From: Caenorhabditis elegans
Lineage: Eukaryota > Nematoda > Chromadorea > Rhabditida > Rhabditidae
DNA length: 64,000 bases
Assembly: GCF_000002985.6 (NCBI RefSeq)
Contig: NC_003279.8
Coordinates: 7,688,001 to 7,752,000, forward strand
Direction of reading: 5' to 3'
Below, piece after piece: positions 1 through 64,000 of this stretch (its first letter is position 1; every line of letters starts with the position of its first letter). The notes below the pieces were generated by a model. It ran no database searches, was not told the origin of the DNA, and saw nothing but the letters and a program-made list of their open reading frames with translations. The position numbers and the translations under genes are program-made.

Positions 1-1346
1 TTTTTCTTCAATTGATGTGATAAAGTTTCCGGAGACGTCGAGATATGAAAGCTGGAAAATACATGTTCCCCATTAATTTTCTTTTTGCTATTCTATACGT
101 GTTTGACTTCTGAATACGTTTGTGTGAAGTACATAAAAACCGAGACGCAGAAGCCTAAAGTCCGAAGAAGACAAGTTTTTTAACGTCATCAGTCCCCTCT
201 CAGACGCAACAGACACAAAATAATTGGCGGACGGTAGTAAAACACTAGACCGAAGAATTTATACTCTACATTTGGAAATAAAACCAATGTGCAAGATTTA
301 TGATTTTTTAGTTTGAAAATCAACTTTCACACTTCAAATTCCTTTACTGATTGATAATGTCAGTAATAACCCATTAACTTACATCCAGTACTATATCACA
401 AGGGTCATTTCCATTTTTCTGGTGTATCGCATCTTGCTCTTTTCATGCTCTCGCTCTCACTTTATGTGGTCATTCGGGGCCGTTGTCCATGTATAAAAAG
501 AGACGGACAACGCGACAGAGTGTAATAATGCACGGCCGGACAAATGCGATTTTTGACGACCGCTGCGCATAATATATCGGAGATGTATGTATAAGTCAAT
601 GTAGATTTTTTTTTGTAGGCATTATAAACAGATTTGGCTCACCTGCTTCTTGTTTTTGAACTGATCAACACCGAGAGAATCCAATTTATTGTTCGAGAAG
701 ACGACTGTTTCAAGGTTTTCCAACGAATCTACGGATGGTGGGATTGTCTGAAATATAGTTGAATCATGAAGCTTTACTAAGCTTTAGTAAGCTTTAAAGT
801 CACCTGAAGATTACACGCATGAATAGTCAAATTTCGAAGAGTCTGTTCTAGACCCTTGAAACTATCATCTCCAACCTTAAGCTCATCTTGTCCAGAGCAC
901 TCCTTAATTTCGAGACTTTTAAGGTCAGGAGCCAATTTTCCGAATTCAGGAAGTCCTCCGTCTGGGAACTCCATGTGTTGAATACTGATCTGATAATAGT
1001 TTATATATTGTCTAAATTCCTCTATTCCAGATTTTAACTTACTGAAGACGTTATTAAACTGGCATTTTTCACTGCTTCTGTAGCTTTCATCAAATGGTCA
1101 AGGTTCGAGCCATACAGACATGAAATTACAACTTTTTCTTTGTCGTCGGGCTGTAATAATGAGTCATACTTTGCATAGTCAGCTACTATGATTCACCTTG
1201 CAGAAGCATAAGATCAGATTGTTGAGGTCATCTTGTGAGAGATCAGATTGATTTTCAAGTACATCCAAATCAGGACAATTTGGAATAGCGGCACCGACTG
1301 CTACAAAGCACAGCTGGACAAGGAATATCGCGACAAGGGGTCGCAT
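1..1346 (-). CDS. lron-9: Extracellular leucine-rich-repeat protein LRON-9, 5' part (runs off left edge)
   Basis: Five minus-strand exons join in phase: 1346-1197, 1150-1043, 989-804, 747-643 and 51-1, giving 200 codons before the window ends. The ATG at 1346 opens a signal peptide (MRPLVAIFLVQLCFVAVGA, then AIPNCPD), so the product should be secreted or membrane-exposed. Cysteines follow in the N-terminal cap. Exons 4 and 5 read as LRR units: a NNKLDSLGVDQF motif, then LSYLDVSGNFI straight after the splice. This fits the extracellular LRR-only (LRON) family of nematodes; T23G11.6/lron-9 is the member I recall next to rlbp-1. The remaining LRRs and any transmembrane anchor lie left of position 1. 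The symbol rests on recalled synteny; the LRR and signal-peptide call rests on sequence. Confidence 0.75.
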
Positions 1347-1373
1347 TTTGACCCACACTACAAAAGTGAACAC

Positions 1374-3220
1374 ACTTTCGGTTTTATTTCTCTCAGTTGA
1401 TGGCTGAAGCTTTATTTTTTAATAATAAATAAATAGTTTAGGATTGGATAAACAGTCGGACTGGGGGAGATTAGGAAAAGTAGGAGTAGTAGAAGAAGAA
1501 GACGGATTGATGATTTAAAACAAGATATGAGAACCGAGAACGTCGCGGTATTCTACTGGAGACAGAACGATGTGTGAAAGTGGCAAGAAAAGTATTAAGA
1601 AGAAGACGGTGTGGAGGAAGGAGGCAATAGAAAGATGGAAAGAAATGGGCGAAATGTGTGGCGCAAGATAGGGGCGGGACTCACCCCGAAAAGGGGAAAG
1701 GTGCCTTTGAGCGTCCAACAGTTTTTTGTTAGTGGTCATAATATGTCATACGCGCGGTGATCATTTTTTGATAACAATTCATCCGAATATGATAGTTTTG
1801 AACTAATCATGGATATAGCCAAGTTTTCTTCCAATTTGCAACTGTAGCAATTGAACTACATAAAGTTCTCATATCAGAAGTAAATCTTGTCTTCAACTTG
1901 CTAGTACCGAAAGAACTACGGCATCCAGATATTTGTATTCACATGGCAATTTTAGGGGTTCAAAGTTGAGTTATGTTGCTAAACTTTTTTTTTGTGGTGT
2001 CCTATTCGAAACACATACTTTCAAATCACATACGTCTTATTGGGAAGTCCAGGACTACTTTGACTTTTTTCCCTTGTAAGCGGTTACTGTAGCAACTTAG
2101 TTACACAAAGCTATAAGTGAATTGCATATTATTTCTATCCAAATGACAATTACTGTGTTTTCTCAACAATAATGCTCGTGATCAGTCCCTCCTCCTAGTA
2201 ATGGCCTCTTCTTTATTAAAAAAAAGTTGAGGATTCCACACCCATCATTTCCGCCCAAATTACCTATCATAAGTGCCAAAAAAGGGTTGGGCATGGTGAA
2301 GGAGTTATCAGGGGCGTCATTGAGGGGAGGAAGAAATGAGGCAGACATTGTGAAAACGATAGAATGAATGTTTTATAGGAAACATAGAAATGCTTCGCTA
2401 TGCAGATCAGCTAATCGGGCAGGATTTTTCGATATGTAGAAAAAAGTGAGAAATTGTTATCATAGATGACTTTTTAATTTCAGTTGATTACAAGAGAAAA
2501 CAAAACCTAGTAAGAAGATAATCATAAAATCAGCTACCAATATGTAAAGTGATTATGGTCTCCCAATGATTGGTAATTGAAAAAAGGGAAATGTTAGTGC
2601 AATAATGTAGGTCGAGTGTGTGAATAAGGGTTGTTGGAGATGGATCAGCAGTTTTTGTTCGTTTTTCGTCCATGTTTCGATAAGTCGACCTTGTTTTTGG
2701 ATTCGCAGAGAATTGATAACACACTATCCTCTTTTTCGCTCGATTTGCTTTTCGTCGTTGTCTTTTAATAGAAATTGTGAAGTTCCCATGAACAAAGTTA
2801 TAGACTTAGAGAGCAATTTCATAGAAAAAACTGTAAATCATATCGGTTCTATTGTTTTAAAATTTTTTTCCACGAAAAAATTAGATTGGTGCAAAAAATC
2901 AACACTTTGGGAAAACAAATAAAAAACTATGAATTCTCATATTTTTTTCCCATGTGCAAAATTGAAAGTTTTTACTGTTTTTTCTCCGAAAACCTAGAAA
3001 TTATTTTTCGAAAAGATGCCAGGGTTGATCTACACTACTATTTAGTGTATGATTATATAATTTTAAGCAAATAATGTTTCAAAAAATACAGAAAGATTGT
3101 TGTTCTTGCTGTCTCAAAACGTAGAAGACATTATTCACTTTGATGTGTCGGTGTACTTATGTAATGTACATACACACTGAATGAAAAGTAACAAAAAATG
3201 AAGGCATAAGTGGTTTGCAG
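1374..3220. other. Non-coding interval, probably intronic or intergenic between lron-9 and rlbp-1 exons
   Basis: No exon chain is convincing here. Two diverged copies of a CTGTAGCAA / ACTACATAAAG-type repeat sit near 1840-1880 and 2085-2120. A 61-codon minus-strand frame at 2163-2348 has a true ATG and sensible codons, but it has no partner exon and no recognisable motif. If rlbp-1 really starts left of the window, this is part of a long rlbp-1 intron with lron-9 nested on the opposite strand. Confidence 0.4.
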
Positions 3221-5703
3221 GTACACTCCACCGTTGGAAGGACGACTCGTCGAGAAGTGGCTCGAAGAGGATGAACTCAAAACTGCACAGATCCATGAAG
3301 AACTTACAAAACAACAGTTTTTGTTAGACTTGTTACATTCAAAGGTATGTTAGATAAAGAGAAAGAGGGTTTAAAGAGGGACATGATGGATTAAAAGAAG
3401 AAGACGAACGCGTGGGAGAGACAGAAAGAAAAGACACAAACGGGTCTAGACGCCGCCCATTTCAATGGAAGATACGTTTGAGAGTGGTTTTTTTAATCAG
3501 TGAATATTTTATTTCTTATACAAACACTGAAACTCTTTAAAAGTTAGATCTTGGTTGTACGAGCTCTAGAAACTTCAGCTTAATTGAAAAAAAAACTGTT
3601 TTAGTAATAAAATTCTATAGTAATTTAATTTATGTTAATGTTTCTCGAAAGACACCCAAAAATAAAAAAAAAGTATCTAATTAATAATTAGGGCACATTC
3701 AGATGTTTTTATATGGTGGGGATTTTTTCAAAATATCTTAAAAATTGGTCAAAAAGACTGATTATTTAAATAACTCAAAAATGTTTTAGGTTTTTCTAAA
3801 TGTTCAGTAAAAGTTTTGGCAAAGTGCCAAATTTTTGGAAATTTGGACTTTTTAAGAAATTCAGAGCATGCATTCATTTTTGAAAACTTAGAATGTTCAA
3901 ATAAAATTAATAAAAACAAAATGTAAACTTAAAATTTGTTGAAGGACATTCTTTTAATCGATTCACAAAATTATGACATCTGAATAACCTTTGGACTGTG
4001 AAATTTTAAAAAAATCAAATTTTTCAAATTGGAACTTATTCAATTATTATTGTTGGATTATTAGATTATTTATAGACCTAGGTACGGTTTCCAAAAAAGG
4101 CTTACAATACTGTAAATATATAACTTCACAATCACATTAACTAAAATGAACAGTATGCATTCATATACTAAAATACAAATAAACAAAACGATTCGAAAAC
4201 CCTAAACAATACCTTTAAATAAAGAAACAAAAGACACAATAAGTGTTTAATTTGTGAATTCGTGTGAATCACATACCGAATGTGATATGTTTGTGTCCTA
4301 CCTAAAATTCGGGAATTCCTGTAATTGATAAGGGGGATACATAGTGATACTGCGATGATCGGTACTCAAATGTCTCCGTTTGTTCCATCTCTTCTGATCT
4401 TCCCCTTCACTCACCATACCTGCTTTCCCGTTTCAATTCGCATTGAACCGTAATTAGGTGGTAGTGTTATGCAAGGTAAAACTGACCACAGCATCCGAAG
4501 CAGCATGTATCGGCAGGAGGATACGTATTTCGATTCGCTTTGATTCATTTTCTTATTTAGGAGAACTCGAAGGTCGAATATAGGCACTTATCGGCCATTT
4601 TCATCTATGCCATCCTTTTCTGGCGCGGTGCCAAATTATAGAAAACTTGGGAACCAGAAACTAAGAGGCCGGATAAAATAATTTTTAACATAAATATTTT
4701 ACTAGGTACGATTGGAAATTCAAAATATTGATGTCTCTGAAATTATTTTGGAAATATAAAAAATATTGAATACTGTGTGTTCTCATCTAGAGCAGTGATG
4801 TGCAGAAAAACAAGATTATTTCTGAATAATAATTCATATTTTTGAATCAGAACATTAAAATAGAATTCTAGGAAATTATTAAAAGTTGGATTATCTTACC
4901 GAAAAGAACATCTTTGTAGATTTTCCGCACGTCTCTAATCTACAGTAAGACCTTCTAGCTGATAAAAATTTCATCCTACCGTATCTCTACAGTAATCCAT
5001 TGTATTCAAGAAGCAAAAAAAAAGTATTGTTTGAATGTTTTTGGTACGAAAAACCAAAGAAAAAAAGAGAATGCAAAATGAAGAATTTTTTGTACTTAGT
5101 AGGTTATAGTTTAAATTTCAGATAAGTGCACGACATGAACGAGGCCGAACGACAGCAGAATTGGACGAACATGCGTGGCAGGTTCAGAATAATATAACTG
5201 CAATAAAAAGGCGTTTAAAGGTGAGTTAATCGAATAGTGTATAACATGATAATGTACTTAAATATTTTCAGCAACTAGTAGATGCAGCTCCACAAGTAGT
5301 TTCACTAGATACAACTGCAGATAGTAGATGCATTGAAATGTACGAAGAAAAACAGCTGATGGCAACACAAGGAATGCTTCGAGAGGATGTTTCTGCAGAA
5401 CGTCAACGAGTTGCTGAATTGTGTTGGAGATTGCATAATTGTAAGCAGTTGGTTAATGAGAATGAAGAAGAAAATACAAACAAGAAGATTGATTTTGAAG
5501 AAGAACAAGAATGGACGGAGCGGTTAGCGAGTTCCTTATAAGATTTACATATAAAAATTAGTTTCAGGTGCAAATTGGAAGAAGCTGCACGAAGTGCCCT
5601 GTTAGAAGAGATTACACGTCTTCGATCTACTTGTGCTGATCTTCGAGCTCGTCTGGAAATGGAGTCACTGAGCAAAGAAGTTATGAAATATGATTCACTC
5701 TAG
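3221..5703 (+). CDS. rlbp-1: RalBP1/RLIP76 homologue, C-terminal coiled-coil exons
   Basis: Exons 3221-3344, 5122-5220, 5272-5522 and 5568-5703 (TAG) join in phase to give about 203 C-terminal residues. Exons 1-2 match the Ral-binding region of RALBP1: a QQFLLDLLHSK segment corresponds to the mammalian QEFLLNSLH stretch, followed by W-x-VQ..ITAIKRRLK. The rest is Glu/Arg-rich coiled coil ending in KEVMKYDSL. RALBP1 is a RhoGAP (Rac/Cdc42) effector of Ral GTPases acting in exocytosis and endocytosis. The RhoGAP domain is not in this window; the first exon enters with one nucleotide of a split codon, so upstream exons must exist. They are probably left of position 1. The 1.8 kb intron 3345-5121 holds only AT-rich DNA. 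Confidence 0.8.
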
Positions 5704-6341
5704 ATCGAATGTACTTTTGTAGAATTGTTCTGTTTTGATACTTTATCAATATCACAGCATTCGGTAACGGGGAATTCGAATGTGCTTCTTTTTTATAATA
5801 TATTTTCACAAAGTACTGTATTTCTTTCAAAATTATTTTTGCATATCAATAGGGCACATTTGCAGAATTAAGTGGAATCAATCAATAATTCTTAGTCTTT
5901 TCCTTCCTCAAGTCAATAAATGTGCATATTTTCCATATTCCATATCTACCCCTAACTCACACTCCCCTTCTTTTTGACATTTATATTAGCTTTATCATTC
6001 GTTTTTGTTAACTTTAATCACAAAAAATCCGGGCATAATTTCTCTTTACCATCTTCACTTTTCATGTCATTTGTTTTCACTTTTTTTGATAATTTTTTAT
6101 CATTTGGGTCTTGTTTTTCACAAAATCAAAACTTTTTCACAACTTCTTTTTCAGTAATCCCAGTTTTTCTGTACCGATGTGACCAGATATGTATAAATTT
6201 TATTGCATCCAACAATCTCACACAGTTTGATTATTTGAAAAACTGTTCTGATTCAGAAAAATGTTACATTTACACTTTGAAAACTTTTTTCTAAAATTTG
6301 AATGCTATTTAATTTTTAAACTTTAAGCATCAACGAACACA

Positions 6342-7168
6342 ATGGCCGATATCTTCAGAAAACCAAAATCAAAAATTCAAAAAAGGAAAATTTTAGAAGA
6401 CGACGACGTTGCTGCTGATGGTATTTAATTTTTAATCTGATAAAATAATTGTTTTTAAAGCAAATGATAACTTAAGAGCATAACATGCATTAAAATTTTT
6501 AATGTTCTAAATTTTTTTTTCCAGAAGAGTCGTCAAGAGTTTCCGATATTCGAGATCTTCAACGATCACGAGAAAGGAAAAATGGTCTCACAGAATTAGA
6601 ATGCGCAGTTGGAATTTCAAAAGCTGCAGCTCTCGAGGATGGAATTCAAATGGCTGGTGGCGGAATGGTGATGACAAGTAAAAAGAAGGCAGCAATGGAA
6701 GCTGCAAGCATTGAACAAGGACTCCGAGAACAATTCGAGAAGGAAACAATGCTGAGAGATGAACATGAAGAATTAAGGAAATATATTGATGACGGACTTC
6801 AAGAATATACAGCTGATACTTCTAAAATTGAAAAACAGAAACAACCTTCTTCATCAGCTGCAGCTAAATTTTCATCGCTGAATGCAGAAGATCGTGATGT
6901 AGAGCTTTTGAAACAAGCTGCTGGAAAAGTGAAGGGAAATCAAAGCAAAAAGGAGACAGAATTGCTTTCAGAGCATATGCTCGCAGGAATCCCAGAAGTG
7001 GACCTGGGAATTAGCACTCGTATCACCAATATCTTGGAGACTGAAAAGAAAAAACGATTCCTTCTTCAAATATCTGCTGCTGAAGCTGCAGGTCTTCCAC
7101 CACCAATTGAAGAATGTGAAGAATCAAAACCAAAATATCGAAGACGTTTCAACAACCAGCGTCGATAA
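6342..7168 (+). CDS. C9orf78/TLS1 (HCA59) family protein
   Basis: Two exons (6342-6420, 6525-7168) encode 240 residues. The diagnostic block is MLAGIPEVDLGI at about residues 178-189, preceded by a KKETELLSEH segment; human C9orf78 has MLSGIPEVDLGI after an equivalent stretch. The family (TLS1 in fission yeast) is a spliceosome-associated factor, so a nuclear pre-mRNA splicing role is likely. The N-terminus is short and acidic (MADIFRKPKS, then an acidic DDD run), and the C-terminus is basic (KYRRRFNNQRR). I recall the gene as T23G11.4. An AATAAA lies about 40 bp past the stop. It sits 640 bp after rlbp-1 and 530 bp before gld-1, all on the same strand. Confidence 0.85.
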
Positions 7169-7695
7169 ATTGAGATACACAAGTGTTTTTTATTTATTTT
7201 CCTGTTTAAATAAATTCGATTCATTTTATAAAACTCTGAATTGAAAGTATTCAATTAAATTCTGAAAAGCCTCATGCAAATCAGCGCACGGCTTAATAGG
7301 CGTGGCCAATTCCTGCCGTTTCGCCACCCGTGCGCGCATTTCTGGAACTTAAAGGAACATGTTGCACCGCGACGTATGGGTCTCGCAGCGATCGCAAACA
7401 GGTATACGGTAAAAGTTTCGAAATTTAGGACTTCACCTCAAAACTTTTTAGAGTTTTATTTTTTCGATGCTTTTTGGTTGTTTTATATTTCGTTTCATCT
7501 AAAAATTTTAGAAATAATTATTTCTATTTGAATATGACCACTTTCACATTTTCCTCGAATGTTTCATTCCGAAATTCTAGTGAATATTCGTTAGATAAGC
7601 TAGATGAGCGAATCGCCGCAGAGTTTAAGCTTATGTCGTTACGTTATTGAAAAATATATTATTACTAAGTTTTCTTACAGGTTAACCATCGAAGA
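7169..7695 (+). promoter_or_regulatory. gld-1 upstream region and 5' UTR acceptor
   Basis: The first 100 bases hold the upstream gene's 3' UTR. A GC-richer stretch near 7280-7400 (GGCGTGGCC, CGCGACGTATGGG) is the likely gld-1 promoter. A good 3' splice site (TTTTCTTACAG) ends at 7680, 15 bases before the ATG, so the mature 5' leader is either trans-spliced or joined to an upstream non-coding exon. Which one cannot be told from sequence. Confidence 0.5.
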
Positions 7696-9410
7696 ATGCC
7701 GTCGTGCACCACTCCAACTTACGGTGTTTCGACCCAACTAGAAAGCCAAAGCTCTGAATCGCCATCTCGTTCGTCCGTTATGACGCCAACGTCTCTGGAT
7801 GGAGACAATAGTCCACGGAAGAGATTCCCCATCATCGACAATGTTCCAGCGGATCGTTGGCCGTCAACTCGGCGAGACGGATGGGTACGCGAATTTTCAT
7901 TTTGTTCATCAATTACAGTAATAAAAAATTTTCAGAGCTCTGTTAGAGCGCCACCACCAGCTCGTCTGACGCTATCGACGAACAACAGACACATCATGTC
8001 CCCGATTTCGAGCGCTTACAGTCAAACACCTAATTCGCTTTTGTCGCCAGCCATGTTCAATCCAAAGAGCAGAAGTATCTTTTCCCCGACTCTTCCTGCA
8101 ACTCCAATGAGTTATGGAAAATCATCGATGGACAAGAGTATGAAACAATCTCATGTCTACTTATTTTTCTGTAATTTCTTCAGGCCTGTTCTCTCCAACA
8201 GCTACAGAACCAATCGAGGTTGAGGCAACTGTCGAGTACTTGGCTGATCTGGTTAAAGAGAAGAAACATCTTACGCTCTTTCCTCATATGTTCAGCAATG
8301 TTGAACGTTTGTTGGATGATGGTACATAACCGCTCTGTGTTCCTACAAGTAATTATTTTATTTTAGAAATCGGTCGTGTCCGCGTGGCTTTGTTCCAAAC
8401 TGAGTTTCCGAGAGTTGAGCTTCCTGAGCCTGCTGGAGACATGATTTCGATCACTGAGAAGATTTATGTTCCAAAGAACGAATACCCAGACGTAATTTAA
8501 CGAATTTCAAGTTTTCGAACAACTAAAACATTTCAGTATAACTTCGTCGGTAGAATTCTCGGCCCACGTGGGATGACCGCCAAGCAGCTTGAGCAGGACA
8601 CTGGATGCAAGATTATGGTCCGAGGAAAGGGATCAATGCGGGACAAGTCAAAGGTTTGATCTTGTTACAATTTTATCTAAAACAAAGTTTAGTTGTTGAA
8701 GGAAAGTGCTCACCGTGGAAAGGCCAATTGGGAGCATCTCGAAGACGATCTGCACGTTCTTGTGCAATGCGAAGACACTGAGAATCGTGTTCACATCAAA
8801 TTGCAAGCAGCACTCGAACAGGTCAAGAAGTTGCTCATTCCGGCTGTGAGTTATATGCTTCGTAAAATCTCTACAATAACCTATTTTCAGCCCGAGGGAA
8901 CTGACGAGCTGAAGAGAAAACAACTTATGGAACTTGCAATCATCAACGGTACGTATCGTCCAATGAAGTCGCCAAACCCAGCTCGTGTGATGACTGCAGT
9001 TCCTCTGCTCTCTCCAACTCCACTACGTAGTTCAGGTCCAGTTTTGATGTCGCCAACTCCTGGATCAGGACTCCCGTCAACGACATTTGGAGGATCGATC
9101 TTGGTAGAACAGTTCTTCAGTTTAAGTTTCATATTTTTAATTTCAGAGCCCCACTCTCACTGCATCCAACCTTCTCGGATCTAACGTCTTCGATTACTCG
9201 CTTCTGAGCCCGAGCATGTTTGATTCATTCAGCTCTCTTCAACTTGCAAGTGATTTGACGTTCCCGAAGTACCCAACAACCACTTCGTTTGTCAACTCAT
9301 TCCCTGGTCTTTTCACTTCTGCATCTTCTTTTGCCAATCAAACAAACACCAATGTGTCCCCGAGTGGAGCAAGTCCCTCGGCTTCTTCAGTCAACAACAC
9401 CTCTTTCTAA
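7696..9410 (+). CDS. gld-1: GLD-1, STAR/KH-domain translational repressor
   Basis: Eight coding exons: 7696-7884, 7936-8137, 8184-8321, 8367-8491, 8537-8653, 8702-8845 (or 8693-8845), 8891-9103 and 9147-9410. With the 8702 acceptor the protein is 463 residues, the length I know for GLD-1. The STAR module is complete: Qua1 around residues 141-200, then the KH domain with [19 protein letters not shown] starting at Tyr219 (Gly227 in the GxxG loop region), then Qua2 through about residue 336. Flanking regions are Ser/Pro/Thr-rich. GLD-1 is a cytoplasmic germline RNA-binding protein that represses many maternal mRNAs and promotes meiotic entry and oogenesis. Alternative acceptors nine bases apart would insert Leu-Leu-Lys after KSK in the KH/Qua2 junction, giving 466 residues. 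Confidence 0.97.
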
Positions 9411-9481
9411 AAAGTTCACATTTATAACTCACACTCCCTTTGTTTTGTTCGTTCTCACCATTTTAGGTTACCATAGAATCA

Positions 9482-9504
9482 TGTGCCATACATCATGTTG
9501 CCAT
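9482..9504 (+). promoter_or_regulatory. Two FBF/PUF binding elements in the gld-1 3' UTR
   Basis: TGTGCCATA (9482-9490) and TGTTGCCAT (9496-9504) lie 72-95 bases past the gld-1 stop, five bases apart. Both match the UGU(R/U)nnAU-type element recognised by FBF-1/FBF-2, and a pair like this in the gld-1 3' UTR is established as the site through which FBF represses gld-1 in germline stem cells. The rest of the 3' region to about 10300 is pyrimidine-rich, with no coding signal. Confidence 0.85.
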
Positions 9505-10352
9505 TTTTTCCCCCTCTCATCTCCCCCATCTTTATCATGTCATCAATTGGTATCTACCATCTCACTCCTTTAGGAATAGCATACACATACAGTTAGTAAT
9601 AATTATGTAATGAGATACCTAATACCATTAATTCCTTTCTGTAATTTAAACTCGCCCTGCTGCTTTCACCATATGCTCTTTGATTTTTAAGTATCTTTTC
9701 CCTTTCTTCGCAGATCTTGAAAAGATATTTTAACATCAGAGAAAAACGGCAGGTGCCCCGGTAATAACATCTTATCAGGATAACCATTTTGGAGAATACT
9801 CATTGATACTTTTATTGATGCAGCTATTCCCCTACCCATTCATACTACCTCGAATGCCAAAGCACCCCCTTTATTTTTCTGTGTTATCTTAACGCTAACC
9901 CCTGTAGAATCTTCCCGGTTTGATGTAGTCATCAAAAATTTTTCATCTTTTCTAAATTTTTAGTAACTTGAGATTTTAATTTTCTTTCCCGCTAGTTAGA
10001 TATGTTCAAATCTCACATCCCCATCAAACCAGCCCCAAGTCCCCATTCTAAACCCCTACCCCTTCCCAATCTGTCCATTATAATTTTAAGCACAAGTCCA
10101 AGAGCTAATATTTTTAGCAGTCTTTCACATTGACCATTTTCTCGGTACCCTGTTTTTGAGACCAAAATTTTGAATTTTGAAATTGAAATACAGGGCGAGA
10201 TAAAATAATAAAAAATAGTTTTTATTCAATTTTTCTTCCAGTTCATGTTTTAAAACGATTAAAAAGGAAACATTAGTTAGAAACATTTTCATTTCTTCAA
10301 ATGTTTCACGTGAGCAGGGATTCAAACTGTTTCCAATCCGAAGAGGATTTTG

Positions 10353-11037
10353 ATGATAATCCAAGAGTTGATGGAGTTATCGAATTACTCAGTATGTGAT
10401 GTTCTGTAAAAAAAATCGCCAGTTAAAATTATCAGAACTTTTCGTATGGCCTGCAGCTGCAATTATGTTAATTTTCCTTTTACTCCTGGTGAACAATTCG
10501 GTTAACATTGAGAAACAAAAAAACGTCCGGAGGCGTCATTTAATGGTATTTGTTATCGGTTATTTTATCAGGATCGTCTAAATAATAATATTTCAGAGCA
10601 CAGTTCAAAATTGGCATATGCACGATGATTTTATTGCAGGACTTAAAGGAATTAGAAAAGAGGAAGAATGTAAAAGAATGATGTTTTCTGAAAAGTGTGA
10701 ATATAGTAAACCGGTGGTCAATGCGTTGAATGAATATAAAAAAGAGAGAATTGAAGAAGTAAAGAGAAAAACTTTCGAAAAATCTTCAAAGAAAAATGCA
10801 GAAATTGCTAAAGTGGAGGTTCGAATATTTTCACAACTAAAAATTATTTTCTAGGAACGATTTGGCCCGGTTAAAACATTGAAAATGGGTGGAGTATTTC
10901 CCAAAAATAAGGCGAATAGTGTATTCTGGAGTCCTGCAGATATTGTTGCATTCAATTTAATGTTTAGAAAAGCTCGAAAAACTCAAAAACTTGCAGATGG
11001 TGTGAAGATTGCTTCTATTGATGAAATTTACTCTTGA
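10353..11037 (+). CDS. Small unknown protein between gld-1 and gna-2
   Basis: Exons 10597-10818 and 10855-11037 (TGA) are firm: they join in phase across a 36-base intron and encode about 134 residues. Visible features are a KKERIEEVKRKTFEKSSKK basic helix and a C-terminal block with GGVFPKNKANSVFWSPADIV. The first exon is ambiguous. An ATG at 10353 (13 codons to a donor at 10391) enters the second exon in phase through the TTTCAG acceptor. A more protein-like frame starts at 10301 (MFHVSRDSNCFQSEEDF) but needs a weaker acceptor eight bases downstream (GCACAG). I recognise no domain. It could be T23G11.1. Confidence 0.65.
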
Positions 11038-11039
11038 AC

Positions 11040-11242
11040 TATTATTATCGAAAAAATACGATCGCACAAATTTCTCATAATTTATTTTTGATCTACCTGT
11101 TGAACTTGACTCCGCCCCCAATCTTGTTGCCGTTGTTATTTTGTTGTGGCTGTCTTGTCGAAGGAAGGGGAGGAGCCTATTCAACAAGGTAGATCAAAAA
11201 TAAATTATGAGAAAATTGTGCGATCGTATTTTTTCAATAATA
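11040..11242. repeat. MITE-like element with ~62-bp terminal inverted repeats
   Basis: The left arm (11040-11104) begins TATTATTATCG and continues through ACGATCGCACAAA and TTGATCTACCTG. The right arm (11180-11242) is its near-perfect reverse complement. The ~75-bp centre is unique. The size, long TIRs and lack of coding sequence are typical of a non-autonomous DNA transposon. It lies immediately after the stop codon of the upstream small gene, so it probably supplies that gene's 3' end. Confidence 0.85.
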
Positions 11243-11384
11243 TTTTTGGGTTACAATTTTTTAATCAATAAAAAAATGACGATTTTTGAAGCAACAATTT
11301 TTATTTCTTAAATAATTGTTTTCAGAAAGCGAAATTCCAGATCTAGACCGGAAATTTGGTAATTTATGACACCGGTCTCGACAC

Positions 11385-11430
11385 GATCGAAAGTTGCATG
11401 CGCGCCTTTAATGTGTACTGTAGTTTCCGC
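11385..11430. repeat. Copy of the dispersed GCGCCTTTAA..TACTGTAG repeat
   Basis: A GTCTCGACACGA box (near 11377) is followed by GCGCCTTTAATGTGTACTGTAG, a unit seen in variant form near 15490, 19490, 35590, 40250, 40420 and 41990 of this window. It lies in the gna-2 upstream region. Confidence 0.7.
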
Positions 11431-11546
11431 GTTTCGATGTTTCACAATTTTCTTCGTTTGTTTCTTTATTCTAAATAATATTTTCGAGAAATATATTGAG
11501 TTTTCTTGTAACCATTTAAATAAATTATACTGTACCCATTCCAGAC

Positions 11547-11683
11547 ATGCATAATTGCAATTTCACATTTTTGATCTACACCGACTGCCAATCCGGTTTT
11601 GTTTTATTGAACTCTCACTAATTCGGCCGTCTTCGATGTTTGCAGAGCGCTCATTCACTTCTTATTATACTCACTTCAACTAA
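11547..11683 (+). promoter_or_regulatory. gna-2 5' UTR upstream ORFs and GLD-1-type sites
   Basis: Two short uORFs precede the main ATG at 11686. One of 24 codons runs 11547-11621 and one of 15 codons runs 11636-11683; the second stops two bases before the start codon. STAR-type hexamers lie among them: ACTAAT near 11617 and TACTCA near 11668, both close to the UACU(A/C)A GLD-1 consensus. Published work established that GLD-1 binds the gna-2 5' UTR, represses translation and shields the uORF-containing mRNA from nonsense-mediated decay. The exact transcript start is not visible here. Confidence 0.75.
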
Positions 11684-11685
11684 CA

Positions 11686-12874
11686 ATGTCATCGATTTCA
11701 ATTTTCGATGAAATCCTTCTCCCAACAGATATTTCTGTTCCTACTGGTCTCCGTCTTCGTGCTCTTCGAAATGATGATTTTGGATATCTCGAATTGCTGA
11801 AACAGCTCACTTCTGTTGGGTTCATCAATCAATTGGTGTTTCGAAAACAATTTGATGCTATGAAAAAGGCTAAATCGTATTACATTGTTGTTCTCGAACA
11901 CATTGAGTAAGTCAACATTATTTTCACAAAATATTAACGTATTTTTCATTCAGATCTTCTAAAATTATTGGCGCCGCAACATTGCTCATAGAATTTAAGT
12001 ACATTCACGAAGCGGGAACACGTGGCAGAGTTGAAGATGTGGTTGTTGACGAGAAAATGCGTGGAAAGAAGCTAGGAGCGCTTCTCAACGAAGTTCTTGT
12101 CGAAATGGCGAAGACGGTTCGGATTTTCAATTGAATAGTTTTTTTAAAAACTTTTTATAAATTCAGATTGGCGTCTACAAGTTGTCACTTGAGTGCAAAA
12201 CTGAATTGATCCCATTTTATAACAAATTTGGCTATTCAAAGAATCTTCACTTTTTGGATCAACGTTTTGAAGAACTGGAAGCTCCCGCTCGGAAATCGTC
12301 TACACCTGGAAATGGATCAGTTATCCTTTTCAATGAGAACGTTCTTCCGACAAATATGAAACTTCCTGTCGATATCCGTGCTCGCGCTCTCCGTTCCGAT
12401 GACATGAATTATCTGAAACTTCTGGAGCAACTCACTTCCGTTGGATACGTCACGAAAAATGACTTTGAGCAAAGATTTTCTACAATGAAAAATTCAGAGT
12501 CGTATTTCATAGTAGTTTTAGAAGATGTAAAGTAAGTTCTTCCCAAAAAGCTATAATTCATCTATAAATACTATTTCAGTTCTTCAAAAATTGTTGGTGC
12601 TGCCACTCTTGTAGTCGAGCTCAAGTACATTCATGAATGTGGACTTCGTGGAAGAGTCGAAGATGTTGTCGTTGATTTGACAATGCGTGGAAAAAGGCTG
12701 GGAATTCTTATCAACGAAGCTCTCGTTAAAATGGCAAGAAGTCTTGGAGTTTATAAACTTTCTCTGGAATGCAAAACAGAGCTTATCCCATTCTACAACA
12801 AATTCGGGTACAACGAGAACATCCATTTCATGGTTCAACGCTTCGACAAGCCAGAAATTATCACTTTGGACTAA
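11686..12874 (+). CDS. gna-2: Glucosamine-6-phosphate N-acetyltransferase, tandem two-domain form
   Basis: Exons 11686-11906, 11954-12116, 12167-12531 and 12580-12874 encode 347 residues. The protein is two complete GNA1-type GNAT domains in tandem. Each holds a RGRVEDVVVD strand followed by the acety-CoA pyrophosphate-binding loop (RGKKLG at 110-115, RGKRLG at 286-291) and a LSLECKTELIPFYNKFGY C-terminal block. The enzyme makes N-acetylglucosamine-6-phosphate for UDP-GlcNAc, needed for chitin eggshell and glycans. Intron positions are nearly equivalent in the two halves, which supports internal duplication. Single-domain homologues are about 150-185 residues and act as homodimers, so the fusion probably encodes both protomers in one chain. 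Confidence 0.95.
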
Positions 12875-13180
12875 TATTTTCTCATAAATTCATCATATTT
12901 ATTGTACGATAGAATTTATTTAGCTCTTAATTTCATTGAATAAAGCTGTGATATTCCTACGTATTACCTTTTTTAATATTTTCATGCCCAATGTGTCAGA
13001 AACAATTTAATATCTTTGAAATATACAAAAGGTTACGGTTTCTATGAAAAAACTTGAAACGCGTCAGCAGATCGGGAAATGCGCCAAGAGTGAGTGTAAG
13101 GCGCACGCCGCTCATTCAATCATTTATTTATTTGTTATGCAGTTCATCAAAGTTTTCAATGTTTTTCTATTTTTGAGATC

Positions 13181-13348
13181 ATGATTGCTGTCACATCCGT
13201 TTGGACAAAATTCCGACGAGGTCTGCCTATTTACTCTTGGCCCCTCCTCGCCGCCACAATGATTTTCGTTGATTGGAATCACACTCGAGAATGGAAAGCA
13301 GCTGGAAGAGTTTCTGCTCTGGAAAAGGAGATTCTAGCAAAGCAATAA
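13181..13348 (+). CDS. 55-residue single-pass membrane protein, possibly mitochondrial
   Basis: A single exon runs from ATG to TAA. The N-terminus is basic (KFRRGL), followed by one hydrophobic segment (YSWPLLAATMIFV) and a charged C-terminal helix (WKAAGRVSALEKEI). The layout resembles small accessory subunits of respiratory complexes such as NDUFB1 (short basic N-terminus, one TM, charged tail), but identity is too weak to assign one. Codon use is normal for the region. AATAAA lies about 25 bases past the stop. It converges on the minus-strand gene that ends 69 bases away. Confidence 0.6.
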   Translation: MIAVTSVWTKFRRGLPIYSWPLLAATMIFVDWNHTREWKAAGRVSALEKEILAKQ

Positions 13349-13416
13349 TAAGTAGATAATAGTTGTAGAATAAATCTTTATTCATTCTGAATTTCAATGT
13401 CCGGTTCTCTTTCTTC

Positions 13417-13969
13417 TTAACGCGAAAAAGCAGTTGATGTTTTCATCGTCTGCAACTGTGCGGTACGCTGGTTTTCCTCCAAAAAGTGTTGTTTATTCTG
13501 ATGAGCCATTGGCTTGATCATACTGTTTTGTGTAGTCTCGATGATTTCGGCAAATGTCAGCAATTTGTTGTCGTAGGAAGTCTTCAAAAGATGGAATGCA
13601 GTTTTGATGAGATCCTTCGAAACTGCCGGATTTCTGTACGAGAAATAAGCGAGGTGGAACAAGCTGACAGTTGTTTCAATGTAAAACGAAATAGCCAAGA
13701 CGAAGTAGGATACAGCGACTGAAGTGAACGCCGAAATCATTTTTTCATAACTTGGTCCATTTTCAACAGCGGTTGCAGTGCCTGAAAGGATCGGTATTCA
13801 TCGAAGCTTCGGCATAATACAACTTACTCAATGCAGTACGAGTAGACGCTTTTCCACGAGATCTGAGAGTCGAATTGATAGCAGTGTTTAGCTCGGAATC
13901 GCTCATCGGTGGGATGACGGCAGTGTTGGTCTCTGACTGCGCAGTACGGCTGTCGACGGAAGTTGCCAT
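13417..13969 (-). CDS. Unknown 168-residue protein with a central hydrophobic segment
   Basis: Two minus-strand exons (13969-13828 and 13781-13417) join in phase through TTGA|GTAAGT and a TTTCAG acceptor. The N-terminal 60 residues are polar, Ser/Thr-rich (MATSVDSRTAQSETN). Residues about 75-110 are hydrophobic (SVAVSYFVLAISFYIETTVS, then LFHLAYFSY), consistent with one or two membrane passes. The C-terminus is a charged helix ending TMKTSTAFSR. An open frame continues 30 codons upstream of the ATG, but without another ATG. I recognise no family. Its start faces the ETF-alpha gene, so the 14.0-14.43 kb interval is probably a shared divergent promoter. Confidence 0.75.
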
Positions 13970-14433
13970 TCTTGATTCGATAGGCGTTGCTTGAAAACCT
14001 TTCGAGTTGTTGAGACTGAGCGAAAGACGAGAAGTGATTCTGTTTGAATTTGTGAGCAACGAAACCCTTTATCTGATTGTAATCGAGAATAATCGGCTGT
14101 CACGCATAATACCTTTTTTAATTTATAAAATTAAATGCGGAAATATATTTTATGATTTTCACGTTACACATTAGGAAAACCTTTTATCAAGTTTTTATTT
14201 AAATTAATTTTGGCAATTTCTACCCGCGCGCGTACTTTGACCCATCATTTTCTTGTTTTTCTTTTCTATCTCGGTCTCTCTGTATCTATCTCTCACCCAT
14301 CCTTCTTATCATTTTCTTTATTTTCTTGGTGTAGTGCCCGTTTTTTTCAATCGTTCCACGTAAATTTGTTGTTCTTTTAATGTTTTTTTTTTCTTTTAAA
14401 CGTTTTTTTTTATTTATGATATTTTCAGCCGAA

Positions 14434-16454
<2,021 letters not shown>

Positions 16455-16645
16455 ATACCTTCAAATAGCCTAATGTAGATGTGTCTTCTAAATTATTGTA
16501 TTCTATTTAGTAACTCGGTTTATCGGGATATTGTGATTTTCGTTTTTATGCTTTCAATGTGAATAAACAGCCAAATCTGTTTTATGAGCGTTATCACGCG
16601 ATTCATAAAGAACAATTGAGAAGAGCAACACTGGAGAAAACCGAA

Positions 16646-17172
16646 ATGAGAATTTTGTATCAAATATCATATTCACAAGAAGCACGGAAACAACGAGAAA
16701 ATGCGAGACAAGTGAGGTGACGAATTGATAGATAAATACTGGAAAATTTGAAACATTCCTGGTGATGGTTTTGTGATTGGGAAATTACTCTTCTATTAAT
16801 CAAAACGAGATACCCGCTGCGGGATGCAAAAAAAAGCGAATGGGGAGGATTGGGGGGAACAAGAAACTGAAAGATTTCTCAAATTTTTGAAGAATAAAAA
16901 TGATGAAACTGATGGGCTGGAATAACAAAGAGATCGACAAAAAAGTCCGACGCAGCAGAGAACATTATGAGAATTTCATTTTAAAATGGACGGCGATTGA
17001 AAAAAAAAGAAACAACGAATATTTAAAACGGAAAGTTGGACCTGTATTAGAATGCGAAAAGGCCAAACATAAAAACAATATTTTTCAAAAAAGAAAAAAT
17101 GGATCCAGAGGTCAGCCGCCACCGAAAAAGGAGGATTTTGAGAGGATGAGAGATTACACTATATATCGATAG
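16646..17172 (+). CDS. Basic helical protein of unknown function (5' end uncertain)
   Basis: Two exons are supported: one ending at 16716 (AG|GTGACG) and one at 16893-17172 (TAG), in phase. The product is very Lys/Arg-rich, with probable helices (SREHYENFILKWTAIEKKR) and a KNGSRGQPPPKKEDFERM tail; a nuclear or RNA-binding role would fit but is inference. The only in-frame ATG of the first exon is at 16646, giving 117 residues, yet the same frame stays open back to about 16511 with plausible sequence (QPNLFYERYHAIHKEQ), overlapping the ETF-alpha 3' UTR. An upstream start exon may exist. It ends 40 bases from the convergent lsy-22 stop. Confidence 0.55.
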
Positions 17173-17211
17173 ATATCACAATCGATAATACTAAAATATG
17201 TCGGTACAGGA

Positions 17212-18593
17212 TCAAGCAACCGCCACTGTCGAATTTTCTTCTTGTTTGATTGTTGCAGTAGCAGTAGTTGCGGCCACAGCAGCAGCTACATCATGTTCCA
17301 TTGTCTGTGGTTCTTCTTCTTTAATCGTTGGTTCTGTGGTGGGTCGAGGTGAATTCGTGGCTGATGTGGTTAATGGAGTTCGTGTTCGAGAAGCGGCTCC
17401 AGATGTTGATGGATTCCTTGATGGTGTAGAAACTGCTACCGATGCAGCGGCGGCCATTTGCTGAAACTGGAAGATTATGAAAATATGTTGTACAGAAATG
17501 GATAGAAAATTGAGATATCGAGGTTTTTGGAATATCTTCTGAAGGAGCTAAAAAATATTAATTTCTTCTATCTTTTCTAGTAATAGTAAGTTTTCTAGTA
17601 ATATCAAACTGCTCTAAAAAGTACATTTAAAACATCCTTTGTATTTCTACATTAATTTTCTTGAATTTCACTTTTACTGTCGTAATTTCACTAGATTTCA
17701 AATTAAAGGCTCACGGATATTTTATGATGGGATCGGTGCGCAAAACGTTTATGGTAGTTTTTTTTGTTGAAATTTATACTTCAAACATAGACGTTTTTTA
17801 GCAGAAAAATTCGCTAAAAAGGCAAGGAAGATGCCGTAAAAATTCAAAAAAAAAACTATCATAGATTTTTCCCCGCCGACCCCATCTGGATAAATCCGTG
17901 CCCCTAAGAGAAAATTACGATAAACATAATTTAATCTCAACATTTTGAATAATAGTTAACACTTACCGCATTAAAATGTTGCATTGCAGCTGCCATATTA
18001 TTCGGTGGCATCATTCCAGGCAATCCAGCCATTCCCGGTGGCATTCCAGGAACCATCCCTGGCATCATCATCGGCATCTGCTGAAACATTTGAGCTTGCA
18101 TCATTTGTGCCTGGAATGCTTGCATTTGCATGTGCTGCATCATCGACATCCCATTCATTCCACCGTTTTGTGGAGCTCCACCTTTTCCAGAAACACGTGG
18201 TGATGCTCCACCCATTGCATTCAGCATTGGATTCCTCATCATCATATGTGGTTGCATTGCAGCAACTGCATTCATCATTGGAGGTGTCATCACTGGCATT
18301 TGAGGTGTTCCGTTCTTGGAAATTGATTCAAATTCCGCTAATAATTGTGATTGTTGCGATGGATCAGTAATTAATGCAAGAAACGTCCTTGCAAGATTAT
18401 CTAATTTCTTCGATGTATCATGAGCTTTCTGGAGGTCCTGCTGTACTGAATCGTTCATTTGTTGTTGCATTTGTAGTTGCATTGATGATAAATCCTGTTT
18501 TGATCGTTCAAGTTCTGATTTATTCGAGTTGAATTGGCTCGATAGACTTGTCATTTCTTTTTTGATTGCATCAATATGATCTGCTAGTGACAT
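17212..18593 (-). CDS. lsy-22: Groucho/AES-like corepressor LSY-22
   Basis: Exons 18621-17967 and 17466-17212 join in phase. From the ATG at 18593 the protein has 293 residues. Residues 1-95 form a coiled-coil Q-domain-like region (LADHIDAIKKEMTSLSSQF, then KKLDNLARTFLAL), resembling TLE/AES. A Met/Gln/Pro-rich segment (about 110-210) follows, then an Ala/Thr/Ser-rich tail with two KEEE/KQEE patches that look like sumoylation sites. There are no WD40 repeats, as in AES-type short Groucho proteins. In C. elegans lsy-22 (F27D4.2, recalled next to F27D4.1) acts with UNC-37 in neuronal fate choice. A further in-frame exon at 18945-18848 splices correctly onto 18621 but has no ATG, so it is probably 5' UTR. 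The 500-bp intron holds a MITE. Confidence 0.75.
17708..17904. repeat. ~197-bp MITE in the lsy-22 intron
   Basis: The ends are diverged inverted repeats: GGCTCACGGATATTTTATGA at the left and, reverse-complemented, GGGGCACGGATTTATCCAGA at the right, both followed by TGGGRTCGG. The interior is also quasi-palindromic (TATGGTAGTTTTTTTT against AAAAAAACTATCATA). It has no coding capacity. Confidence 0.8.
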
Positions 18594-19439
18594 TCCGCTG
18601 GCTGATCCACTTCGTTTCCTACTAAAATATAAATTAAATACTGTTCATATTCACCAATTTCTAGTTTTCGAATTTCTAGTTTTCTAAAAGAAATTAAACG
18701 CTGTTTTTGAATTTATTTTGATACTTTCAAAATGAAAAATATGCCTCTAGTGAACCTTTCATATTTTTAATTTTCTCAACTTTTAGAATACCATTTTCAA
18801 CTATTTGTCAACAAATCTTTTACTTTTAAAATATAATAAAAACCTACTTTTCCCTTGAACTACTCGAGCTAGGATGCGAGAAGTTCGGATTCGCGAATCT
18901 TCGTTGGTCCGACGTGATTGTAGACGGGGGTTGATCGACAGGCGATCAAAAATTCCAAATTTTAAAAATTCGAAAACGATACAATTCCAGAGTCTTTCTT
19001 GTTTGTCGCGAAGAAAAACAACAATTTGAATCCGTCACGGAGCAATGAGCTGCAAAAAAGTAGAAATAAAACAAAGTTTGAATTGATGGTTGTGATGGCA
19101 CACACACACCAACGGCGGGGCCCATTTTATTTCTTCAACGACGATTTTTATTTTTATTATGAGAAAAGCGATAAAACAACGGAAAAGATAAAAAAGTTCT
19201 TTGAGAAGACGAGCGGACAGGGGGAGGAGGTCTTGTTTACACGGTCTTTTAAATTGTGAACTTTTGCGTCAATGTGTTTGCGCCGGCGCCATGTTCTACG
19301 CCAAAACCAATTACCGCCGGGAAAGTGAGAAGGAGACGAAGGAAGGAAAGGACATTTTAAGAATTTGGAGACTTCCGAAATTACTAATTTCAAAAAATCT
19401 GTAATAACAATAATTTCAAAGGAGTTTGCACAAAAATAT

Positions 19440-19560
19440 GCTGCCTGGTCTCGACACGACAGTTTATTGTAATATGCGAAAAGGTGTGTGCCTTTAATGA
19501 GTACTGTAATTTCAAATGTGTGTTTTTGCAGAATTTTATCGATTTTTTACATTTAATTTT
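19440..19560. repeat. Copy of the GTCTCGACACGA..CCTTTAA..TACTGTA repeat
   Basis: GGTCTCGACACGACAG is followed by GTGTGTGCCTTTAATGAGTACTGTAATTTC and ATCGATTTTTTACATTTAATT (positions 19450-19560), the same arrangement as the copy upstream of gna-2. Confidence 0.7.
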
Positions 19561-22500
19561 ACGATCAAAATTTCGCAGCAAAGTGTTTGAAGTCGAGACT
19601 GTTAACCGTTTTTTTAGATTAAAAAATCTCAAAATTTCGCGTCTGGGTGATACAGATGTGATGATTTTTGAAATTGAAATTGAATGAAAAACTAGTCGAA
19701 TTTCAAATATTAAAAAATAGCTCAAACTTGTTTATTTTTAAAAGCCAAGTGAAAAATTCAAAAACTTTCTATCTATAAGTTGCAAATTGTGCATCCCCAT
19801 CTTCCAAGGGTAATAAATAAGCCAGTCTAATCGGCGCAGAGGAGTGTTGTAAAAGAGAATGCCAACTGATAAGTAGTGATAATGAAGAACATATTGGGTG
19901 TCAAAACTTTTCCTCTCACTTTTTTATTCGTTTGAAAACGGCGGAACTTATTTTCTGATTAAAAAACAGAGTGCACTCTGGCACGTTATGGATCCCAGAG
20001 CCTAGACCCCGGAAAAAAGAAACGCCATAAAAATTGGTGGTAGGCGGCTCTCTGGCTCACAAATCTCTCAAAGTTTAATACCGAACATGAATAAAAATTT
20101 AAAAGCGCCTGAACCAGGGGGTTACAAATCGTGCGAAAATTTCGTTGATATTAATTTGCTGAAGTATTTGGAAACATTGAAAAGTCAGAAAGTCGAGCTT
20201 ATTCAATACCACAAGACTTTTCTAATACTGAAGATGAATATAAATTTGTGTAGTGTTGTGCAAGAATGAGTCTTTTGTATTCGATTAAAAACGATGGGTT
20301 TTTGTCTTCTTATGTGCGCACGACCACAAGGAGAGAAAGAAGACGGCTCTTCTGCATCCACCACCAAATGCTCATTTTATTCGACTCGAAATGACTGGTG
20401 AGCTTTTGATGGATGGAGGACTCGGGGGCCTCCACACAAAAAAATGCGGGAAGAAGAATTGAGAGAAGTAGAGGAAGAAAGAGGAACGAAAAGATGGATT
20501 ACAATCACATTTATATTCTTCTAGACCTAGAGAATGCCTGGTTGTTTCTTCAATTTTGACACCACAGGTGCGGCTAATTGCCTTTGAAGCTTCGAGCTCA
20601 GAAGAAGCTGAGACTTCAAAAGATATATGTGATGGATGGAAAGGGAGGAGCGAAATATCACGTAATCGAGTCTTGTGATTATCAGTTATTATCAACATAA
20701 TTTCTACCTATGGTCAAGCTCACGATGATAATTATAGGTTTTGATGAAGAAGTTTCTAGAACCGAAGTGAGTTGTCGTTGTCCTTATAAAGTGCATTACT
20801 GCGACTTCTAGATAATTTTTTATATGAAGAATTAATTACTGAGAACATGGATTTGTTAATTATGACAATTATTCTGAAGTCTAATTTTTTCAACTGTCAA
20901 ATGGTGTCGTTAGCCATCATTTTGAAAAAAGTGCAGCCAGTGGCCTGGAAACGACTTCGACGACAAAAAACATTGGAGGACGTTCAGCGCGGCGAGTCGT
21001 TTATCAAACAATTATGCGGACACACAAAAAATGTGGAAAATTGGGAATGGTGAAGAAATTGAACAGAAGGTCTTCTTCTTCTCCTTCATTTGTCGGAAAG
21101 GTTCGGCCACCAAACGACACACCATAAAAACAACAGCGAAACGATCGGGTCGGATGGAAATAGAGATGCGAGCGAGATGAGGCGGAAAAGTGTGAGAAAC
21201 TGCGCAAATGATGCGGAAAAGATGCGCGCACACAGACAGACATCTTGTACTGTATCGATTTGCACAACATGTGTGGGCATCTGGAGGACGTTTGTGATGT
21301 GCATATATACAATAGAGGGTGACATTTATATCCCGCTGATTTACACTCAATTAGAGAGCATTTGGAGGAGTGGATTACCACTACCGCCATCACGTTCACA
21401 CATACTAGAAGACATCAACGTTCCGGAATACATGTGAGTGACCTCGAGGAAAAAAAGGGGGAAAAAGAATGAATGACATTTGAACACAAAAGATTCTTAA
21501 ATGATTTATTATCTCGTTTCCCATCATCTAGGAAAGTAATTAATCAAAACAGTGGTGACATATTAAGATTGCAGGTTGTTTTTTTCGGCCAATCAAACGT
21601 TTTGATAAGAACATAAATTTTTTGAAGTCACACTAGGGACAGGAAATTCCCGTATACCTTTTAGTGCATGAGAGGTTCAAAAAGAAAGTGCGATCTTACA
21701 CAAACCATGTATCTAATCCAGGTGCTTAGACTGACATTGCCGACGAGTTTCGGAGGGCTTATTGGCTTCTCTCTCCCTGCATCATTTTAGACTTCTATGG
21801 GACAACCCAAACGACCTCATAAATTGACACTTTTTGTGTCGACAGCTGCTGGCTGGCTGTTAGGTAAAACGAAAATTAGATTAGTATGGACCACCTCCGG
21901 AGGTGACAGAAAATGACAAAAATCTCTTCCGGTACTGCTAAATACTATGGGCGGTCTGAACAAAAACTCTTTTTTTCCGTGTTCAACTCAACAAACTTTT
22001 GCGTCCACCACCACCCCGAGAGACAAAAGAGGACTATGAATAATCAAAAAAAGAAGAAGAAAGGTTGAGGTGAGTATTTGTTGGGGCGCCAACGACAGCT
22101 TCTGGCACACACATACGAGAGACATGGGACCTTAAAGAGAGACGCTAGGAACAAAAAGAAGGAAAACGAAGGGGCGCCGAATTCGAAAACAAAGCGAAAA
22201 GAAATTGGATGACAACTAATACGAGACAACGGACGGACGAAAGGAATGAGACGGGGTGGGGAATATGTGGTTTACTTTTTTTTATTGAGCTGCAAAGTTG
22301 CAAATCTTTGAAGGAAAATAATCTGAGAGTTATTTTAATTATCCAACTGAGCTTACAGCTAGTCTAAGTTCCCTACAACTTCATCCAAGAATCAAAGAGA
22401 AAAACGACTCTAGAACTCAAATGATCTACCTCTTGGGAGTTTGCCTATTACGTAATCAGTGGGAAAATTTACCTTTTTGGATATTTATATGCTAAAAGTG

Positions 22501-24459
22501 CAGCAGATTATAAGTATTCAAGGTACTAATTTCAAATATACAATTTTTTGTCTTCTGATTGTGTGCGTCAGGGACTACTTCGGTCGTTGTCAAGTGTACA
22601 AATATGGCTTGTATGCGTAATAGCGTCGGGTGTTAGTAAGAAAAGATGGGAGAACAGAACCAATGAATTATTCGAAGGAAGGATGTAAATGAGAATATTT
22701 GATGTTATTTCAGAAAGGAAATTTAAAAGAGAATTCATCTTAGTTGACCTTTTCCTGTATGACAAAAAATGGCATGTCGGACGGCGAAATCTTTGATATC
22801 ATACAAAAAAGGGATAGCGAAAATGTGTAAATCATGACACGAAGGAACGCAAAAGAGAACATGATAATCTGGGTACATCCGCTGATAATGATAGAATAAG
22901 CATTCTTGGTGTCAAAAATACCAGAAAACTAATTATTCTCAACAAAAACGTATAATCTGACTTCTAATTCAATAATTCAATTACACGAGACCCTTCCTCG
23001 CGTTTTTTTTTTCGAAAATGTGAGCGGAAAATAAATTAACCCCATCGCACAGCGACTTGTCAACCTATTGAAAACAAGGGGGAGAAAATTACACTGCTGG
23101 TGATGGGGGGTTCGGCGGTTTTTGACAGAAGGTAGGAGGGAGGAGAAATGAACGAATGGAATTAGATGACAAAAAGTAATGTTAGTTTTCACTTGGAAAC
23201 ATGTTTTCAGAGTAATCGATATGAGAAAACCGTTTTTTTTTAAATAAGTGACTGAAACTGTGAGAGACAGATGTAATTGGAAAATTGGAAAAAAACAAAA
23301 AGTTCTTGTAAAATGCACCGAAATACCGTAACCCAGAGTGTTTTGAATTCACGAAAAATATTTGATCAATAATGTAAAATGACAACAATAAAAAAAATTA
23401 ATTTTCAAAAAAAAATTAAATTAGGTAGGTTTCAACATTATAAATACATTTTTCGTCTAGTTGCTTTTTTTACTTTTTATAAAACTTCCAGTGGTACTGG
23501 AAATAGAACAGTTTTCAAGAGCTCTGGAGCATTCCATATATTCAATTGTGAAAACGATGCACGATTTTCAAATCCATTGAAAAAAAACGCGGTAAATGAT
23601 GCGACGGCGGTAAAGGGGGGTCAAAGGCGACACAAGAGACTAAGGGGTTGGGAGTGAGTGAGGGAAGTGGGAGGAAAAAGAAGAAAACATAGAGACGGAG
23701 CGAGAAGATAATCGGATGTGCGTAAAGAGCGCGTTCGCCTATACTCTCGACAAAAAGACAATAATGGTTGGAAAGGGAGAGAAGAAGGAACACAAGACGG
23801 GACTGCGCAAGCTGTGCGCGCAAGTGGTAGTGGTAGTAAGCGAGAGAAAGAGGCACAGAATGAGGGAAGAGTAATAGAAACATAAACATGGGGTCTAGAG
23901 GCACATGAATATGAGTATCGGAAGAGGAGAGGACATGGTCGATTGGATACTAAATGGGATGAAGCATCAAGATAAGTGTTGGCTTCTGGTAGGTCTCTAG
24001 AGATACAGACACATGTCAACACAAGTGCTAATTGAATGAAGGAAGTAAATGGAATATAATTTAAAATTGATACTTGCTTAATTTTTATGAAATCTGAAGA
24101 AAGTTGGTAAAGAAAGACTCTATCAAAGCCTCGAATCTGAAAACCAAAATTATGAGGTGGCCACTGGAAGCTGTTTTTTGTATATAATTGATGGCTACGT
24201 TACTCTAAAACTCCGATTCTTATCTTGAAGCAACAGGCATGCTGGAAGCTCGAAATAGGCATCCATCACACTATGCGGAGAAGAAAGATGTAATTTGCAT
24301 TTCAAATTTCAAATAACGACCATGATGGAGTCCGGAGTCAGACACACACACACATGCCGAGGGGGCCGTTATATGAACATGACATGGATAATCTGTGTGA
24401 GTGTATGTCACCCAGATGTGCTTGGGTCGGATGGATGGATGAGGTGGATGGGATGAAGA

Positions 24460-24473
24460 GGGGGGGGGGGGGG
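24460..24473 (+). repeat. G14 homopolymer tract
   Basis: Fourteen consecutive G residues sit in an otherwise GGAT-rich stretch. Such G-tracts are the known substrates for DOG-1 (FANCJ)-dependent genome stability in C. elegans, because they can form G-quadruplexes. Confidence 0.9.
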
Positions 24474-25747
24474 CTAAAAGGCGAGGGCCATCCAATATAT
24501 AATGTGTCGAAACACCGACACCCCGCAGCGAACGATCAAGAGGTGGTGGTGTGTTAGGGAAAGGAAGGAAGGGTCTGAGGAAAAGAAGGGGTAATATAGA
24601 TGGGGGGAGGAAGAAAAAAAGAAGACGTCGAGGACACCGCTGGGCGTAAGGAGGGGAACAAGCAGCAGCAGGCAGCAGCGCATCATATTGGTTGACCAAG
24701 GAGGAGAAGAAGACGGCGGCGAAGTAGAAGGAGAAAAAAGAAGACGAAGAAGAAGGGGAGGTCGAGTTACTGGACACGAAGAAAGGAGAAGAAGGAGAGG
24801 ACATGTGTCAAGTTTGCCAACCACAATGTTTGGTCGAGTGCCTCCTGTGTGTGCGATTGTTGAGTGCTTGTGTGTGTATCAAGATTGACACCGCTCGGTA
24901 GAGGAAAGCACACTCTCTCTCTCTCTCTGAGAAAGAGGATAGAGAGAGACCCTTCTCTTCTTTCCCGCAATTTGATTTCGAACCTTTGCTTTTTTCACTC
25001 GACACTCGGACTGCAGCCACTTGTCGTCTCTTGTGTTGAAACCATTGAAACCAGCGGCGATTTGAAAACGATCGGAATGGATCGGACATAAGTACCGTTA
25101 TAATTTACTTGCATGAGTGGTTATTACTGAAAGTATGCCAATTTCAACTGATAGAACTGTAATTTAGAATGACCTAGATTGCCGAGGTTATTTTGGAGTC
25201 TATTTTACTGAAAAAATTAGCCTCAAAATTGAAAAGAATCAATTTTCATGATCTAAGCTCATCTACCAAACACGAGCTCTTCGGTATAAAAATTAGATGA
25301 CGATAAGGACGTCTAATTTGACAACCCTAACTACTGAAGAGTCACTTTTGAAGTAGTCTAGACTTTTCCGTGATCCTTGAGCAGTTCAACCTTGAATTGG
25401 CATAATTATCAGCTTCAACTTCTTAGTTAGGCATAGATCTTGTGGGGGAAAATCAGATGGATGGATAATAATATGTTTGTTCACCTTCCCCCCTTCCTCG
25501 CCCATCTAGATTTATCTAATCGTTGAGAACAATGAGTGACTTATTGGGCCTCATAAAATGAGCTAACCGTTGTAATTTGACACAGGTCAAGCTGCGCAAC
25601 ACATGCGTGTGTTCATTCAATACGCAACCCGGGCGGTCTCTTTCCGAACAGGCGATAGGATGACGGAACACAGAAGTAATTAAGATGTGTGGGAATGATC
25701 TAACAGGGGAAGTACATGAGCAGGTCTCACACGACATTTCTCAATTT

Positions 25748-28700
25748 TTATCGAAGCTCCAGTATCCCTATAAGACCATCACCGTACCCCGACGCTGTTC
25801 CACTTAGAATTCGACTGCAACAATTTTTTAGAAGTTTTCCGCTGCAGCTAATTTTCCGAAATGTGAAAAGGAAGTAAGTACCAGTGGTGCTAAACACACG
25901 ATTTGGTCAGTGGGCAATAGGTGTCCTTCTGAGTGTGTCAACAATCATAATAATATAAGAAGTTCTTCCAAATCTACTTAGATACTCACTTGACAAACTT
26001 TGCAATAGCGCATCTAATCCAAAAAGGAACAAACCGCGGAAGTGGCAGCCACTCAAAAAGCCGCCAGTGTCTCTGTTCTGCCTGTTTACCCAGATTTACA
26101 TATGATGGTTCCGAATAGGAGTGTCTTAGTGCAAACAATGTCAATAGATATATGGAGAGAAAAAAGAGACCTCTCACTAATACGCCACATACGATTATGA
26201 TCTGGATACCACCTGCAGTATGGTAATTGGATGGTTTAAGAGGATATGTCGGCTACATTAAGACAATCTGTCACGTCATTTTGTGTTGTGTAATTCTGAA
26301 ATTGAATGAATGAAAAAGGAAATGTCGAAATGAGATCGTTGTCTATTTGCACAAAAATTATCTTGTTAGGAAGAGAGAAAGACACCAATCTTGGCTAGAA
26401 CCTTCGGAGACGTCGTTGGGAGAAAATGGAGGTTCCGGAAAACAACACGAGAAGCAACACATTCATCTGGTTAATGCGAAAGTGTCGAGCAAGCCTATTA
26501 TCGCGGGACACGAAACACAAGACAACAGAAACGAAGAGCCATAAATTGGTAGCACCACTCGGCGGCCCATTTCCTCTTTTCCTTCTTCTCCCATCTTTTG
26601 GTTCTCAAGTGGACCACCACCACCATATTATTATTATTAGAAGCGGATGATGATGAAATGGATGGGCGGTATAGTCTTAACCTTTGCAGGTGTCTTGAAT
26701 GCAACCAAAAAAGATAATCTTTTAATGGACCCACTAATTAAGAGATACAATATCTCAAACTGCTGTTGATGGGAGTGAACAGATTATTGGTGCAAAATGG
26801 GAGAAGTGGGGGAATATAAAGATGTATATCTGGTAATTGACACGCAGTAAAAACGTCGTAAAGAACAAAACATCCGAAAGGAGTCGTAAATAATCTCATC
26901 TGCCGTCATACAGCCATGTCATTAAGTATGACGTACCGTATTATTACTGTAATAATGTCTGTTGTCCTTCTGTCACTTTTAGGCAAATAAAGTGAGTTGG
27001 CTGCTCGGATTGCGTGTGATAGTACAATAATGGGGTTAATCCTTTCTTCTACGAGAATATGATGCCATTGTTGAGCAACTTCCGGATTGAATTTGGGAAG
27101 GTTATGGGACAAAGTTTTGTAGAATTTGAGCAGAAAGAAAAGTTGAATTTGTGTTCTCAAATCTAGGTTTTTCCATGATCAGACATTAAAATTATTTTCC
27201 TGTTACAAATCAATGTTTATAAAACTGACTTTTATATGTGAACAAACTACAGTACCCTTCCAGTGTTCTTACGAGGATTAGAGGATCACTGTCCACTTTT
27301 GAATGAAACGTATATTGTCTTAAATAAAACGTTTAAAATAATCAAGCAATACAGTAGCTTTTTTCCACATTCTCGATTGAAAAAATTTCACATAAAAAAA
27401 CCAAAATTTTGAAGTTATGCAAGAACTGAGTCCAGCAAAAGTTACAAATCATAATTAGAATTTTTCCCTATCTATCTATGTATGTATCTATAAATTCATA
27501 TCAATTATCAACATGTCTCTTTTGAATGCCTTTCCTCTTATTTCCATACCAACAGCTTGCCTCCTCCTCTTCTCATCCTCCATCCGTTTCTCCCTAATTG
27601 TCATTGTGCCGTCCATCTTCGCGCACATGTTCAAATCTTTCAACAAGAACCACCCATACTATTAATACCCGCCAAGTTCATTGCGTATTCAACATACACA
27701 TATGCCAACCCTCCTCCCACAAGCAGATCTGAAGGAGGTGTCAACGGAAAAACGAAGGCAATCGGAGAAAAGGAGACACACTCGTAATTGGATGGGTTGG
27801 CTGCTGGGGTTGAGGTGGTGTTCATCATGGGAGGCATGAATACATATGAACGGAGCTAATCTCAGAGTATGTACTCGGGTCAGCTGGAGAGACTCTCTCT
27901 GTGTGTCATAAACGATCTCCTTTCTTATTTAACTGACGACACAATAAATCAGACGAGGACAACGGGAATATGAGGGAGAAAAGAGAGATTGTATCTTATA
28001 AATGTGTGTATCTTTTGAATCAAGGACCTCTGTTGACTGGTGGAAGGTGTGATTGTGATTGAGATGCTTATCAAAAAAAGGTGTGAAACTGTTTTATATG
28101 TACTTAATGGTCTGCCACCTGTGTTTAAAACCACTTATAAGATACTAAAATGACCAAATATCAACAAAAAAAAATCTGCTACATTTCCAAAAAGTTCGAA
28201 TTTTTTGGAAATTTGGCAATTTACCAAAACTTTGTGATTGAGCCCACTTTTAAATCAGTGTACTGTCAGTTTATATTATTTTTAAATTTTAAAGTGCGGC
28301 AGCTTAATACAAAATAAGAACTTCAGGCCAATCAGTAAATTATAAGTTCAAAAGTAAGCGTCACTGAATGCTGATTGAAATTCTCAATTTGAACATTCAA
28401 TCCCCAAAATTGTTGAGAAGAGGTGCATGTGGACCTAGATTTAAATTTCTAAAATCTAGAGAATCTACGATATTCTTTGCAATTTTTGAATCAAAATATA
28501 TGATTTCGAGTACTTGAAGAAACTTGAAAAACGTATTTTGTCAGCTATTAATTTGATCCCAGTTTTTTTTTTCTGATTCTTTGATTAATTGTAATTATAT
28601 AAGTTGATTATTTATTCAAACTTTCAATTTTGTAACAAATGTTCACAAATCCCAGAAGCATTGATGTGCACATCTTTGTGTCAACCCAATTATCCCCAAG

Positions 28701-30568
28701 AGTCATCTGGTAACCCAAATATATTGAAAGTAAGAGAGAAAGAGTGAGAGATTCTGTCAAAACATAATGCAATTCATATTGTGTTGAAATATGAGACAAT
28801 AAAGATTCGAGAGAAAAAGAAATAAAAGGGACCATCTGAACTAAATGTGTAAGATATTATGAGGAGCAAGTCAAAGATGAAATATGATTCTTGAATTTAA
28901 TTCTTTCTTTTATTCGTTCACATCTTCGTGATGTGAAGCCGACACACAGAAGACATAAACCAAATGTTTTTGTGATCTTCCACACCCGTTTTGCCCGCGC
29001 ATTTTGGAGCAATTCACAGAGCACTTCGGCCTGAGTGATATATCGATGTGCCCCCGACACAACCATTGACCGACTAATCATCGAGGGACCCGAAGACATA
29101 TATCCTTCCAACAAATATACGCTTCTTAGTAGGGGCAAAAGAAATATTAAAGTTTCGAATATGGAAAACTAGCTTGTTTTTGTATAAACATAATTAACTG
29201 GGCTTTACATAAAGGTGAAAAAATTGAAGCCAAAATATTTGAGTTTGGTAATTTGACAAAGTTACGTTTTTTAAATTCAAATGTCATTAGTTTCAATTGG
29301 GAGTCCAAAGGTGATCTCAAAAACATTCTTGATACCAAAAATTTGTCAATGAAAAGTCCGAGAAACCAAGAGGTACAAAAGTCAATGCCAATAAATAGGC
29401 GGAGTTTATTTTGAATATTTTTAGTGGAATAAACTGTCTTCGTCTGACATAATTCCTAGGCTCCTATGAAATATTAAATTTGGAACATTGGCTAAATATC
29501 TACGGTCTTCTAATTACTTTTCTGACCTAAAATAGAATATACGTTTGTAAAAATTCTTACTGATATAAATGATATTTGGAACAATTAAAGTAAACCCCAT
29601 ATGTGATAGATCACTAATATTAGGTGATTACCAAATATTCACAGATACAAACGAATAGACGTAATATAATATCGAAGTATACAATTAAAAATGCGATTCG
29701 GTTTATGGGGCAACGCATTCACGCTCGTTTCACAAAAACATGTGCGGATGGAATTGGATTGGAAGGTAGTAAAAAAGGGCTTTAGCCGAAAAAAAGGGCA
29801 TATAAAGTTATGGACAGACACACAGAAAACGATTTGAAACTAAAAAGTGGAACTTGGACAATGAGTCGGATAGTCTTCTATTGAGAAATGGGTTGAGAAG
29901 GTGTCAGGAGGGACTTTTTGAAATTATTTTGAATACATAGAAGAAATTAAACCACAATTATAATTAATTATCTCATTTTTTATTTGTTTTTGAGGGTAGA
30001 GTATCGTCAGGATTTCGTATAAATACATTTATAATAATTCAACATGACCGGATATCAAAATTCCAAAAATATTTCTTTTTTTCTTTTTTTTTCTGCCAAA
30101 GTCTTGGCAAATTGTCAAAATGTTGAAAAGTCTGAGCTTTCGAGAGACTTAGAATAGAGGATTCTTTTATATTTAAACCTTTTAACTGTCAAAATTAATT
30201 GAAACATTTTCAGAACAAAAAAATCGTTGGAAACATTTTTTTGGTCGAGTTCTAAACTTATGATAAGTGAAAACCATTTTTTTGACTGTAAATTTAAAAA
30301 AAATTCAAAATTATTTTAGACACGTTTAATTTACCATTTTCACTTGCCCTTTTAACCTTTTTCCCCATAGAAGATAATTCACTTTTACTGTCTATTCTCC
30401 ATAATCATTGTACAAAAGCCAAATTTAAAAAATCAACTCACCAAATTCGAACGAGACAGTACGAGACAGAGGTAAAAGTTGAAGAATTGAGGGAATGTTG
30501 ACACTCACTGGGAACTGAACCAAGGTTGTTCTCAATCCGAATGTGGGTGCCTTTTCATGTCGATTCAT
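25748..30568 (-). CDS. Candidate four-exon membrane-protein gene (hand-assembled)
   Basis: Four exons on the minus strand fit together in phase: 30568-30442, 29104-28961, 26212-25990 and 25814-25748 (TAA), encoding 186 residues. Exon 1 starts at a true ATG with an in-frame stop just upstream and ends at TTTG|GTGAGT. Exon 3 encodes a hydrophobic span at about residues 93-120 (IQIIIVCGVLV, then LFFLSIYLLTLFAL) followed by RHWRLFEWLPLPRFVPFW, and ends at a strong GTGAGT. Exon 4 follows a TTGTTGCAG acceptor and closes the frame after 22 codons. The exon 2 splice sites are weaker. Introns are long (1.3 and 2.7 kb). I recognise no family. It may be a real unannotated gene or a chance assembly; exons 3-4 are the best supported. 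Confidence 0.35.
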
Positions 30569-30898
30569 AAATCAAAACGAGACACACGAAAATATTGTGG
30601 GAGACGACGAGACGCAGATATACAAAAACTACTTCAAGTAAGAACGGACTGGCATTCAACATAGACCGCTTCTCAATTACCTGCCAACATACACCACCCA
30701 ATTTTTTGTTGTTGTTTTTCCGGCTTCTCTTCTGCAGAAGTCATTTCATAAATCAAACTGACACCTTCTCATACTAAAAACTAATAACATAAGTACTTAT
30801 CGTAGTCTTAAATATTATGATTGCAGAAGCTTCGTAGACTTAAAAAGCTGCAAAAATATATATTAAAAATTAAAAAAATTTCGCTCTCGGGTGGGCTC

Positions 30899-30934
<36 letters not shown>

Positions 30935-30962
30935 GCCTATTGCGCCCACAGGTAAAGCGCCA

Positions 30963-31907
30963 CAGGTTAGTGGCAGCTTAATGGCAGGTTAAAAGCCGCC
31001 AGCAGGTTAGTGTCAGCTTAGTATCAGGCTAAAAGTCGCTGTCAGGCTAAGAGCAGGTTAGTGTCAGCTTAGTGATTTTCGCTCAAATTTTGAGAAAAGC
31101 GCGTCAGGTGAACGGCGAGTAAGTGTCAGGTGATGGGTCAGTTGAGTGAAAATAAAAGTTTCAGAAACTGAGTGAAAGTTCATAAAAATTTGTTTTATGT
31201 TCATTCGTGTAAATTTCTGGAAAAAAAATTTCCAAAAATACAGTTTCGGGGTTACCACACCGGATCATGAACCGCGGCAGGTTAGTGGCAGCTTAATGGC
31301 AGGTTAAAAGCCGCCAGCAGGTTAGTGTCAGCTTAGTATCAGGCTAAAAGTCGCTGTCAGGCTAAGAGCAGGTTAGTGTCAGCTTAGTGATTTTCGCTCA
31401 AATTTTGAGAAAAGCGCGTCAGGTGAACGGCGAGTAAGTGTCAGGTGATGGGTCAGTTGAGTGAAAATAAAAGTTTCAGAAACTGAGTGAAAGTTCATAA
31501 AAATTTGTTTTATGTTCATTCGTGTAAATTTCTGGAAAAAAAATTTCCAAAAATACAGTTTCGGGGTTACCACACCGGATCATGAACCGCGGCAGGTTAG
31601 TGGCAGCTTAATGGCAGGTTAAAAGCCGCCAGCAGGTTAGTGTCAGCTTAGTATCAGGCTAAAAGTCGCTGTCAGGCTAAGAGCAGGTTAGTGTCAGCTT
31701 AGTGATTTTCGCTCGAATTTTGAGAAAAGCGCGTCAGGTTAACGGCGAGTAAGTGTCAGGTGATGGGTCAGTTGAGTGAAAATAAAAGTTTCAGAAACTG
31801 AGTGAAAGTTCATAAAAATGAGTTATATGTTCTTTCGTGTAAATTTCTGAAAATATAATTTCCAGAAATACAGATTGGGGGTTACCGCACCGGATCATGA
31901 ACCGCGT
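30963..31907. repeat. Three 315-bp tandem repeats plus degenerate copies
   Basis: Units start at 30963, 31278 and 31593 with CAGGTTAGTGGCAGCTTAAT. The first two are essentially identical; the third has scattered changes near its end. Two shorter degenerate copies follow around 31905-32185, sharing GGTTACCGCACCG and GTCAGGCGAGTGTCAGG. Matching 64-codon frames in units 1 and 2 are a by-product of the repeat. Confidence 0.95.
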
Positions 31908-32235
31908 CAGGCGAGTGTCAGGTTAAGAGCAGGCTAAGAACCGGCAAATGGTAACTGGCAGGTTACTGTCAGGCAAAGTTTTCTTGGCTCAAAAACATTT
32001 TTCAGTACGATCAGTTACGTTTTAGGGAAATTTTCGAAAAGTAAAAATGTCTGAAAATAAATATTTCCAGAAATACAGTTTTGGGGTTACCGCACCGAAT
32101 AATGAACCGCGTCAGGCGAGTGTCAGGTTAGGAGCAGGCTAAGAGCCGGCAAATGCCAACTGACAGGTTACTGTCAGGCAAAGTTTTGACTGACACACCA
32201 ATAATGAATGGATAAAACTGAATGTTAAAAAATAT

Positions 32236-33640
32236 TTTGCTTGGGTAGGAAATGTTTATTTTATCATTTTCCAAAGTTTTCATGGCTCAATCACACTCCT
32301 GACCAAAAAAATACCGCTGTCAATTATACCACTGTGTTCATAGAAAGTCAGTACTTCCAAATCCAAAGGGTCCCCCCTTATGAAAATTTTCTAAAAAAAT
32401 TTTTCGAAATTTTTTTTTGAAAACTTTTCATAATTTGATCAGATGTTATAGAAAAATGTAAAATTAATTGTTTTTTTCAGCTTCGATGTTCTGAACACGA
32501 GTTCAAACAAAAACCTGAGGTATTGTAGAACTCCTAAGTTCAAAAAAGGCATTTACTTTGAATGCGTATATCTCCGTGAAAAAAATTTTATGGCAAAGTG
32601 ATCAACTACAAAGTTGTTTATTTTAATCTAAAGTACAATTTTGTAATTGATGTATTTCATCAAAAAATTTCATGGTCGAGATAAGGTTGTGTGAAATGCA
32701 GCAACTTCATGCTTGTATTTTCTTCTTCTTTTTCTGTTTGTATCTCGGCCATCAAATTTTTTGATGAAATATCATCAACTACAAAGTTGTTCTTTAGATT
32801 AAGATAAACAACTATGTAGTTGATCACATTGCCATAATAGTAAATGCCTTTTTTGAACTTAGGGGTTCTACTGAACCCCAGGTTTTCGTCTGAAATCGTG
32901 CTCTGAACATCGAAACTAAAAAAAAAACAATCAAATTTACATTTTTCTATAACATATGAACAAATTAAGAAAAGTTTTCAAAACAAAAAATTTTCGAAAA
33001 AATTTTAGAAAATTTTCATAAGGGGGACCGTTTGGATTTTTTTCAAAAAAAAATTCAAAATTTTTTTTTTCAAAATTAGTCAAATATTTATCAGATATTG
33101 TAAAAATATGTTTCCCTAACTGCATCTATGTACTTTCTTGCCAAATGTGGTGCTTTCGAAAACTAAGAAACTGTAAAAACCTCTATTCCTCTAACTGATC
33201 TACCTACTATGCCAGTTTTTCGAAGTCATGTCCCACATCGGGCAAGCAAGATATCAAAAAACTGTCAACTACAAACTTGATCAGGTTGTTATAGAACATG
33301 TTTCATGTTTCATAGTTTCTTGCTTTCTGTGCAGAGTACGGAGATATCATAAGTCAAAAATAGTAATATTTGACTCATAATTAGGTGCTCCTACCTGCTC
33401 AGCCATCCGAGAAGGCAAAAAGTTACAATAAGTAATTTGTCAATCCCGTTATTCCTAACAACTTTTTAGTTGACAAGTTTTTCATATTTCAGCTGCCTGC
33501 GGAGCTAGAACGTTTTGGAAGTACTGACTTTCTATGAACAAGCCAAATCGACTGTTGTATTTTTTTGCCCAGGAGTATGATTGATCCATGAAAACTGTGG
33601 AAAATACTAAAATTTACATTTCCTACACAATCCAGCAGTA
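32236..33640. mobile_element. Long inverted-repeat element nested in the larger transposon
   Basis: Outer arms 32241-32357 and 33515-33631 are reverse complements (GTAGGAAATGT at the ends, inner edges TCAGTACTTCC and GGAAGTACTGA). Inner arms 32369 to about 32690 and about 32735-33029 also pair, both starting at a GGTCCCCCTTATGAAAA-type edge. The inner and outer left arms abut, while on the right they are split by about 480 bp of unpaired DNA (33040-33514), so that arm has probably received an insertion. No transposase is present. Confidence 0.75.
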
Positions 33641-34079
33641 TTAAATTTTTTTGGAAGAACAATTTTTTCCCAAAAATGTTTCATAAGGGGGGACCCTTAT
33701 CAAAATTTTAAAATAGTGGAAAATATTTTTAATTACATTTTACTGAACTCAATTTTTTTTCAATTATTTGTTGGTTTCAATCACAAATCACATTTACGAC
33801 TCAAAGTGATTTTTTCTTTTCTACGACTTCAATATAAGAGCGAGAAAGCATTTCAAAAGAAGCTCTAAACTCAGATGGCAACGACACTCCGAAATAACGG
33901 TAGCGCGCCCTCTTTAGCGTAAATCCTCCTCATTTTCGAAATTATTTTTTCACGATTTTTTCTTCCTTTTCTTCGATTTTTCTTTGTTTTCTTCATCAAT
34001 TCTTTGATTTTTCGGCAAAAATAATTATTTTCCGTATATTTATTGGTGTTTCAGCATTTTCGACATTGACGCGAACGAT

Positions 34080-34960
34080 TGGGATGGCACGGAAATGGCT
34101 GGATGAGAGAATTACCGGCGGTGGCGACAACATTGCTTCGCGAAGAACTAAAGATGGAAGAAAAGGTTAAAGTTGAACTCAAAAATGAAGTTATTTATAA
34201 CAATTTATGTTTTCAGAGTCGTGCAGAGTCGTCGCCTCTTCGACATTGACCACAAGCGTCCGCTAAACCACCTCATCCTTCCATTTTGATGAAAATCAAC
34301 GTAAAAAGGAACTAAAAAATGAAGAAGCTGTGAAGTAGATTCAAAAGAAAGTAGAAGAATCGAGCCTCACGCGAATACTTTGACAGGCAAACACAAGTTA
34401 ATAAGAGATGCGAACAATTCTCATCGATTGGTTCAGCGATGCCGTGAAAGAGTACAATTTCCAAAAGGAAACATTTCATATCGCGGTGATCCTCGTGGAC
34501 CTTGCTCTCCCAATGTTCAATATTGATAAAATGCGATTTCAACTGGTTGGAATGACGTCGATGATGATCATAGTGTATGTTCATAATAAAATATTTCAAT
34601 GTAATGTAAATTTTAAAAATTTTAGAAAATACGACGAAATCTTCCCACCAGTCGAGTACCCGACATTATTTTGATGGAGCGATTCTTGATTGGAAAGTTC
34701 GAATTTGTTGTCGCTAAGCCCACACTATCTTGGCTCGGATCATGATTTGCAAAGAGAATTAACCTTACAAAGTGAGTTTTAAAATCATAATTTTTTTAGC
34801 GTTTGGAAAAAACTAGCGATTTCTCTCAACTTTAACGTTAATTTTTTATAGAAAGATGCGGAATGCTGTCAAACTCCTCGAGCTGTCGCTGATAGATGAT
34901 CATTTTCTACGTTACCGCCCATCTGATGCTGCTTAGAATCACCGAATCAACAATTCGACC
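34080..34960 (+). pseudogene. Captured cyclin A-like gene fragment with introns
   Basis: The best exon, 34408-34576, reads MRTILIDWFSDAVKEYNF and continues with FNIDKMRFQLVG, the start of a cyclin box. A short intron (GTATGT to TTTTAG, ending 34625) leads to KYDEIFPP. After a frame slip the sequence continues VPDIILMERFLIGKFEFVV, hits a stop, then passes another intron (about 34771-34851) into KKMRNAV and LRYRPSDA before a second stop. This matches C. elegans A-type cyclin as I remember it, with a deletion between the FPP and VPD blocks. Retained introns mean it was copied as DNA, not by retroposition. It is inside the CACTA-like element, and frame slips and stops rule out a working cyclin. 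Confidence 0.75.
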
Positions 34961-35519
34961 AAGTGGCTGCTAATGATGGATCCAAGGAATCGGGAATCGA
35001 GACGAGGCTCACACTAAGCCGAAATATTAAATAATATTAATGTTTTTTTCCCTTTTTTCAGATTTATTTTTTCATTTTTCATGTTGAATAAACACAATTT
35101 TTGGCAATTTTTTTAATAAACAAACATTTTAATAAACAAAAAGCAGTATTCCCGGTATATATGGACCTAATACAGAATCTACAAGAACCTGACACAAACC
35201 TGACGTTGACCTGTTACCGGCCCGCGGCGGCTTAGTGTCAACTTGACAGCGGGCCGCGATTTCACCTGCCAGTTGTTCTCCATTCAGCAGCCAGCGACCT
35301 GCTGGCAGGTTGCCACTAACCTGACGCGCTTTACCTGTGCCACGGAAGCGGCCATTTTCTGATGGAACTGATAAAATGGCTAGCCTAAGGGAGTCCATCC
35401 AAGAGAAATAAGTGTACTATCAGGAGGACATAAGAGGCGACAAAAATGTGTAGAGGTAATGTATTTTGCTTTTTATTGGATGAAATACTCTCAGTAGCTT
35501 ACATTTATTGCAGTGGCTT

Positions 35520-35645
35520 AATTAAAAACCGAGGGCGGGTCTCACAGCGATTGAAAATTTTTCAGAAAGGTTGCCCGCCGGCACGTGCGCCTTTAAACAG
35601 TACTCTAATTAAGAAACGCGTCTCTCTAAATACTTTTCATAGATT
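35520..35645. repeat. Dispersed repeat copy right of the transposon
   Basis: GCCCGCCGGCACGTGCGCCTTTAAACAGTACTCTAATT (35573-35611, read in two parts) is a variant of the CCTTTAA..TACTGTAG unit. The rest of 35350-35990 shows no coding signal. Confidence 0.55.
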
Positions 35646-35993
35646 AACTGATATTTACAAAAAATTGCCTTAAAGAAATTCGAGTCCTAATGTTGGAGCC
35701 ATTAAAATTTCAAAATAAATGAAACTCACCATTAAAATTGGCAAGGATTTTTTAATGGTAATTGATAGCTTTATTCAATATTATACAATAAGAATTATGA
35801 AGCAATTGATGCTGATATCATGGCGACAGAAGCTGTGAAATCATGGTGAATTAAAATTTAAGTACAGACAATCACAATAGATTAGGTAAAAGCTCTCACA
35901 ACCGGATGATGGCAAATCTCAAAATTAATAATAGAAAGGGAAATGGGACAGTCGAGGGTAAAATAATTTCAATAAGTATTCAACATGAAATAT

Positions 35994-36654
35994 TTAGAAG
36001 AAGATCTTTGAGACAGCTTCTCTTGCATAAGGAATGTATGAAAGTGAGTACCAAGCCATTGCAATGTACTGTCCAGCAGTACAAATTATTGCGAGAAGAG
36101 AATTTTTCAGGACGAGACCGGAAAGTAATGTTAGAAAAATGAACAAAATATACATAGATGAGGCAATCCAACGACTTTTATCGAACATTTTCTTGATTTG
36201 TCCGATTGGTCCCATTAAGCAGCACGTGCTCGAAAGGGAAAGAATTGCACTGATTGAAGTCATTATACAGAAACCGGTGATTTTTGTGAGGAGAAGGAGG
36301 TAGCTTCCCTGAAAGCATAAATGAATTATATTTACAGACGGACTATCAAGCTTAATTTTTATGATTACAAATTTCATGTTCATTTCAAAAAACATAACTT
36401 ACACAGAAACTGGCGATTATTGACAAAATAAAGAGCCCGACGAACGATTGAACTCGAAGCTCCCACGACATTCCTGTTGTCACTGTCTGAAACATTTTTC
36501 ATAAATCTATCTTTGTTTTTTATTTGGTTTTTGATAAGAATTCAATGTGATAAAAACGACTTACAGGCTGCGAAGGTGATTCCTGAGAAATAGAGGGCCC
36601 ATTGAGATTGTTTGGGTTTTCCGGATCACTGTTCCGGTGAACACTGCCAAACAT
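35994..36654 (-). CDS. SFT2-family vesicle transport protein
   Basis: Exons 36654-36565, 36486-36403 and 36308-35994 join in phase to give 162 residues, the usual SFT2 length. The N-terminal 40 residues are polar and Pro/Asn/Ser-rich; four hydrophobic segments follow. The family signature is clear: LSLSSTCCLMGPIGQIKKMF, then WIASSMYILF, then the C-terminal AMAWYSLSYIPYAREAVSKI, which matches the invariant WYSLSYIPYAR of SFT2D1-3. SFT2 proteins are Golgi membrane proteins implicated in retrograde fusion of endosome-derived vesicles. Its start faces the F27D4.4 gene 375 bases away, so the two may share a divergent promoter. Confidence 0.9.
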
Positions 36655-37028
36655 TACTGAAAAATGTAAAAATTCGATTAAAACGTTGATAAATAATCAA
36701 AATACAAATAAAACCGATAAAATAAAAGTTAAGAGAATAAAATCACAATATGCGCGAACGAGACATCACTGGCGCAGTTCCCGTTTCATTGACGCATTTC
36801 TCGATGCAATGTTTTTTCAGCGATCACTGAACACGTTTTTAACCTGTTTTAAGCTCCTTTTTGAAGTTATTATCGATTTTTTTTGTGAAATATTGTGAAA
36901 TTATATTTTCTGCCACTTTTTATTTTATTTCCAAATGCCTATCAAATCTTCTTCATTTTTTATATGCTAATTTAGGATTGAAACTTTTAAAAATAAATAT
37001 GCAAACCTTTAAATTAAGATCTGCAACC

Positions 37029-38876
37029 ATGCCGCCGAAGCAACAAGGGCCTAGTAAAAAGTCCGAGCAAAAGCGCAAGGAGAAAGTTATCGAGGACAAG
37101 ACGTTCGGATTGAAAAACAAGAAAGGAAATAAAAACCAGAAGTTTGTGGCACAAGTTGAAAATCAAGTCCGTAACAACAATACTCGTATGGATCTTGTCC
37201 GACAACAAGAAGCAGCTAAAAAAAAAGAAAAAGACGAGCTTCTCGATATTGCCAATCTTTTGAAACCTGTGGAACAAAAAGTCGCAAAAGGTTGCCACTT
37301 TTAGATCGAAAAAAATTAAACTGTTGTGAATTTTTCAGATGTCGATCCAAAATCTCTTCTCTGTGTATTCTTCAAACAAGGTCTTTGCGGAAAAGGAGCA
37401 AAGTGCAAATTCAGTCACGATTTGGCAGTTGCTCAGAAGACAGCGAAGAAGAACCTGTATGCAGACAGCAGAGAAGTCGAAAAAGACGGTTTGCACCAAA
37501 TTAAACGTTTTTTTTTGTAATTTCTAAGCATTCCAGAAGAAACAAACGAGAACTGGGACTCGGACAAATTGAATGAAGTGGTCAATAAGAAAAATAAAAA
37601 TAAACATATGATTGATATTGTAAGCAGTTTCATGACAGACATTTTTAAGTTTAAAAAATTGAATTTTAAGGTTTGCAAGTACTTCTTGGAAGCTGTAGAG
37701 AACAACAAGTACGGTTGGTTTTGGGAATGTCCGAATGGAGGAGAAAAATGTCAATATCGGCATTGTCTACCAGAAGGATATGTTTTGAAAAAGGAACGGA
37801 AAGCAATGGAGCAACAAAAAGAAGATGAAATTAGTATTGAGGAACTTGTTGAGAAAGAGGTATACTTATAGGGGAAAATAGTGGCAAAAACATTGTTAAA
37901 AGTTATTTCAATTTGAAAGACCACATAAATTAAATTTTATTCCAATTTTTCGTAAGAATTATAGTTTAACATTTCCAGAGAGCCGCTTTGAGTTCGAAAA
38001 ATCTCACAAAATTAACACTCCAAACCTTCATTGCCTGGAAGAAGAAGAAGTTAAGAGAGCGAAAAGAGAAAGAAGAAGCCGATTTGAAAGAAAAGAAAGA
38101 GAAGATCAAATCTGGAAAACATGTAAGAAATTTGAATTTTTATTTAAATTTACTACTTTAATTTCTGTTTCTCGTCTCTTTACATAAATTAATGTTTTCT
38201 TTTTTTAGAATGGAATGTCTGGACGTGATCTTTTCTTATATGACGCCAATCTGGTCAACAACGACGACGACGAGGCCGGAGATATTGAGATGGAGAAGGA
38301 AGAAGTTGATGTTAGTTTTTGAAATTAATTATTTTAATTTTACAAAAATTTAAATAATTTCAGGAGAATGAAAAGGTATTTGAAATCGATGCCAACTTCT
38401 TCAAATTCGACGGAATGGACGATGAACTGACGGATCAAATGAGCAAATCCTCGACTGCTGTTGAATCTACTGCTAAAGGTAATTTTTTTCAGTGCGTAAA
38501 TAAAAAACAATTTTCGTCAAATTTGAATGGCTAATTTTTCTGTTAAAAAACTATTTTTGACACGTGGCTTTTCTCTGGCTGTCAATATCCTCATTTCATT
38601 CTTATCAACACAAAAAAATTCAAACATCATTTTGGCTGTCACTTCAAAATCTGTTATCTTTCGGCAAAAATCAATTGAATTTCTCCCTTTCCCACAGACA
38701 CACGTTTTGCAAAAAAAAAAACGTTTTCTTTATTGTGTCTGGGTCTCTTGTGGCGAGCCGACACACTATCTCAAAAACTAATTTCAAAAATTGCAGGAAT
38801 GGCAAAGATGGACATCAACGAGGACTTGTTCGACATTGACGAAGACGTTGAAAACCTCGATTCTGATGAGGATTGA
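37029..38876 (+). CDS. ZC3H15 (DFRP1) homologue, CCCH zinc-finger protein (F27D4.4)
   Basis: Eight exons (37029-37290, 37339-37488, 37537-37619, 37671-37859, 37979-38122, 38209-38310, 38364-38478, 38797-38876) encode 374 residues. The N-terminus has the family block [15 protein letters not shown]. Finger 1 is C96-x7-C104-x5-C110-x3-H114 ([20 protein letters not shown]); finger 2 uses C167, C185, C192 and H196 around [23 protein letters not shown] and [13 protein letters not shown] follow, then an acidic C-terminus. ZC3H15 binds and stabilises the DRG1 GTPase and associates with translating ribosomes in the cytoplasm. Intron 7 is longer than the others (318 bp). Confidence 0.95.
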
Positions 38877-39266
38877 AGAGTATACTTCTGGTGCTCCCCC
38901 TTTTTTCCTGTTCTTTTTCTGTTTTTGCTTTGAATTTCAGTGTTTCTTTTTTCCCGATTCCCCTGCTATCTATTATTATTTCTTGTTTGTCACGACTAAC
39001 CGGTAGTCCCAATTTTCTCTGTATTTGATTATTTTTTTCAAATTACAAGGGACTATTATTTGAAGTTTTCTCCATTTTTTGGTGTCGTTTTGTTATAAAT
39101 TCATTACAATTCAGATGATTTATTTTAATTTTGAAAAAATATCGGTTTTGCCCGATTCATTTATCTTTTATTTTAATCTTCAAATAATGCGTGAACTTTT
39201 GATTGAAAAAATTAATTAACTTGGAAATCCTATAAAAGTTTATTTTAAAATTATTGCGATCTTCAG

Positions 39267-40811
39267 ATGAGTTCCCGAGCCGTAAGCCTCTTCTCAAAAT
39301 GTGGATCCAGAATCTCCCAAACTCGAGGAAAAGCTCACTTCACGTTTCAACCATCAACCACACTTCCAGCAGGACTTGAAAATCTTGAAAAGACTAAAAT
39401 GAATTTGATGCAGTCTGTTAATGAAGCGATGAGAATTGCAATGGAAACAGATGATTCTGCTGTTCTTTTTGGTGAAGATGTTGCTTTTGGTGGTGTCTTC
39501 AGATGTAGTTTGGATCTTCAAAAGAAGTTCGGAAAAGATCGAGTCTTCAATACTCCACTTTGTGAGCAGGGAATTGCTGGATTCGGAATTGGAGTCGCAG
39601 CGGCTGGAGCAACTGCCATTGCTGAGATTCAGTTTGGTGATTACATCTTCCCAGCTTATGATCAGGTAATATCCGGAATAAATATTATGGAAATAAAAAA
39701 AATTATTCCAGCTTGTCAACGAGGCAGCCAAGTTCAGATACCGTTCGGGAAATCAATTTGACTGTGGAAAACTGACTGTAAGAACAACATGGGGAGCCGT
39801 AGGACATGGAGCTCTATACCATTCACAGAGTCCTGAAGCTAACTTCACCCATACCCCAGGATTAAAGCTTGTTGTTCCACGTGGGCCAGTTCAAGCCAAA
39901 GGACTTCTTCTGTCGTGCATTCGTGATCCGAATCCATGTATTTTCTTCGAACCAAAGATTCTTTATCGATTGGCTTCTGAAGATGTTCCAACTGGAGATT
40001 ACACAATTCCACTGGGACAAGCTGAAACTGTTCGTTCTGGAAAAGATTTGACACTTGTTGCCTGGGGAACACAGGTTCATGTTGCTCTTGAAGCAGCTCA
40101 ATTGGCCAAGGAGAAGCTCAATGCAGATGTTGAAGTTATTGATCTTCAGACGATTCAACCTTGGGACGAGGATCATGTAGTAGAGGTGAATTATTACAAA
40201 ATTCTGCGAATGCGTATTGCGCAACATATTTGACGCGCAAAATATCTCGTAACGCAAAGTACAGTAATTCTTTAAGTGACTACTGAAGCGTCGATTTACG
40301 GGCTCGATTCTTGAAATTAATTTTTTGCGATTAGTTCGTTTCTCCGTTTGGATTTTAATATTCTATCGATAAATCAATGATCTAGCCCGTAAATCGACAC
40401 AAGCGCTGCAGAAGTCATTTAAAGAACTACTGTAGTTTTCGCTGCGAGATATTTTGCGTTTTTTGTTTGTGTTCGCGTAATATTTGGATGTTGAGTGATT
40501 AAATATGAATTATTTTTCAGAGTGTTCAAAAAACTGGTCGACTCATTGTCACTCATGAAGCTCCGATTTCTTCTGGTTTTGGAGCTGAAATTGCTTCTAC
40601 TGTTCAGGTAAATAATTTATATTTTACTTTCCTTTTTCAAATAATAAATTAACAATCAAAAATATTACAGAAACGTTGCTTCCTGAACCTTGAATCTCCA
40701 ATAGATCGTGTTGCTGGATTCGATACACCATTCCCACACGTTCACGAACCATTCTACCTGCCAACTGTTCATCGAGTTTTCGACGCAATCAAGAAGAGTG
40801 TTAACTATTAG
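39267..40811 (+). CDS. bckd-1B: Branched-chain 2-oxoacid dehydrogenase E1 beta subunit
   Basis: Exons 39267-39665, 39712-40185, 40521-40607 and 40671-40811 encode 366 residues. A mitochondrial presequence ([20 protein letters not shown]) precedes the transketolase pyrimidine-binding domain ([11 protein letters not shown]-like [32 protein letters not shown], then QIFPAYDQ-type FPAYDQ) and the C-terminal domain ([34 protein letters not shown]). With E1-alpha it forms the thiamine-diphosphate decarboxylase of the branched-chain complex for Leu/Ile/Val breakdown in the matrix. A CTTCAG acceptor abuts the ATG, so the mRNA is probably trans-spliced directly before the start. Intron 2 carries a palindromic MITE. 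Confidence 0.95.
40206..40495. repeat. Palindromic MITE in bckd-1B intron 2
   Basis: The two ~120-bp arms are inverted copies. The left reads GCGCAAAATATCTCG, CAGTAATTCTTTAAGTGACT and CGATTTACGGGCTCGAT; the right is the complement of the same order with CTACTGTAGTTTTCGC. The centre is AT-rich. It is a full copy of the TACTGTAG family. Confidence 0.9.
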
Positions 40812-41201
40812 AATATGTATTTGATATAAGAAATTATACAAGGTAACAACGAAACCGTGTAGAAAAGTAGAATATTTTCTTGTTTTAGCCTAATTTTCTG
40901 TTCAAACGGTGCCATCTGCATTTTAAATCACCCATATTTTATTCCGGTCCAAATCGCTAAACCCATCATCATAAATGTGTTGGTTTTTGACATTATATGT
41001 CGAACATTCCCTCAATTGCTCGTTTTAGATATTTTCAGTGTGCTATAGTTCTTTTATGTGTTTTATGAATAAATGTATGAATTGATTTTTCTAAAAGTAT
41101 TTTCATCTTTTTTCTTCGTTGGATTCTCATCTAATATTTGATTTTTGATTTTTCCTGTAAAAACGGGAAATGCGGATTTTCAGATCTCTTCAAAAAGCGG
41201 G

Positions 41202-41803
41202 ATGAACCATATAATAGCTGCGGGTCTTCTAATCATTGTCTCAATTGCATCAATTATTCCTGGATTTCCTGTGCTCATCTGGCTTCAGAGTTATTTCCCA
41301 GAGCTCCCAGAATATTACACAATTGATAGTATTGCTGTCTATAGTGTTCAGGTTAATATTCTCATTTTCATCAGATACCTGTAATATTACCCGGTTCCAA
41401 AATTTTGCAATTTTTGACATACAATACTTTATCTCGAAGCGACCGAAAGATCCCAGTTACCGTACCCACAAGTCTTCCTACCGCATATTTGCATCTTTCT
41501 GTTCAATGTTTTTTGCAATCACTGGAAAATTTGGAAAGAAGCTCAAATTGTAAGAAATACTGATATAAGCAACATTAAAAAGCGAGAAACTTGCGGGTAC
41601 GGTAACCATGAAGTTTTCGGGCCCAAAATTGCATCTTTTCTAAACTAAGTAACTTGTAGACTGCTAATTTTGTTTCAGTTTTTGAATTTAATTTTCAGGC
41701 CGGAATTATCTTCATCCTCGGAATCCTGTCAATGTGTCTCTACTCGGACATCGCTTGCCCACTTGCCATCAAGGGATATGCTGCCATTTTTTCCAGAATG
41801 TGA
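41202..41803 (+). CDS. 84-residue protein with two membrane segments, unknown
   Basis: Exons 41202-41351 and 41699-41803 join in phase 0. Hydrophobic spans lie at about residues 4-30 (IIAAGLLIIVSIASIIPGF) and 50-68 (AGIIFILGILSMCLY), with an acidic loop (PELPEYYTIDS) between them. A GATTTTCAG acceptor ends 18 bases before the ATG. The gene starts 390 bases after bckd-1B, which itself starts 390 bases after F27D4.4, so the three could form an operon. No family is recognised. Confidence 0.7.
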
Positions 41804-43189
41804 TTAATTAATTATATATTGCCAAATTTGAATTTTTCTGTGAAAATGTACAAATCGAAATAACAATTTTTTATGCTATGAATTTTTTTCGCATAACACT
41901 TTGAAAAGAAGCATACGTAAATATGAGCGTATTACGTGAACACTTAACTTTTGGAATGTATATTGCGAAACATATTTAACGCTCAAAACATCCCGTAGCG
42001 AAAACTACAGTAACTCTTTGAATGACTACTGTAGCACTGGTGTCGATTTACTGAAATCTTTTATTTGTCGATAAAATATTGGAACAAAACACAACAATGG
42101 CAAAACGAAACGAGAAAACTAAATAAAATTTTATATCGATGCCACAATTCGGACAGAAATTCGTTTCAAAAATCGAGCCCGTTTTGCTTAAAAGTACTGT
42201 AATTCCCAACTCTTCTTATTTTTCTTTGTGGGGGATGATTTTTTCTAATTACACGTATGACCACACCATGACCAAATACACTGAAAATCATAAAAAGGGT
42301 GTATTTGCACAAATTGCAAAAAAGGCCAAATTTTTTGAAATCTGTGCAAACATGCTAAACAGTTTTGTGATTTTCAGTGTATCATAATGAAAAACTCCAA
42401 AGTTAGTTTTTTTTAATTTTTCAAACCCTCAAGATTCAAAGGTTTGAGAAATTGCCAAATTTTCGGAAATTTTAGGTTAAAAAAAATAAACTTAGAGCAA
42501 CGCCGCCTCTCTAAACTCCTACAACTTACAAAAAAAAATCAGATTATTTATATAATCAGTTTTTCACAACTATTGTAAGTTTTACAATCACATTTGGTCG
42601 TTTATGAACTATTAAAGTGTTTTTTACCAATTTCCGCTTTTCAACTTTGAAAAATCTCAGATAACATAGTTTTTGGTATTATTCCAAAACTTCCAAAACC
42701 GAAAAATTGTCATCAAAGAAGTTTAAAATAATTTCCCTTTCAATGTTTTTCAATTATTAAAAAACACGATCGTTTTGAGATCTGCAACCGTATTTTTTGT
42801 GGCAAAAATCGCAAAAGTGTACATCTAAATAACTGTTTGAATAACTTTTGAATTATGTATTTGAAAAACTATGCTGCTTACATTCACTTTCCCCATTTTT
42901 ATTCAAACAAAGGACATTTGAATTTCTCCAAATGACGGAGAGCTACCGCAGCGCGACCGCAACGCAAATGAGGGTGTATAAACTTATTCTCCAGTCTTAT
43001 AATATTTGGAAATAAAATGATAACAGAACTTAATCAAACACGTCTATTTACATATTTATCAAAAGTGAACTTTTTTGAAACGTTTAGCCAGTTGAGAATT
43101 ATCGATATTGTTGATTTTTTATTTATTATTTTTCTTGTAAAAATTGTTGTTTGTTAAAAATAAAAACGTTTCAGTTTTTGCATTTACTC
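41804..43189. other. Intergenic, with repeat remnants
   Basis: A left half-copy of the bckd-1B intron MITE lies at about 41945-42060 (TTGCGAAACATATTTAACGC, then CTACAGTAACTCTTTGAATG), followed by a TTCGTTTCAAAAATCGAGCC / AGTACTGTAATTCCCAA fragment near 42155-42210. A CTGAAAATCA-type inverted pair brackets 42280-42380. No exon was found. Confidence 0.6.
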
Positions 43190-46100
43190 ATGGCAACAAA
43201 AGACACAATATTCAAATATCAGGATGGGTGGGTTTTTAATACTTTAAAAAATGAAGAAAAATAATTGTTGGTGACTGTATCTTGACTGTAAAAATTTGTG
43301 CAAAACTACCATTTATAATGAATTTTGCCACAAAATTGAGGACCGACGTCCTGGTACGAACGATAATTTTTTGAAAAAGAGATATCCACAAAAAGAGATA
43401 TTCAATCAAAACGGAAACAATTTGTGAATTCATTATTGGCGTGCGTACAAAAAACAAAAAGCGGTGTGCGCCATTTTCCTACAAATATTTGATCACTTTT
43501 TTGCAACCAGTCAATATTCAAATTAACTGAAACAATAATTAACTTCCACGCATTTACATATTGTAAGCTGAAATTAATAAATTGTACAATTTAAATTAAA
43601 ATCAGCGAAAATTTTTTTGAAAACTATTTTTATCCGGTACAATTATGATCAAACCCTAATTGAATTTAAATGAATTATTAAAACAGTGAGAAAGAATGAA
43701 CAGAGAAACTTTGTATCCCTTAAATTCGAACATATCACAAGTGGATCTATCTCACATGACAACACTTTAAAACCACAGTACACAAGTGACGTCACACTTT
43801 TGCAAATACGTTTGTTTTTACAATTCCTAGAGGCCATACAAATCAGGAACACACTGACAACACTGTCCAAATATCATAGAAACCTTAAATGTTTCTTTGC
43901 AGTCAAAAATTGACAGGATTTCAAATTTACAATCTTTAAAACTTTGCCCATTCACTAAAAAATGTTGTAGTGTTTAATATTGAGATTTTCCCGTTTTAGT
44001 ATACTTCAAATAAAACTATTTACAAAAAAAATTTTTAAAAAAATTTTATAATATGAATACCTTTTTTTAAAGATATATCCTTGTCGAAGATCTTGAGGAG
44101 TGGCTTGCCCTAGGATTAATCACTGAGAAGGATCGAGTTTGGTTATATCACAATGAACGAGCTATTTCTTTTGCAATCAGTATGTTTTTTAGAAGTATGA
44201 TATTATATTATTGAGTTTTTTAAAGGTACACTTATTATAATCAATGGAAGAGAACATCCATTTCAAAGTGTTCAACGGTTTTTCGAATGTAATCAAAGTT
44301 CTTCCGATAGCGATTCTGAATACAGTGACGTCACCATACAATCAACTTCTGTGACACCGCTAAAGGATCGTGTTAAAATCAGAAGTAGGAAATTTTGGCA
44401 CCAACAATATTTTAAATTCAAAATTTCCAGCTAAATTCACCACAATTCCTCTGCTGTGTTCATATTTGAAAGAAGATAAGAAGATATTGTTACAATCAGA
44501 TATTGCTTTACTTTTGGATTTATTCTCAAAATTAGATAAGAAAGCATTTCAGCTTAAAAATAATTATTTACCAAGATTTTGTGCTCAGGCTGAACGACCG
44601 GTTAGTTTTTTTCCAAATTTAAATTTTCATTGATACATACTTTTTTGCCGTTTTTTTTTTGAGCCGTTTTTTTACAAAATTTGGATCAAAATTGGGTTAA
44701 AATTATGCGTAAAACAAGAGTTGACTAACTAATTCTAATTCTGAACCAAATTAATACTTTTTCGACCACAATTTGACAAGAAGTTGAAAAAAACAAAGTT
44801 CTCACAAGAAATGATTGTTCTTTAAATCTCAAAAGCAAGTTTAAAATGTTCATTTCCAGAATATATGCAATGTGTGTAACAACCAAGCTCCGAGTACAAT
44901 TCATCGTTACGTTAAGCATGTTATATCTGAAAAGCATCTCAAAAATTTGACGGGTGTTTCACCACAAGAATTTAATTTCTGGGTGAATATTCTCACTCTG
45001 GAGACCAAGAAACAACCGAATATTCTGGCAATTGTGACACAAATGAGTAAGTTAAAATTTTCGCTACACCCATTTAAAAAATAATTTCTAGTTAGGCTCA
45101 ACTTGAACTTTTACTTTCAGATTCACCTCCGATTCCACTAATTGATTTCAAAGTTGAATCTGCTCTTGTGAAAGGTAAGATTCAATAAGGCGCAAGGAAG
45201 GCAAGTGACGATGCTGAGAAGGGGTGTCCCGTGACGGCTGAAATGTGTTCACTGGAGAAAAGGCTTACTTAAAACTAAAATGTATTTAGAAAACGAGAGA
45301 AGTACCAAAATTGAAGAATTGCGAGTCATTTATGAAAAATTGACAAAAGAGGAACGAGTCGAAAAGATGACTCTCGTCAGACATTTGGATAAGGAAAAAA
45401 CAATTTCTTGTACTGCATGTTCAGTTACTATTAAAAGTTTTCAAGAAGTTATGGATCATATTTTACTAACGGATCATGTCAAATATGTAAGCCGATTTTT
45501 CAGTTTCTAAGAGCAAGCGTAACGTTAAATTTGGATTGTATATTTTATTAGATTATTTTATTTAAAGGTGGAGTATTGATATTGACAGAATATCATCTTA
45601 AAACACCAAAAAAATTTTGACAAAATTCCATCATGCTATCTGGATATTTTTTCACCATAAGAAGGAATTCAAATATCTACCCCGAATTCTGATCCTATTT
45701 TCAGCTGGTCAACTTCGGGTTCTCAGAAAAAGCTTTACTTTGGTGGAAGAAACGGTTTGAAACTGAACAGGAGCAATTAAAAGTTCAAGTTCCAAAAGTT
45801 GATGAGAAGCCTACAGAATCATCAATTCCAACCAAAACTTCAAATGTAACTTCTCAGTTGAATAAACCTTCTCCATCTCCTCACACTCAACGTGTTCCAT
45901 TACTAAGTCCACTTGCTTCTGCAACCAGGTCATCACGTAAGTGAATGGAATTTAGGAGAAATATTTGATTTTAACTCAATTATAGAAAAAATGTTCATAG
46001 ACACACTTCGAAGTATTGATGTGAAACTTAAAAAACTTGAAGAAGAAAACTCAGTGATCAAAGGAATGGTATGTACTAGAATGACTCAAAACTACTTAAA

Positions 46101-49100
46101 AAAAACCAAATATTTTTTAGATTGTTGACTGGAAATGCGAATTCTGCAGCACAAAACAGAAACCATTGGAGTTCTCCACAGAATTCGATGCCATCCGACA
46201 TGTTATTTCAAGTCAGAAACATAAGGAATATGTGAGAATTTAAGAAACATGCCATACATATATAAATTCCCCACTTTTCAGATGAAGTTCACTGCACCAA
46301 TTCACGATCTAAATTTCTGGTATAACTGGATTGCTGACTTGAATCGCGTGAAAACTGTGCAAACTGTTAATCTAACACCAAAGAATTCAAGAACAGAACA
46401 ATCACACAAATTCTTGAAAAAACCCGAAAACATGATTATTCCTGCAAGTAAGTACAACAATTACTTACAAGGGAAGTATGCATTTGAATTCGACTACAAG
46501 GAAAATCGATCTGAAGTTTTTTCTGTGAAGTGTTTTACTACTATTCAGATTTTTATTCCAGTGCTCCAAAAGTTGACTTTACAGACGTTCTCATTAAAAA
46601 AAATGCAGGAAAAGTTGTTCCAAAAATTTATGTTTGTCCTAATTTTTAGATGTTTCAAGAGCTCCATTACTTGACCAATTAGTTTCTGGCATTGCAGTTG
46701 TAAAAGGTATGGTTCATTTGTGGTCATGTTTTTCAATTTATTCTTATTTTTAAGGTAAAGAATTCAACGACAAAATAAATGAATTATTGACCCTGATTAA
46801 ATCAAAAAGTTCCGAGGAAAAAGCCAAAAATACGGTAAAATTATTCCAGATTTGCAATTAAAAACGAGCATTTTTTTAGCGAGTAAACTGGAAATGTACA
46901 TTTTGTGTGAATTTGCATTCAAATCAAATTCGTATGGGTAACATGAGTAGTGCAATTCGACATATTTTTTCTTTTGATCATCGACAAAATGTGAGAATTC
47001 ACAATAATTTAATTTTTATTTGAAAATATTTCAGATGGGTTGTGTTGCTTCTTCGTCTGATCTCAATTTTTGGAAATCATTTTTAACAGTTGCGGTTACA
47101 AAAGAAATACCGGTGATCACTCCGCAAGTACAAAACACTACAAGTTCTCCAATTGCACAAAATGTTAAAAAAAGTAGGTTCCCAGAATGCACAATTATAT
47201 TTTAAATCAACAAATTTCAGACGAAGATCGTATCGCAATGCTTGATAAACTACCGAATGGAGCGAAAACAGTCACGAGTAAGTGACTTTTTTTGTATCAA
47301 CGGCACCCGACCGGTTGAAATCAAAATTTTAACACCCCACCTAGAAAGGTGTGGAAAAATGTCCTAGATCTGATAACACTTCATACTTGCTAGTCTTACG
47401 AAAGTCTGAAATTTCTAAAGTTTGCTAATTTAGTTCCACTTGATTGCTAAATTTATTTAAAAAATTCAAATAAATATACGTTTCAGAAGAAAAGTTCAAC
47501 GAGATACTTGATCGATCCTTGAAATTATTCCGACAAGGAGGCAACGAAACGGTCAACGCCAAGAAAGTAAATTTCATTTATAAAATCTCATTTTTCAGTT
47601 TTGATTTCAGAAAGTGACGTGGAAATGCTCATTCTGCTCAACTCCAACAAGAATTGTATCTATGTCATTATTGGGAAACACATTTCTTCATATTGCATCG
47701 GAGAAACACAGGGAAAAGGTTTTTTTAATAACTGCTCTAGAAAATTATAGTGTTCTATTTAGATGGTATACAAAGCTTCAATCTCTGATCTTGATCACTG
47801 GAGAAAATGGGTGGAAGAGGTTACTCCCAGAAATTGTAAGCTGAAATTTAAACAATCGAAAATTTTGAAAAATATTTTTTTAGGGAAACCAAAGACACCG
47901 GAGCCGACCAGTATGAATATTTATATATCAGGAACATTTTTAAGTTCTTTTTTTTTCAGAAAGTTCAAATGTCTCAGAAGTGTCAAAGGAGAAGGTAGCA
48001 ACACCAAAAAAAGATTCCAGTGAGTTTTTTAAAAAATAGTTTTGAAACAATCTTTAAAAACTGATCCACCATGTTCATACTAGTGAAACACCATATTTCC
48101 TCTAATAGTCTTGCACCCCTACGGACCAATTGAAAATTAGTCTTGCATGCGAGACTAATAGAGGGAATACTGTACATTAATTTCAGATTCAAGTTAAAAG
48201 TTCTGAAATTTAAAGAAACGTATTGTTCTGAAATAAAATTTATTTAATTTGCAGCTCATCAGAAATCAGCAACACCCACTCCTTATAGTAAGACTTTGAA
48301 TACCTAAAATGCTAAATTAATTTATCTGATTTCAGATAATCCTCGTTTTCCGCTTCTCGATGTCCCTCGCAGCCTTAACAATAGGCTTTCAAAAGAAGAA
48401 TACATGAAACAATATAACTCGATTTGTGAAAAACTGAAATCATTGAATTCTGGAACAGCAACAAATCAGAAAGTTAACTGTTTTTGCTATTACTGCCCAA
48501 ATTCAATTGAGTTTAAATCTATTTGGGAAGTGGTACAACACGTATTCAACGGAGTTCATATGAAAAATGTAAGCTAATGTTAAACTGCAATCACAATTAA
48601 AGTGTTCCATTTCAGATCAACTACATTGGAACTTCTGCTGACTTCCTATATTACGAAGAACTAATCAAACAGATTACTCCACCAAAAGTACGAGCTCCCG
48701 TGCCATTTCCGACAACAATGAAGCCAGAAGTTAAGAGAACTCGTCAGTTTAATAAATAAATATTATAATTAGTTTTTAACCTTCTTCGACCTTTTCAGCA
48801 GTTTCAGTAGTTAGTCCTGTACAACCTTCTCAACCTGTACCAAAAGCGGAAATTCGTCCACAACCGTCCATTACAATGTCTTTTCCAATAAGACCAGTTG
48901 TTAAAGATTGTGATTTTCCACTCTTTACATCAACAGCTCCATTCGTACGTACAATTGTCGCTCGAGGACCGACAAATGTTCAAATTGAATTCATTTCCAG
49001 AATGTCAACTATGTATATGGGAAGACCACTTTTTGATACGCCAGTGAGTATGAGAGACCAACAACATTACTGTGGTCAAATCAAGCAGATTAACAAAATA

Positions 49101-49923
49101 GTTGGTTACGTTTACAGACAATATGTAAGTACTGCAAAATACATTTATCAGGAATGACAAGTGTAACGGTGGCAAAACACGCATTTTCTGTGATGCATAT
49201 AACAATGGTAAGCATATTTATATTTTCATTACCAACAATTCAATTTCTCGACAGATGAAACAATGTGGTGACCGAATACAATTCAGTGATTATGAATGGT
49301 GGATTAGATTACTTGAGGAGGAATTTCATATAAAGTACAACAGAGGCTCATTTCTAATTGAGTACCATCTTGGTTTCACTCCAGTTGAATCTTCATCTTT
49401 AGGTTTGTGATAAATAAAACACCCGTACCACAATAAACCTGATAATTGGATTTAAACATAAAAATCAGCTAAAATAATTGTTTACAGCGTATCCGAGATT
49501 CCAAGAATTCACAAGTGCAGAAAAAGCATTAATTTCTACGTTTGATGAGAGCAAAATGACATCAGAAGCAACTGACAAATTTAATCTTCTGGAAACGGTA
49601 TGCTGAATATTTTAATTCGAGCTAATTTTTAAAAAAAATTTCAGCTTGGTGGATGCTGCTACTGTAAGAAATGGTGTTTTACTCCAGTAGAAGCACTATA
49701 TCATTTTCTATCACAAGAACATTTTACAGAGGTTGGAGTTTCTTCGTGAACATTTTGAAATAATATTTTTAAAGGTTCGGAAGCGTCATCCAGTCATGAA
49801 AAGTGAAGTAGACAAGGTTTTAAACTGTATTGCACACTACCAAGTGCAAAGTTCCTCACGGTAAGGGTTTAACGTTTACTTTCCACTAATTACCAGTTAT
49901 CTTTCAGATGCACAATCATGTAG
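43190..49923 (+). CDS. Large modular C2H2-type zinc-finger protein, nematode-specific (probably F27D4.6)
   Basis: Thirty-one exons, each with GT..AG borders and matching phase, encode about 1165 residues. The ATG at 43190 (MATKDTIFKYQDG) splices to 44073. Eight finger-like modules all end H-x5-H: C161/C164/H178/H184, C279/C282/H295/H301, C415/C418/H436/H443 (x6), C553/C556/H575/H581, C682/C685/H703/H709, C827/C830/H845/H851, a degenerate one with H1008/H1014 and one nearby Cys, and C1107/C1110/H1123/H1129. Most modules are followed by an aromatic helix (such as IHDLNFWYNWI or SSDLNFWKSFL). Linkers are Pro/Ser/Thr/Lys-rich. Seven of eight fingers have a phase-0 intron three residues after the last His. 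Nucleic-acid or protein binding is inferred from the fingers. The exon at 46650-46706 skips about 200 bases of open frame; alternative splicing there is possible. Confidence 0.85.
48083..48178. repeat. TATTTCCTCTAATAG repeat in an intron of the zinc-finger gene
   Basis: ATATTTCCTCTAATAGTCTTG and its inverted partner GACTAATAGAGGGAATAC bracket GACCAATTGAAAATTAGTCT. A related copy lies at 52435-52515. Confidence 0.7.
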
Positions 49924-50436
49924 ACATTTGACATATCTCAAAATGAATGTCCTAGTCCCTTTGTATAATAATCTGAATAAAATGTCTAATTCTTGAATTG
50001 AATTCTTGTATTCGATTGCACTTGCAAACGCAAAAGTTCAAAGGAGAAACGAGATTTGAAACGAGTTCAATGAGAAATTGAACGGGTTTTGCCAAAGGGC
50101 AAATATGTAGACAACACCGTTTATGATCAACGTTTGTTATCAAGCCAAATAGACGGACGGGATTGGTTTATCAGTTCACACTAACATAGATATTCAGATT
50201 TTCCACGTTTCTTGATCTGGGCAAGTGGAATAATTAATGCACTATATATGTATGATATATACTCATTTTGCACACTAATGTAGGTCATTTGGTGTTTTTT
50301 GTTTATTGTCAGGTAGATTTTCAATCGATAGTCAGGAATTGGAATAATTCAACAAAATGTAACACTCTTTTGCAAATATTTTTAAATAATTAGGAACTTT
50401 ATTGAGAAGTCAAATCTTCCATTATTTAAAATCCAT

Positions 50437-50870
50437 TTATTTGTGGTCATTTTGAGTCGGAACATTTATTTTATTAAAGTCTGGTCCGTACAACAATATC
50501 GTGAAAATTCTCACATCGTATAAACAGGTTCTAATTTTAATTTGAATATCCGAACTTTCAGAAATGTTGTTCCAATCCCCCTTATCACCTTGGCAACAAT
50601 TATGACCTTGTTCTGAAGATCTTTTCCATTTCATCTTTTCCAAAAAATCCTTATCTATCTTGGGGGATGATTCTCGACGAACACCTGGTCGGAAGGGAAA
50701 GGCATTAAAACCGGGTTGATTACGATAGAAAAAGCATCCAAAAGTCGAGAAAAAATCAAGTTTTTTCCATTGGCCATGATAAATTGATAAGTTGGCATTG
50801 ACGGGAATCCGGACTCTGAATACTTTCCGATGTTTCTTTCCCTTGCCATGATTATTTGTTACGTAGAATG
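50437..50870 (-). CDS. Hypothetical gene, C-terminal exon of ~144 codons
   Basis: On the minus strand a frame is open from a TCTAG acceptor (exon start 50870) to TAA at 50437, a long stretch for DNA of this composition, with no ATG in its first half. It reads YVTNNHGKGKKHRK, then FFYRNQPGFNAFPFRPG, then EQGHNCCQGDKGDWNNIS and LYGPDFNKINVP. Other exons probably lie upstream on the same strand: 51115-50910 contains short frames with good GTAAGT and TTTTAG sites (MNKISESETS, RLYKKKIRRF), and 51430-51320 reads NSPIPTLASNISVDND. I could not join these in one unique phase. A competing two-exon model in another frame (50849-50685 plus 50612-50511) gives an 88-residue protein. No family is recognised. 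Confidence 0.45.
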
Positions 50871-51847
50871 CTAGACATCATCTCGTATCATACAACTGGT
50901 TGAACAAATCTTCGTATCTTCTTCTTGTACAGTCTCTAAAATGCCACGCTACTTTTTGGTTTTCACTTACTATAATTGTAGTAATATGAAGAAAAAAACA
51001 CAATGATGTCTCACTTTCGCTGATTTTATTCATTGAAAAAGTGAAACTGTCTGGATGATTTATGATATATGATCGAAATACAAACAACTTTACAGAACTA
51101 CAAGAATACACTCAAACACTTAACAAAGTATATGTAACAAACTAAATAGAGCACCCTTACTGGGGAAAATAAATTAAAATGTAGTTATATCTGTTTTGAA
51201 CGAAAATGTTCTTTAATTTATTCTTAAGTTTTGGAAACACTTTTCTGTATAAACCTACATTTAAAAAGAAATACCATGAATATAATATAATACAAAAATA
51301 ATACAAAAAGCTACTTTCAAGGAAAACTGGAGAAAGTGAAGATATACATGAATAAAGTTTTCCATAGTTTTCAAGCGGATTTTTATCATTATCAACAGAA
51401 ATATTCGATGCCAAAGTAGGTATTGGACTATTGACTGGATTTTTATTAATTTACTTAAAATGTGATACAATTCTTTTGAAGTCTGAATAAATTTATATCG
51501 TTTTTGGCATTTAACTTTTTTAAATTAACAAATCGGAAGTTTGTGAAACATTTTTTCATCAGGACTCAATTTAAGAGGAAAAAAATAATTACTTTCCAAA
51601 AATAATTATTTTGATAAAATTTAAAACAGGTTTTCTTGAAATTTCTTAAATTCTTTTGATACTTCCAAGATCCAGGACCAGGAGATCCAGGAAAATCCAT
51701 CTCACTGATCAAACAAACTCTACAGACAACTAATTTTTAGAATCTATTACAAATTTTCCAAAATTAATATTTAAATATTTTGTAGAAAGAAAATCCCCGG
51801 GTACGATTCTTATTCTTTTTCCTTTGTTTCATGATTTCATTTCAAAA

Positions 51848-52000
51848 ATGAAAATCTCTCTCCTCATCCCTCTGTTTTTAGCTGTTTCCATCCGAATGAT
51901 CCCATCACAAGAAGCTCATGACATAACACCATCAACCAAACGTTTTCGTGGAATCTCCGAACAAAAATGTTCAGAAAAAATGGGGGAAAAAGCGGGATGA
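51848..52000 (+). CDS. Candidate small secreted peptide precursor
   Basis: An ATG opens a 50-codon frame with a clear signal peptide (MKISLLIPLFLAVSIRM) followed by IPSQEAHDITPSTKRFRG. The Lys-Arg pair is a possible processing site. A second frame overlaps its end and runs to 52236 with six cysteines (C-x2-CC-x20-C-x-C-x14-C), so the real product might be a spliced, cysteine-rich secreted peptide. The minus strand of the same DNA is also open for 92 codons, which weakens the call. Confidence 0.35.
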   Translation: MKISLLIPLFLAVSIRMIPSQEAHDITPSTKRFRGISEQKCSEKMGEKAG

Positions 52001-52434
52001 TAGGATATGCCAGATGTCAGTCGTGTTGCGTCAAACTTTTTTTTCTGGAAAAAAGAAGCAGCTTCATGCGACAATTGTCGGAGACGCAATGCAATTGCAT
52101 AACATTTTATCTCCGAAAATCTGAAAAAAGTGGTCAGATGTGTGGGAAGAAAGAAAAGAAAGCACATGCCATTGAGGATAAAGTGGTCTGGCATTTGAGG
52201 TTGATTTTAAATCAAAGAAATAAAATGATGGATTGATTCGGATGTATGAATGTGTTCGTGTCATCATCATGTCTTTGAACATTCAGATACAAGATGCATC
52301 CAGCATATTTTTCTGTATTAAAATCTTCTGGGAACTTGTGAAATGGCTTTACTTGCAGTATGCATGCAATTTAGAAGATTCTTCAAAATTCTGGAAAAGC
52401 TTAAATTGTTAGTTGAGGAAGTTCGATTAATATC

Positions 52435-52515
52435 GTATTTCCTCTATTAGACTTGTATTGGAGACTTATTTTCCATTGGTCTGTATGGGTGGACGTCTAT
52501 TTGAGAAAACACGGT
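52435..52515. repeat. TATTTCCTCTATTAG MITE copy
   Basis: GTATTTCCTCTATTAGACTTG, then ATTGGTCTGTATGGGTGG, then an inverted TTTGAGAAAACACGGTATTTG edge. It abuts the left side of the Helitron-like element. Confidence 0.6.
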
Positions 52516-52676
52516 ATTTGTACTCGTGCATTACAAACTCAGCGTTTAAAAAAACTGTTTATCATTAACTATATATAAAAAATACAGTTCGTCTGTCCGG
52601 AGTTTGTAGTCTATGTAGTCTTTGTAGTCTGTGACGTCACGCCCAAATTTCAGTGAGAATAGTGGACGTGGCACCC

Positions 52677-52766
52677 TTCGTGGTGAGACCCATCGTGGTG
52701 AGACCCTTCGTGGTGAGACCCTTCGTGGTAAGACCCATCGTGGTGAGACCCTTCGTGGTGAGACCC
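52677..52766 (+). repeat. Six 15-bp tandem repeats
   Basis: The unit is (T/A)TCGTGGTGAGACCC, six perfect-length copies with one internal A-for-G change. Because 15 is a multiple of three, both strands are open (RGET(H/L) on plus), which does not make it coding. Confidence 0.95.
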
Positions 52767-52772
52767 AAAATG

Positions 52773-53745
52773 TTGGCGGGAAATTCAAATTTTCAGTAAA
52801 AAAAATTTTTGGCGGGAAATTCAAATTTTAAGGGAAAAAATTTTTGGCGGGAAATTCAAATTTTCAGTGAAAAAAATTTTGGCGGGAAATTCAAATTTTA
52901 AGTGAAAAAAATTTTTGACGGGAAATTCAAATTTTAAGTGAAAAAAAATTTTGGCGGGAAATTCAAATTTTCAGTAAAAAAAATTTTTGGCGGGAAATTC
53001 AAATTTTCAGTGAAAAAAATTTTGGCGGGAAATTCAAATTTTAAGTGAAAAAAAATTTTTGGCGGGAAATTCAAATTTTCAGTGAAAAAAATTTTGGCGG
53101 GAAATTCAAATTTTAAGGGAAAAAATTTTTGGCGGGAAATTCAAATTTTAAGTGAAAAAAATTTTGGCGGGAAATTCAAATTTTAAGTGAAAAAAAATTT
53201 TGGCGGGAAATTCAAATTTTAAGTGAAAAAAAATTTTTGGCGGGAAATTCAAATTTTCAGTGAAAAAAATTTTGGCGGGAAATTCAAATTTTAAGGGAAA
53301 AAATTTTTGGCGGGAAATTCAAATTTTCAATAAAAAAAATTTTGGCGGGAAATTCAAATTTTCAGTGAAAAATATTTTGGCGGAAATTTAAATTTTCTGA
53401 GAAAAATATTTTGGCGGAAATTTAAATTTTCTGAGAAAAATATTTTGGAGGGAAATTTAAATTTTCTGTGAAAAATATTTTGGCGGGAAATTTAAATTTT
53501 CTGAGAAAAATATTTTGGCGGGAAATTCAAATTTTCAGTGAAAAAAATTTTGGCGGGAAATTCAAATTTTAAGGGAAAAAATTTTTGGCGGGAAATTCAA
53601 ATTTTCAGTGAAAAAAATTTTGGCGGGAAATTCAAATTTTCAGTGAAAACAATTTTGGCGGGAAATTCAAATTTTCAGTGAAAAAATTTTAGCGGGAAAT
53701 TCAAGTTTTAAGTGAAAAAATTTTTGCCGGGAAATTACAATTTCT
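52773..53745 (+). repeat. ~28-copy 33-36-bp minisatellite with E2F-like boxes
   Basis: The unit is TTGGCGGGAAATTCAAATTT followed by TMAGTGAAAAAAATTT. Copies vary in A/T run length; a subset at 53370-53520 reads GGCGGAAATTTAAATTTTCTG and is more diverged. Nearly every unit holds GGCGGGAAA, which equals the core E2F/DP recognition site. Confidence 0.95.
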
Positions 53746-53755
53746 GAGAAAAATC

Positions 53756-54340
53756 GAGAAATGTCTGCAATGTTCCAGAATTTTCTAGAAAATTCGGGAA
53801 AACTCTGGAATATTCCAGAACTTTCTAGAAAAATCGAGAAATGTCTGCCATGTTCCAGAAGTTTTCTAGAAAATTCGAGAAAATTTCCCGAATGGACCAG
53901 AATTTTCTAGAAAATTCTAGAAAGTTCTGGAATGGTCCAGAATTTTCTAGAAAATTCGGGAAAACTCTGGAATATTCCAGAACTTTCTAGAAAATTCGAG
54001 AAAATTCCGGAATGGTCCAGAATTTTCTAGAAAATTCGGGAAAACTCTGGAATATTCCAGAACTTTCTAGAAAAATCGGGAAAAGTCGGCAATGTTCTTG
54101 AACTTTCTAGAAAATTCGAGAAAATTCCGGAATGGTCCAGAATTTTCTAGAAAATTCGGGAAAACTCTGGAATATTCCAGAAGTTTCTAGAAAATCCGAG
54201 AAAGTTCTGGAATGGTCCAGAATTTTCTAGAAAATTCGGAAAAATTCTGGAATATTCCAGAACTTTCTAGAAAAATCGGGAAAAGTCTGCAATGTTCAAG
54301 AACTCTCTAAAAAATTCGAGAAAATTCTGAAATGTTCAAT
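53756..54340 (+). repeat. Tandem array of heat-shock-element-like pentamers
   Basis: The array is built from TTCTAGAAAATTCGAGAAAA and GGAATATTCCAGAACTTTCT modules. It contains about 13 TTCTAGAA palindromes and long runs of alternating nTTCn/nGAAn pentamers in perfect five-base register, the definition of an HSF-binding element. Confidence 0.95.
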
Positions 54341-57300
54341 TTCGTGGAAAAATTCAAGAAACTTCTACAAAGTTCTACACGGGGTTCTGGCTCGACCCCG
54401 CGCTCCATTGGACACTGAAATGGCGGGAAAAAATTTTGAAATCGCAAGAGGAATTTTCACGCAGCGCGTTGAAAAAAGTGTATGCATTTGCGCGTGACGG
54501 TGTTTCTTCAAGTTTTGATACTCCTAGAATATTCTGAAGTTTCAATAATTTTAAAAAAATATCAAAAATTGTTAAAATTTTCAGAAACGCTCGCCAAAAA
54601 CTTTCGGAAAGGACCGGAAAATGTTTCATATGATTTGAAGAACGTAGAGAAAATTATACGTTCAAGAAATTTAGAAATAGTTCCAGGAAAAATTGAGGTT
54701 TTAAGTTGTAATTGCTCAGAACTTAGTTATATAATATTTATGTTGCTCGAAAATTTCCGGAAAACAGGAAAAAACGTTCCATCTGCAAAGAAGGCTTAGA
54801 AAATTTAGAATTTGATTTCAATTTTGAGTACGCCAGTCGGAGCACGCGCTTCAGCGCGTGCGAACGGCTGGTACATATATTATTAAAGTGAGAATAGCGC
54901 TGATTTGTCAAAATATACTCGTGAGTCGAAAAAACTTCATATCTGATAGAAAAGCTCAATTGTTTTAGTGCGAAAATTTTTGTACACTTTCAAAATTCTG
55001 ACAACTGATTTCATAGTAATTGCCACTTTTCTATGTACTGTAAATTGAAACTATCAAAAAAAATTTATGAATTTATTTACTCCGATATTCAATCATTTAG
55101 CACCATAAGAGCACTTTTTAAACTTTTTTTCCCACCCTTTTTAACTGAAACTTTGAGGGAGGCTTTTAACTTTAAAAAAAACTATGAAATCTAAAAATCA
55201 CAAAACAACATTTTGTGTAACAGTTTGGAAAATCAAGCAAATTGAATTTAAATACCTCTCGGAAAATTATATTGTTGTTACTTGTAATGCGAAATGACTT
55301 ATTTGAATTAAAACTCAAGTTTCGATAAATAATTAGTCAATTTGCTAGTTTCAAAGAAAAATTTAAAGACAGTCCTTCTATTTGAAAAGTTCATATTATT
55401 TTATTTTTATTGATTAAGCTGAGGATATGTTTATTTATTTTATTTATGTATACCAATATCATAAATGTTTAATAAGCCTTCCATTTTTTTAACCTCAATT
55501 TCCATTATTTATATTTATTTGGTATATTTTAGATAATCTTTCGTTTTAATATTATCCGTTGCGAGCTGCTTCTGAGTTTTTCTTTTTGGCGAACATAAAA
55601 ACTCAAAATGTAAAAAAAAAAGTCAGGTGAACCGGATCTGTTCCCACATTTTTTGTTTTTAAAACATCATATTTTGATTTCAAATCCGTTCGTTTTTATT
55701 CTATTTTTGAGTTTTTATTTTCAAAGAATCGAACACTGATGTTTTTTATCTTTTCTTTTGGGTGGATGTCTGGTTTCCAAAAATCGTTTTGTTTTTTTTT
55801 CATTGAAATATAATATTGGAATCAAAATGAAAATCCGGAGGACATGTAACATATCAAAGTTATAATCTGTGAAATTCGTTGAAACTTACAACATTAAAAA
55901 TATTTGAATTACAAATCCCAGAGAGTTGATGACGTTTGCCTCCACCACTGTCTCAAATTTGCTCTGAAGCTTCTCAGTTCTTTAGAAAAATTGCCGAAAT
56001 TGCCTGAGAAATTGAAGTACCGATATAAAAATTGTCAATCTCTCAACTGAAAAAGTATTAAAACAACACAATATTTTATCTGCAAAAAAGTACACAGAGA
56101 CAAGACGTATCACAGCTGAAAATAAAATAATTAAACCATATTTTCATTTTTAAAAAACGGTATAGAAATGTTGACGACCGTAGCCACGGGACGGAAATGT
56201 GTACCGAATAATATTATATAATAGTTATTCAATAATACTTATTCAAAGAAGACATTCAAGATTTTTTTTTCGCCAATTTCTTCCCCTAATCGACCAAAAA
56301 ACGTGCAAAAACTTACCTGATTATACCAGAATTTTAACAGAAAATTAACCGTTGATCATTGGCAAAAGAAATAATGTCAAGGGCAGTAACGAATGAATAT
56401 AGCATCACTGAATAATAGAATCATAACAAGTTTTGGAAAAAAACAACTTTTTATACTTTTTGGTAGACATTACTGTGTTAAAAGATCATAATGATCAAAT
56501 CACAATTCAAGGTTTTTTGGTCAAACATTAAAAATTGGAACACATTGAAAAACTGATCAACTTCAACTGCTGATCATAGTTATGATCGACAATCAAAAGT
56601 TTCTAATGACTCAGATAATAAAAAACACGCTTTTGATAAATGGTAACTAGAGAAAAGTTTAAAAAAAAAACGCCAAAAACATAACCATGGTTCAAAAAAT
56701 TGCAAAACTTGGGCAAGACGTTAAGGCCAAGTCCAAGTTTAGTCCAAGTTTGATCCAATTTTTTCAAACGATGCACAAATCGCCAACCAAAGATAATTCG
56801 CACGTAGTGATTTCTAAACTGTAAAAATGAAAACATGTGAATCGTTGGTTCAGTGATTTCGTGCCTGGACCAAACTTAAACGCCAAAAATTTGATGAAAC
56901 TTTAGACCAAGTGTTGCCCGAGCTTTACCAACTTTGGAACAAAAATTGATATCTCACAGTTGACGTGAGCTGGAAAAAAAGAGGACTTACGAACTAAGGT
57001 TACAGGAAACTTCTATTCCCCAAGTATATATTTCGAGATTTCCGTTGTATATGTTTTTCTTTCATAAATCTTCCAAAAATCCATTAACGTTTCAAAAACC
57101 TACAAATAATCTTGTTTTTTTGTACTTCCTCGTAAATCCACATCAAAGTCCTAAGACTTTTGAACTATTTCCTAGGTTTTATAGGATGAATAACAGGGAC
57201 AAACACTTGTGATTTCACTAGTTTTGAATAAGCGGAGGTGTTGTGATCATTGGAAACAACGTGGTATTTTGGATTCGGCACCATTGTGATCTGTCAAGTT

Positions 57301-59045
57301 TAAATCCGTAGAACTATCTGTGGCTATCTGTGGAAACAAAATGTTAGCACAATATAAAGGTCCCTAAATTAAAACTATGCTTGAAACCACTTTCAAATTG
57401 AAACCTACGATAAATCAGAAATCAAAAACCTAAAAGCTAATTCGTACGATTTTACTGATTCGGTGTCCATGATTTTCAAAAATGAGAGAACAACTTTTTT
57501 GTTTTGTTTTCCTATTTTGATCAGATGTAACCGATTGATCGTTGAAAACCACATGGTATATTTATTTATGGTTAACGTTAATACTTTGGAAGTTCAAAAA
57601 TACATAATAATAACCTAGATATATAAATGCGAACTGTTGATCTAAAAAACACCAAAATTTTAGTTTTGTCCTATATTTCAGATTTCAGATAAATTTTTCA
57701 GTTCCCAAATGGAAATCGCAGGGGAATCGATGAACAATTTTTGAAAATTTTGATTCTGAAATTTTGAATTTTATCCGTTGTAATGTCCGAATGATGTTGC
57801 AAGGCTTAAAGTATATTTTATGCGATAATTCACGGTGAACTTTTTTAAATCCAGTAGCCACGATTATTGAACAGTCTGGTTGACGGTCTCCGTCGTAGGC
57901 AGGCGCGTCTTCAGGCGCCTGGTGTGGAAAGTTGTTTGTACCGAATTTGTGGCAGACTCTGCCAATTTATGTGTATTATTAATTATGTTATTTTGATTTC
58001 TGTTGGTTTAAAATTACGCTTTTTGATATATATATATTTATTCAAAACGTCGTAACAAAACAGAAAAGTGTAGAATAATCACCGGGAGAAACAAACTTGA
58101 ATAATTTGAATGATCCTATATATTCAATTGTTCTTATGGCTAAGTCAAATTTTTTCAACTTTCTAGTTTCTATTTGATTTATTGTGTATTATAGTGATCC
58201 AAGAATAGAAATCAGAACTTTTTGAAAGCTGATCCTTGTGGGTTTAGGAGACTCCGCTTTTCCTCTAATTTTGTCTTATTTTGTTTCGAAAACTCGTCAT
58301 CACAACTTTAAAAATCTGTTTCCACACATGTTTTTCTCAATGAGAGTTCATCCGGTTCCTGCTCAATGAGCTTCTGCACTTGTCTCTTGTTCCCAAAAAA
58401 ATACGCCTACATGTGGCATGCGTCAGATATATAATGCATAATCGAATATTTCCGTCTCGTTTTGGGCAAATGGATAATGAAAGCAACAACAAGAGAAACA
58501 AGGGAAATTAATTGATTATCCTTGAGTCGACGTCAGCTTTCACGTCATCTTTGGTGGGTCCACGAGCACCGTATGCTCCAAGTGAATCTTGATTTTATTC
58601 TTTCTATCCAGGTAGACATGTAAAAAAAGTATGGAACTTTTGATTGACAATAGACTACGTTCGGTTATTCCCAAGGTTCCGTCACATGTCTGAATGATGT
58701 GTGAGAGAGTTATTTGAGAACGTCACCCCCACATAACGTCACTTACGTGACCAGGTGAAATTTTTAAACACAGGTACTTTGGTACTGGTGCTCAGTACAA
58801 AGTTTTTTGACTATTTCTCTTCGATCCTTGAATACATGTACTCATTGCTTTGTGGTACTGAAAAAGAAATCCTCAATGCACAGTTTAACAATTTTTGTGT
58901 CTTCATAAAAATTAAATTAAAACCAAAAAAAAGTTTTTGATATTTCTTTGAACGTGGAGTGGCACTAGTTTTTCAAAAATTTACAAATGTTTTTAAAAGA
59001 GTTTTGAAAATTATTTTGGACAGTTCCGTGCATAAAAAATCCAAG

Positions 59046-59291
59046 TTATGGCGGAGCCTGCAACTGATTTTCTGTGTCCGGTCGTTTTAATGAAACTTTT
59101 AGCTTTTTAGTGATGATGCGGGAAAAAACTTTCGGAAAAGTTGAAATTAAATAAAATAGCAAAAGATTGACACAGAGATCAATAACAAGCTTCGCCCATT
59201 TCCTGACTTTTGGTTTATCAAAATCGATGTTTCTTATATTGTTGAGAGTTTTTGTATTTTCCATTTTTAGTCTCACGAATATACTGACCAT
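59046..59291 (-). CDS. Hypothetical 81-residue single-pass membrane protein
   Basis: From an ATG at 59291 the frame reads MVSIFVRLKMENTKTLNN, then VRKWAKLVIDLCVNLLLFYL (a hydrophobic span at about 40-58), then a Lys/Arg-rich tail ending TENQLQAPP. The frame is open a further 29 codons upstream with a second hydrophobic stretch but no ATG. Codon use is plausible. The plus strand is also open over this region, so a chance frame is quite possible. Confidence 0.3.
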   Translation of the reverse strand: MVSIFVRLKMENTKTLNNIRNIDFDKPKVRKWAKLVIDLCVNLLLFYLISTFPKVFSRIITKKLKVSLKRPDTENQLQAPP

Positions 59292-62200
59292 TACAAAAAA
59301 AAAGATAAACGAAAAGGAAAAACCAAGATGTGGGAGGAGCTTATTATTGATTTTATACTCTCGACTTAAAACAATCAAAAATATCTTATTCTCATTAAAA
59401 AAAACATTTAAGTTTCAACCCCAAAAACAAAACATATGTTCAACCATTGTGTTCCCTCCGAAATTGGTGGCTCGTGAGCAATGCAATTATGTCCATCTAT
59501 TTCAGTCACCAGACCGCCCGTCTGTAGATACAACGTCATCAGAAAGTGCCACGTCATCTCTGGAGTCTTCTGACTCAAAAACCTTCTTTTTCCAATTGGT
59601 AATTGGTTAACCGATCACATGCTTCTCAATAAAACTTTGAGTGAGTTCAAAACATTGAGAAAAAAAAACAATCTAGTTCCGTGTGTCCTTTCCAAAAACC
59701 ACTATACGACATTTTTGCAAACTGGTCACCAGCTCCTCCACCCTCACTGCCGCCCAAACTTAATTAAACTTTTAGGGCGTAGTAATAGAAGTGCACTTTT
59801 CTCTCTCTCAAGTATATATGTTTTCATGTTTAGTAAACAAGATGAGAAAACAGATTACGTGTGCTCTTGGAGCCACTAGTCACAAGATTCATGTCTCAAA
59901 AAGGTCGAGTTTTCCGGCATCTTCTCTATATACTTTCAACTTGTCATATTTATGTTTTTAATGTCAACTTCCTTCTCTCGTCATAGTGTCATCATCATGA
60001 TCTTGCTTTAATTTCTATTTAATCAAATTTCCACTTTATTTATTTTTTTTCCATTAAATGATATAGAATATACTGTTAATATTTCTATTTTTACCTCTAA
60101 TAACCTTTTACAAAAAAAAATGTTTTTTGTATTTAATTGGGGGATATCTTTTCGGGCTTTCGTCAGCTATAAAAAATTGTTTGGCTTGGAGGTTCGGAAG
60201 TGCCGGCCTTAAAATTCGCTTACGTCAGCCTAACGATTCTAATAGATGCCTCGTACAAACTATAGGACAATTTTTGAAGACAATTTGCACAGACGGCAGC
60301 CGGCTAGGCACGGTGAGGCTGGTGAAAAGGCGCCGCCTGACGGTATTTAACAAAAACATAAAACACTGTAGTTTAACCCAAAATGCAGAAATATAGCAGT
60401 AGGCAGGCACGACAGATGCTAGGCATGCCGCAAGACTGCTTGCCATGAACATAGGATAAATGATTAAAAAAATAAGTGTTCACTTCACAAGTTGTTCCCC
60501 CTATGATTTCATGGTTTCCTTGAAAATCTAGAATTTTAACACATCCGTTTCATGTAATCTCTGTGACGAAATTTATTTCAATTTCTAATTATATATTAAA
60601 AATGGTATCAACAAGTCTACGAGATCAGAAACTGATTTCGAGAAGTTTCGAATAAAACTTTAAACGACCATTATCGTCATCGTCTAAGTAGTAATCAAAA
60701 TTCAGACGAGATATGTCTACTCGATGATTTTGATTTTTCAACTTTGATTTCGGGTTTATTAATTGGGAGCAGTGTTATAATGGACTCTTGAACTAGAGCA
60801 AAATGCGATTTTCAAATGTCATTCAGACTAGAAAGGTCTAAATTTAACAGGAAAAAAAAATTCCCATTATCTATTGTTTCCTTTTTCCCCCGGAAACTTA
60901 CTTTCGACTTGGTATTTTGAGTCTGAATTAGTTCGACCTCTTAAGAACTTTTGATCTACTGCAGTAGGTCAAAATAGTACTCACACTTAAAACTTTTTTC
61001 TGAAATCCGAAAAAATGTTCGATGTTCCCTGTTGGAATGACAACTTGACCTACTTCAAATAGATTTGTAAAGAGGGCGAACGAATAAAAAAAACGAAAAT
61101 TGGTGAGTCTATGACGCAACAAATAATTCGTCTAAAAAGCAAGAGTTTTTGTTCGTTTTTTTTAAATTCTAACTTACTTGACTTTGACTTGCACGTGTGT
61201 ATAATTTTAAGCTAAAAATGGATCTAGAAAAACATAAATTTTAAAATGTTGAGACTGGATATTCATATTGCACGGAAAAATGGTTTGCCTTAACTTTTGT
61301 AATGGAAGAGGGAAAAAAGGAGACAACTGGAAAGCTAGACCCTGCTTGTTTGTGTGGCTGCCTTTAGTACGCGTAACCTTTTTTAGACTGTCAAAATTAA
61401 GAACACATAAGGAAACGTCGGTAGAGATGTATGCCGAAACGTGTGCTTAACTAGTTTTGTTCATTCCGAATTTACTTAATCTCCCAATTGTTCTCCTTCC
61501 GAGAGCAGTTTCAATACTAAACAAATTGACAAAATCTAATTTTTTTGCCTGTCATTTGTTTTTCCCTTGAGAAAAAACCGCTGCCAAAAAAAAAGAAATT
61601 ACTCATTTCACACGAGAATTTGTTTATCGTGTCTAGCTCCCTGCTGACCCGGATATTAGCATAATAATTAGTTTTTGTTTGCAAAAACCTGCGCGTTTCG
61701 TAAAAGTGCATTTTTCGTTGACAACATGATCAACAACATCATAGGTCACTGTTGATGGCAAATACTGATAAATCCAAGGTTATTTAAGATAAAATGGGGG
61801 AAATTGTGTTGGTCCATGTGAAGAACATGATGAGGCTCACGTGTTGAAGAATGTATATAGATATATTAAAATACTCAGAAACAGTAATTTTTTCGATTTC
61901 AATTGAATTCATGATTCCATACAGAATTTTACAGTGTTTTTGCAAAAAAAAGTGATATTACCCACTGACGAAGTTTTGCTAGAAATCATCAAAAATTCAA
62001 TGAAACTGTACAAATATGAGGGAAAAATAATGAACGTCATGCGAGTATGGTAGCTGCATAGTTATGGTCGTGTCAAGACCGGAAAGTATGTTATTCGGTT
62101 TATTCTAGCACTGTAGGAAGGATTTTAAATGGTCCCCAAACTGGAGCCACCTTACAGATTTTACTAAAATAATCATGACGTAATAAAAACAATCTTCAAA

Positions 62201-63658
62201 GTTTTTTTAATTTCTTCTGATGAATGAAATAACTCTGTTTTGCAAAAATTATTACCGTATGCTTCTAAAATAACTGAACACGCACTTTCGGAAGTTTGCA
62301 ATCTGCAGAGATTTTGAAGCATACTTTAATGAATTCCAGCTAACTTGGTGCAATTTCTCTCAAGATTACCAAAAAATCAGGGAGAAATTACGAATGAAGG
62401 TCAACAACTATTCAACAAAAAACACGAACTTTCTATTTTTAATTCCAAATTTGGCAAGAAGAGTTCAACGAAGCTGTTTAGACGCAAACGTCACTAAACT
62501 TTTCAACAAAAAAAATTATTTTGGAACTGCGGGGGCACTTCAGAATAAGAGAGAATTGTTGCAGCTTTTCAGTGTCATTTACACTTTCATTTGCTAAATT
62601 CTTTACTAAATGTATATATACTTTTAAAAAAAAACTTTTTCCTTTAATGTAGAAAACTAAACTTGCATCATCATTTCGAAGTTTTTGTTTGATTTGTTAA
62701 ATATTGCGAAAATAGTTTTTTCCTCATTTTTTTATATTTTTAGTTAAGATGATTTATTTGTTTTTTTCTGACGTAATTTCTGTGTACATAGGAGTAGAGC
62801 TGGGAAAGTGCAAAGTTTTCGAAATGTTTCGTGGAATTTTGTAATACTAGTTGCAAAATCTTCACATTGTTTTGTTTTTAATCTGGTTTTCGATTTTTTC
62901 TTACTGTAGTATATGGGAAACAGTGCATTTTGAACCCGTAATGTTTCATTTTAACAGGTTCTATTTTTCTACATCCTTCACTATATTTGTTATATTCTTT
63001 CCAAAGTTTTTGTTTATATTTTGATGTTTATCACCCTCTCTTCTTCAAGATTTAATTTACTTAATCTCTGTACATTTCCCATTTCCGTCGTATTACGTCG
63101 AGCGTAATCAGCTTCCATCATCTTCAAATTCCGTTTCCCAAAACGAAAAAAGAATCCAAATTCATGATACCAGTTTGACGTTTTCTCCTTTTTTTCTTGA
63201 TATAAATATCAATTTAATGAAGTGCTTGGCACAAAACCAATCAAAAAAGAAGTTTCATTCATTATCTGATTTCACATTTGATTCCATAATCCTAATGCAT
63301 TTTAAAATGAAACAAATAAGCTTTTTCCGATATTTGTTTGTGTTTGGAACGGGCTAGAAAACAAGAAATGGCTTTTGGATTAGGTTCAAATCTTTTTGAA
63401 TTTGGTTTAGTCTGGTCACATGTTCCATTTAATCGAAAAAAATTATATGAATTTATATAAAATGCAGCAATATGAAATATGGAATATTTAAATATTAAAA
63501 ACCTAGTTTGATAGTTTAAAACCCTCTGTGATATCAAAACAACAATTCTGTAAAATTCAATTTAAAGTATACCGTAGGGAAATAAATAAATGTTTAGTGT
63601 TAGTTTTGATTGAATGTTACTTTTTTTATTTTTCCATCACAGTCGTATTAAAAAAGCA

Positions 63659-63760
63659 ATAGCTTCCGACATCTCATGAGTCCATTTTTAAAAATGGCTC
63701 CTGAATTGACTGAAACCTTAAAACTAACGACAAAAAGGAGCTCACGAGATGCCGGTCCCT
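63659..63760. repeat. Short inverted-repeat element
   Basis: CGACATCTCATGAGTCCATTTTT (split here by one base change) and AAAAAGGAGCTCACGAGATGCCGG are inverted copies enclosing about 55 bp. Small MITE-like structure without coding sequence. Confidence 0.5.
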
Positions 63761-64000
63761 TTATTGTTTGTGATGATTGTGGTAAAAAACTCGAACGTTT
63801 TTTATTGAACTTTTGCTTAAAGCTATAGCTTTTTTCAAAATTTCAACCAGCTTGGATTATGTTCAAAATTAAAACATAATTCGTATAAATTATTAGTTAT
63901 GCGAACCAGTTTTGTTCGCAGTATGTGAATTGCGCATAAACTTTGAAAAATCCGATTTTAAGAAAAGAAGATTTTCGTGCAAGTTACCTATCCGGCATTA

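Follow-up and report, generated by a model that had tools for sequence, protein, structure and literature searches.

A probable CACTA-like transposon in a tRNA-Asn gene of Caenorhabditis elegans and the association of its relatives with tRNA genes and tRNA-like repeats

Introduction

A tRNA-Asn(GTT) gene on chromosome I of Caenorhabditis elegans (insertion site at chrI:7.7189 Mb) is split by a 4,393-bp element with the ends CACAGG...CCTGTG and a 2-bp CC duplication on either side. Is such a break an accident, or is it what elements of this kind regularly cause? A sequence-only reading of the 64,000-nucleotide stretch analysed here (the window) had described a transposon whose insertion could be reversed to the base, and had stressed that selection usually protects such a Pol III site.

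Targeting of Pol III genes as a safe harbour is a textbook strategy of retrotransposons, and Ty1, Ty3 and the Dictyostelium TRE elements all prefer these genes. They are, however, integrase-dependent retrotransposons inserting beside the tRNA sequence, whereas the window element is a DNA transposon lying inside the tRNA gene. Among cut-and-paste DNA transposons we found one precedent for Pol III gene targeting, Dada (see Discussion). A full-text literature search returned no earlier report of tRNA-gene targeting by CACAGG elements.

Materials and Methods

Elements were gathered by their terminal 13-mer, blind to the flanks. Matches to this pattern were compared with the chance level given by the reversed pattern (170 versus 67 at one mismatch; 34 versus 7; 43 versus 4). 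The one-mismatch listing is complete for C1 and C2, and covers exact variants only for C5, C6 and most of C4. There were 27 two-ended CACAGGT elements among the matches listed, and 17 two-ended CACAGGC elements served as controls. Some listed one-mismatch pairs (e.g. C2:3045434-3045851) were left out of the fetched set, and the CACAGGC pair C5:12373143-12376995, the body of which contains L014, was left out of the controls.

Since Rfam (E up to 5) found only four interrupted tRNAs in loci L027-L040 (L028, L032, L033 and L040; the rest fell under the cut-offs), the flanks of each element were joined at the empty site. The joined flanks were analyzed by ARAGORN and by a two-box test (A box and B box, with no more than two mismatches, spanning or bordering the empty site). 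The shuffled controls preserve base content only in the ARAGORN test and sample dinucleotide steps in the two-box test. Below 80% stringency ARAGORN lost its discrimination, with calls in 62/540 shuffles at 75% and 134/540 at 70%.

Results

In the unedited window ARAGORN called no tRNA, and Rfam matched only part of one (30890-30946 on the minus strand, 42.9 bits, covering model positions 9-63 of 71). The left flank ends in ...ATTGCGCC and the right flank reads CCACGGAAGC; no exact direct repeat at the element ends is longer than CC. Once the flanks were joined with a single CC, ARAGORN called a tRNA-Asn(gtt). Compared with five intact tRNA-Asn genes of this genome, the closed 73-nt gene carries a single difference, a substitution in the 3' acceptor strand. 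Thus the Asn(GTT) gene proposed from the sequence is indeed restored, and the proposed ends, the 2-bp CC duplication and the transposon nature of the insert were borne out to the base. The coordinates are collected in Table 1.

Table 1. Parts of the split tRNA-Asn gene and of the inserted element, in window positions
Feature	Position	Strand	Basis
3' 65 nt of split tRNA-Asn(GTT) gene, including left CC copy (30945-30946)	30882..30946	-	Rfam RF00005 match; genomic copies; alignment
Non-autonomous DNA transposon, 4,393 bp, ends CACAGG...CCTGTG	30947..35339	.	inverted ends; 13 two-ended copies ending at corresponding bases
Left terminal inverted repeat, 43 nt, 81% complementary to right one	30947..30989	+	inverted-repeat pair
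315-bp unit, 3.1 copies, in which most copies of a 32-nt CAGGTTAGTG-like subterminal motif lie (14 in the element)	30963..31937	+	
Long imperfect palindrome; many other copies lack part of it	32241..33630	.	
Captured genomic cyclin A gene fragment, intron sequence kept, reading frame broken	34145..34927	+	
Right terminal inverted repeat	35297..35339	-	inverted-repeat pair
Right copy of 2-bp target duplication (CC)	35340..35341	.	flank comparison
5' 8 nt (acceptor strand) of split tRNA-Asn gene	35342..35349	-	sequence; alignment

The 13 two-ended copies of this family (the window copy counted) end at corresponding bases, some of their 13-mers carrying one mismatch, and none runs past the proposed ends. 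Perfect matches to the terminal 13-mer within the window are confined to the two ends of the element; at up to three mismatches there are nine matches, about the number expected by chance. All but one of the 14 copies of the 32-nt subterminal motif lie within the left 1.3 kb of the element. The cyclin A fragment matches its parent gene (contig 3, 9.107-9.109 Mb) in three stretches of 81-86%; pieces of host genes carried by elements of the set include cyclin A and a NUP210-like gene.

No transposase was found in the window element. A search for PF02992 (Transposase_21) found nothing and was likewise silent in 14 control genomes. Pfam was run on 18 of the 35 frames (120 aa or longer) listed for the loci examined, and none was a transposase, albeit genes made of short exons would escape such a screen; the listing omits the cyclin-family copies L009, L010, L014, L016-L019 and L022-L024. 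The matches above cut-off (MATH, DSL and C2_N_APX, in L012 and L020) were taken for neighbouring host genes. Nested within one locus, L021, is a 3.7-kb element with CTCGGC ends and a 3-bp GTT duplication (by eye), whose exons resemble a CMC transposase by eye, without Pfam support. Two genomic relatives of the nested element have no CACAGGTAAAGCG end (up to one mismatch) nearby, in an end list complete for C1 and C2, and its exons matched none of the other fetched loci at E 0.1 (L021 itself and the overlapping L065 excluded).

The set as a whole comprises at least five end-types, CACAGGTAAA[G/C]CGC.... The 2-bp duplication anticipated for other elements with the same ends was found in 22 of the 27 CACAGGT elements; a further 3/27 have 3 bp. 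The remaining two (L035 and L039) show neither, which counts against a targeting reading.

The association with tRNA genes and tRNA-like repeats runs through the CACAGGT elements and is absent from the related CACAGGC class. Strict ARAGORN called a tRNA on the joined flanks of 11/27 CACAGGT pairs, compared with 0/17 CACAGGC pairs and 0/540 shuffles. The two-box test was passed by 22/27, 0/17 and 10/2,700, respectively (Fisher P = 8e-8 for the contrast between the classes); its score and cut-off were chosen after the flanks had been seen, a weakness from which strict ARAGORN is free. At three mismatches the test accepted 24/27 CACAGGT sites, but also 1/17 CACAGGC sites and 134/2,700 shuffles. 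The isotypes restored are Asn, Pro, Leu, Thr, Ile and Arg for the window element's own family, and Phe, Val (twice), Ala and Gly for other families. For four further targets insert-free paralogues match across the junction (L036 at 98-100%, L037 at 99%, L014 at 99% and L016 at 88-97%). Besides tRNA genes of many isotypes, the targets include dispersed tRNA-like repeats, and entry is mostly in the 5' half.

Several observations speak against targeting. Five of the 27 sites (L011, L014, L017, L021 and L034) fail the two-box test with 3 to 6 mismatches, and for 9 of 22 unpaired ends of this type a search allowing one mismatch finds neither an A box nor a B box (a count that omits L026, with a degenerate end, and L059, whose end is the same as that of L034). 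Many targets are, moreover, old tRNA-like repeats, the Pol III transcription of which is putative.

The 65-nt tRNA-Asn piece has 20 other matches in the genome, 18 of them at 98% over all 65 nt, and the loss of one copy was therefore probably cheap. Insertion into a Pol III gene was correctly recognized from the sequence, but the stress on a site protected by selection did not hold, given these other copies. The elements examined as a rule sit in or beside tRNA genes or tRNA-like repeats, so that the tRNA-Asn insertion looks like a targeted event rather than an exceptional one.

Discussion

Overall, the window element is very probably a non-autonomous cut-and-paste CACTA-like transposon residing in one of some 20 tRNA-Asn genes, and belongs to a set that targets mainly tRNA genes and tRNA-like repeats, in or just beside them, its link with Pol III being a correlation. 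Its CACTA-like build consists of CACAGG inverted repeats, 2-3 bp duplications and subterminal repeats. Members of the CACTA/EnSpm-Mirage-Chapaev (CMC) group are known for CACT(A/G) ends, 2-3 bp duplications, subterminal repeats and host-gene capture. The CACAGG elements share the CAC- start, the duplication length, arrays of subterminal repeats and host-gene capture; they differ in the fourth base of the end (CACAGG versus CACTA/CACTG), and no transposase was seen in the elements examined. We know of no tRNA preference in the CMC group. MIRAGE1 of C. elegans is named in one study among the families with many insertions (PMC5850821).

In this reading the transposase would come, or once have come, from elsewhere and would direct the element into the 5' half of Pol III genes, making a joint with a 2-bp stagger there. 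What it recognizes is probably no fixed DNA site but either the initiation machinery of Pol III or the open A-box region. The redundancy of tRNA genes would offer a cheap harbour. We give even chances to the broader proposal that a Caenorhabditis CACTA-like lineage evolved the ability to recognize assembled Pol III genes in general. Several non-autonomous families would then share one targeting system, which would take tRNA genes of many isotypes as well as tRNA-derived repeats and would cut for the most part in the stretch from transcription start to anticodon stem.

The position of the insertions bears on a competing proposal, possible though doubtful in our judgment, that what the transposase reads is the DNA itself, by sequence or shape (an A-box-like motif, GC content or the tendency of tRNA genes to form hairpins), without any Pol III protein. 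At 21 of 22 scored sites the insertion lies at or before nt +36, in keeping with the main reading; the figure is the same whether the site list has L021 or L035. In favour of the competing proposal, the A-box and B-box motifs are common to tRNA genes and tRNA-like repeats, and the target flanks are richer in GC than the control flanks (49% versus 33%), a difference in base composition that the shuffles nevertheless preserve. A site logo of 19 two-bp sites (orientation entered by hand; L014 and L021 in, L011, L017 and L034 out) revealed a weak G after the duplication in 14/19, and sequence reading is also what has been proposed for Dada (PMC8869645). On the other hand, the same logo gave no consensus at the duplicated bases, the insertion points are scattered between about -10 and +44 in tRNA coordinates, their duplicated dinucleotides are unrelated, and a single family has struck six isotypes.

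That the elements are nematode members of the Dada superfamily itself is very improbable. The likeness is in the target: Dada elements are DNA transposons found within tRNA genes, with the A box and anticodon regions favoured (PMC3706591, PMC8869645), and insertion into small-RNA genes, characteristic of Dada, is likewise seen for the CACAGG elements. Yet Dada duplications are 6-7 bp long, no inverted repeats have been found at its ends, and each family uses mainly one RNA gene, in contrast to the 2-3 bp duplications, the clear 43-nt inverted repeat and the many isotypes, tRNA-like repeats and spread positions found here; the duplication length and the inverted repeats led us to reject membership. 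A further comparison is Pokey of Daphnia, described as a DNA transposon preferring a multicopy RNA gene, that for 28S rRNA (PMC3706591), and as a piggyBac element (PMC3849761); it resembles the CACAGG elements as a DNA transposon in a multicopy RNA gene, and differs in its Pol I target and its superfamily. A chance hit by a preference-free transposon, a kind that does exist in this genome as the CACAGGC class has no tRNA association, is just as improbable and was rejected by the two-box contrast (22/27 versus 0/17, with few shuffles passing) and the strict ARAGORN calls.

The insertions may explain some of the broken tRNA genes of the C. elegans genome. If assembled Pol III genes are indeed what is recognized, DNA transposons would have invented tRNA-gene targeting a second time, independently and in a protein-guided form. 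A CACTA-like set accepting many isotypes and tRNA-like repeats in the C. elegans reference genome would allow the question of sequence or machinery to be tested in an animal for which ample tools exist.

A tRNA-Asn gene split by the window's element

The window's element has no direct repeat longer than CC at its ends. Closing up its flanks with a single CC restores a tRNA-Asn(gtt) gene (ARAGORN), which in 72/73 nt equals five intact tRNA-Asn genes from elsewhere in this genome (a subset of the 20 other genomic matches), the single mismatch falling in the 3' acceptor strand. Since these independent uninterrupted copies agree, the base-exact interruption proposed in the sequence-only reading (ends, CC duplication and restored gene) is confirmed; as a single case, it is correct and ordinary.

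The genome search (100,286,401 bp in 7 contigs, the window being C1:7688001-7752000) yielded 29 matches of the left end and 18 of the right end, own copy and pieces counted in. Among the 13 two-ended copies in the family, 12 are flanked by exact 2-bp duplications, whose sequence varies, and the remaining one by TAA. A tRNA is restored at six of the 13 joins (Asn, Pro, Leu, Thr, Ile and Arg; ARAGORN).

Coordinates of features in the window and in locus L039
Feature	Position	Remarks
tRNA match	30890-30946	minus strand
Window's element	30947-35339	
Variable palindrome in window's element	32241-33630	
Remaining 8 nt of split tRNA	35342-35349	
NUP210-like gene fragment in L039	L039:2522-3418 = C5:19095246-19096142	97% identical to C1:6450257-6450991

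Two end-classes in one genome

A wider set was gathered blind, by a genome-wide listing of terminal 13-mer variants, in which CACAGGTAAAGCG has 46 exact occurrences, CACAGGYAAACCG 34 (reversed pattern, 7) and CACAGGCAAAGCG 43 (reversed pattern, 4). From these, 31 further facing pairs were fetched (14 CACAGGT and 17 CACAGGC), one additional pair, enclosing the CACAGGT element L014, being excluded. Five of the 14 new CACAGGT joins give tRNAs (Phe, Val, Val, Ala and Gly), vs. none of the 17 CACAGGC joins (ARAGORN). Duplications are of 2 bp in 22 of all 27 CACAGGT elements, of 3 bp in three and of neither length in two; those of the 17 CACAGGC elements are of 3 bp in 15, 2 bp in one and 4 bp in one. 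The two end-classes are therefore unlike in both duplication length and target. The CACAGGCAAAGCG family (L041-L057) shows no preference for tRNAs; its members are mostly ~1.67 kb long, although L046 reaches 8,135 bp, and their duplications are mostly of 3 bp.

Strength of the tRNA preference

Under strict ARAGORN settings, a tRNA spans the site in 11/27 CACAGGT vs. 0/17 CACAGGC elements and 0/540 base-shuffled joins; at 80% stringency, the counts are 16/27, 0/17 and 23/540. Because many targets have decayed, we also used a two-box score (an A box and a B box spaced as in tRNAs), devised after the flanks had been seen, which at ≤2 mismatches picks out 22/27 CACAGGT vs. 0/17 CACAGGC elements (Fisher P = 8e-8) and 10/2,700 shuffles, and at ≤3 mismatches 24/27, 1/17 and 134/2,700. 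GC content is 49% in the target flanks vs. 33% in the control flanks.

Five of the 27 CACAGGT elements fail the two-box test at ≤2 mismatches. L021 lies in a half tRNA-like sequence with the A box retained, and L034 ~80 bp away from it; L017 adjoins a tRNA-like repeat that other elements use as target; L014 sits within a CACAGGC element, in a stretch scoring 3 mismatches; and the flanks of L011 contain no convincing tRNA.

Unpaired ends (n = 31) lend weaker added support, judging by their box counts. Of the ...CGC-type ends, 8/22 have an A or B box without mismatch ≤75 nt outside, vs. 0/9 others and 48/3,100 shuffles; within one mismatch, the figures are 13/22, 1/9 and 814/3,100. No tRNA at all was found beside several of them (L068, L074, L078 and L083).

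Dispersed tRNA-like repeats as targets

Nine degenerate joins were submitted as one genome query, with the best 40 of 425 candidates scored. Insert-free copies run across the junctions of L016 (at least 32 rows, 88-97%), L036 (at least three, 98-100%), L037 (at least four, 99%) and L014 (at least one, 99%); the other five joins have no row among these best 40 of 425. Two aligned L036 copies and one L037 copy confirm the 2-bp duplications base by base. Such copies show several of the targets to be dispersed tRNA-like repeats. One repeat (C6:2801815, C3:302665, C1:13694928 and others; at least 32 scored copies) has a conserved 5' leader followed by a tRNA-like A and B box, and several elements are inserted in its leader or 5' end.

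Structure and cargo of the elements

The window's element has 43-nt terminal inverted repeats (81% complementarity), a 315-bp unit repeated in tandem (3.1 copies) behind its left end, and three frames of ≥80 aa. The sole frame put to Pfam, the open frame 34408-34674, matches Cyclin_N (E 3e-12), with cyclin A2 its best match among solved chains. The DNA at 34145-34927 aligns in three stretches (81-86%) with a contig 3 locus at 9.107-9.109 Mb, presumably cya-1 as the parent gene; as these stretches take in intron sequence, the cargo is a captured gene piece, not an mRNA piece. In L039, a same-ended CACAGGTAAACCG element, a 299-aa frame matches a contig 1 locus (97% over 245 residues). The frame at that locus in turn hits NUP210 Ig-like domain 9 (E 1e-9). 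Together with the cyclin cargo, this makes more than one event of host-gene capture by elements with these ends.

L021 contains a nested 3.7-kb element (L021:733-4441; C2, ~2.019-2.023 Mb) with CTCGGC ends and a 3-bp GTT duplication, seen by eye; its multi-exon frames resemble a CMC-type transposase by eye, with no Pfam match, and it has two relatives (C2:2277791 and C1:2651177). Elsewhere in the window, three minisatellites abut at 52673-54337 (units of 15, 35 and 40 bp in ~6, 28 and 15 copies).

Target recognition

The DNA-transposon group known from small-RNA genes is Dada, described as making 6-7 bp duplications, with terminal inverted repeats not found and with family-specific RNA genes that are hit at the A-box and anticodon (PMC3706591; PMC8869645). 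A survey of transposons in C. elegans wild strains names MIRAGE1, and the word 'tRNA' is absent from its main text (PMC5850821). Among the papers listed in full-text searches, with Repbase notes and most subscription papers outside their scope, no title or abstract start describes nematode tRNA-gene targeting by such elements.

With respect to the tRNA (numbering accurate to ~3 nt), 21 of the 22 two-box-scored insertion points fall from about -10 to +34, and one at +44. Read in tRNA orientation, 19 sites have a G directly after the duplicated bases in 14 cases and no consensus at the duplicated bases themselves. This lack of consensus, together with the scatter of insertion points, makes a fixed DNA site an unlikely target; a mechanism that recognizes the region where Pol III starts would be the better fit. 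Overall, members of this CACTA-like set have inserted for the most part within or next to tRNA genes and tRNA-like repeats, a pattern that is not ordinary.
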